NCBI GenBank assembly: GCA_027489275.1
Contig: JAIYAB010000215.1
Span: 1 to 42,298, forward strand
Direction: 5' to 3'
Source: Hyphomicrobiales bacterium
GTDB taxonomy: Bacteria; Pseudomonadota; Alphaproteobacteria; Rhizobiales; Beijerinckiaceae
Length of the DNA stretch: 42,298 nucleotides
In this document: positions 1-42,298 of the stretch, one piece after another
Layout of the letters: each line of letters starts with the position of its first letter
Numbering within the stretch: the stretch's first letter is position 1
Made by a program: the position numbers and the translations under genes
Notes under the pieces: generated by a model
Database searches by the model: none
Seen by the model: the letters and a program-made list of their open reading frames with translations, nothing else
Told to the model about the DNA's origin: nothing

Positions 1-1
1 C

Positions 2-256
2 GCGGTCATCGCCATCAACGGCAACCCGCCGCGCGACACCATGCTGGCGTCGAAGGCGAAGCCGAAGCCGACGATGGTCGCGTCCGCCCGCACCGCGAAA
101 CCCGTCGCCGTGGCCGCCGCGCCGGCGCGGCCGGCCGCCGCCGTGGCCGCGACGCGCGCGCCCACGGGCGCGGCGCTCGGCTACGCGCCCGTGCCACGGT
201 CGTTCGAGCCGCTCGAGGTGTGGGCGCGCAACCCGGGCGGCTGGTCGCTGCGCTGA
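2..256 (+). CDS. 3' end of an unidentified Ala/Pro-rich protein (5' truncated by window edge)
   Basis: Frame is open from the window edge to TGA at 254-256; no family recognised. Confidence 0.35.
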   Translation, partial: AVIAINGNPPRDTMLASKAKPKPTMVASARTAKPVAVAAAPARPAAAVAATRAPTGAALGYAPVPRSFEPLEVWARNPGGWSLR

Positions 257-321
257 GCACCCCACGTCCGCGTGCCAAACTGCGCGGCATGGTCTAGAGT
301 AGCGACCGACGTGTCGCCACG

Positions 322-525
322 ATGGGGCTCCGCATGCGCGGCTGGATCGGCGAGGAGGAGGACGAGCACGACCGTCGCATGACGGTGAACCTGCTCGTGA
401 TGATCCTGTGCCTCCTCCTGCTCGGCGCCGGGCTGTTCCTCACCGAGGCGATCCACCGCGCCAGCAAGATCCAGGACTGCTTCGAGGCGGGGCGGCGGGC
501 CTGCGTCTCGCAGGGCGTGCGCTGA
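322..525 (+). CDS. Small putative membrane protein (single hydrophobic segment LLVMILCLLLLGAGLFL)
   Basis: 67-aa ORF; true start may be the internal ATG near 379 (MTVNLLVMILC...). Confidence 0.4.
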   Translation: MGLRMRGWIGEEEDEHDRRMTVNLLVMILCLLLLGAGLFLTEAIHRASKIQDCFEAGRRACVSQGVR

Positions 526-626
526 CCCGGGCGGCAGACCGTCCGGCCGCGTTGCAGCCTCGACGCCGCGCCCCGGTTGTGGCACGCTTCCTGCCTCGCT
601 CGGCCGGGGCCGAGCCAAGACATGCC

Positions 627-1430
627 ATGACGTCCGTGACCGCGACTGAAGCGACAGAAAAGCCCGTCCTGATCGTCCTTCACCAGGAGCATTCCACTCC
701 GGGGCGGGTGGGCCGTCTTCTGGTGGAGCGGGGCTACCGCCTCGAGATCAAGCGCCCGCCGCTCGGCTGCGTGCTGCCCGAGACGCCGGACCATTACGCC
801 GGGGTCGTCGTCTTCGGCGGGCCGATGAGCGCGAACGACGAGCATGACTGGCTGCGCCGCCAGACCGACTGGATCGGCTGCGTGCTGAAGGCGGGGACGC
901 CCTATCTCGGCCTGTGCCTCGGCGCGCAGATGCTGGCGCGCCACCTCGGCGCGCGCGTCGCCCCGCACGGGCAGGGCCACGCCGAGATCGGCTACTACCC
1001 GATCCGCCCGACGCAGGCCGGCGCGAGCCTCGCCGACGAGCTGGGCGTCGCCTGGCCGGGTTCCGTCTACCAGTGGCACCGCGAGGGCTTCGATCTTCCC
1101 CGCGGGGCGCAGGCGCTGGCCGAGGGGGAGATCTTTCCGAACCAGGCCTTCCGCGTCGGCGAACGCGCCTACGGCCTGCAGTTCCACCCGGAAGTGACCT
1201 ACGCGATGATGTGCCGCTGGACGGTGCGCGCGCACGAGCGGATGGCGATGCCCGGCGCCCGCACCCGCGCCGAACACCTCGAGGGCTGGTACCTGCACGA
1301 CCCGGCGGTCCGCCGGTTTCTCGACGCGTTTCTCGATCACTGGCTCGCGCCGCCGGCTGCGGGCGAGGGGCGCTCTCAGCCCATCGCCCTGGCATCGGCG
1401 GGCGGGGCCATGCCGGAGACCTGCCCATGA
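627..1430 (+). CDS. Class I glutamine amidotransferase (GMP synthase-like)
   Basis: Nucleophile elbow GLCLGAQ, YQWHREG and LQFHPEVT catalytic motifs; start ATG 627. Confidence 0.9.
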   Translation: MTSVTATEATEKPVLIVLHQEHSTPGRVGRLLVERGYRLEIKRPPLGCVLPETPDHYAGVVVFGGPMSANDEHDWLRRQTDWIGCVLKAGTPYLGLCLGAQMLARHLGARVAPHGQGHAEIGYYPIRPTQAGASLADELGVAWPGSVYQWHREGFDLPRGAQALAEGEIFPNQAFRVGERAYGLQFHPEVTYAMMCRWTVRAHERMAMPGARTRAEHLEGWYLHDPAVRRFLDAFLDHWLAPPAAGEGRSQPIALASAGGAMPETCP

Positions 1431-1753
1431 AGCCCGTCACGACGATCGCCGCCCTTGCCCTGCTCGGCCTGGCCGCATCCATGGGGCCGGCCGTCGCCGA
1501 CTCGATCGACGGCAACTGGTGCAACGCCGCCGGCACGCGCCAAATGCAGATCGCCGGCACCTCCATCGTCACCCCGGGCGGCCGCAAGATCGAGGGGCGC
1601 TACGCGCGCCACTCCTTCACCTACGCGGCGCCTGAGGGAGAGGCCGCGCCCGGCGCCACCGTGGTCCTGCAGTTGCTGCACGAGAACCAGATCCGCTCCG
1701 GCGGCGGCGACCAGCCGGTCGACCTTTGGCACCGCTGCGAGCAGACGAGCTGA
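1427..1753 (+). CDS. Small exported protein of unknown function
   Basis: ATGA overlap with upstream gene; N-terminal signal peptide (MKPVTTIAALALLGLAASMGPAVA). Confidence 0.65.
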   Translation: MKPVTTIAALALLGLAASMGPAVADSIDGNWCNAAGTRQMQIAGTSIVTPGGRKIEGRYARHSFTYAAPEGEAAPGATVVLQLLHENQIRSGGGDQPVDLWHRCEQTS

Positions 1754-1756
1754 CGT

Positions 1757-2179
1757 TCAGCGTCCGGTCCGGCGCAGCAGGGCGAGGATCGCGAGGGCGC
1801 CGAGCGCCCACGTGCCGTTGATGACGAGGCCGGTCGCCAGGCGCGCGGCCGAAAGGTCCGCCGGCGGACGTCCCTTGAGCGGACCGACGACGTACCAGCC
1901 GACGAGGGTGGTCGCGAGACCGAAGAGCACGGCCGGGACCGCCCATCGCATCCAGCCCTGGCCCATCCGGCCGGCGAGCCACGCCAGCGGGATGCCCCAC
2001 ACGCCGCCCCAGAACGCCAGCGACAGCACCTGCGGGATGCCCAGCGGAGGCACCGGCCGCGTCGACCAGCCCGTCGCGCCGGGCAGCAGGCCGAGCGCGC
2101 CGCCCGCCGCGATGACGGCCTGGTGCGCCGTGAGCACGGCGAGGAACCCGGCGATGAAGCCGGTCAGAACGTGTCGCAT
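1757..2179 (-). CDS. Hypothetical multi-pass membrane protein
   Basis: 140-aa ORF with several hydrophobic segments; convergent with the preceding gene. Confidence 0.65.
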   Translation of the reverse strand: MRHVLTGFIAGFLAVLTAHQAVIAAGGALGLLPGATGWSTRPVPPLGIPQVLSLAFWGGVWGIPLAWLAGRMGQGWMRWAVPAVLFGLATTLVGWYVVGPLKGRPPADLSAARLATGLVINGTWALGALAILALLRRTGR

Positions 2180-2335
2180 CCTGCTCCTCCGAAGACCTTC
2201 TTGCCCCGTCGGGACAACCGTTGCGGGAGAAGGCGGGCAAGCGCCCCTCCGGAAACTTCCCTACGGTTTCCCACCATCTGGAAAGCGCTGCAACGATTTC
2301 AGACAGTCGCCGCACGACGAAGGAGGGCTGTCGAC

Positions 2336-2503
2336 ATGATGAACGGCAATACCGCCGAGCCGCGGTTGCGAACGACACGTCGGCTGCTCAACGTCCTCAC
2401 CGTGGCCATCTATGTTCTCGCCGCGACGCAGGCCTTCCGCAGCGTTCTCGCCGATGCCGCCTCACCCCTGACACAGATCACCGCGAGCTTGACCACGCGG
2501 TAG
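2336..2503 (+). CDS. Small hypothetical protein with one hydrophobic segment
   Basis: Short ORF from ATG 2336 (MMNGNTAEPRLRTTRRLLNVLTVAIYVLAAT...); only ORF structure supports it. Confidence 0.35.
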   Translation: MMNGNTAEPRLRTTRRLLNVLTVAIYVLAATQAFRSVLADAASPLTQITASLTTR

Positions 2504-2565
2504 CCCCTTCCACCTTCCCCGGGCGGTGCTATCCTGATTGTGCATCGCATCATGGGAGGTCGATC

Positions 2566-3399
2566 ATGAAGGCCGTATTCGTTCCGATCGACGATCCGGA
2601 AATCTCCAGGCCGATCTTCGACGCCGGAATCCTTTTCGCCCGGCAGCTCGGCAGCTATGTCGAGGGCGCGGCGACGCTTCCCGTGCTCGACAACTACATC
2701 GTCGGCGAGATGGTGCCGCTGTGGCCGCCGCAGCAGCGCAGCATGGGCGACATCGCGCGGGACGCGCGCGACGCCTTCGTCGCCGCCATCGGGCGCGCGG
2801 GGATCCCGGTGCACACCGGCCTCGGCGAGGGACCCTCCTATGGCTGGCACGAGGCGCCGCTGCTCGGCGACGGGGCCGTCGCCGCCCGGGCGCGCATCTT
2901 CGACATCACCGTCGTCGGCCGCCCCTCGGCGAGCGCCGCCGGACCCCGGCTCTCCCTGCTGGAGACGATCGTCTTCGAGAGCGGCCGACCCTTGCTGATC
3001 GCCCCGCCCGACTTCCAGGGCGGCGCCATCGGCGAGACGGTCGTCATCGCCTGGAACAGCAGCACCGAGACCGCGCGCTGCATCGGCCTCGGCATGCAGC
3101 TCCTGCAACGGGCCAAGGCCGTGCACGTCCTCACGGTCGAGGGCGGTTCCGTCCCCGGACCGAGCGGCGCCGACCTGGCGCGGCTGCTGCGGCTCGACGG
3201 CGTGAAGGCGGAGGAGATCACCGTGTCCGGCAAGGGCCGCACCACGGGCGAGATGATTCTCGCCCATTGCGACAGCGTCGGTGCGGACCTGCTCATCAAG
3301 GGCGCCTACACCCAGAGCCGCCTGCGGCAGATGATCTTCGGCGGCGCGACGAGCCACGTCCTGGCCCACGCCCGCCTGCCGGTGTTCATGGCGCACTGA
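2566..3399 (+). CDS. Universal stress protein (UspA family)
   Basis: MKAVFVPIDD... N-terminus; C-terminal DLLIKGAYTQSRLRQMIFGGATSHVLAHARLPVFMAH, typical of the Usp family. Confidence 0.88.
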   Translation: MKAVFVPIDDPEISRPIFDAGILFARQLGSYVEGAATLPVLDNYIVGEMVPLWPPQQRSMGDIARDARDAFVAAIGRAGIPVHTGLGEGPSYGWHEAPLLGDGAVAARARIFDITVVGRPSASAAGPRLSLLETIVFESGRPLLIAPPDFQGGAIGETVVIAWNSSTETARCIGLGMQLLQRAKAVHVLTVEGGSVPGPSGADLARLLRLDGVKAEEITVSGKGRTTGEMILAHCDSVGADLLIKGAYTQSRLRQMIFGGATSHVLAHARLPVFMAH

Positions 3400-4111
3400 C
3401 GGCGGCGCCGGAAGCCCGACGCCCGAGAAAGCGGACGACGAGCGGATCGTCCGAGCCCAGGATCGCCGCAGGCGGTCCTGCCGCCCGGATCCGCCCTTCC
3501 GCCACGAAGGCCATGGAATCGGCGAGCCCGGCGACGTCGTCGGGCGTGTGGATCGACATCAGCACAGTCAGGCCGTGCTCGCGGCGCAGCGCGTCGACGA
3601 GGTCGAGCATGTCGCGGCGCAGGCCAGGGTCGAGGGCCGCGAAGGCTTCGTCGAGGAGCATCAGCGGGCGGCGCATCACCAGCGCCCGGGCCAGCGCGAC
3701 ACGCTGGCGTTCGCCGCCGGAGAGATCGGCCGGCCTGCGGCCGTCCATGCCGGCGAGCCCGACGCGCGCGAGGACCGACGCGACGGCCTCGCGGTCGGCC
3801 GGCGACAGGCGCAGGTCGGGCCGGATGCCGAGCCCCACATTGGCGGCGGCGTCGAGATGGGGAAACAGGTTCCAGTCCTGGAACAGCATCGAGACCGGCC
3901 GCCGCGCCGGGGCGAGCGGCAGCAGGTCGACGCCATCGAAGGTCATGCTCCCCGCCGCGACGGGCTCGAAGCCCGCGATGGCGGAGAGCAGCGTCGTCTT
4001 GCCGCCGCCCGAGGGGCCGACGAGGGCGCACAGACTGCCGCGCGGCACGTCGAGCGTGTAGCGGCAGTCGAAGCCGGGGTAGGAGACGAGGACGTCACGC
4101 AGCGCGAGCAT
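3386..4111 (-). CDS. thiQ: Thiamine ABC transporter ATP-binding protein
   Basis: Walker A GPSGGGKTTLL, signature LSGGERQRVALARAL, Walker B LMLLDEAFAALD; adjacent to thiP, thiB and a TPP riboswitch. Confidence 0.9.
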   Translation of the reverse strand: MLALRDVLVSYPGFDCRYTLDVPRGSLCALVGPSGGGKTTLLSAIAGFEPVAAGSMTFDGVDLLPLAPARRPVSMLFQDWNLFPHLDAAANVGLGIRPDLRLSPADREAVASVLARVGLAGMDGRRPADLSGGERQRVALARALVMRRPLMLLDEAFAALDPGLRRDMLDLVDALRREHGLTVLMSIHTPDDVAGLADSMAFVAEGRIRAAGPPAAILGSDDPLVVRFLGRRASGAAVSAP

Positions 4112-5669
4112 CCGCGTCTCTCCCTGTCTGGGCGATGAGGGCGAGGGCAAACACCACCGCGGTCAGCAACATGGCCACCGCCGCCGCCTCCTCCATCCGG
4201 TAGGCGCCGAGGCGCTGGTAGAGGAGCAGCGGCAGCGTCGTCAACTCGCTCCCGCCGAAGAAGGCGATCACGCCGAGATCGCCCATCGAGAGCGCCGCCG
4301 CGGTCGCCAGTGCGCCGAAGAGCGACCCACGCAGCAGCGGCCAGTCGACAAGGCGCAGCCGGCCGATCCCATCGATGCCGAGACTGTCCGCCAGCCGGCC
4401 GTGGCGCTCCTGCGCGAGGGCGAGCGGCGGCTCAAGCAGGCGCATGGCGAAGGGCAGCGCCATGAGCGCGTTGACGACCACCACCATCGGCACCCCCATG
4501 GTCGACGCGTCGACATGCCCGCGCAGCACCACGTAGAGCCCGGCTACCAGCGTGAAGGGCGGCAGCGCCAGCGGCGCGAAGGCGATCCCGGCGTAGAGAC
4601 CCGCGGCCCGCGGCCGCCGCCGGCGCGTCCGCAGGTCGCGCGCCGACAGCGCCAGCGCGAGCGCCAGTCCCACCGCCGTCACGGCGGCGGCCGCCGCGAT
4701 GGCGACGCTCGTCCCGGCGGCGCGCAGGACGTCGGCCTGCAGCAGGCTCGACACCGCCGCGAACCCGGCGAGGATCGAGGCGACCGGCGGGGCAAGAAAG
4801 GCGAGCGCGATGGCGAGCACGACACCGTCGATCGTCCTCAGGGCCGGCGAGGCCAGGTCGGGCCGCAGCGCGTGGCGATTGGCGCCGGCGCTCTCCCCGC
4901 CGCGCCGGGACGCCAGCACGAAGGCGGCGGCCAGCAGGCCGCCGAGCCCGAGTTGCAGGGCCGAGAGCAGGGCGGCGCGGCCGAAGTCGGCGTCGAGGCG
5001 GAGGGCCTCGTAGATCGCCACCTCGAGCGTCGCCCGGTCCGGCCCTCCGCCCAGCGCCAGCACCACCGCGAAACTCGTGAAGCAGAGCAGGAAGACCAGC
5101 GTCGCCAGCGCCGGCGTCTCGCGCGCCAGCACCGGTGCGTCGAGGCATCGGAACGTCGCCGCCGGCGTCAGGCCGAGATGGGCGGCGAGCCGCCACGATT
5201 CCGGCGGCTGCGCCTCCAGCGCCCGCAGGTACACCCGCGCGCAGAACGGCGCGTTGAGGAAGACGTGGGCGATCAGGATGCCGGGCAGGCCGTAGAGCCA
5301 TGAGCCGGCGTCCCACCCGAGGGCCGCGAGCGCGCTGCCGAGCCAGCCCGACCGGCCGAACACGGCGACGACGGCAAACACCACGACCACCGCCGGCAGC
5401 ACCGTCGCCGTCGCCAGCAGCCCGAGCAGGGCGCCCCGGCCGGGAAAAGCCTGCCGGCGCAGCAGCGCGAGCGCGAGCGCCGCTCCCAGCAGCAGGGACA
5501 GCACGGTCGAGAGGCCGGCCTGCAGCAGCGAGAACCGGATGATGCGGTGCAGATAAGGGCTGGCGAGGACGGCCGTGTCGATCCCCTCGCCGGCCCGCAC
5601 GAGGCCCCACAGGGCGACGAAGACCACGCCGACCACGAGCGCCGAGGCTGCGAGGCCGGCGAGGCGCAT
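4095..5669 (-). CDS. thiP: Thiamine ABC transporter permease
   Basis: Polytopic fused permease with two BPD-type halves; operon context with thiB and thiQ. Confidence 0.9.
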   Translation of the reverse strand: MRLAGLAASALVVGVVFVALWGLVRAGEGIDTAVLASPYLHRIIRFSLLQAGLSTVLSLLLGAALALALLRRQAFPGRGALLGLLATATVLPAVVVVFAVVAVFGRSGWLGSALAALGWDAGSWLYGLPGILIAHVFLNAPFCARVYLRALEAQPPESWRLAAHLGLTPAATFRCLDAPVLARETPALATLVFLLCFTSFAVVLALGGGPDRATLEVAIYEALRLDADFGRAALLSALQLGLGGLLAAAFVLASRRGGESAGANRHALRPDLASPALRTIDGVVLAIALAFLAPPVASILAGFAAVSSLLQADVLRAAGTSVAIAAAAAVTAVGLALALALSARDLRTRRRRPRAAGLYAGIAFAPLALPPFTLVAGLYVVLRGHVDASTMGVPMVVVVNALMALPFAMRLLEPPLALAQERHGRLADSLGIDGIGRLRLVDWPLLRGSLFGALATAAALSMGDLGVIAFFGGSELTTLPLLLYQRLGAYRMEEAAAVAMLLTAVVFALALIAQTGRDADARAA

Positions 5670-5712
5670 GGCCGGGTCCGCGCCGTTCAGCGCGATGGCC
5701 GCCGGTAAGGGC

Positions 5713-6759
5713 CTAGCGCGCCGGCGCCGCCAGCCACTCGTCGATCCAGCCGCGACGGCCGTCGCGCACCTTCGCAAAGTCGATGAGCAGTCCCTTCGCC
5801 GGCTTGGCGAGGTTGGCGAAGGAGGCCGGCAGGCCGGCGGCGGGCGTCTTGACCGGGTACATCCAGTTCCCCTCCGGCATCAGCTCCTGGAACCGCTCGG
5901 AGAGCACGAAGTCGATGAACTTTGCGGCCAGCTCGGGCTGCTTCGCGGTCCGCATGGCGGCGGCGAGTTCGACATGGAGGTAGTTGCCCTCGGCGAAGGC
6001 GACCGCCTTGTACTGCGTCTTCTTCTCGGCCGCGATGTGGTAGGCGGGCGAGGTGGTGTAGCTCAGCACCATGTCCGCCTCGCCCTTCAGGAACAGGCCG
6101 TAGGCCTCCGACCAGCCTTTGGTGAAGGTGACGATGCGTGGCCGCAGCTTGGTCCAGGCCGGGCCGGCCTGGTCGCCGTAGACCTCCTTCATCCACAACA
6201 GGAAGCCGAGCCCGGGCGCGCTCGTGCGCGGGTCCTGCACGATGATGCGCGGGCCGGACGGGTCGTCGACCAGGGCGCGCAGGCTCTGCGGCGGGGTCTT
6301 CAGCTTCGTCTCGTCGTAGACGAAGGCGAGGTAGCCCCAGTCGAAGGGAACGAAGGTCCGGCTCGACCACGCCACCGGCATGTCGAGCGCAGGCAGGGAG
6401 CGCCCGTGCGGCGCGAGCAGCCCGGTGGCCTCGGCCTCGCCGGCGAGGTTCGCGTCGAGCCCGAGCACGACGTCGGCGCGCGAGCTTTCGCCGTCGAGCT
6501 TCATGCGCGACAGGATGCCGCCGGAGTCGTCGGAGGTCAGCCACGCCAGCGTGCAGCCGCAGGTCTCCTCGAAGCGCTCCTTGAGCGCCTTGCCCGGCCC
6601 GTACTTCCCGACGAAGGACGAGTAGGTGTGCACGGTCAGCGTCGGCTTGTCCTGCGCCGCCGCCGGGGCGACGAGCGCGCCGCCGACGACGAGCGACGCG
6701 AGCAGGCCGCGCGACAGGCGCGTGGCAACGGACAGAATCGTGGCGATTTGGTTCTTCAT
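5713..6759 (-). CDS. thiB: Thiamine ABC transporter substrate-binding protein
   Basis: Signal peptide followed by KPTLTVHTYSSFVGKYGPGKALKERFEETCGC..., typical of ThiB/TbpA. Start is MKNQIATILS at 6759, not the upstream ATG of the supplied ORF. Confidence 0.92.
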   Translation of the reverse strand: MKNQIATILSVATRLSRGLLASLVVGGALVAPAAAQDKPTLTVHTYSSFVGKYGPGKALKERFEETCGCTLAWLTSDDSGGILSRMKLDGESSRADVVLGLDANLAGEAEATGLLAPHGRSLPALDMPVAWSSRTFVPFDWGYLAFVYDETKLKTPPQSLRALVDDPSGPRIIVQDPRTSAPGLGFLLWMKEVYGDQAGPAWTKLRPRIVTFTKGWSEAYGLFLKGEADMVLSYTTSPAYHIAAEKKTQYKAVAFAEGNYLHVELAAAMRTAKQPELAAKFIDFVLSERFQELMPEGNWMYPVKTPAAGLPASFANLAKPAKGLLIDFAKVRDGRRGWIDEWLAAPAR

Positions 6760-6764
6760 CCTCA

Positions 6765-6850
6765 GTCCCTCCGCCGGCATGACCCGGATCAGGTTCGTCG
6801 GGTTGGCGACCATCGCCTCTCAGCTCTCTTGGAGCACCCCGTGAGCGGGG
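6765..6850 (-). promoter_or_regulatory. TPP (THI-box) riboswitch upstream of thiB
   Basis: Minus strand reads CACGGGGTGCTCC...GCTGAGAGG...AACCTGATCCGGGTCATGCCGGCGGAGGGACTGAGGATG, with the conserved CUGAGA and ACCUGAUCYGGGUnAUGCCGGCG boxes. Confidence 0.93.
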
Positions 6851-6916
6851 AGAGATTTAGCCGGAGCCACGAGCCGGTGCAAGCGGGAGCGGACGCGGCG
6901 CGCCGCTGCGGTGACG

Positions 6917-9067
6917 TCAGCCGCCCGGCGCGGCCGTGTCGGCCTGCCGGGGCAGGACGAGCGCATCGACGATCCGCACGCCGCGCCCGTGCGGCAGGAC
7001 GATGACGGGGTTGAGGTCGATCGCCTCGATCCCATCGCGATAGGCGGACGCGACCGCGCCCAGCTGCACGACGAGGTCGACCAGCGCGTCCATGTCGCAG
7101 GCCGGCGCGCCGCGCCATCCCTCCAGCAGGGCCGCCAGGCGCGTGCCCTCGATCAGGGATCTCGCGCCGGCCTCGCCCAGCGGCAGCAGCCCGACGCGGC
7201 CGTCCCGCAAAAGCTCGACGAGGATGCCGCCCGCGCCGACGAGCACCATGGGGCCGAAGGTCGTGTCGCGGGTCGTGCCGACGAGCGCCTCGACGCCTCC
7301 CGTCACCATCTCCTGCACCAGCACCCCGTCGATGCGGGCCTGCGGCGCGTGGCGGCGGGCGTCGTGCAGGATGGCGTCGAAGGCCTCGCGTACCGCCGAC
7401 GCGTCGGCCAGGCCCAGGCGGACGCCGCCGGCCTCGGTCTTGTGCGGGATGTCGGGCGAATCGACCTTCAGGGCGACGGGAAAGCCGATGTTTCCTGCCA
7501 GCGCCGCAGCCTCGTCGGCGGTCGCGGCGGCGCCCTCCCGCGTGACGGGCAGTCCGTGCGCCGCGAGGAAGAGCTTCGCGTCGCGCTCGCCCAGCGGTCC
7601 CTGCCGCAGCCGCTCGACCCAGGCGGGCAGGGGGTCGACGGCGGGCGCGGCACCGGCGTCGGCTGGGCCGGGCGGGTCGACGAGCGCCTTCAGCGCCGCG
7701 AGCCCGGCGCGGCCCCCGTGAACCAGCGGGACGCCGGCGGCCGTCAGCCGCGCAGCGATGGTGTCGTGCATCGTGGCGAGGTGCGACAGCACGACGAGCG
7801 GAACGGCCGCCGTGCCGGAGAAGGCGGCCAGCGCGCCCGCGATCCCCGCATATTCGCCTGCGCCCTCGGCATCGAGCCCTGCCGGCACGTCCTGGATCGC
7901 GCAGATCGCGTCGATGGCCGGGTCGGCGGCCAGCGCGGCGAGGGCGGCGGCGTAGACGGCGGGATCGCCGAAGACGATTCCGGTGAGGTCGAGCGGGTTC
8001 TGCGGTGTCGCGAAGGCGGGCAGCATCGCGCGCAGCCGCTCCGTCGTCGCCGGGGCGAGTTCCGGCAGGTCGAGGCCGGCCTCGGCCGCGAGGTCGCTGG
8101 CATGGGCCATCCCCCCGCCGCTGACCCCGACGAAGGCGATCCCGCGCGTGCGCGGCGGCCCGGCGGCGCGGATCGCGGGCGCGGACAGGAGGGATGCCGC
8201 CTGCAGCGCGCCCTCGAGATCCGGGACGGGAATCGCCCCGATCCGATCGAAGAAGGCCACGAAAGCCTCGTTGGAGCCCGCCAGCGCCCCGGTGTGGGCC
8301 GCGCTCGCCCGCGCGCCGCGCTCGGATCGCCCGGCCCGCAGAACCACCACCGGCTTGCCCGCGGCGTGCATCGCCGCCACGCCGCCCGCGAAGGCGGCGG
8401 GATCGGCGATGCCCTCCACGACGACGATGGCGACCGTCGTCGCGGGATCGGCCGCCGTGTAGCGGAGATAGTCGGGGATGTCGGTCACCGCCGCATTGCC
8501 GGCGGATACGAGCAGGCTGACGCCGACCCGCCCCGACTGCGCCAGCGCGATGGCCAGCGCGCCGGAGTGGGAGAGCACGGCCACCCCGCCGACGCGCATC
8601 GGCGCGATCCGCGAGCTGTAGAGCGCGAGCCCGGCCCGTGTCTCGAACAGGCCGAGACAGTTGGGCCCGCACACGACCATGCCGTGCCGTTGCGCGACCG
8701 CGCGCAGCCGCTCCTGCCGGGCAACGCCGGCCGGTCCTGTCTCGGCGAAGCCGCTCGCCAGCACCACGGCGGCGCGGATGCCGAGCGAGCCGGCCTCGTC
8801 CAGCACCGGCGCGACGTCGTCCGCCGGCAGGCCCACCAGCACCGCGTCGGGCAGGTCGTCCATGTCGGCGAGCCGCGCGACGGCGGGAAGGCCGAAGACT
8901 GTCGGGGCGGAGCGATGCACCGGCACGATGTGGCCGCGATAGCCCTGCGCCAGCAGGTTGCGCATGACGAACCCGCCCGAGGCGCCGGGGCGTTCCGACG
9001 CGCCCACGATGGCGACCGAGCGGGCCCGGATCAACCGCTCGAGCGCGTCGTCGCGGCCGCCGTCCAT
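6917..9067 (-). CDS. Acyl/acetyl-CoA synthetase (NDP-forming) family protein, fused alpha and beta (ATP-grasp) parts
   Basis: SVAIVGASERPGASGGFVMRNLLAQGYRGHIVPVH CoA-binding N-terminus; SHSGALA; C-terminal ATP-grasp (ALKVDSPDIPHKTEAGGVRLGL, LVGAGGILVELL, AIDLNPVIV). Confidence 0.92.
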   Translation of the reverse strand: MDGGRDDALERLIRARSVAIVGASERPGASGGFVMRNLLAQGYRGHIVPVHRSAPTVFGLPAVARLADMDDLPDAVLVGLPADDVAPVLDEAGSLGIRAAVVLASGFAETGPAGVARQERLRAVAQRHGMVVCGPNCLGLFETRAGLALYSSRIAPMRVGGVAVLSHSGALAIALAQSGRVGVSLLVSAGNAAVTDIPDYLRYTAADPATTVAIVVVEGIADPAAFAGGVAAMHAAGKPVVVLRAGRSERGARASAAHTGALAGSNEAFVAFFDRIGAIPVPDLEGALQAASLLSAPAIRAAGPPRTRGIAFVGVSGGGMAHASDLAAEAGLDLPELAPATTERLRAMLPAFATPQNPLDLTGIVFGDPAVYAAALAALAADPAIDAICAIQDVPAGLDAEGAGEYAGIAGALAAFSGTAAVPLVVLSHLATMHDTIAARLTAAGVPLVHGGRAGLAALKALVDPPGPADAGAAPAVDPLPAWVERLRQGPLGERDAKLFLAAHGLPVTREGAAATADEAAALAGNIGFPVALKVDSPDIPHKTEAGGVRLGLADASAVREAFDAILHDARRHAPQARIDGVLVQEMVTGGVEALVGTTRDTTFGPMVLVGAGGILVELLRDGRVGLLPLGEAGARSLIEGTRLAALLEGWRGAPACDMDALVDLVVQLGAVASAYRDGIEAIDLNPVIVLPHGRGVRIVDALVLPRQADTAAPGG

Positions 9068-9078
9068 GGCGGCGAGGC

Positions 9079-9888
9079 TCAGTCGAGGTCCTTGAACGGC
9101 GCGTCGCGGAAGGCGAGGTATTCCTTGAGCGACATCTTGGCGAGCTTGGCCATCCACTCGCGTCCCTTGGTCGAGGTGTGCAGCGCCGCCATCGCCTCGA
9201 CATTGTAGTCGAAGGAGCTGCGCAGCCCCGCGATCATCTGCTGCTGGTTGAGCGAGGCCTTCGCGAACTTGATGGCGGGCGCAGGCATGCGCGCCAGCTT
9301 GCGGGCGAGCTTCAGGGTCGCCGCCTCCAGCTCCGCCGCCGGCACCACCTTGTTGACGAGGTGCATGCGCAGCGCCTCCTGCGCATCGACCAGGTCACCC
9401 GTGTACATGAGCCAGCGCACGTCGCGGCTGGCGAGGAGCCAGGGCATCATGAGCGTCGGCGGGCCGGAGTTGTGCCGCACCTCGGGCTCGCCGAAGCGCG
9501 CCGTGTCGGCGACGATGGCAAGGTCGCAGCACATCATCAGCTCCAGCGCTCCCGCCAGCGCATAGCCGTGGACGGAGGCGAGCACCGGAATCGGCGCGCG
9601 GTAGATCTCAAGCCACGCCTCCGCGTTCTCGGTCATGTCGTCGCGCCAGAACTCGACGTCGACGTCGAAGTCGCCGCCCTGCAGGTCATAGCCGGAGGAG
9701 AAGGCGCGGCCCGCGCCGCGGATCACCAGCGCGTTGACAGCCGGGTCGGCCGAGCTGGACTTCACCGCGTGCACGATCTCCCGGATCACCGTCTTGTCGA
9801 TGGCGTTGAGCTTCTCGGGGCGGTTGAGCGTGAGCACCGCGAACGCGTCTTGCGGGTCCTTGTCGAGCAGGATCGTCTCGTAGGTCAT
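9079..9888 (-). CDS. Enoyl-CoA hydratase/isomerase family protein
   Basis: LNRPEKLNAID, RGAGRAFSSGYDL, HGYALAGALELMMCCDLAI crotonase motifs. Confidence 0.93.
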   Translation of the reverse strand: MTYETILLDKDPQDAFAVLTLNRPEKLNAIDKTVIREIVHAVKSSSADPAVNALVIRGAGRAFSSGYDLQGGDFDVDVEFWRDDMTENAEAWLEIYRAPIPVLASVHGYALAGALELMMCCDLAIVADTARFGEPEVRHNSGPPTLMMPWLLASRDVRWLMYTGDLVDAQEALRMHLVNKVVPAAELEAATLKLARKLARMPAPAIKFAKASLNQQQMIAGLRSSFDYNVEAMAALHTSTKGREWMAKLAKMSLKEYLAFRDAPFKDLD

Positions 9889-9937
9889 GGCGGCGGCTCC
9901 GGTGGTCTGGCGATGGCGGCGGGCGGTGCGGGCGGTG

Positions 9938-11044
9938 TCAGGCGGTGGCGGGAACCCGCTCCATCGCGGCCTCCAGCAGCCGCGGGGACAGTTCGGGGTG
10001 GACGGTCGCGCGGCTCTCGGTCGTCAGCGCGGCCAGCACGGTTCCGATGCGCACGGCCTCGACGAGGCCCTCGCCGGCGAGCAGGCGCGATAGCGTGCCC
10101 GCGATCAGCGCGTCGCCGGCCCCGGTCACGTCGACCGGCACGGCGCGCACGCCGGCGCAGTCGACCACGCCGTCGCCTGTGGCGACGAAGGCGCCGGCGC
10201 TGCCGTGGGTCATCACAACGGCGCCCGCGCCGCGCCCGCGCACCGCGGCGGCCGCCGCGCGCGGCTCGTGCGCTGCGCCGAGCACCGCCGTCGCCTCGTC
10301 GTGGTTGAGGAACAGCAGGTCGATGCCGGCGTGGTCGGCCGGCAGGCGCAGGGCCTTGGGCGAGGACACCGCGTTCGCCGCCAGCCGGAACCGCGCCGCG
10401 TGCTTGCGCGCCAGGATGTAGGCGATGACCTCGGCGGAGAGGTTGCAGTCCACGAACACCCAGCTCGCCGAGGCGATCTGCGGCCAGGCCCGCTCGATGT
10501 CGGCGATGCCGATGAGGTCGAAGACGTCCATGTCGGCCAGGCCGAGGACGAGGTCGTTGTCGGGGCCGAGCACCGCGACGTATTCGGCCGTGCGGCGACC
10601 GCGCGCCGTGACGACGCCCGAGGCGTCGACGCCGACGGCGCGCAGATGCTCGAGCAGTGCCCGCCCGTCCTCGTCGTCGCCGACGATCGAGACAAGGCCG
10701 ACGTCCGCCGTCAGGCAGGCGAGGTTCTCCGCCACGTTGCGCGCCACGCCGCCGAAGGCGCGGAAGCCGGTGACGGGGTTCGATGTGTGCGGCATGACCG
10801 GCACGGGCGCGCAATACTTCCGGTCGAGCGTCGCGCCGCCGACGCATACCACCCGCCGGGCCTCTGGCAGCACGTAACCGCGGCCCAGGATCTGCCCCTT
10901 CTGCATCAGCGAGACGATGTGGGCGGCGACCGTGGAGCGGGCGAGGCCCAGCGCGTCGGCGATCTCCTGCTGGCCCGCGAAGGGGTTCGCCACGATGGCG
11001 TCCAGCACCGCGCGTTCCTGTTGGCCGAGTTCTGGCGAAGCCAT
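9938..11044 (-). CDS. PfkB-family carbohydrate/pseudouridine-type kinase with N-terminal winged-HTH
   Basis: QQEIADALGLARSTVAAHIVSLMQKGQILGRGYVL (HTH), then GGATLDRKY..., C-terminal VDVTGAGDALIAG PfkB signature. Confidence 0.92.
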   Translation of the reverse strand: MASPELGQQERAVLDAIVANPFAGQQEIADALGLARSTVAAHIVSLMQKGQILGRGYVLPEARRVVCVGGATLDRKYCAPVPVMPHTSNPVTGFRAFGGVARNVAENLACLTADVGLVSIVGDDEDGRALLEHLRAVGVDASGVVTARGRRTAEYVAVLGPDNDLVLGLADMDVFDLIGIADIERAWPQIASASWVFVDCNLSAEVIAYILARKHAARFRLAANAVSSPKALRLPADHAGIDLLFLNHDEATAVLGAAHEPRAAAAAVRGRGAGAVVMTHGSAGAFVATGDGVVDCAGVRAVPVDVTGAGDALIAGTLSRLLAGEGLVEAVRIGTVLAALTTESRATVHPELSPRLLEAAMERVPATA

Positions 11045-11089
11045 GCGAAACGATCCCGTTGAGGGGATAAGGGCAACAACAATCGTCCT

Positions 11090-11107
11090 TGTCAACAATA
11101 GTTGACA
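11090..11107. promoter_or_regulatory. Candidate operator: perfect inverted repeat TGTCAAC-AATA-GTTGACA in a divergent intergenic region
   Basis: 18-bp palindrome between the HTH-kinase and dioxygenase genes; also contains TTGACA (-35-like) on both strands. Confidence 0.6.
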
Positions 11108-11298
11108 CGGCTAGCCTTCCCGCAGGGATGAGGACATTCGCGATCGAACACGGCCTGCGGCGCGCGCCGCCTGGCGGGGGTTCGGGGTGGAGTCCGACCT
11201 CCCGGGCGTCCCCAGCGGCGTGCGCGACAGCAGGTGAAATCCGTGCGGCGATCCCCCGTTATCCCGTCCCGATGCGCGGTCAGCCGCGAGGCAGGCGC

Positions 11299-12237
11299 AT
11301 GAGCGCCGACATCCCCGTCGTCGACATCGGCCCGTTCCGCCGCGGCGAGGCCGGCGCCGGGTCGACGGTGAAGGCGGTCGAGGCGGCGTGCCGCGACACG
11401 GGGTTCTTCCTCGTCACCGGCCACGGCGTGTCGGTCGAGGCGACGGACCGCCTCTACGCGCTGGCCCGCGCCTTCTTCGACCTGCCCGAGGACTACAAGC
11501 GCGCCCATGGCGGCGGCACGGACGTGACGGGCGGCGTCGCCTTCGCGCCGCTGGCGCAGGAGGCTCTGGCCGCCACGCTCGGCCTGAAGACGCCCGGCGA
11601 CTACAAGGAAAGCCTGAATTTCGGCCCGCGCCTGCCCGGCAGCGCCTGGCCTGCGCGGCCCGAGGGCCTGCACGAGGCCTTCGAGGTCTATTTCCGTGAG
11701 ATGGAGGCGCTGGCCCGCGTGCTGCGCGGCATGTTCTGCCGCGCCATCGGGCTCGCCGAGGATCACTTCGAGCCGGCCTTCACGCACCACAAGTCGGCGC
11801 TGCGGGTGATCAACTATCCCGAGCAGAAGGTCGATCCGCTCCCCGGCCAGATGCGTGCGGGCGTCCACACCGACTACGGCTTCATGACGATCCTGCGCTC
11901 GGAGGCCTCCAGCGGCGGCCTGCAGGTGCAGCGCCGCGACGGGGTATGGCTCGACGCCCCCGCCATCGACGGCGCTTTCGTCGTCAACATCGGCGACGCT
12001 TTCATGCGCTGGACCAACGACGCCTGGGTCTCGACCCCGCACCGCGTGGCCAACCCTCCGCGCGACGGCGGCGGCTCGTCGCGCCGCCAGTCCATCCCCT
12101 TCTTCCTCAACCCGAACGCCGACACGCTGATCGCGTGCCTGCCGCAGTTCGAGACGCCCGGCCAGCCGGCGCGCTACGCGCCGATCACCTACGCCGACTA
12201 CATCGCGCTGAAGACCAGGCAGGCCTTCGCGGGCTAG
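11299..12237 (+). CDS. 2-oxoglutarate/Fe(II)-dependent dioxygenase (isopenicillin N synthase-like)
   Basis: DIOX_N-like N-terminus (PVVDIGPFRRGEAG...GFFLVTGHGV), H-x-D in GVHTDYGFMTIL, distal HRV...RQSIPFFLNP. Confidence 0.93.
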   Translation: MSADIPVVDIGPFRRGEAGAGSTVKAVEAACRDTGFFLVTGHGVSVEATDRLYALARAFFDLPEDYKRAHGGGTDVTGGVAFAPLAQEALAATLGLKTPGDYKESLNFGPRLPGSAWPARPEGLHEAFEVYFREMEALARVLRGMFCRAIGLAEDHFEPAFTHHKSALRVINYPEQKVDPLPGQMRAGVHTDYGFMTILRSEASSGGLQVQRRDGVWLDAPAIDGAFVVNIGDAFMRWTNDAWVSTPHRVANPPRDGGGSSRRQSIPFFLNPNADTLIACLPQFETPGQPARYAPITYADYIALKTRQAFAG

Positions 12238-12338
12238 CCGGGCGCGACGGGACCGAACGCCGCCGGCCCGGACGCCCGGTCCGTCGGCTCCAGCCACGGG
12301 CGAAGCACATTCGCCGATCGACGACGGAGGGGAGCACA

Positions 12339-13376
12339 ATGACTGCGATCGACAGACGACAGGCGCTGGCCGGCCTGGCCGGCCTCATGGCGGCGGGCGC
12401 CGGCGGCGGGTCCGCCTTCGCCCAGGGCAAGACGCTGATCATCCCGACGCTGGGCGGCGTATGGGAGCAGTTCTGGCGCAAGACCATCGGCCCGAACTTC
12501 GCCAAGGCGTCGGGCGCCACGGTCACCTTCGAGGTCGGCAACGGCCGCGTCTTCGGCGCGAACCTGCGCGCCGCCGGCGTCAAGGCGCCGCCCTATTCCA
12601 TCGTCATGACCAACGAGGTCTTTGCGTCGGCGCTGCGCAAGGAGGGCTTCTTCGAGAAGCTCGACCTGAGCAAGGTGCCGAACTACGCGGATCTCTATCC
12701 GCTGGCCAAGACCACCGACGGCTTCGGCGCCATCGCCGCCGTCTCGCCGATCGGCATCGGCTACCGCACCGATCTCGTGAAGACCCCGCCGAAGGCGTGG
12801 AAGGACCTCTGGAACAACCCGGAGTTCAAGGGCCGCATCGGCCTCTACAACTTCGCCAACAGCGCCGGGAAGATGGAGCTGCTGCTCGCTTCCAAGATCT
12901 GGGGCAAGGACCAGTACGACGTCGACGCCGGCTTTGCCGCGCTGGCGAAGCTCGGCCGCGTCATCCAGGTGGACTTCAACCTCTCCACCGCTCTGTCGGC
13001 GGGCGAGATCGTGGTCGCGCCCTTCGATTTCGCCGAGATCGCCCGCCTGCGCTCGCAGGGCCTGCCGGTCGACTACGTCGTCCCCGAGGAGGGGATGATC
13101 ATGTTCGACCAGACGCTCAACATCCTGGCGAACGGCCCTGAGAAGGAGCTGGCCTACCAGTACGCCAACTTCATCCTCTCGCCCGAGATTCAGACGCTGA
13201 TGATGCGGGAGTTCTTCATCTCGCCGACCAACCAGAAGGTCATGGTGCCCGACGACCTGAAGAAGGCCGTTCCCATCTCCGGCGCCGACATGGCGAAGAT
13301 CCTCACCTGGGACTGGGACTTCGTGAACAAGAACCAGGGCGAGCTCGCCGAGCGCTGGGCGAAGACCTTCAGCTGA
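12339..13376 (+). CDS. ABC transporter substrate-binding protein (PotD/extracellular family 1 type)
   Basis: Tat-like DRRQALAGLAGLMAAG signal; GKTLIIPTLGGVWEQFWRKTIGPNFAKASGATVTFE...; first gene of an ABC set. Confidence 0.9.
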   Translation: MTAIDRRQALAGLAGLMAAGAGGGSAFAQGKTLIIPTLGGVWEQFWRKTIGPNFAKASGATVTFEVGNGRVFGANLRAAGVKAPPYSIVMTNEVFASALRKEGFFEKLDLSKVPNYADLYPLAKTTDGFGAIAAVSPIGIGYRTDLVKTPPKAWKDLWNNPEFKGRIGLYNFANSAGKMELLLASKIWGKDQYDVDAGFAALAKLGRVIQVDFNLSTALSAGEIVVAPFDFAEIARLRSQGLPVDYVVPEEGMIMFDQTLNILANGPEKELAYQYANFILSPEIQTLMMREFFISPTNQKVMVPDDLKKAVPISGADMAKILTWDWDFVNKNQGELAERWAKTFS

Positions 13377-13392
13377 CGCGCCTATCACGGCC

Positions 13393-13421
13393 GGCCTCCC
13401 GTCCGCGCAGGGCGGGAGGCC
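13393..13421 (+). promoter_or_regulatory. Stem-loop between SBP and ATPase genes (perfect 9-bp stem GGCCTCCCG/CGGGAGGCC)
   Basis: Inverted repeat, 11-nt loop, followed by TCTCCTTT; position suits an mRNA 3'-stabiliser or attenuator. Confidence 0.6.
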
Positions 13422-13480
13422 TCTCCTTTGCATGACACCCCCCGCATGACATCCCGCAGGCTCGCCGAGACCCCCCGCGC

Positions 13481-14533
13481 ATGACCGAGGTCAGGATATC
13501 GCACCTCACCAAGAGCTTCGGTGCGGGACCCGTCGTCGACGCCCTGTCGCTCACCATCGGCCACGGCGAGTTCGTCTCGCTGCTCGGCCCCTCCGGATGC
13601 GGCAAGACGACCACGCTGCGCATGATCGCCGGCTTCGAGGACGCCGATTCCGGCGTCATCGCCTTCGACGGCTCGGACGTCAGCCGCGTCCCGGCCGAGA
13701 AGCGCGACATCGGCATGGTGTTCCAGAACTACGCGCTGTTCCCGCACATGACCGTCGCGCAGAACCTCGCCTTCGGGCTGGAGATGCGGAAGATCCCGGC
13801 CGCCGAGATCAGGACCCGCATCGCCCGCGTGCTCGACATGGTGCAGCTCGGGACGATGACGGAGCGCTACCCGAGCCAGCTCTCCGGGGGCCAGCAGCAG
13901 CGTGTGGCGCTCGCCCGCGCGATCGTCATCGAGCCGCGCATCCTTCTGCTCGACGAGCCGCTCGCCAATCTCGACGCCAAGCTGCGCGAGGAGATGCGCG
14001 TCTTCATCCGCGACATCCAGCGCCGCGTCGGCATCACCACCGTCTACGTCACCCACGACCAGGCGGAGGCGCTGAGCATGTCGGACCGGGTGGTCGTCAT
14101 GTTCGGCGGCCGGATCGCTCAGACGGGCGCGCCCGCCGACATCTACGACCGCCCCGCGACCCGCCAGGTGGCGGGCTTCGTCGGCCAGGTGAACGTGATC
14201 GAGGGAGTCGTCGAGACGGCGTCCGGCGAGGGCGGGCACGTGCGCCTGCCCTTCGGCACGATCGAGGCGCCCCGCATCGGCGCGGCCACCCCCGGGGCTC
14301 GCGTCGCGCTGGCGCTGCGGCCGGAGGCGGTGTCGCTCGTCCCGCCGGCCGGCGCGGGCTGGCAGGGCCGGGTCGTGTCGCGGCACTATGGGGGCAACCT
14401 CGTCGACTACCGCGTCGCCATGGCGGACGGCACGGTCATCCACGCGCAGACCTTCCCCACGACGCAGTTCGAGCCGGGCGCCGAGGTCGGCGTGCACGCC
14501 GACGCCGCCCGCCTGTGGCCGCTGGGGGACTGA
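13481..14533 (+). CDS. Spermidine/putrescine-type ABC transporter ATP-binding protein
   Basis: LGPSGCGKTTTLRMIAGFE, LSGGQQQRVALARAI, ILLLDEPLANLD; C-terminal TOBE-like region. Confidence 0.95.
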   Translation: MTEVRISHLTKSFGAGPVVDALSLTIGHGEFVSLLGPSGCGKTTTLRMIAGFEDADSGVIAFDGSDVSRVPAEKRDIGMVFQNYALFPHMTVAQNLAFGLEMRKIPAAEIRTRIARVLDMVQLGTMTERYPSQLSGGQQQRVALARAIVIEPRILLLDEPLANLDAKLREEMRVFIRDIQRRVGITTVYVTHDQAEALSMSDRVVVMFGGRIAQTGAPADIYDRPATRQVAGFVGQVNVIEGVVETASGEGGHVRLPFGTIEAPRIGAATPGARVALALRPEAVSLVPPAGAGWQGRVVSRHYGGNLVDYRVAMADGTVIHAQTFPTTQFEPGAEVGVHADAARLWPLGD

Positions 14534-14535
14534 CG

Positions 14536-15393
14536 ATGGCGACCGGCAAGCGCCGCAGCGCGACGCTCCTGCTCATCGCGCCGGCGGCCCTCGTGCTGCT
14601 CGTGTTCCTGGTGATCCCCTACGTCAACATCGTGATCATGAGCTTCCGGCCGCCCGGCGAGGGGGCGCCCTATGGCGTCGGCTTCACGCTGGCCAACTAC
14701 CGGAAGTTCTTCTCCGACAGTTTCTACATGCTGCAGGTGCTCAACACCCTGTGGATCGGATTCGTCGTCACGCTGTCCTGCCTTCTCATCGGCTTCCCTG
14801 TCGCGTGGCAGCTCGCGCGCGGCGAGAGCCGCCTGCGGCCGCTCTACTACAGCATCGTGCTCGCGCCGCTGCTCGTGGGCATCGTCATCCGCAGCTACGG
14901 CTGGACGGTCCTGCTCGGCAACAACGGCGTCATCAACCGCACCCTGATGGGCTGGGGCGTCACCGACGGGCCGTTGCCGCTGATGTATAATGGGCTCGGC
15001 ATCTGCATCGCGCTCACCCATGTGCTGCTGCCCTTCATGGTGCTGCCGATCATGAGCGCCATCCAGGGCATCGACCCCTCTCTCGAGGCGGCGGCGCGCT
15101 CGCTGGGGGCGAGCCGGGCGGTGGCGTTCCGCCGCGTGCTGCTGCCGCTGGCGCGTCCGGGCATCCAGACCGGATCGATCCTCGTCTTCGTGCTGGCCAT
15201 CAGCGCCTATGTCACGCCGGCCCTCATCGGCGGCCTGCGCGTGAAGACCATGGCGGTCACCGTCGTCGACGCCCTCATCGACACGTTCCAGTGGCCGTTC
15301 GGCTCGGCGCTGGCGCTGGTGCTCTCCGTGGTGGGGGCGACCTGCGTGATCGTCTTCGCGCGCCTCACGCGCATGCGGTGGAAGGTGGCGTGA
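14536..15393 (+). CDS. ABC transporter permease (PotB type)
   Basis: Hydrophobic; EAA-like loop EAAARSLGASRAVAFRRVLLPLARPGI. Confidence 0.94.
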   Translation: MATGKRRSATLLLIAPAALVLLVFLVIPYVNIVIMSFRPPGEGAPYGVGFTLANYRKFFSDSFYMLQVLNTLWIGFVVTLSCLLIGFPVAWQLARGESRLRPLYYSIVLAPLLVGIVIRSYGWTVLLGNNGVINRTLMGWGVTDGPLPLMYNGLGICIALTHVLLPFMVLPIMSAIQGIDPSLEAAARSLGASRAVAFRRVLLPLARPGIQTGSILVFVLAISAYVTPALIGGLRVKTMAVTVVDALIDTFQWPFGSALALVLSVVGATCVIVFARLTRMRWKVA

Positions 15394-16175
15394 TGCTGTC
15401 GCGGCTCTTCACCGGCTACTGCCTCATCGTCTACGCCTTCCTGCTGGCGCCGATCTTTGTCGTCGTCGCCGCCTCCTTCAACGCGGGGAACTTCCTCACC
15501 TTCCCGCCGCAGGGGCTGTCGCTGCGCTGGTACGTCGTGTTCTTCGAGAACGAGGTGTTCATGCGCGCCATCCGCACCTCGCTGTGGGTGGCGGCGCTGA
15601 CGGCCTGCATCTCCACCGTGATCGGCACGGCGGCGGCGATCTATGCGGTCCGCCATGCCGGGCGCATGAAGGACACGGTCCGCGTCGCCATGCTCGCGCC
15701 GCTGCTGCTGCCCGAGGTCCTGACGGCGATCGCCCTGCTGTTCTTCTTCTACGCCGTCGGCATGGGCACGCGGACCATGGCCGGCATGGTCATCGGCCAC
15801 GTGGTCATCACGCTGCCCTTCGTGTTCATGAACGTGGTCGCCTCGCTGGAGAGCTTCGACCCGGCGCTCGACCTCGCCGCCCGCAGCCTCGGCGCGGGCC
15901 GCTACGCGCGTTTCCGCAGGATCATGCTGCCGCTCATCAAGCCGGGGGTCATCGGCGGCGCGCTGTTCGCCTTCATCATCTCGTTCGACACCTTCACCAT
16001 CTCGTTCCTGTTGAAGGGCATCGGCACGTCGACGCTGCCGATCCAGCTCTTCGATTACCTGCGCACCAACTTCACGCCGGAGGCCGCTGCCGTGTCGTCG
16101 GTGTCGATCGCGATGACGATCGCCGTGGTCGTCGTCATCGAGAAGGTACTGGGCCTCAGGATCCACCGCTTCTGA
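15393..16175 (+). CDS. ABC transporter permease (PotC type)
   Basis: TGATG overlap with the upstream permease; DLAARSLGAGRYARFRRIMLPLIKPGVIGG loop. Confidence 0.94.
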   Translation: MLSRLFTGYCLIVYAFLLAPIFVVVAASFNAGNFLTFPPQGLSLRWYVVFFENEVFMRAIRTSLWVAALTACISTVIGTAAAIYAVRHAGRMKDTVRVAMLAPLLLPEVLTAIALLFFFYAVGMGTRTMAGMVIGHVVITLPFVFMNVVASLESFDPALDLAARSLGAGRYARFRRIMLPLIKPGVIGGALFAFIISFDTFTISFLLKGIGTSTLPIQLFDYLRTNFTPEAAAVSSVSIAMTIAVVVVIEKVLGLRIHRF

Positions 16176-19100
16176 CGGCGCGGGCCGCGGGCGCAGGGGC
16201 GGCGGCGTTCGCGTCATGCCAGGCCGCGAGCAGCGTGTCCCGCTTCTTCGCGGCGGCCTCGATCGCCGCGTGCTTGACATGGCCGAAGCCGCGGATCTCC
16301 AGCGGCAGCTCCGCCAGCGCGACGGCGGTTGCGTGGTTGTCCGGCCCGAGACCTTCGCATAAACGCCCGACGAGCGCCGCGTAGTCAGCGACCATGCGGC
16401 GCTCCATGCGACGCTCCGCCGTGCGGCCGAAGAGGTCGAACCGCGTGCCGCGAAGGCCCCTGAGCCGCGCCAGCAGCCGGAAGGCCGGCAGGATCCAGGG
16501 ACCGAAGGCGATCTTTTGCGGATGGCCCGTCCGCGGGTCGGTGCGCGACAGCAGAGGCGGCGCGAGGTGAACCCGGATCGTCGCCTTGCCCTCGAAGGTC
16601 GCGTCAAGCTTCGCGCGGAAGGCCTCGTGCTCGTAGAGCCGCGCCACCTCGTACTCGTCCTTGTAGGCCATCAGCTTGAAGGCGCCGGCCGACACGGCCT
16701 CGGCGAAGGCGGCGCGCCCCGACGTCCGAACCTCCTCGGCCTCGGCGGCCCGGCGCACCAGCGCGGCGAAGCGGGCGGCGTAGGCGGCGTCCTGGTAGTC
16801 CTTCAGGAAGGCCTCGCGGCGCGCCTGCCGATCTTCGAACGTCTCGGCGGCGAGGGCGTCCGCGTCCCCCGCGCGGCGCAGGCGCGGCGAGGCCGGGTCG
16901 TGCGCGGCCAGCCGGCCGAGCGCGAAGGCGGCGCGGTTCATGCCCACGGCGACGCCGTTCAGGCCGATCGCCGCGTCGAGGGAGGCGAGGGTCACGGGCA
17001 CGAGCCCGCACTGCCACGCATAGCCCAGCAGCATCATGTTGGCGCCGATGGCGTCGCCCAGCAGGTCCGCGGCGAGGCCGGTGGCGTCGATCCCCGCCGG
17101 CTCGCCGTCGACCGCCCGGCGCAGCGTGCGCAGCAGGCTTTCGGCGCGCAGGTCGACCGCGTTGTTCTTCACGAAGGCGGCCGTCGGCACGACGTGCCGG
17201 TCCACCACCGCACGCGTCCGGCCCGCAGCCGCCGCGGCCACCGCCGTCGCCCCGGCCGCCGTCACGAGGTCGAAGCCGAGGATCACGTCGGCCTCGCCGG
17301 GGCCGATCCGAGGCGAGGACATTGCCCGCGGGTCCTTCGCGATGCGGACATGCGAGAGTACCGCGCCGTTCTTCTGCGCCAGCCCGGTCTGGTCGAGCGT
17401 GACGACCGCGTTGCCGTCCAGCGTCGCGGCTTCCGCAAGGATCGCGCTCACGGTGATCACGCCCGTGCCACCGATGCCCGCGAGAAGCATCGTGTGGGCC
17501 CGGTCCAGGTCCGGCAGCGCCGGCTCGGGGATCCCGGCCGCCACCTCCGCCGCCACGACCTTCGCCGCCCCCGGCTTCGCGCGGCGCGGGACGACGCCCT
17601 CCACCGTCACGAAGCTCGGGCAGAAGCCCTTGATGCAGGACAGGTCGGTGTTGCAACTCGACTGGTTGATCTGCCGCTTGCGGCCGAGCGGCGTGTCGAC
17701 GGGCTCGACGGCGATGCAGTTCGACACGGCCGAGCAATCCCCGCAGCCCTCGCAGACGAGGTCGTTGATGAAGGCGCGGCGCGGCGGCGCGTCCAGCGCT
17801 CCGCGCTTGCGGCGGCGGCGTTTCTCGGCGGCGCAGAGCTGGTCGTAGACGATGGCGGTCACGCCCGGGATCTCGCGCAGCCGCCGCTGCACGCCGTCCA
17901 GTTCGTCGCGGTGGCTCAGCGCGACGTCCGGCGGCAGCAGGCCGAACCACCGGTCGGGGTCCTCGGCCACGACCTCGACGCGCGCAAGCCCCTCCGCCTG
18001 CAACTGGCGCACGAGCGCCGGCACCGTGAGCTCGCCGTCATGCCGCTGGCCGCCGGTCATGGCCACGGCGTCGTTGAACAGGATCTTGTAGGTCGCGTTG
18101 ACCTTTGCCGCGACGGCCGCCCGGATCGCCAGCAGGCCGGAGTGGAAATAGGTCCCGTCGCCCATGTTGACGAACAGGTGCTCCTCGTCCGTGAACGGCG
18201 CGATGCCGGTCCACGCCACGCCCTCGCCGCCCATCTGCGTGAAGGTGGAGGTCGCCCGCTCGGGCAGGCCGATCACCATCATGTGGCAGCCGATCCCGGT
18301 CGAGGCGCGGCTGCCCTCGGGGAGGCGGGTGGATACGCTGTGCGGGCATCCGGCGCAGAAATACGCCTCGCGTACCGCCTCGACCGGCGCCGGCCGCGCA
18401 TGCTCCTGCGCGTCGAGCCGGGCGATGCGGGCGGCAAGCAGCGCGTCGCCCTCGCCGAGCACGCGTGCCACCGCGCGCGCCACCCCCGCCGGCCCGATCT
18501 CGCCCCACGCCGGCAGCAGCGGCGCGCCGGCGAGGTCCTCCTTGCCGAGGACCCGGGGGCGTCGGTCGGCCGGCCGGTTGAACAGGAGCGACTTGACCTG
18601 TTCCTCGATGAGCCCGCGCTTTTCCTCGACGACGAGCACCGTGTCGAGACCCTGCACGAAGGCATCGAGCCCCTCCGGCTCGAGCGGCCAGACCAGCCCG
18701 ACCTTGTAGACCCGCAGCCCCAAGGCCGCCGCCCGCGCCTCGTCGATGCCCAGCAGCGCCAGCGCGCCCATGAGATCGAGCCAGGCCTTGCCCGAGGCCA
18801 TCACCCCGACGCGCGCCGGACCGGCCCCCATGGCGATCCGATCGATGCCGTTGGCGCGCGCAAAGGCTTTCACCGCCAGCATTTTCTGGTCGAGACGGCG
18901 TTCCATGGCGTGCGGCCCGTCGGGCCAGCGGATGCCGAGCCCGCCGGGGGAGCCGGGCAGGTCGGGCAGGACGATGCGGGGGCGCAGCGGATCGACGTCC
19001 ACGCTGGCCGTGCTCTCGACGATGTCGGTCTGGCACTTGAAGCCGATCCACGCTCCGGAGAAGCGGCTCATGGCCCAGCCGAGCAGGCCGTAGTCGAGGA

Positions 19101-19644
19101 ATTCTCCGACGCCGCCGGGGCTCAGCAGGGGCACCATGGCGGAGACGAGGTTGTGCTCGCTCTGGTGCGGCAGGGTGGAGGAGACCGCGCCGTGGTCGTC
19201 GCCGACGAGCAGCAGCACGCCGCCATTCGGGTCCGTTCCGCAGGCCTGCGCGTGACGGATGGCGTCCATGCTGCGGTCGACGCCCGGGCCTTTGCCGTAC
19301 CACATGGCGAAGACGCCGTCGTAGCGCGCGCCGGGATGCAGGCCGAGCTGCTGCGAGCCCCAGACGGCGGTGGCGGCGAGGTCCTCGTTGACCCCCGGCC
19401 GCACCACGACGTGGTGCGCGTCGAGCAGCGGGCGCACCTTCTCGAATTCGCGGTCGATGCGCGCCAGCGGCGAACCACGATAGCCGGAGACGAAGCCGGC
19501 GGTGTTGAGCCCCACCGCGACGTCGCGCTGGCGCTGCATCAGCGCAAGGCGGACGAGCGCCTGGTTGCCCGACAGCAGGACTCGTCCCTGCGTCCGCGTG
19601 AAGCGGTCCTCCAGCGTCGGAGCATCGGGGGGCGTGCCCTGCAT
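16156..19644 (-). CDS. Indolepyruvate ferredoxin oxidoreductase, fused single-chain form
   Basis: GYRGSPLARIDREF; CAGCPHSVSTRLPEGSRASTGIGCHMM (TPP domain); CEGCGDCSAVSNC 4Fe-4S cluster; gamma domain GIGGTGVITVSAIL. Start taken as MQGTPPDAPTLEDRF. Confidence 0.93.
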   Translation of the reverse strand: MQGTPPDAPTLEDRFTRTQGRVLLSGNQALVRLALMQRQRDVAVGLNTAGFVSGYRGSPLARIDREFEKVRPLLDAHHVVVRPGVNEDLAATAVWGSQQLGLHPGARYDGVFAMWYGKGPGVDRSMDAIRHAQACGTDPNGGVLLLVGDDHGAVSSTLPHQSEHNLVSAMVPLLSPGGVGEFLDYGLLGWAMSRFSGAWIGFKCQTDIVESTASVDVDPLRPRIVLPDLPGSPGGLGIRWPDGPHAMERRLDQKMLAVKAFARANGIDRIAMGAGPARVGVMASGKAWLDLMGALALLGIDEARAAALGLRVYKVGLVWPLEPEGLDAFVQGLDTVLVVEEKRGLIEEQVKSLLFNRPADRRPRVLGKEDLAGAPLLPAWGEIGPAGVARAVARVLGEGDALLAARIARLDAQEHARPAPVEAVREAYFCAGCPHSVSTRLPEGSRASTGIGCHMMVIGLPERATSTFTQMGGEGVAWTGIAPFTDEEHLFVNMGDGTYFHSGLLAIRAAVAAKVNATYKILFNDAVAMTGGQRHDGELTVPALVRQLQAEGLARVEVVAEDPDRWFGLLPPDVALSHRDELDGVQRRLREIPGVTAIVYDQLCAAEKRRRRKRGALDAPPRRAFINDLVCEGCGDCSAVSNCIAVEPVDTPLGRKRQINQSSCNTDLSCIKGFCPSFVTVEGVVPRRAKPGAAKVVAAEVAAGIPEPALPDLDRAHTMLLAGIGGTGVITVSAILAEAATLDGNAVVTLDQTGLAQKNGAVLSHVRIAKDPRAMSSPRIGPGEADVILGFDLVTAAGATAVAAAAAGRTRAVVDRHVVPTAAFVKNNAVDLRAESLLRTLRRAVDGEPAGIDATGLAADLLGDAIGANMMLLGYAWQCGLVPVTLASLDAAIGLNGVAVGMNRAAFALGRLAAHDPASPRLRRAGDADALAAETFEDRQARREAFLKDYQDAAYAARFAALVRRAAEAEEVRTSGRAAFAEAVSAGAFKLMAYKDEYEVARLYEHEAFRAKLDATFEGKATIRVHLAPPLLSRTDPRTGHPQKIAFGPWILPAFRLLARLRGLRGTRFDLFGRTAERRMERRMVADYAALVGRLCEGLGPDNHATAVALAELPLEIRGFGHVKHAAIEAAAKKRDTLLAAWHDANAAAPAPAARAVRSGGS

Positions 19645-19788
19645 CGCGTCCTCGTTCCCGCCGTCGGAACGATCCGCCGCGGCTCGCCGCGAGAGTAGGG
19701 GCAAGCAAGGGGCCGCGGAACCGGATTCTGGTCCTTGCTGCGTTGCAATGTCGCCGCAGCAGGGCGTCGCGGCCACCCCCTGGGGGCG

Positions 19789-21375
19789 CTACTCGACCTT
19801 CCAGCGATAGGTCCAGGTCTCCGTCAGGATCCTCTCGCCGGCGCGCAGCGAGGCTTCCATGAAGATCGTCTCGCCGTTGATGCCCTTGACGTCGACGATC
19901 GCGCGCAACCCGGGCAATTGTGGGTTCGGCGTCAGGAAGGAGCGGATGGTCCTGCCGCCCTTGGCGACGACGTGGACCTGCAGCGCCTCGGGCCTGCTCG
20001 CATAGGCATCGAGGGGCCCGCCGGCGAAGTCGATCAGGAAGCGTCGCGAGCCGTGATGGCGCTGCTCGCGCACCGCGCCCAGCGCGCCGACGGGCGCGCT
20101 GAACGTATGCCGCACCCGCCCCAGCGGAGGCATCGACGCGAAGTCCGCGCCCGCGTGCAGCGTGTAGGCGAAGGTGACGGGCCGGTCCGGCTCCACCGGC
20201 TCGGCCGGCAGCCACGCCGCGACGATGTTGTCGGCGGTCTCGTCACGGGTCGCCAGCTCCACGAGTTCGACCCGCCCGGGGCCCCAGTCGCCTTTCGGCT
20301 CGATCCAGTAGCTGGGGCGCGCCTGGTACGCGAGGTCGATGTCCTGGTAGTTCGAGAACACGCGGTCGCGCTGCATCAGGCCGAAGCCGCGGATGTCCGT
20401 GGTGTGGAAGTAGCTCAGCTCCTGGATCTGCGGATTGCGCAGCGGTCGCCACAGCCAGCGCCCGTCCGCCAGGTGAAGCTGCAGGCCGTCGGAATCGTGC
20501 ATCTCGGGCCGGTAGTCGTCATACCGGTTGCGGTCGTTGTAATGCCGGTCGTTCTCGCCGATGAAATACATCGAGGTGAGCGGCGCGATGCCGATGTCGT
20601 CGATCCGACGACGCGCGAAAAGGGTCGCCTTGACGTCGATGCGCGACACCTCGCCGGGATGAAGCTCGAAGGCATAGGCGCCGGCGACCGAGGGGCTGTC
20701 GAGCAGCGCATAGAAGACCAGCCGGTCCTGCGCCGGGTCGGCGCCCTCCTCCGGCATCCGGAACCAGAACTCGCGGAAGAACGGGAATTCCTCGTTGTTG
20801 TCGAGGCGGCCGGTGCCGATCGACAGGCCGCGCGCCGACAATCCGTAGACCTGCCCGCGCCCCAGCACGCGAAAATAGCTGGAGCCGATGAAGGAGATGA
20901 GCTCGTCGAACACGCCCGGCGTGTTGAGCGGGTAGTTCATCCGCCATCCAGCATGCCCGAGGTCGGGCGGCAGGGGAGGGTCGAAGACGTGCTGGCCGTA
21001 GTCGAAATCGGCCGGCGAATAGGCGATGGGCGCGGCGGTGTCGCCCTTGACCAGGTTCAGGCGGACCGGCCGCTTGAACAGGTGGCCGAGATGAAATGCC
21101 TGCAGCCTGAAGCGGTTCGACGAGCGGTCGAACAGCGAGGCCTCCGGCTTGAAACGGATCTCGCGCCAGGCGTCGAAATCCATCGCGCCGATCGACGCAG
21201 GGACACGCCGGCCGGGCGGCTCATGCGGGCGCTGCGCGAGCCGTCGCGCCCGTTCCTCCACCTCCGCGTGCCCGAACCAGCGCGGCGCCAGCAGGTTGTT
21301 CACGTCGGCAGAGGCGGCTGCGGGCAGCAGCGAGAACGCCGTCGCGCCCAGAACTGCCCGTCGGGTCAATGCCAT
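19789..21375 (-). CDS. Periplasmic glucan biosynthesis protein, MdoG/OpgG-OpgD family
   Basis: Tat-like LTRRAVLGATAFSLL; FDAWREIRFKPEASLF...FRLQAFHLGHLFKRPVRLNLV, GSSYFRVLGRGQVYGLSARGLSIGTG. Confidence 0.92.
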   Translation of the reverse strand: MALTRRAVLGATAFSLLPAAASADVNNLLAPRWFGHAEVEERARRLAQRPHEPPGRRVPASIGAMDFDAWREIRFKPEASLFDRSSNRFRLQAFHLGHLFKRPVRLNLVKGDTAAPIAYSPADFDYGQHVFDPPLPPDLGHAGWRMNYPLNTPGVFDELISFIGSSYFRVLGRGQVYGLSARGLSIGTGRLDNNEEFPFFREFWFRMPEEGADPAQDRLVFYALLDSPSVAGAYAFELHPGEVSRIDVKATLFARRRIDDIGIAPLTSMYFIGENDRHYNDRNRYDDYRPEMHDSDGLQLHLADGRWLWRPLRNPQIQELSYFHTTDIRGFGLMQRDRVFSNYQDIDLAYQARPSYWIEPKGDWGPGRVELVELATRDETADNIVAAWLPAEPVEPDRPVTFAYTLHAGADFASMPPLGRVRHTFSAPVGALGAVREQRHHGSRRFLIDFAGGPLDAYASRPEALQVHVVAKGGRTIRSFLTPNPQLPGLRAIVDVKGINGETIFMEASLRAGERILTETWTYRWKVE

Positions 21376-21489
21376 TCACGAGTCCCCCGGGAGGCCGCGC
21401 GCAAATCACGCGGCTCATCTGGGATAAGCATCGCTCAAGCTCAGGCATCATGCAGCAATTTCTTGAGGTCGATGCGAGCCGGCCTGCCG

Positions 21490-23163
21490 TCAGGGCGTGA
21501 TGGATGCCCGGTGCGTCCCGCCCTTCTCGGACGTGGCCGTTACCTCGACTGTCCCGCGCCCGCCGGGGATTCGAACGAGCCATTCGACCGGTTTCGTCGT
21601 GGCGGTCCACTGCTGGCCCCAGGGCGACCATGGATACTGGCGCTCGTTGCGCCCGGCGAGGTGGCCGAGTTCCGCCGCCTCGGGGTTCATGATCACCTCG
21701 CCGCCCGTCACGGCGATGGTCGCACGCACGGGCTTGGCGACCTTGTTGGCCAGCGCGACGTCGGACAGGTTTGTCGGCAGGTACCCGTGGTTTCCAACCA
21801 CCGCGCGGACCTTGTAGAGGTCCGCGCCCAGCGGCTCGAGCGTGAGGTCGTCCACCTGAACGCGCGGCGCGCAGGCCGCGTGGCGCAGGTTGAACAGCAC
21901 GTTCTTGCGGCAGATGTCCTCCAGCAGCTTGCCGGGCGGGTTGCGGTACGACCAGATGTTGACCATTCCCCCGATCTCGACCGGGCCGAGTTGGGGGTGA
22001 TCGAAGGCGGTCCAGTCGCGGAAGCCCTTCTCGCCGACATGCTCCAGCACCCAGGCGAAGACCTTCGTCTGGATCTCCTCGGTGCGCGGGTAGAGGTTCA
22101 TGTAGCCGACCTTCTGGACGCCGGCCTCACGCTCGAGATCCCACAGCTCGGTGCCGAAGGAGATGATGCCCATCTCCTCGTAGGTCCAGTCCATCAGCCC
22201 GCCGCGGCGGATCTTCGTCTTGTCGGGCGTGAAGTCCTCGTAGATCGAGACGGTGGGATAGCCCGTGATCTCGGTTCCGACCTTGCCGATCTCCTTGAAC
22301 AGAGCGATGTCGCGCGCGCCCATGGCGCTGTCGGGCTTGGTCATGCTGGGGCGCATGATGATGCCGCCATGCGTGTGGTAAGCGCACATCCCGCAGATGT
22401 TGGGGTGGTCCAGGATGAGGCGCGCCATGGCTGCGGCCTCGGGCTCCGACAGCGGGTGCTCGCCGGCGCCGTACTCCTGCGGCGACCAGTGCGTCGGGAA
22501 GTTGCGGTTCATGTTGCCGTCGAACGGCATCTCGATCGGCACGTCGACGCCGTCGAAGTTGCGGATCCGGCCTTCCGGGTAGATGCGATAGTACTCGCCG
22601 CCCTCCTCGCCGGGCCGCCGCTGCACCATGATCCGCGGGTCGACCGTGCTCTTCTTCCACTCGCCCTTGCCGTCGCGCACGCGCATCCAGACGATGTAGC
22701 CGTCGCCGTCCATGTCCTCCGGAATCAGGCCCTCGATGCGGTCGAAGCCCGGCATGAAGCGTCCGTTGCCGCACCAGTTGTAGTAGGGCGGCAGCAGCGA
22801 CAGTTCCGCCCCGTCCGGGTTGATGCGCGGCAGGATGTAGAAGACCTGCTGGTCGACGAGCCGCGTCACCTCCGGGTCGCTGCCGTATCGGGTGAGCAGG
22901 TGCCAGATCGCGTACAGCGCGGTGGCGCTCGTGGCGTGTTCCTCGGCGTGGATCTGGGCGTCGATGTAGTAGCCCGGCTTCTCGGCCGCCGGCCCCGTCT
23001 TCGGGTTGGTGATCTCGACAAGCCAGACGTCGCGCCCCTGGAAGCTCTTGGCGAGCGAGCGCATCGAGGCGAGATGCGGGTGGGCCGCCACCAGGGCCTG
23101 CAGTCGCTCGGTCATCTCGGCGTGGGTGTAGTAGCGGTCGAAGGCGATGTCCGGCTGGCTCAC
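21490..23163 (-). CDS. M14 family zinc carboxypeptidase
   Basis: Zinc site IDAQIHAEEHA, INPDGAE, YHTHGG and TELWDLE motifs. Confidence 0.92.
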   Translation of the reverse strand: MSQPDIAFDRYYTHAEMTERLQALVAAHPHLASMRSLAKSFQGRDVWLVEITNPKTGPAAEKPGYYIDAQIHAEEHATSATALYAIWHLLTRYGSDPEVTRLVDQQVFYILPRINPDGAELSLLPPYYNWCGNGRFMPGFDRIEGLIPEDMDGDGYIVWMRVRDGKGEWKKSTVDPRIMVQRRPGEEGGEYYRIYPEGRIRNFDGVDVPIEMPFDGNMNRNFPTHWSPQEYGAGEHPLSEPEAAAMARLILDHPNICGMCAYHTHGGIIMRPSMTKPDSAMGARDIALFKEIGKVGTEITGYPTVSIYEDFTPDKTKIRRGGLMDWTYEEMGIISFGTELWDLEREAGVQKVGYMNLYPRTEEIQTKVFAWVLEHVGEKGFRDWTAFDHPQLGPVEIGGMVNIWSYRNPPGKLLEDICRKNVLFNLRHAACAPRVQVDDLTLEPLGADLYKVRAVVGNHGYLPTNLSDVALANKVAKPVRATIAVTGGEVIMNPEAAELGHLAGRNERQYPWSPWGQQWTATTKPVEWLVRIPGGRGTVEVTATSEKGGTHRASITP

Positions 23164-23181
23164 GGCGTGGATCCTTGCAGG

Positions 23182-23208
23182 AAAAAGGACTTGCGGGAGA
23201 GAGTCCTT
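23182..23208 (-). terminator. Rho-independent terminator candidate downstream of the 23.4-32.3 kb cluster
   Basis: Minus strand reads AAGGACT-CTCTCCCGCA-AGTCCTT followed by TTT: perfect 7-bp stem, 10-nt loop, T-tract (the stem's last TT extends into it). Confidence 0.6.
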
Positions 23209-23432
23209 GCGGGAGGCTAGTCGGCCGGCCGCGCACGAGGGCGCTGACGCTCGACGCCGGCATGGTCAACCACACCGGCACCGCCGCGCAAGCCTTGCCG
23301 TCGCAGACGCGCCATGTGCGGACCGGGCAGGGCGCGATGCCTGCGGCGTTCACGTCGGCACCACAGTCCGCGCCTTTCAGTCCCGCATTCCGCGGGGTGT
23401 CTCACGCGAGTCGACGTCCGAGCTCGTCGAAA

Positions 23433-25286
23433 TCACCGGCGCGCGACGAGACGGTCGGCAATGTTGGGATTGCCGCACAGGGCCGCCAGCGCAATCATCG
23501 CCGCGGTGTAGCCGCGCAGGGAATAGGTGACCGTGGCCGGCTGGCCCTGCGCCGTGACGCCCTGGATCGTCAGCGTTTGCCCCCGGGTCAGGCGCGGGAT
23601 CGTCTCGCGATCGAGGCACGTCCCGGCCGGACAACCGACGACGCTGGCGATCGCGCCGTCGGCATCGACGCCGATCGGAATGGCATCGCCCGCGCCCCCG
23701 CGATAGCCGATCCGCGCCTGCAGCCGCCAACCCTTCGCGTAATGCCGCGCGTCGTCGAAAACCTGTTTCACGTCGACGACGGCGTACGCGTCGAGGGCGG
23801 CGGCGTTTCCCCGCTCCTGTCGCGCGTCAAGGGTCCGGAATTGCAGGACCGGACCGACCGTGCGCCATCCCGCGGCCGGCGCGAAATCGACCGCGGGCGT
23901 CGCGGCGTAGCATTCGCGACCGTAGGGTCCGTCGAACTCGCCGATGATCCAGTCCCCGGCGGTCTGGACGTAGCGACCCGCGAGTTCTCCGCTCAACGTC
24001 CCCGTCGTGCCGCGCACGCGGAGGACGTAGTCGACGGGCGCCCCGACCTGGCGGCGGATCCGGACGACGTAGCGTCCGGGCCCGACGACGAAACGCGTCA
24101 GCCCCGGCCGCGTGCGCACGGTCTGCCCCTCCACGTCCCCGCCGTGCTCCCCGGAGAGCGTCAGCGACAACGGCCCGGTCGCCATCGCCGGGTCGACGAC
24201 GGTCTCCAGGACCATGCGCGACCGCGCCTCCACGAGGAACAGGCGCTCGCGCTCATGCGGGCCGATCATGTCCCGGACGTAGCTCGGTTGTTCCGCGACA
24301 CGCAGGAACGCCGGGGCCATAGAGGCCTGAAACGCGGACTGCTCGACGCGCAGCCGGGTCGCGACAAACCGCGAGGGTTCGACGAACACCGTGTCGGAGA
24401 CCGCGTTGTGGATCGGGTGAACGACGTCGATGATGGCCCGCATCCGGTTCGGCATGAGCGACATCTGCACTTCGGCGCGCCACACCCCGTCCCGCCCATT
24501 GCTCCGCTCGCCGATCTCCCGCGACACGGTGATCCGGCGCACCGACGTGGTGATGACGGGCGATCGGTCGACCGCGTCCTGCAGCGCCCGTTGCAGGGAC
24601 CGCTCCACCGTTTTCCACTGGTCGTCGTCGGCTCCGCGGCCGTCGATCTGCGGCTGCTGCACGACGACGGCCAGATCGCCGTCGTCGTCGAGGACCAATC
24701 GCTGAGCGACCGTCTCGAACATGGTCTCCGGAGGATGGATGGGTTCCACCACGTGCTCGTCGCCCAGGTCCGCCGACGCAACGGGGAGCCCGCCGCATTC
24801 CGGGCGCGAATGACTGGCCGACAAGGCCAATCGGTAGTTGGCGACGTCGCCGCCGGGAACCCGGATGATGACGGGCGTCACGGCATAGTCCACCGCGCGC
24901 AGCAGCTCGGCGCGTCCTGTGTTCCGGCCGCCGACGAGATCGTCGTAATCGCTGACGCTCACTCCCGACGGCGCCGTGGCCGCGAACTGCTTGCGGATCT
25001 GAAGAAGCAGGACCCGCTTCTGCGCCTCGGTCACGCCCTCGCTCTTCGGGGAAAAGGGCAGCACGGTCAGGCGCACCGGCCGGCCAGCGACACGGCACGG
25101 GCCGGAACCGCGCTCGCGCTGCGCGCCTTGCAGGATGTCGCGGACCGCGCGAAGGACGGGATGGTCGCGCGCGGGATCGGGCGCGGGCGCCGCGCGGGCC
25201 TGCGCGTGGCCAGCCCCAGGCGCCGCCGGCAGTGCGGCCAGCGACAGGACGAGGTGGAACAGGAGGAGGCCGACGAACGTGCGCAT
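23433..25286 (-). CDS. Large exported protein of unknown function with IalB-like C-terminal region
   Basis: Signal peptide MRTFVGLLLFHLVLSLAALPAAPGAGHA; C-terminus WRLQARIGYRGG...IPIGVDADGAIASVVGCPAGTCLDRETIPRLTRGQTLTIQGVTAQGQPATVTYSLRGYTAAMIAL resembles the invasion-associated locus B family. Confidence 0.75.
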   Translation of the reverse strand: MRTFVGLLLFHLVLSLAALPAAPGAGHAQARAAPAPDPARDHPVLRAVRDILQGAQRERGSGPCRVAGRPVRLTVLPFSPKSEGVTEAQKRVLLLQIRKQFAATAPSGVSVSDYDDLVGGRNTGRAELLRAVDYAVTPVIIRVPGGDVANYRLALSASHSRPECGGLPVASADLGDEHVVEPIHPPETMFETVAQRLVLDDDGDLAVVVQQPQIDGRGADDDQWKTVERSLQRALQDAVDRSPVITTSVRRITVSREIGERSNGRDGVWRAEVQMSLMPNRMRAIIDVVHPIHNAVSDTVFVEPSRFVATRLRVEQSAFQASMAPAFLRVAEQPSYVRDMIGPHERERLFLVEARSRMVLETVVDPAMATGPLSLTLSGEHGGDVEGQTVRTRPGLTRFVVGPGRYVVRIRRQVGAPVDYVLRVRGTTGTLSGELAGRYVQTAGDWIIGEFDGPYGRECYAATPAVDFAPAAGWRTVGPVLQFRTLDARQERGNAAALDAYAVVDVKQVFDDARHYAKGWRLQARIGYRGGAGDAIPIGVDADGAIASVVGCPAGTCLDRETIPRLTRGQTLTIQGVTAQGQPATVTYSLRGYTAAMIALAALCGNPNIADRLVARR

Positions 25287-25315
25287 GGCGCGGGACGAGG
25301 CGCGGAGCAGACTCG

Positions 25316-25804
25316 TCAGAGTTCCCAGCTCACCCGACCGTCCCCCTGTCTCACCTGGCAGGCGCGGCCGGAACCGGTCTGCTGGCCTTCCCTGAAGCTT
25401 GCAGATTCGCGGCACGAGAGGCCGCTGCCGTCACCCTTGGGAAAGGTTCGCACGTCCGTGCGGATGCGGATGTTTTCGCCGCTCTCGTTCTTGATGACGC
25501 GGGAGGACGAGCGGCCGGTCCTCAGGGCCAGTTGCCTCTGGCGGTCGATCTCGGCCCGCTCGACGGCGTCGCCGATCACCGCGCCGAGCACGCCGCCGAT
25601 GACCGCCCCGACGATCGCGCCGTCCCGTCCGTTGGCGGCCCCTCCGATCAGTCCGCCGGCCGCCGCCCCGGCCGCCCCCCCTGCGAGGGCGCCCCTTCCG
25701 GAGGTTCCCGTGCCCACGCACCCGGCGAGCAAGGTGCCTGCGAGCAGTACGACGACGATGGGGCGGAGACGGGAAACGGCTTGGCTCTGCAATCCGGTGA
25801 GCAT
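25316..25804 (-). CDS. Glycine-zipper lipoprotein
   Basis: Lipobox LLAGC after a hydrophobic signal; glycine zipper GALAGGAAGAAAGGLIGGAANGRDGAIVGAVIGGVLGAVIGDAVE. Confidence 0.8.
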   Translation of the reverse strand: MLTGLQSQAVSRLRPIVVVLLAGTLLAGCVGTGTSGRGALAGGAAGAAAGGLIGGAANGRDGAIVGAVIGGVLGAVIGDAVERAEIDRQRQLALRTGRSSSRVIKNESGENIRIRTDVRTFPKGDGSGLSCRESASFREGQQTGSGRACQVRQGDGRVSWEL

Positions 25805-25871
25805 CGATCGAATTCCTGAAAACGATGAAACAACGAGAAACGTGACGGAACGGCAAATGCAGAAAACGCTA

Positions 25872-26834
25872 CTACGGGGCTGCCGGCCGATCAATGACCG
25901 GCGCGGCTGGCGGCGCAGGCGATGGTCGGGCCTGCACGCGGATTCGCCTGTCGTCGAGGGCGACGGCGCCCGGCGTCGGCCAGAAGCCGGCAGCGGCCGC
26001 CATGTCTTCCGCGACCCGCGCCGGCGGAAGTCCGGTCTCGAGCCAGATCGACTGGCGCTGCGCTTCCAGGTCGATCACGCGGTGGCGCAGATAGCAGCCG
26101 AAGGCCGCGAGATAACGCTCGATACGCGGCAGGTCGGCGGGCGGATAGCCCGTGACTTCGACCTCGATGACCTGCCGCTGCCCGCAATCCGGTTGTGGTG
26201 GCGCGGGGGGTGCGACCTCCCGCACGCGCGGGGGCCTCACGAATGTCGCCAGCCGGCGCGTCAGCTCCTCGGCGAGTTCGGCCGCGATGGGGCGAGCCTG
26301 GTCGCCGATGCGGTCGATGAAGCAATCGCGCACGCAGCCGGGATTGATCGCGTCCAGCCTGGCGTTCGCGCCGCTCTCGAAGCGGGCGAAAAGCTGCCCC
26401 GTCTGGACGTGGATGATCCGTCCCGTGATGATCACGCGGGGCACCGGCCACGATCCGTCGGCCGGACGGGAGGCCGATGCCTGAATGTCGAAGATCAGGA
26501 GCGCATCGATCGGCGGTTGCGAGATGGCGCGGGCGATGTCGACGAGTTCGAAGTCCCGGCGAAGCGTCCGCGTCGGCGAGGTGAAGTCCGCGGTGACCGC
26601 GGTCTCGTCGTAGACACGGAACTCGCTGCGGCTCAGGACGTCGTTCAGGGCGGTGACGACGCGCGCGAAGACTCGGTTGTCTCGCCGGACTGCGCGGGGC
26701 TGGGCATCTTCCCCGAGAGCGAGGATGTTCACCTGCTGGGCCGGCGCCATCGTCGGCGTCAGCGACAGGACAACCGCCAGCGCCACGGCGGCGAGGCTCG
26801 GGCCCAACGTCGCGGTGCTCCGCAGCGACACCAT
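25872..26834 (-). CDS. Exported protein, CsgG/TolB-like fold suspected (copy 2 of a paralogous pair)
   Basis: Clear full-length similarity to 30749..31690. Start taken as MVSLRSTATLG, overlapping the upstream stop as TGATG. Confidence 0.78.
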   Translation of the reverse strand: MVSLRSTATLGPSLAAVALAVVLSLTPTMAPAQQVNILALGEDAQPRAVRRDNRVFARVVTALNDVLSRSEFRVYDETAVTADFTSPTRTLRRDFELVDIARAISQPPIDALLIFDIQASASRPADGSWPVPRVIITGRIIHVQTGQLFARFESGANARLDAINPGCVRDCFIDRIGDQARPIAAELAEELTRRLATFVRPPRVREVAPPAPPQPDCGQRQVIEVEVTGYPPADLPRIERYLAAFGCYLRHRVIDLEAQRQSIWLETGLPPARVAEDMAAAAGFWPTPGAVALDDRRIRVQARPSPAPPAAPVIDRPAAP

Positions 26835-27463
26835 CAGCGCGCGGGAAGGCACGGCAGGAAAGGCCCGCCGGGCTGAAAATCGTCGAGATCGTGCCGGGCG
26901 TGCACGCAGCCGTTTCCTTCGCGGCGCTCGTGAAAGCCCCGAAGGTGCGCCAGGGAGCGCACGATCGTCGTCCTGTCGCGCCAGGACGTGCTCGCGACAT
27001 GATGCGGGCTCGCGAGGTTGGACGGAGCGCCCGCGGGAGCGATGGCGACCTCGACGGTTCCGGCCCCGGCGGCGCGATCGACGAGACCGGTTTCGATCTG
27101 CGAGGGACCGAACTGACCGCTCGCGATCAGGACGTCGCGGACGGCCTGCGCGCGGGCCCTGGCAGTGTGCCGCTCGTCCTCGCGGGTCCCGACGACGACG
27201 CCGGCGATGTTGACCTTGACGCCGGAGCCGCCTCGTTCGCGCAGCCGCCCGGCGAAGGCGGCGAGCGTGGCTCTCGCGTCCTCGCCGACATTCATGACCG
27301 GCCCCTCGACCAGAACGACGACGCGCGACAGGTGCTCGACCGACACTTCGGGCGGACCGCGGTCAGCCGCGATTCGGCCGGGCTCAGTCGCTGCGGCGGG
27401 CGCGGCCGCCAGCGCCAGCAGCCCGGCTGCGACATGGGCGAGGTTGGATCGACGTCTGCTCAT
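26834..27463 (-). CDS. Exported protein with divergent OmpA-C-like domain
   Basis: Signal peptide; ARATLAAFAGRLRERGGSGVKVNIAGVVVGTREDERHTARARAQAVRDVLIASGQFGPSQIE matches the OmpA-C helix/strand pattern but lacks the usual GHTD. Confidence 0.7.
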   Translation of the reverse strand: MSRRRSNLAHVAAGLLALAAAPAAATEPGRIAADRGPPEVSVEHLSRVVVLVEGPVMNVGEDARATLAAFAGRLRERGGSGVKVNIAGVVVGTREDERHTARARAQAVRDVLIASGQFGPSQIETGLVDRAAGAGTVEVAIAPAGAPSNLASPHHVASTSWRDRTTIVRSLAHLRGFHERREGNGCVHARHDLDDFQPGGPFLPCLPAR

Positions 27464-27559
27464 GTTCGACTCCCGTCAAGGGCGGCGTGAGCCGCGTTCG
27501 TCAGCGCAATGGAGGCCGGAGGAGGATTTTGTCGCCGTCCCCAGGCGGATGCGGCGGCC

Positions 27560-28810
27560 TCATCGAAAATCTCCGCCGACATCGACTGCGATGACGAGAC
27601 CGTCGCCCCCGCCCGCCCGGTCGAGCGCGACAGAGACGCGCAGATCGGGCCTGCGCCGGTGGGCCAGGACGATCTGGATGCCGCCGTCGCCGGTCGGCGA
27701 TCGGCGAAGTTCATGCGCTTCGAGCCCGGTGACGCGGCGGATGCGCCAGCCTGGCGCCGGCACGAGGCGCAGGCCGCACAGCGAGCGTCCGCCGGCCGCA
27801 GAGAATGCACCGTCAGCTCCGGCATGAAGCGTCTCCTCGACATAGGGCGTCCGGCCGTCGAACGATTCCAGACATGTCGACTTCGGCTCGCCAGAGAGGC
27901 GCAGGAGCGAAAGCGCCATGTCGGGCGTCGCAGCGGCTTCGACCGACGGCAACGACGGGGGCGGGGGCGCGGCCGACAGCGCGCCCGGCAGGACCGAGGC
28001 CGGCTTCGGCGCGACTTCGAGGCGGGGAGCGTCGGGAACGGCGTCGTGCCCCATCGGGCCGAGACCGAACTGGAGCGCCGCGGCGCTGCCCACCATCAGT
28101 GCGCCAGCCACGATCGCGACGCGGCCCGGAGCCCTCGAAATCAGGTGGTCCAGCATCGACGGGTGGGGGACCTCGGACCCGGCTTCGGCGTTGCCCGGCG
28201 ACAACCCGCGCAGCGCGCCGTCCAGTGCATCGGCGACCTCGCCGACCGTCGAGACGTGGCGCATGTCACCCGGAGGCGGTGTCGCCGCGACGTTGCCGTC
28301 CCGGGGCTGTGGGGGAATCAGGATGAGGCGCTCCCCGTGATCCGCGGGGGCCAGGAGGGTGGCCGAAGCGTCGAGCTTTCGGGAGACGGCATAGTCTTCC
28401 GTCCGGATTGCGATCGCCCGGGCGGACGCCGCGACGTCGAGCGCGATCGCGCCCGTAGCCCAGACGACGAGTTGCGCTTCGCCCGGCGTCGGGACGAGCC
28501 TGCATCCCCGGGCCACGAGGACGTGGGCGCACAGAACGGGCACCTGCCAGCTCAGGCCGTGATCCAGCCGCTCCGCCAGCACCAGCACCCACGGCCCCTG
28601 CGGCATGTCGGGGAGCAGGCGGCCGAGGCTTCCGACCGGCTGCAGCATGAGGCCGTATGCCCTGCTCACCTCTGCATCCTCGACATAGGCGGGCGTGACG
28701 ACCGTCGAATAGGCGAGTTGAGGGTACGGGCGAAGCTGCAGGATCGGTACTGGACCCGCCGTCGTGGGCACGACGACGTGGACGGCGAGTGGATCGGATC
28801 GCCGTGTCAC
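27560..28810 (-). CDS. Unknown protein; N-terminal soluble domain, one central TM, C-terminal extracytoplasmic domain
   Basis: 416-aa ORF, GTG start in 4-nt overlap with upstream gene; TM-like RVAIVAGALMVGSAAALQFGL; Pro-rich linker; Cys in the C-terminal domain. Confidence 0.75.
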   Translation of the reverse strand: MTRRSDPLAVHVVVPTTAGPVPILQLRPYPQLAYSTVVTPAYVEDAEVSRAYGLMLQPVGSLGRLLPDMPQGPWVLVLAERLDHGLSWQVPVLCAHVLVARGCRLVPTPGEAQLVVWATGAIALDVAASARAIAIRTEDYAVSRKLDASATLLAPADHGERLILIPPQPRDGNVAATPPPGDMRHVSTVGEVADALDGALRGLSPGNAEAGSEVPHPSMLDHLISRAPGRVAIVAGALMVGSAAALQFGLGPMGHDAVPDAPRLEVAPKPASVLPGALSAAPPPPSLPSVEAAATPDMALSLLRLSGEPKSTCLESFDGRTPYVEETLHAGADGAFSAAGGRSLCGLRLVPAPGWRIRRVTGLEAHELRRSPTGDGGIQIVLAHRRRPDLRVSVALDRAGGGDGLVIAVDVGGDFR

Positions 28811-29352
28811 AGCAGGAACACCTCCGAGTCCGGGTGAACGAAGAGCGCGAGGATCCGCGCCGCCTCCGGGTCGCCGGGAGGCAGCAGGGCCTGGACGCGG
28901 CCGTCGCGGGGCGCGGGGAGAGCCACCTCGGCGACGTCGCCCGCCCCCTCGATGACGAGCCGTCCCGGCGCCTGGTCGCCGAAACCGTCGATGACGAGGA
29001 CCCCCGGCAGATCGCCCTCGCCCTCCCGCAACTCGATCGAAATGGGGCCGAGGCGACGGAGCGTCCCGGTGCCGTCGGCCGCGGCCTTCATCAGGCCCGA
29101 CCGGGCGACCGCACGCGAGGCGACCATGTTGCGGTAGAGCGTGCGCATGACGGGGTCGTCACGGATGGCGCGAACAACCGTCAGCGAGGGCACCGCGGAT
29201 GCGCAAGCATGCCGCCACAGCTCGACCATACGGACGGACGCAGGGGAAACCTCGCCCGATACTATTTCCCGAAAGGCATCGGTGGCGGCGTCGCGCGCCG
29301 CGGCGTGGCCCGCGCGGTCCGCCGGCGGGCCGGCTTGGCTTGGCTGTGTCAT
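28807..29352 (-). CDS. Unknown cytoplasmic protein (181 aa)
   Basis: ATGA overlap with upstream gene (29349) and GTGA overlap with downstream gene (28810); no signal peptide or TM. Confidence 0.72.
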   Translation of the reverse strand: MTQPSQAGPPADRAGHAAARDAATDAFREIVSGEVSPASVRMVELWRHACASAVPSLTVVRAIRDDPVMRTLYRNMVASRAVARSGLMKAAADGTGTLRRLGPISIELREGEGDLPGVLVIDGFGDQAPGRLVIEGAGDVAEVALPAPRDGRVQALLPPGDPEAARILALFVHPDSEVFLL

Positions 29353-30731
29353 GGAACCTGGCCTCCGGAAGCGACGTAGAGCCGTGTGAAAAGGCGGGAA
29401 AAGACCTCGCGGTCGTGACGTTCCTGCTCCCATGATGCATCGGCGAGACCCGCTTTCGCGGCTGCGGACATGAAAGCCCGCAGTTCGTCCCCGATCGTGG
29501 CAAGGGCGGGCGCCGCGGCGGCAAACATCGGCGCCAGCACTTCGCGAGGCACGTCGAAGCCGGTGCGCCGCTCCGCACGCAGCAGCAACCATCCGCGTTC
29601 GGCGGCACGAGCGACCCTGTCCGGCGGCAACCCCTCGGGCGGGTTGAGCGCGATGTGCATGGACGCGAGCGCGTCGATCCGCTCGATCGTGGCGGCGATG
29701 GCTTCGAGCGTCTCGGCGAAGCGAGGGGCGGATTTCCCGTTGACCAGGTCAGTTACATCGGCCTTGCCCTGCGAGCGCTTGAGGCGGTTCACGCACATCA
29801 TCTGCCACCGCGACACCGCGATCGCACGAAGGCAAGTCAGGGGCAGGCGTCGGTGCCACGGTGCGAAGCGCAGGACGTCCAGAGCCCTGTCCCTCTCCGC
29901 CTGGGTCAGGAACTTGGGACTGGCCGGAAGCGAGGCGAGGAGGTCGACGAGGTCCAGCGGATCGACGCCCGCAGGCTCCTCGAAGCGGTCGTCGGAACCG
30001 TCGAGAGCAGCCTCGTCCTCGGTGGCGGCTTCGCCGACACGGGCGCGCACGTCCGTCTCGATCCTTGCCTCCAGCTCGGCCAGCAGAGCCGTCGTCGCGG
30101 TCGAGAAGAGCGGGCGCTCGCCCTGCTCCACGAGTTCGCAGAAGAACCGGATGGCCAACTCCTCCCTCGGCTCGGCGCCGTGCCGGGCCAGGAAGCGGTG
30201 GAGCGCTGCGGAGCGCTGATCGGTGCGCAGGCCCAGGACGTGGCGTCGGCGGTATCGGTCGGCGAGCGCCGCGAATCGCCGGCGTGCGATTGCGAAGCCC
30301 GCGTCCGTATCGTCTCCGCAAAGGTCGCGGATGACGGCTCGGAACTCTCCGAAGCCGTCGCCGCATTCGCAGAGTGCGAGAAACGCGCCGAACGTGCAGG
30401 CGTCTGCCATCCGCAAGGCTCCCAGCCGCATCTGCGGCGCCGTCTCCGAGACATCCACCTCCATCGCGCGCAACGCGCCGGGCGCTCCGGATCGCGGATC
30501 GAGCAGCAGGGCCAGAACCGAGTCGATGCCGTCCTCTGGCCCGGAGCTGGCACGGCGCAGGAAGAAGGCGAGGGTCGCCGTGAGATCGTGAGCGGGCCGG
30601 TCGCGGTTGCGCCCGGCGCCGAACCCCGCCACCGATCGCGCGAGCCGCAGCACGGCATGATCGGAGAGGGCCCGGTCGCCGCGCACCAGATCGAGGTCGG
30701 CGATGAGGGTGTCGTCGAACTGCGCGAACAT
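29349..30731 (-). CDS. Unknown cytoplasmic protein (460 aa, helix-rich by composition)
   Basis: Long ORF starting 17 bp after the upstream gene; tightly coupled to its downstream gene; no recognised family. Confidence 0.75.
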   Translation of the reverse strand: MFAQFDDTLIADLDLVRGDRALSDHAVLRLARSVAGFGAGRNRDRPAHDLTATLAFFLRRASSGPEDGIDSVLALLLDPRSGAPGALRAMEVDVSETAPQMRLGALRMADACTFGAFLALCECGDGFGEFRAVIRDLCGDDTDAGFAIARRRFAALADRYRRRHVLGLRTDQRSAALHRFLARHGAEPREELAIRFFCELVEQGERPLFSTATTALLAELEARIETDVRARVGEAATEDEAALDGSDDRFEEPAGVDPLDLVDLLASLPASPKFLTQAERDRALDVLRFAPWHRRLPLTCLRAIAVSRWQMMCVNRLKRSQGKADVTDLVNGKSAPRFAETLEAIAATIERIDALASMHIALNPPEGLPPDRVARAAERGWLLLRAERRTGFDVPREVLAPMFAAAAPALATIGDELRAFMSAAAKAGLADASWEQERHDREVFSRLFTRLYVASGGQVP

Positions 30732-30748
30732 GGCCGCCCGATCGCCGT

Positions 30749-31690
30749 TCAGCGGGTGACGGTCTTGATCACCTCGAAGCGATTGCCGGAGAAGGTGACG
30801 TTGCCGCGGGAGCCCATGAACTCGACCATCTGGCGCAAGTTGCGGTTCAGCCGAGCATTGTCTGTCCGCGCCTCGATCCAGTAGTCGCTCTGGGAGTTGC
30901 TTACGCGCGTGGGCCGGATGTGCTCGACGCAGCGGAAGGCCCGGACCATTTCCTCGATGCGGCTGATCTCGTCGCTGGTGAAATCACGCAGGACCAGCAT
31001 GAAGGCCGTCGGCAGCCCGTCGCAACCCTCGAGCGCGGCAACCTGCTGAGCGGGCGCCGCCGCTGCCGGCTGGGCCGGAGCGGTGGCGACCGCGGGCGGA
31101 GCGGCGGCGCCGATGAACCCTTCGAGCTTCGTGCCGAGTTCCCGGGCCACGTCCGACGAAAGACGCCGGGCCTCGTCGCCCACGCGCTCGAGCAGGCATT
31201 CGCGATCCGAACAATTGACCGGCAGCGGATCGAAGGTGATGCCGGGGCCGACCTCGAACGTGCCGATCAACTGACCGGTACGGACGTTGAGCAGCCGGAC
31301 AGGGATCCGGATTTCGGGACGGCTGACGACCGACCCGGAACGAATGGACGTGTAGATCTGGAAGACGGCGATGACATCCATCGGTGGCTGGATGGCGCGA
31401 GCGACCTCGTAGAGCTCCCCGTCCGTCCGGCGCACCCGCCCCTGCGGCATGGTCGCCAGTGTGGTCCCGACCTCGTCATAGACCTGGAACCCGCGGGTGT
31501 TCAGCTCTTCCTGGAGCCCCAGGACGACGCGGTTGTAGATCCGGTTCTGCCTGGGCACCGTCTCCTGGTCGGCGTCGTCGGACACGACCAGGACATTGAC
31601 GCGTTTCACGCGCACTTGGGCGTCGGCGGGGGGTGACGAGGCGGCGGCGAAGACCGCCAGGCCGAGAGCGATCAGCAAAGAGCGAAACAT
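30749..31690 (-). CDS. Exported protein, CsgG/TolB-like fold suspected (copy 1 of a paralogous pair)
   Basis: Signal peptide; KRVNVLVVSDDADQETVPRQNRIYNRVVLGLQEELNTRGFQVYDE...NVRTGQLIGTFEVG; paralogue at 25872..26834. Confidence 0.8.
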   Translation of the reverse strand: MFRSLLIALGLAVFAAASSPPADAQVRVKRVNVLVVSDDADQETVPRQNRIYNRVVLGLQEELNTRGFQVYDEVGTTLATMPQGRVRRTDGELYEVARAIQPPMDVIAVFQIYTSIRSGSVVSRPEIRIPVRLLNVRTGQLIGTFEVGPGITFDPLPVNCSDRECLLERVGDEARRLSSDVARELGTKLEGFIGAAAPPAVATAPAQPAAAAPAQQVAALEGCDGLPTAFMLVLRDFTSDEISRIEEMVRAFRCVEHIRPTRVSNSQSDYWIEARTDNARLNRNLRQMVEFMGSRGNVTFSGNRFEVIKTVTR

Positions 31691-31726
31691 TGGGAAATCT
31701 CCTGTCGATGCAAAATTGATGGGTGA

Positions 31727-32299
31727 TCAATCGACGATGACGGCGACCTCGACACGCCGGTTCGATGCGTCAAAGGGGCGTGAGGCGTCCTTGAGTTCCG
31801 CCGGCCCGAAACCGTGGACCAGGAGGCGGCGCGCCTCGATCTCGTGCACGACGACGAGGTGTTGCCGCACGGCGCGGGCGCGGCGGAAGGACAGGTCGAC
31901 GTTGTAGTCCGCCCGCCCCTTCGCGTCCGTGTGACCGGCGATGAGAATACGCGATCGCGCGAGGACCGGCGTGCGAAGCGCGTCGGCCAGCGCGACGAGC
32001 GTTCGTGCGCCCTTCGGGAGGATCACGTCGCTGTCGAAGTCGAAGAAGACCGTGAGATCGACGGTGCGCACGGAACTGACGGATACGACGACACGGGAGC
32101 CCGAATCGTCGGCGGAAACCTGCCGCGGCAGCCTGGGCGCCGGACCGCCCGACTGCGGGGCCTGGGTGTCGGGCGCAAGGCTGCGCAGGATCCTCGTCCG
32201 CTCGGAATCGAGCGAGGCCTGAGCCAGGGCGGATGCGGCGGGCATGGTAGCCGCACTCGCCGAAAGTCCGGCCAGGAGGCCGCGACGACAGATGAGCAT
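31727..32299 (-). CDS. OmpA family protein
   Basis: Signal peptide; VFFDFDSDVILPKGARTLVALADAL...ILIAGHTDAKGRADYNVDLSFRRARAVRQHL...NRRVEVAV: canonical OmpA-C peptidoglycan-binding motif. Confidence 0.9.
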   Translation of the reverse strand: MLICRRGLLAGLSASAATMPAASALAQASLDSERTRILRSLAPDTQAPQSGGPAPRLPRQVSADDSGSRVVVSVSSVRTVDLTVFFDFDSDVILPKGARTLVALADALRTPVLARSRILIAGHTDAKGRADYNVDLSFRRARAVRQHLVVVHEIEARRLLVHGFGPAELKDASRPFDASNRRVEVAVIVD

Positions 32300-32400
32300 G
32301 TTCGTTCCTCGGTTTCCCTTGACTGACCCCGGATCGGCGTCCCTTCGTTTTCGGACTGGATTGCCGAGAAGTCTTTTTGGAATGATGTCCGCCAGATCCC

Positions 32401-32440
32401 ATGTTTTTCAAGTGAAACATCTTGTACAACCTAAGGTTGT
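32401..32440. promoter_or_regulatory. Two adjacent palindromes in the AT-rich divergent intergenic region between the OmpA-led operon and the S8 protease gene
   Basis: ATGTTTTTCAAGTGAAACAT (32401-32420) and ACAACC-TAA-GGTTGT (32426-32440), with TTGTACAA at 32422-32429. Confidence 0.5.
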
Positions 32441-32555
32441 TTCTCACCGTTGTTCTCCATCTCGGTTCATTGTTTGACTCGATCGCCGAATGGGGAAGAA
32501 TTCGGTCTGGTTTTGCCATGCAGTAATTGACGAAGCGGCTGCAGGAGACTTGACG

Positions 32556-34187
32556 ATGAAACCCGTTCCTCGGTTTGCGCGGCTCGCGATGGCGGCGGCT
32601 CTTCTCGGTGTCGCCGGCGCAGGAGGCGGCCATGCCCAGGCTCCGCCGCAGGCTGGCAAGATCGACCCGCAGGTTGCCGCCGCGCTGGCGTCCGGCGGGA
32701 AGACCCAAGTCCTCGTGATCGCCCGCAGGATGTCCTCCGGGGGGCAGGCGACGCCGGTGGGGGCGACCACCCTGTTGCAGGGGCTCACGCAGATCCTGCG
32801 GAGCGAGGCGCCGATCATTCGCGAGACCGGAGCGCCGGGGATCGTCTCGGCCTCGCTCGACGCGCGCGGCGTGCAGTCGCTGGCGGCGCGGGCGGACGTG
32901 ATGGCCATCGTCCCGAATCTCTCGATGGATCACATCGTCGAACCGCCCCGGGCCGGGGCCACGGCCCGGCCCTTCGCGAAGGACACCGACCACCTGATCG
33001 AGGTCGATCGGCTGCACCGGGCCGGGCTGTTCGGACGGGGCGTCACGATCGCTGTGATCGACGATGGCCTCGACGGGGCGCATCCGATGTTCGCCGGAGC
33101 GCTGGTCGGAGAGGCCTGCTTCAGCACCCACGCGCCCGAGGCCGGCATGGAGTCCCTGTGTCCGCAGCAGAAGAGTCCGTCAGTCGGCCCCGGAGCGGCC
33201 CAGAACTGCCAACCTGACGGCTCGCACTGCGGGCACGGCACACACGTGGCCGGCATCGCCCTCGGACGGCCGGTCAAATCCGGCCCGAACGTGGTGACGG
33301 GCGTCGCGCCGGGAGCCGGCCTCTACATGATCAGGGCGGCCCACCGGATCGCGCGCTGCAAGGAGGCGGGACCGGAAAGCTGCATCACGTTCAACTCGGG
33401 CGACGTCCTGGGAGCGCTTCATCATGTCACCGAGGTGGCCGAGAAGCATCGCATCAGGGTCGTGAACCTGAGCCTGGGGGGCGGAAACTTTCCGTTCAAC
33501 TGCGACCTGATCCCGAACGAGCTCATCCGCGGCCTGGCCGCCGTCGTCGCCCAGCTTCGGGCGAAGGGCGTCGTCGTGGTCGCCGCGGCCGGGAACTCGG
33601 GAAGCGGGCGTGGCATCGGCCACCCCGCCTGCCTGGGCGGTGTCGTCAGCGTCGGCTCCATCGACAGTGACGGGCAGGTCACTTCCTTCTCGGATTCCGC
33701 CATCAAGGTCGATCTCCTGGCGCCCGGCCGCGACGTCCTGTCAGCGGCGCCCGGGGGAGGCCTCGTCCGCTTGAACGGAACGTCGATGGCCAGCCCCTAC
33801 GCCGCCGGCGTCATTGCCGCCATGCGCGCGGGCTTCCTGCCGATCGTCCCGGACTCCAGCATCGTGGACGCGCTGAAGCGAACAGGGCGCTACATCCGCG
33901 ATCCGCGTAACGATCTCTACTTTCCCGTTATCCAGGCGTGGCGCGCGACCGAGGCTGTGGTGCGGGCCGGCGGTTCTGGCGTGATCGCCGACAACGCTGC
34001 CGAAGCCGCGGCGGCTCCTGGCGCCACTGCGAAGGCCGGGCCGGCGCCGGTCACGGACGCGAAACATGCGGACGTGGCCTCGCCGCCATCGCCCGCTCCT
34101 CCAGCCCGGGCGACGCCCCCTGCGCCGGCCCTCCCGGCGGCCGTACCCGCGAACGACCTCCTGCGCTCGGCGGCACCGGTCCAATAG
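32556..34187 (+). CDS. Secreted subtilisin-like serine protease (S8)
   Basis: Triad Asp IAVIDDGLDG, His GHGTHVAG, Ser NGTSMASPYAAG; signal peptide; I9-like propeptide region; Ala/Pro-rich C-terminal tail. Confidence 0.93.
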   Translation: MKPVPRFARLAMAAALLGVAGAGGGHAQAPPQAGKIDPQVAAALASGGKTQVLVIARRMSSGGQATPVGATTLLQGLTQILRSEAPIIRETGAPGIVSASLDARGVQSLAARADVMAIVPNLSMDHIVEPPRAGATARPFAKDTDHLIEVDRLHRAGLFGRGVTIAVIDDGLDGAHPMFAGALVGEACFSTHAPEAGMESLCPQQKSPSVGPGAAQNCQPDGSHCGHGTHVAGIALGRPVKSGPNVVTGVAPGAGLYMIRAAHRIARCKEAGPESCITFNSGDVLGALHHVTEVAEKHRIRVVNLSLGGGNFPFNCDLIPNELIRGLAAVVAQLRAKGVVVVAAAGNSGSGRGIGHPACLGGVVSVGSIDSDGQVTSFSDSAIKVDLLAPGRDVLSAAPGGGLVRLNGTSMASPYAAGVIAAMRAGFLPIVPDSSIVDALKRTGRYIRDPRNDLYFPVIQAWRATEAVVRAGGSGVIADNAAEAAAAPGATAKAGPAPVTDAKHADVASPPSPAPPARATPPAPALPAAVPANDLLRSAAPVQ

Positions 34188-34205
34188 TGTCGCCTGCGCG
34201 TTCGA

Positions 34206-34233
34206 GGTGACAGCGTGCTTCTAGCGCGTCACC
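34206..34233. terminator. Candidate hairpin between convergent genes (GGTGAC...GTCACC)
   Basis: Perfect 6-bp arms, 16-nt loop, at the junction of the S8 and 34221..34559 genes; no clear T-tract. Confidence 0.3.
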
Positions 34234-34559
34234 CGCCCCATGCGGTTCAGCACCTCGCGCGGAATCCCGTAGGCCTTCACCACCGCATCCCAGTGCCGCA
34301 GGCCGCACAGCTCCCGCTGGATCATCAGGGACCACACGCGGTCGGCGGCGGCATCCCGCAGCGCCGCGAGCCGCTCTTCCCCCTCCGGGCCGTGCACCTC
34401 CGCCTCGTGAGCCCGCAAACGGGCGAGCGCTTCCTCGACCTGCCGCCCGAGGTCGCCGAGCGCTTGCGCCTTGAGCTGCGCCAGCTCGTACTCGAGCACG
34501 TTGACGCCGCTCTCCGGCCGATGGCCGGGCGACAGGCTCTGGGGGATGCGAAACGTCAT
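34221..34559 (-). CDS. Small conserved-looking hypothetical protein (tentatively DUF6665-like)
   Basis: MTFRIPQSLSPGHRPESGVNVLEYELAQLKAQALGDLGRQVEEAL...; family name from memory and uncertain. Confidence 0.6.
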   Translation of the reverse strand: MTFRIPQSLSPGHRPESGVNVLEYELAQLKAQALGDLGRQVEEALARLRAHEAEVHGPEGEERLAALRDAAADRVWSLMIQRELCGLRHWDAVVKAYGIPREVLNRMGRVTR

Positions 34560-34908
34560 GCTCTCCTCGCCTGATGCGCGCGCCGTCGGAACGGGCCGGG
34601 GCGGATCGTTCGCCGGCAGGATGGCGCGGGGAAGGCCGCAAGGAAAGATCCGGCCCGTTCGGCTGCGGAGCCTGTCCCCTGGCATGACGGGCGTGTCGCG
34701 GACCCTGCTTGACAAGGCCCGGCAGGCGACACCACTGTGTGTATAACAATCCTACACTGCGAAATCCGGTCTGAGAGACGACATGAGCCGCCGCCCGGCG
34801 ACGGGGCGGCTCGTGATCGCGAAACCGTGCGTCCCGCCGCGGCTCATGTTGCGTCGCGGACGCGCTTCATGGCCGCAAGGGCCTGTCGGGCGTCGAAAGG
34901 ATGCAGAG

Positions 34909-36483
34909 ATGGCGATACGGCTGACCACGGGCATCGTGCGGCTGGGGGCGGCGTTGGCGGCGGCCTCGGTCGCCCACGCGGCGCTCGCGCAGGCGCCCGA
35001 CCGGGACACCCTGGTGATCGCTCAGGGCGTCGATATCGAGTCGCTGGAATCGGACAACCTGAACACCACGCAGTCGATCAACATTGCCTCCCATCTGTGG
35101 GCGACCCTCGTCCAGGTGACGCCGGACGGCGAGGTCAAGCCGTCGCTGGCCGAGAGTTATGGCTGGAATGCCGCCGGCACCGAGCTGACGTTCAAGATCA
35201 GGCGCGGCCAGACCTGCGAGAACGGGGAACCCCTCACCGCGGAAGACGTCGTCTATTCGCTCAAGCGACAGGTCGATCCGGCGCTGGGCTTCAAGGGCAA
35301 TGTGGGGTCGTTCGTCTATCCGACGATCGGCTTCGTCGATGCGCGCCTCGACGGCGAGGATCTCGCCACGGTCATCGTGAAGAAGTACCAGTCCATCGCC
35401 CCGGGCATGCTGGCGCAGGCCTACATCAAGTGCAAAGGCGCCTACGAGACGATGGACAAGGTCCAGGCGGCGAAGACCGTCGTCGCGTCGGGCCCCTATC
35501 GCCTCGTGAGCTGGACGCTCAACGATCGCCTCGTGATGGAGCGCAATCCCGCCTACACGCTCGGGGAGCCGAAGTTCAAGCGGATCGTCTGGCGCGTCAT
35601 TCCCGAAGCCAGCACCCGGTCGGCCGAGCTGATCGCCGGCAACGTCGACATCGCGACCAACATCCCGCCGGACCAGCAGGCCGCGGTCAACGCCCGCGGC
35701 ACGGCATCGGTCATGAGCGTCAGCGGAACGCGGCGGATCTTCGTCGGCTTCAACTTCTCGGACGCGTTCAAGACCACCAGGGGCGGCGAGGCAATCCAGA
35801 AGGCGCCCGTGCGGCAGGCCCTCAACATGGCCGTCGACGTGCCGACCATCTGCCGTCAGTTGCTCTCGTTCGAATGCAACCGGGCGACAGGCCCCGCCAA
35901 CCTCGCCAACCCGGCGCTGAAGCCCTATCCCTACGATCCGAAGGCGGCGGAGGCGATGCTGGACGCGGCCGGCTATCCGCGCGGCGCCGACGGGGTCCGT
36001 TTCACCCTGAAGCTGCAGGGCCCGCGCAACCGCTATCTCAACGATGTCAACGTCGCGCAGGTTGTCGGACAGTTTCTCAGCGACATCGGCGTGCAGACGA
36101 CGGTCGAGCTGCAGGATTTCGTGACGATATTCTCGCCGGCGGCCCGCGAGCACCGCGCCGGTCCCCTGTACCTGATCGGACAGGGCGGCGTGACGTGGAG
36201 CGCCGTCTACGACATGGCGCTCTTCCCGAGCCGCGAGGCGCCCGTCAATAACGGGATGTGGTTCAATCCGGAGTGGCAGACCCGCTGGGACAGCCTCGCC
36301 GGCATCCGTGATCCCGCGCAGGAGCGCAAGGTCGTCGACGAGATGCTGGAGATCTTCTACCGGGACCCGCCATGGATCATGCTGTACTTCCAGCCCGACT
36401 TCTACGGCGTGTCGAAGCGCATCGCCTGGACGCCCCGGCGCGACGAACGGATCGACGCGATGACGGTCTCACTGAAGCCCTGA
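34909..36483 (+). CDS. ABC transporter substrate-binding protein, peptide/nickel (DppA/OppA) family
   Basis: Signal peptide; DTLVIAQGVDIESLESDNLNTTQSINIASHLWATLVQVTPDGEVKPSLAESYGWNAAGTELTFKIRRGQTCENGEPLTAEDVVYSLKR (SBP family 5). Confidence 0.93.
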   Translation: MAIRLTTGIVRLGAALAAASVAHAALAQAPDRDTLVIAQGVDIESLESDNLNTTQSINIASHLWATLVQVTPDGEVKPSLAESYGWNAAGTELTFKIRRGQTCENGEPLTAEDVVYSLKRQVDPALGFKGNVGSFVYPTIGFVDARLDGEDLATVIVKKYQSIAPGMLAQAYIKCKGAYETMDKVQAAKTVVASGPYRLVSWTLNDRLVMERNPAYTLGEPKFKRIVWRVIPEASTRSAELIAGNVDIATNIPPDQQAAVNARGTASVMSVSGTRRIFVGFNFSDAFKTTRGGEAIQKAPVRQALNMAVDVPTICRQLLSFECNRATGPANLANPALKPYPYDPKAAEAMLDAAGYPRGADGVRFTLKLQGPRNRYLNDVNVAQVVGQFLSDIGVQTTVELQDFVTIFSPAAREHRAGPLYLIGQGGVTWSAVYDMALFPSREAPVNNGMWFNPEWQTRWDSLAGIRDPAQERKVVDEMLEIFYRDPPWIMLYFQPDFYGVSKRIAWTPRRDERIDAMTVSLKP

Positions 36484-36525
36484 AGACGGGTGGTCCGGAA
36501 CCAATCTACCGGGGCGATGAAGCCC

Positions 36526-36601
<76 letters not shown>

Positions 36602-36766
36602 TTTCCGGGTGCGCGCCTTTTAGGGCGGGCTGCGGCTATGTGTCAATTGGCAAAGCGCGCCGCCGCCGCCGCCCCGCCGGTCCCTCGCGCGAAAGCTCGG
36701 CCGGCGGGCTTGTCCGCCCGCGGCGGCCCGGCTAAACCAAGCCCGGTCGTCCCTGCGGAGTCCGCC

Positions 36767-37057
36767 ATGCGTGCCATCCTCGACGTCGTCCTGCTGGCCT
36801 TGGACATCTATGTCTGGGTCATCATCGCCTCGGCCGTTCTGAGCTGGCTCATCGCGTTCAACGTCATCAACATGCGCAACGACTTCGTGCGCATGATCTA
36901 CAACGGCGTCTACCAGCTCACCGAGCCCGTCCTCGCGCCGATCCGCCGGCGGCTGCCGAACATGGGCGGCCTCGACATCTCGCCGATCGTGCTGCTGCTC
37001 CTGATCTTCCTGATCCAGCGGGTCATCGGCTACTACATCTACCCCTACGTGTTCTGA
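36767..37057 (+). CDS. YggT family membrane protein
   Basis: DIYVWVIIASAVLSWLIAFNVIN...LTEPVLAPIRRRLPNMGGLDISPIVLLLLIFLIQ. Confidence 0.92.
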   Translation: MRAILDVVLLALDIYVWVIIASAVLSWLIAFNVINMRNDFVRMIYNGVYQLTEPVLAPIRRRLPNMGGLDISPIVLLLLIFLIQRVIGYYIYPYVF

Positions 37058-37380
37058 TGGCGAACGACGGACGCCCTTGGCGCGAGGCCCCGCACGGCCT
37101 CGATCTCGCCGTGCGCCTCACGCCGCGCGGTGGGCGTGATGCGATCGAGGGCGTCGAGACGCTCTCGGACGGGCGTCACGTCCTCAAGGCGCGCGTGCGC
37201 GCGGTGCCGGAGGGCGGCAAAGCCAATGCGGCGCTGGCCCGTCTCGTCGCTGCCGCCTGCGGCGTCGCCGCGACGCAGGTCTCGCTGTCGTCCGGCGCGA
37301 CGGCGCGGGTCAAATCGCTTCAGATCGAGGGCGACGCCGCCGCGCTGGCCGCGTCGCTTGCCCGCGCCCTCGGCGCCTGA
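37057..37380 (+). CDS. DUF167 (YggU) family protein
   Basis: [16 protein letters not shown]...[28 protein letters not shown] overlap with yggT-like gene. Confidence 0.92.
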
Positions 37381-37405
37381 GCCCGCGCCCCGACCGGAGG
37401 ATGCC

Positions 37406-38296
37406 ATGGCCGCCACCCTGATCGACGGGAAGGCCGTTGCGGCCGGGCTTCGACTGCGCATCGCGGAAGGTGTCGCCGGCCTGGCTGCGGCAGGGCACGT
37501 GCCCGGGCTGGCGGTCGTTCTGGTCGGCGAGGATCCCGCCAGCCAGGTCTATGTCCGCTCCAAGGCGAGGCAGACGGTCGAGGTCGGCATGCGCTCGATC
37601 GAGCACAGGCTCGACGCGGCCACGCCCGAGGCGGAACTCCTGGCGCTGGTGTGCCGCCTGAACGACGATCCGCAGGTCGATGGCATCCTCGTCCAGCTGC
37701 CGCTGCCGGCCCACATCGATTCCGCCCGCGTGATCGAGGCCATCGATCCGGCCAAGGACGTCGATGGCTTCCACCCAATGAACGCGGGGCGTCTCGCCAC
37801 CGGCACGGGCGGCCTCGTGCCCTGCACGCCGCTTGGCAGCCTCATGCTGCTGAAGACCGTGCGGCCCGACCTTGCGGGGCTCGAGGCCGTCGTCGTCGGG
37901 CGGTCCAACATCGTCGGCAAGCCGATGGCGCAGCTCCTCATCGCCGAAAGCTGCACGGTGACCGTCGCGCATTCGCGCACGCGTGATCTGCCGGCGGTGG
38001 CGCGCCGCGCCGACATCCTCGTCGCGGCCGTCGGTCGGCCGCAGATGGTCAAGGCGGACTGGGTGAAGCCCGGCGCCATCGTCATCGACGTCGGCATCAA
38101 CCGCATTCTCGCGCCCGAGCTCGGCGAGGGCAAGACGCGCCTCGTCGGCGACGTCGACACGGAGGCGGCGGCTGCCGTCGCGGGCGCGATCACGCCGGTT
38201 CCGGGCGGCGTCGGGCCGATGACGATCGCGTGCCTGCTGGCCAATACGCTGACGGCCGCCTGCGCCCGGCGCGGGCTTCGCACGCCGCTGGCCTAG
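37406..38296 (+). CDS. folD: Bifunctional methylenetetrahydrofolate dehydrogenase/cyclohydrolase
   Basis: [70 protein letters not shown]. Confidence 0.97.
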
Positions 38297-38424
38297 CCGC
38301 CGAGGCTGCTGCGCCCGGCGCGCTCGCCTCCGTCGAAGGTCTGCCCGGCGGCGGCTTGCTGCGCTGCACGGTCCCGGGCCATTCTCCGGCGCACCGCCCC
38401 GCGGCCGCGCCCGAGGAGATCGAC

Positions 38425-39483
38425 ATGACCACGGCGAGCAAGACCAACTCCGGTCGCTTCTTCGAGGATTTCAGCCTGGGCGACGTGATCGCCCACGCCA
38501 CGCCCCGCACCGTGACGGTGGGAGACGTCGCGCTCTACACGGCGCTCTACGGCTCCCGCTTCGCGGTGCAGTCGTCCGACGCCTTCGCGCAGGCGCTGGG
38601 CTATCCGCGCGCGCCGGTCGACGACCTGCTCGTCTTCCACGTGGTGTTCGGCAAGACGGTTCCCGACATCTCGCTGAACGCGGTCGCCAATCTCGGCTAT
38701 GCCGGCGCCCGCTTCCTGGCGCCGGTCTATCCGGGAGACACGCTGCGGTCCGTGTCCGAGGTCATCGGCCTCAAGGAAAACTCGAACCGCCAGACCGGCG
38801 TCGTCTATGTCCGCTCGACCGGTTTCAACCAGCACGGCGTCGAGGTGCTCGACTACGTGCGCTGGGTCATGGTGCGCAAGCGCGACCCCGAGTCCGTGAT
38901 CGCGGAGGAGCACGTCCCGACGCTGCCGCGCGTCGTGTCGCCGGACGCGCTGGGCGACGCGTGCCCGGTCATCGATCCCGCCGCATGGGACGAGCGCCTG
39001 GCCGGCAGCCCGTTCCGCTGGGGCGACTACGCGGTCGGCGAGCGGATCGACCATGTCGATGCCATGACCGTGGAGGAGGCCGAGCACCAGATCGCCACCC
39101 GGCTCTACCAGAACACCGCCCGCGCCCACTTCGACCAGCTCTCGCAGGGCAACAGCCGGTTCGGCCGGCGCCTGATCTATGGCGGCCATGTGATCTCTCT
39201 CGCCCGCGCGCTGTCCTTCAACGGCCTCGCCAACGCCTTCCACGTCGCCGCCATCAACGGCGGCCGCCATGTCGCCCCGCTCTTCGCCGGCGGGACGGTG
39301 CATGCCTGGAGCGAGGTCCTCGATCGCCAGTCGCTGACGGGCCGCGACGACGTCGGCGCACTGCGGGTCCGGCTGGTCGCGACCAAGGACCGCCCCTGCG
39401 CCGACTTCCCGCTGAAGACCGGCGAGGAGTACGACCCGGCCGTGATCCTCGACCTCGACCTGTGGCTGCTGCTTCCGGTGTGA
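38425..39483 (+). CDS. MaoC-like double hotdog hydratase, probably mesaconyl-CoA hydratase (ethylmalonyl-CoA pathway)
   Basis: GRFFEDFSLGDVIAHATPRTVTVGDVALYTALYGSRFAVQSSDAFAQALGYPRAPVDDLLVFHVVFGKTV; length and repeat layout fit the family. Confidence 0.85.
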   Translation: MTTASKTNSGRFFEDFSLGDVIAHATPRTVTVGDVALYTALYGSRFAVQSSDAFAQALGYPRAPVDDLLVFHVVFGKTVPDISLNAVANLGYAGARFLAPVYPGDTLRSVSEVIGLKENSNRQTGVVYVRSTGFNQHGVEVLDYVRWVMVRKRDPESVIAEEHVPTLPRVVSPDALGDACPVIDPAAWDERLAGSPFRWGDYAVGERIDHVDAMTVEEAEHQIATRLYQNTARAHFDQLSQGNSRFGRRLIYGGHVISLARALSFNGLANAFHVAAINGGRHVAPLFAGGTVHAWSEVLDRQSLTGRDDVGALRVRLVATKDRPCADFPLKTGEEYDPAVILDLDLWLLLPV

Positions 39484-39692
39484 GAGCCGTCCCGACGCTG
39501 GTGGTCGGTTGATCACTCCAAGGTCCTGACGCGCGAATCGAATTGCGAAAATGATTCTCCGATCAACGGGTTAGCGGCATCGCCGTGCCCGGGGCCGGAC
39601 CGTTCAAGGCCGAAATCGGCCCGGCTCGGCGAGAGGGCAGCTTTCGTGGGGTTTAGCCGGAAGGGTTGCTGATCCGCGTCGCGAAGCACGCC

Positions 39693-39771
39693 GCCGAAAG
39701 TGGTCGGGCGACCAACGGGAGTCCTTGGGATCTGACTCCTTTTCGGGGATTGATTCCCCGATCACTTCGGC
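39693..39771 (+). ncRNA. Candidate structured RNA element with two mutually exclusive folds
   Basis: Outer arms GCCGAAAGTGGTCGGG/CCCGATCACTTCGGC (one bulge, one G-U); inner hairpins GGAGTC..GACTCC and TCGGGGA-TTGAT-TCCCCGA; the last competes with the outer stem for CCCCGA. Confidence 0.35.
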
Positions 39772-39839
39772 TCCGAATCGAACGCGGACGCCGGACGGGC
39801 GCCGAAAGTGCAGGCGAGCTACGGGATGGGTGCGACGGG

Positions 39840-40592
39840 TCAGCGGCCGCGTGGGGGAGCGGCGGGCGACCGGCCGCCCAGGCGGGCGCGGTGCATGCCG
39901 CGCATCGTCTCGCGTGCGCCGGCCAGGAAGGTGCGCGCATAGAGCCCCAGCACCGCCTCGCGGTCGTCGGGGATCGGCGCGCGGTACACATGCTCGCGGA
40001 TCGCGTGGAACATGACCGCGCCGTGCATGAGCATCACGAGCTCCCGCTCGCCCTGCGTCATCGGCAGCCGGTCGAGGGAGGGCAGGCGGCACTCGTGGCG
40101 CAGCTCGGCGACCAGCGGCTCCACGATGCGGCTCGTCAGTGTCGCCCCCCTTGACGGCGGAACGGGAAACCGGTCCAGCGCGGCGCGCACGAACAGGCGG
40201 ACCGCCAGCCCCTCGTCCTGCTCCGCGTAGAGCCGGTAGACCTCCGCCAGCCGCTCCTCGAGCGGGAGGGCCCGGTCGGCGAAGATGGGGCCGAAGTCCT
40301 CCGTCCCGCGCGAGGCGAAGATGCGGTGGAACACGCCGTCGACCAGCGCGTCCTTGGAGGAAAAATAGCGGTAGAGCAGCGCCTGGCGGATGCCGATCGT
40401 GTCGGCCAGCGCCCGTGTCGTCCCGGCGAAGCCATGTTCGGCGAAGAACGTCGCAGCCTGCATCACGATGCCCTCGCGGCGTTCGGTCGCGGAGAGGCGC
40501 GGCGCGCGCTCGCGGCCGCGGCCGACGCGGGGCGGCGGCTGTTCCACAGGCGCATCCAGGCCTTTGGGGGCGGGGTTTGGCAGTCCAGCCAT
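39840..40592 (-). CDS. TetR family transcriptional regulator
   Basis: AATFFAEHGFAGTTRALADTIGIRQALLYRYFSSKDALVDGVF, TetR HTH; start taken as MAGLPNPAPKG. Confidence 0.9.
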   Translation of the reverse strand: MAGLPNPAPKGLDAPVEQPPPRVGRGRERAPRLSATERREGIVMQAATFFAEHGFAGTTRALADTIGIRQALLYRYFSSKDALVDGVFHRIFASRGTEDFGPIFADRALPLEERLAEVYRLYAEQDEGLAVRLFVRAALDRFPVPPSRGATLTSRIVEPLVAELRHECRLPSLDRLPMTQGERELVMLMHGAVMFHAIREHVYRAPIPDDREAVLGLYARTFLAGARETMRGMHRARLGGRSPAAPPRGR

Positions 40593-40630
40593 GCGGCGTT
40601 CGGCCCGAATCCGTCGAATGTCCAGTATCC

Positions 40631-40662
40631 TACCGCATTGCAGTGCAGGCTGACACGCGGTA
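40631..40662. promoter_or_regulatory. Candidate inverted repeat TACCGC-N20-GCGGTA between tetR and sdhC
   Basis: Perfect 6-bp arms in the divergent intergenic region; operator role is inferred from position. Confidence 0.35.
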
Positions 40663-40718
40663 CTGAAACACGCCGGACGCGCAGCGACGGCCCCTGTTTC
40701 CCACGGAAAGAGAAGGCG

Positions 40719-41117
40719 ATGGCCGACTCCAGGCTCCGGATCGAGCGTCCGCTCTCCCCCCACATCCAGATCTACAAGCCGATGCTGACGATGACGATGT
40801 CCATCGTCCATCGCATCACAGGCGCGGCGCTCTATTTCGGAACGCTGATCCTGGCGGCATGGCTCATCGCCGCCGCGTCCGGCCAGGCGAGCTTCGCCAC
40901 CATGCAGGCGGTCCTCGGCTCCTTCCTCGGACGCCTCGTGCTCTTCGGCTACACGTGGGCGCTTTTGCACCACATGCTGGGCGGCATCCGTCATCTCGTC
41001 TGGGACACCGGGCGCGGCTTCGGCGCCGTCGAGCGCGAGCTGTTCGCCAAGCTTACGCTGGGCGGCTCGATCATCCTCACGGTCCTGCTCTGGATCGTGG
41101 CCTACGCGGTGCGCTGA
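40719..41117 (+). CDS. sdhC: Succinate dehydrogenase cytochrome b556 subunit
   Basis: RPLSPHIQIYKPMLTMTMSIVHRITG, SdhC signature; LLHHMLGGIRHLVWD. Confidence 0.96.
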   Translation: MADSRLRIERPLSPHIQIYKPMLTMTMSIVHRITGAALYFGTLILAAWLIAAASGQASFATMQAVLGSFLGRLVLFGYTWALLHHMLGGIRHLVWDTGRGFGAVERELFAKLTLGGSIILTVLLWIVAYAVR

Positions 41118-41127
41118 GGATCACGAG

Positions 41128-41526
41128 ATGGCCGATACCAACCGCTCCTCTCTCACCACGCCGCTCAAGCGCGTCCGCGGCCTCGGCTCCGCCGGCAGCG
41201 GGACCGACCATTTCTGGAAGCAGCGGATCACGGCGCTGGCGCAGATCCCGCTGACGCTCGCCTTCGTGGTCGTGCTGCTGTCGATCATCGGCAAGGGCCA
41301 CGCCGAGGTGGTTGCCATCGTGTCGCAGCCCCTCGTTGCCATCCTCATGCTTCTGTTCGTCGTAACAGGCATGGTCCACATGAAGATCGGGATGCAGGTC
41401 ATCATCGAGGACTACGTCCACGAGGAGTTGCCCAAGATCCTCCTGTTGGCGCTCAACACCTTCTTCGCGATCGGCGTGGGCGTCGCCTGCGTGTTCGCCA
41501 TTCTCAAGCTGAGCTTCGGAGCCTGA
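41128..41526 (+). CDS. sdhD: Succinate dehydrogenase hydrophobic membrane anchor subunit
   Basis: [30 protein letters not shown]...[18 protein letters not shown], between sdhC and sdhA. Confidence 0.95.
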
Positions 41527-41528
41527 CC

Positions 41529-42298
41529 ATGGCTGCCTCCACGAGCACTGCCGGCGCGGGCAACGGAACCGTCCGGCCCGCCGTCAACGGCGCGGCCTAC
41601 CCCGTCACCGATCACACCTTCGACGTCGTGGTGGTGGGCGCCGGCGGCGCGGGCCTGCGCGCCACGGTGGGATGCTCCCAGGCGGGCCTGCGCACGGCCT
41701 GCATCTCCAAGGTGTTCCCGACCCGCTCGCACACCGTCGCCGCGCAGGGCGGCATCTCCGCGGCCCTCGGCAACATGGGGCCGGACGACTGGCGCTGGCA
41801 CATGTACGACACCGTCAAGGGCTCCGACTGGCTCGGAGACCAGGACGCGATCGAGTATCTGTGCCGCAATGCCCCGGCCGCCGTGTACGAGCTCGAGCAC
41901 TGGGGCGTACCCTTCTCGCGCACGGACGAGGGCAAGATCTACCAGCGGCCGTTCGGCGGCATGACGACGGATTACGGCAAGGGCACCGCCCAGCGCACCT
42001 GCGCCGCCGCCGACCGCACCGGCCACGCGATCCTGCACACGCTCTACGGCCAGTGCGTGAAGAACAAGGTCCAGTTCTTCATTGAGTACTTCGCGCTCGA
42101 TCTCATCATGGAAGACGGGCGCTGCCGCGGCTTCACCGCCTGGTGCCTCGAAGACGGCTCGATCCACCGCTTCCGCGCCCATGAGGTGATCCTGGCGACC
42201 GGCGGCTATGGCCGCGCCTATTTCTCCTGCACCTCGGCCCACACCTGCACGGGCGATGGCAATGCGATGGTGCTGCGCGCCGGCCTGCCGCTGCAGGA
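41529..42298 (+). CDS. sdhA: Succinate dehydrogenase flavoprotein subunit (3' truncated by window edge)
   Basis: [81 protein letters not shown]. Confidence 0.97.

Follow-up and report, generated by a model that had tools for sequence, protein, structure and literature searches.

Two OmpA-type and CsgG-like gene pairs flank a three-gene core in an uncharacterised envelope gene cluster of Alphaproteobacteria

The window analysed here, a stretch of 42,298 nucleotides from a Hyphomicrobiales bacterium (contig JAIYAB010000215.1), carries on its minus strand the genes OmpA1, CsgG-like 1, P460, P181, P416, OmpA2 and CsgG-like 2, in that order. Every one of them is an uninterrupted open reading frame, and the genes follow closely on one another, head to tail. 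OmpA1 (31727-32299) encodes an exported protein with a canonical OmpA peptidoglycan-binding-type domain (GHTDAKG...LSFRRA; Pfam OmpA E 6.5e-17) and precedes CsgG-like 1 (30749-31690), an exported two-domain protein of the CsgG/TolB/FlgT/PelC fold with conserved Cys160 and Cys165. The core that follows consists of P460 (29349-30731), which matches no known family and in which no export signal was seen, P181 (28807-29352), whose start overlaps the end of P460, and P416 (27560-28810), which has a single predicted membrane helix at approximately residues 230-248. On the far side of this core lies OmpA2 (26834-27463), encoding a degenerate OmpA-like domain without the GHTD motif and a C-terminal DLDDFQPGGPFLPC motif; it shares a one-base overlap with CsgG-like 2 (25872-26834), a diverged paralogue on a long branch. 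An initial annotation of this DNA had given coordinates and a gene order that proved correct on the minus strand, and its description of two pairs of OmpA-type and CsgG-like genes flanking the 460-181-416 core is borne out by this order.

Two further minus-strand genes lie downstream of CsgG-like 2. The first encodes a glycine-zipper lipoprotein (GlyZip, 25316-25804) with the lipobox LAGC (Pfam Gly-zipper_Omp E 1.2e-7), and the second, P660 (23433-25289), an exported protein of 618 residues from its likely start with an IalB-like C-terminus (Pfam IalB E 1.6e-5). GlyZip adjoins P660 in the same manner at other loci (L018, L042, L056 and L124). Judging from a profile match of its family (probability 69), P660 appears to be distantly related to a cluster protein that we term DUF4384-type, a name which reflects resemblance by eye, as no Pfam match was obtained at E 0.1. 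Divergent from OmpA1, on the plus strand, is a gene for a mycosin-like S8 subtilase (32490-34187; Pfam Peptidase_S8 E 6e-37), which is likely to be the protease of the window cluster. Members of the S8 family are also found beside CsgG-like genes at nine other loci (L022, L055, L060, L063-L065, L067, L075 and L081). No match to the Peptidase_C14/caspase family was found in the window genome, for which the assembly is 84% complete, and the S8 subtilase is present instead.

Comparison with a congener (G301) revealed an empty site. In this genome the genes for an M14 peptidase and a solute-binding protein that flank the cluster are approximately 250 bp apart and share 83-88% nucleotide identity with the window, and a 106-bp stretch next to the M14 gene is retained at the junction. 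Since the flanking genes are nearly adjacent in the congener, the region from about 23166 to 34700 (approximately 11.5 kb) is an island relative to G301, arising either by insertion here or by loss in the congener. At its right-hand edge, between the subtilase gene and that for the solute-binding protein, lies a DUF6665 gene (34221-34715, minus strand; E 5.8e-13), and the boundary is marked by a promoter-like stretch, TTGACAAG...TATAACAAT (34700-34760), which precedes the solute-binding protein gene and is common to G301. Neither the exported CsgG-like family nor P416 gave a match in any of the three congeners examined.

The two exported CsgG-like proteins align along their length, as the initial annotation had claimed (BLASTP, 30% identity and 46% positives over 305 residues, E 5e-33); the lack of a significant alignment, which it had named as the outcome that would count against its proposal, did not occur. 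In local alignment the mature proteins score 334, compared with a mean of 38 after shuffling (z about 50), and the C-terminal domains alone give z 9.3 by the same control. CsgG-like 2 retains both domains together with the cysteine pair. A search of the whole genome detected only these two full-length copies of the family, the sole additional hit being a 52-residue match on another contig (E 0.005). CsgG-like 1 and CsgG-like 2 are ancient paralogues. Neither the N-terminus of P660 as a further CsgG-like copy (z 0.2) nor a relationship between the CsgG-like family and the DUF4384-type protein (profile probability 4.6) was supported.

No Pfam model recognises this exported family. None of 45 family members matched the CsgG or TolB_N models at E 0.1, and a profile of the family found no match among PDB sequences. 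The AlphaFold model of CsgG-like 1 (45 homologues; mean pLDDT 86) comprises an N-terminal alpha/beta domain (approximately residues 31-192) and a C-terminal domain (approximately residues 228-309). Its best PDB fold matches in Foldseek are to an LPHT ring entry, FlgT, HpaA, GNA1162, PelBC/PelC and CsgG, with E values from 1e-5 to 7e-4 (3.6e-4 for the CsgG structure 4uv2). Because these matches lie mainly in the N-terminal domain, whole-length TM-scores are low (0.2-0.35). The label "CsgG/TolB-like" used in the initial annotation is therefore appropriate as a description of fold, but not as assignment to a curated family.

An OmpA-fold gene directly precedes each of the two exported genes, as had been noted initially, and the two OmpA-type proteins differ markedly. 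OmpA1 is a full member of the OmpA family (62.1 bits against a Pfam cut-off of 27.2), whereas OmpA2 falls below the cut-off (15.5 bits; E 0.023) and has GVVVGTRED in place of GHTD. When OmpA1 and OmpA2 were compared directly their similarity was at chance level (z 1.9-2.4). Nevertheless, the derivation of OmpA2 from OmpA is evident from the alignment of the two family profiles (hhalign probability 95.6, E 1.3e-8 over 126 columns, compared with 0.5 for an unrelated profile used as a negative control) and from its positional equivalent in genome G448 (L124:8914-9678), which passes the Pfam cut-off (34.7 against 27.2 bits). Members of the OmpA2 family end in a cysteine-flanked motif, [I/L]DD[F/Y]xPGGPxxxC, and this tail is kept across distant OmpA2 relatives. 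In the Methylobacterium and Pelagimonas clusters, the canonical OmpA proteins have a related end (LDLDDF...P...C). A frameshift as the origin of the long OmpA2 C-terminus was ruled out by conservation of the tail motif in L018, L042, L056 and the g108 genomes. OmpA2 belongs to a distinct family and, since it lacks GHTD, its binding of peptidoglycan is probably reduced.

Within the core, P416 combines an N-terminal domain, in which S87 and K145 are invariant, with a C-terminal beta domain, in which C313 and C345 are conserved; the model contains one long helix of the membrane-spanning type. No significant PDB fold match was obtained for this protein. Ser87, which lies in a GxSW motif, and Lys145, which lies in a K-containing motif, are invariant in 26 aligned sequences, a pattern suggestive of a Ser-Lys site. 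We considered a Lon-like protease for the N-terminal domain on this basis but do not propose it, as no Lon structure was among the PDB fold matches listed, none of which was significant; a profile search of PDB sequences with P416 likewise gave nothing Lon-like. In genome G018 a separate small exported protein (L022:12153-12845), encoded next to P416, matches the C-terminal domain of P416.

Fifty-eight loci were recovered in a search across 84,980 species genomes, and the content of loci was determined with iterated profiles on six-frame open reading frames, the window being GC-rich. Among 62 non-redundant loci, many of them on short contigs so that gene counts are minima, the whole P460-P181-P416 core is present in at least 38, an OmpA gene in at least 51 and one or more genes for an exported-type protease in at least 47; no protease was found within the available DNA at the other 15. 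Methylobacterium and Methylorubrum have the order caspase-like, DUF4384-type, P460, P181, P416, trypsin-like, OmpA and CsgG-like, and rearranged versions, some with WD40, FHA or Sel1 domains, are found in Rhodobacter-like, Rhodospirillales and Gammaproteobacteria loci. For example, Fertoeibacter niger encodes a WD40-repeat protein with 14 repeats (L048:10922-13651) between a CsgG-like gene and the core. In genomes G039 (L126, G039:C4) and G086 (L127, G086:C12) P416 and the CsgG-like gene are on different contigs, and thus the core and the CsgG-like gene can be unlinked. The locus represents an uncharacterised cluster of envelope genes found in Alphaproteobacteria, which has relatives in Gammaproteobacteria and usually also includes a protease.

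The initial annotation attributed the repeated gene order to duplication of a two-gene module followed by divergence. Paralogy of the CsgG-like proteins and the OmpA ancestry of both partners agree with this suggestion, but synteny and trees do not favour duplication of the module in place. We distinguish here a string A (OmpA1-CsgG1-P460-P181-P416) and a string B (OmpA2-CsgG2-GlyZip-P660). Four g108 genomes of the same family carry string A with a divergent OmpA2-type gene next to OmpA1, and a single CsgG-like gene was found in them. L018 and L056 have string A and, on the other side, OmpA2-type, trypsin-like, GlyZip and P660 genes, again with one CsgG-like gene found. The expectation that the pair would travel as a unit in relatives thus fails: OmpA2 adjoins OmpA1 in genomes with one CsgG-like gene (L018, L056 and g108), so that OmpA2 and CsgG2 do not behave as a module. 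In contrast, G448, a member of the same family, has the order OmpA1, OmpA2-like, CsgG, GlyZip and P660 (L124), and no P416 was found in this genome, which is 99% complete. The order of string B is not fixed, as L124 also has OmpA1 and a trypsin-like gene replaces CsgG2 in position in L018 and L056.

In the phylogenetic analysis, CsgG-like 1 groups with core-linked, string-A homologues in the careful tree (support 94/92). CsgG-like 2 does not fall with CsgG-like 1 in the best careful trees, and its placement is unsure because its branch is very long (3.6-3.8), with no stable position. It matches Methylobacterium homologues (39% identity, 174.8 bits) better than it does CsgG-like 1 (115.9 bits). 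Forcing the window copies together lowered the log likelihood by 3.5 (p-AU 0.099), and by 5.4 units in another sample (p 0.203); in a larger quick tree the pair held together scored higher (p-AU 0.893), the free search having missed that better tree. Placing CsgG-like 2 beside the whole string-A group cost only 0.16 log units.

It is conceivable, although we consider it unlikely, that this lineage duplicated an OmpA-CsgG pair around its core and that rapid divergence of the downstream pair followed. Both halves are indeed homologous (by BLASTP for the CsgG-like proteins and by profiles for OmpA), a sister relationship of the window copies was not rejected in any AU test (p 0.099-0.893), and there is a precedent in G018 (L022), where two OmpA-CsgG pairs flank the core and the CsgG copies are near-identical sisters. 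Against such a duplication, OmpA2 represents a separate family whose members adjoin OmpA1 in genomes where one CsgG-like gene was found, CsgG2 scores better to Methylobacterium than to CsgG1, and the order of string B is also seen without the core. In related genomes each string, or a very close equivalent of it, occurs separately, and therefore the mirrored order probably arose from the joining, or the shared descent, of two old strings rather than from recent duplication in place. Local duplication is less favoured than old separate strings; a very old duplication, after which the second copy decayed rapidly, is possible.

The very long branch of CsgG2 and the loss of GHTD from OmpA2 might alternatively indicate that selection on CsgG2 and its neighbours is weak and that these genes are remnants in decay, the second pair having no distinct role. 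This appears quite improbable to us given the intact frames arranged head to tail with a one-base OmpA2/CsgG2 overlap, the persistence of the cysteine pair and both domains in CsgG2, the conservation of the DDF tail in distant OmpA2 relatives and the recurrence of multi-copy clusters. At 16 of the 61 other non-redundant loci the exported family is represented at least twice, although in a few cases the extra copy is a long protein with an FHA domain or no other known domain and may reflect profile drift. Trees show several separate duplications in the family, and Fertoeibacter (L048) and a Rhodobacter bin (L049) each have two diverged copies that flank the core. Clusters of this kind thus repeatedly have more than one CsgG-like subunit.

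We consider it an evenly balanced question whether the window is the joined form of two old gene strings together with a working model in which envelope proteins act with a protease. Homology, fold, gene order and the empty site are observed here, whereas the assembly, the location of each part and the function are inferred. A bolder reading, one that may well prove wrong, is of an undescribed trans-envelope machine in which a P460-P181-P416 core at the cytoplasm and inner membrane is combined with OmpA-anchored rings of the CsgG/FlgT/PelC fold, a swappable protease and ring subunits repeatedly duplicated into distinct paralogues. In the working model, the likeliest in our view, the CsgG-like proteins would build rings or multimeric layers within the periplasm, as their modelled fold suggests, and OmpA1 would tie these layers to peptidoglycan. 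P416 would bridge the inner membrane to cytoplasmic P460 and P181. The exported protease, a subtilase here and trypsin-like or caspase-like elsewhere, could serve as a processing enzyme or as an effector acting on or through the assembly. Two diverged CsgG-like subunits might give stacked or mixed rings, and OmpA2 may have lost peptidoglycan binding while keeping a disulfide-capped docking tail.

The interchange of caspase-like, trypsin-like and subtilase genes, the presence of WD40, FHA and Sel1 domains in relatives and the sporadic, island-like distribution would also suit a system for defence or programmed death in place of an envelope machine; in such a system the protease would kill and the envelope proteins would act as the sensor. 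We think this decidedly unlikely, as most parts are exported and defence-model matches are only to generic subtilase, caspase and MotB-type models; searches of family libraries for defence and phage genes found no specific match for the cluster.

The analysis assigns a hitherto unannotated protein family to a fold that is familiar from ring-shaped structures of the envelope. It also connects this exported family with a conserved three-protein core and with exported bacterial proteases, caspases among them. Methylobacterium strains with the full cluster make direct testing feasible, and M. brachythecii DSM 24105 is one strain that has the cluster. The literature searched, of which coverage was partial, contained no description of the cluster, the exported family or the core. 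Of 217 metacaspase operons, 14 are reported to contain OmpA domains (Asplund-Samuelsson et al. 2012, PMC3501461), and to that extent such operons resemble the Methylobacterium loci, where caspase-like genes lie upstream of the core; CsgG-like proteins and the P460-P181-P416 core are not mentioned in the portion of that text examined.

Compared with OmpA-family peptidoglycan-binding proteins, OmpA1 is a typical member, whereas OmpA2 differs in lacking GHTD and in its DDFxPGGPxxPC tail. Like the CsgG, FlgT, PelC, HpaA and GNA1162 fold proteins, the window family is exported, and its predicted N-terminal alpha/beta domain matches theirs (E 1.5e-5 to 5e-4). Unlike them, it has an extra C-terminal beta-alpha-beta-beta-alpha-beta domain, is linked to OmpA, the core and proteases, and has no Pfam CsgG/TolB match. 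The CsgG curli pore is a lipidated, ring-shaped outer-membrane pore; no lipobox was seen in the sequences of the two window copies. Ring-forming proteins, namely PelC (dodecamer entries) and CsgG, are among the fold matches of CsgG-like 1.
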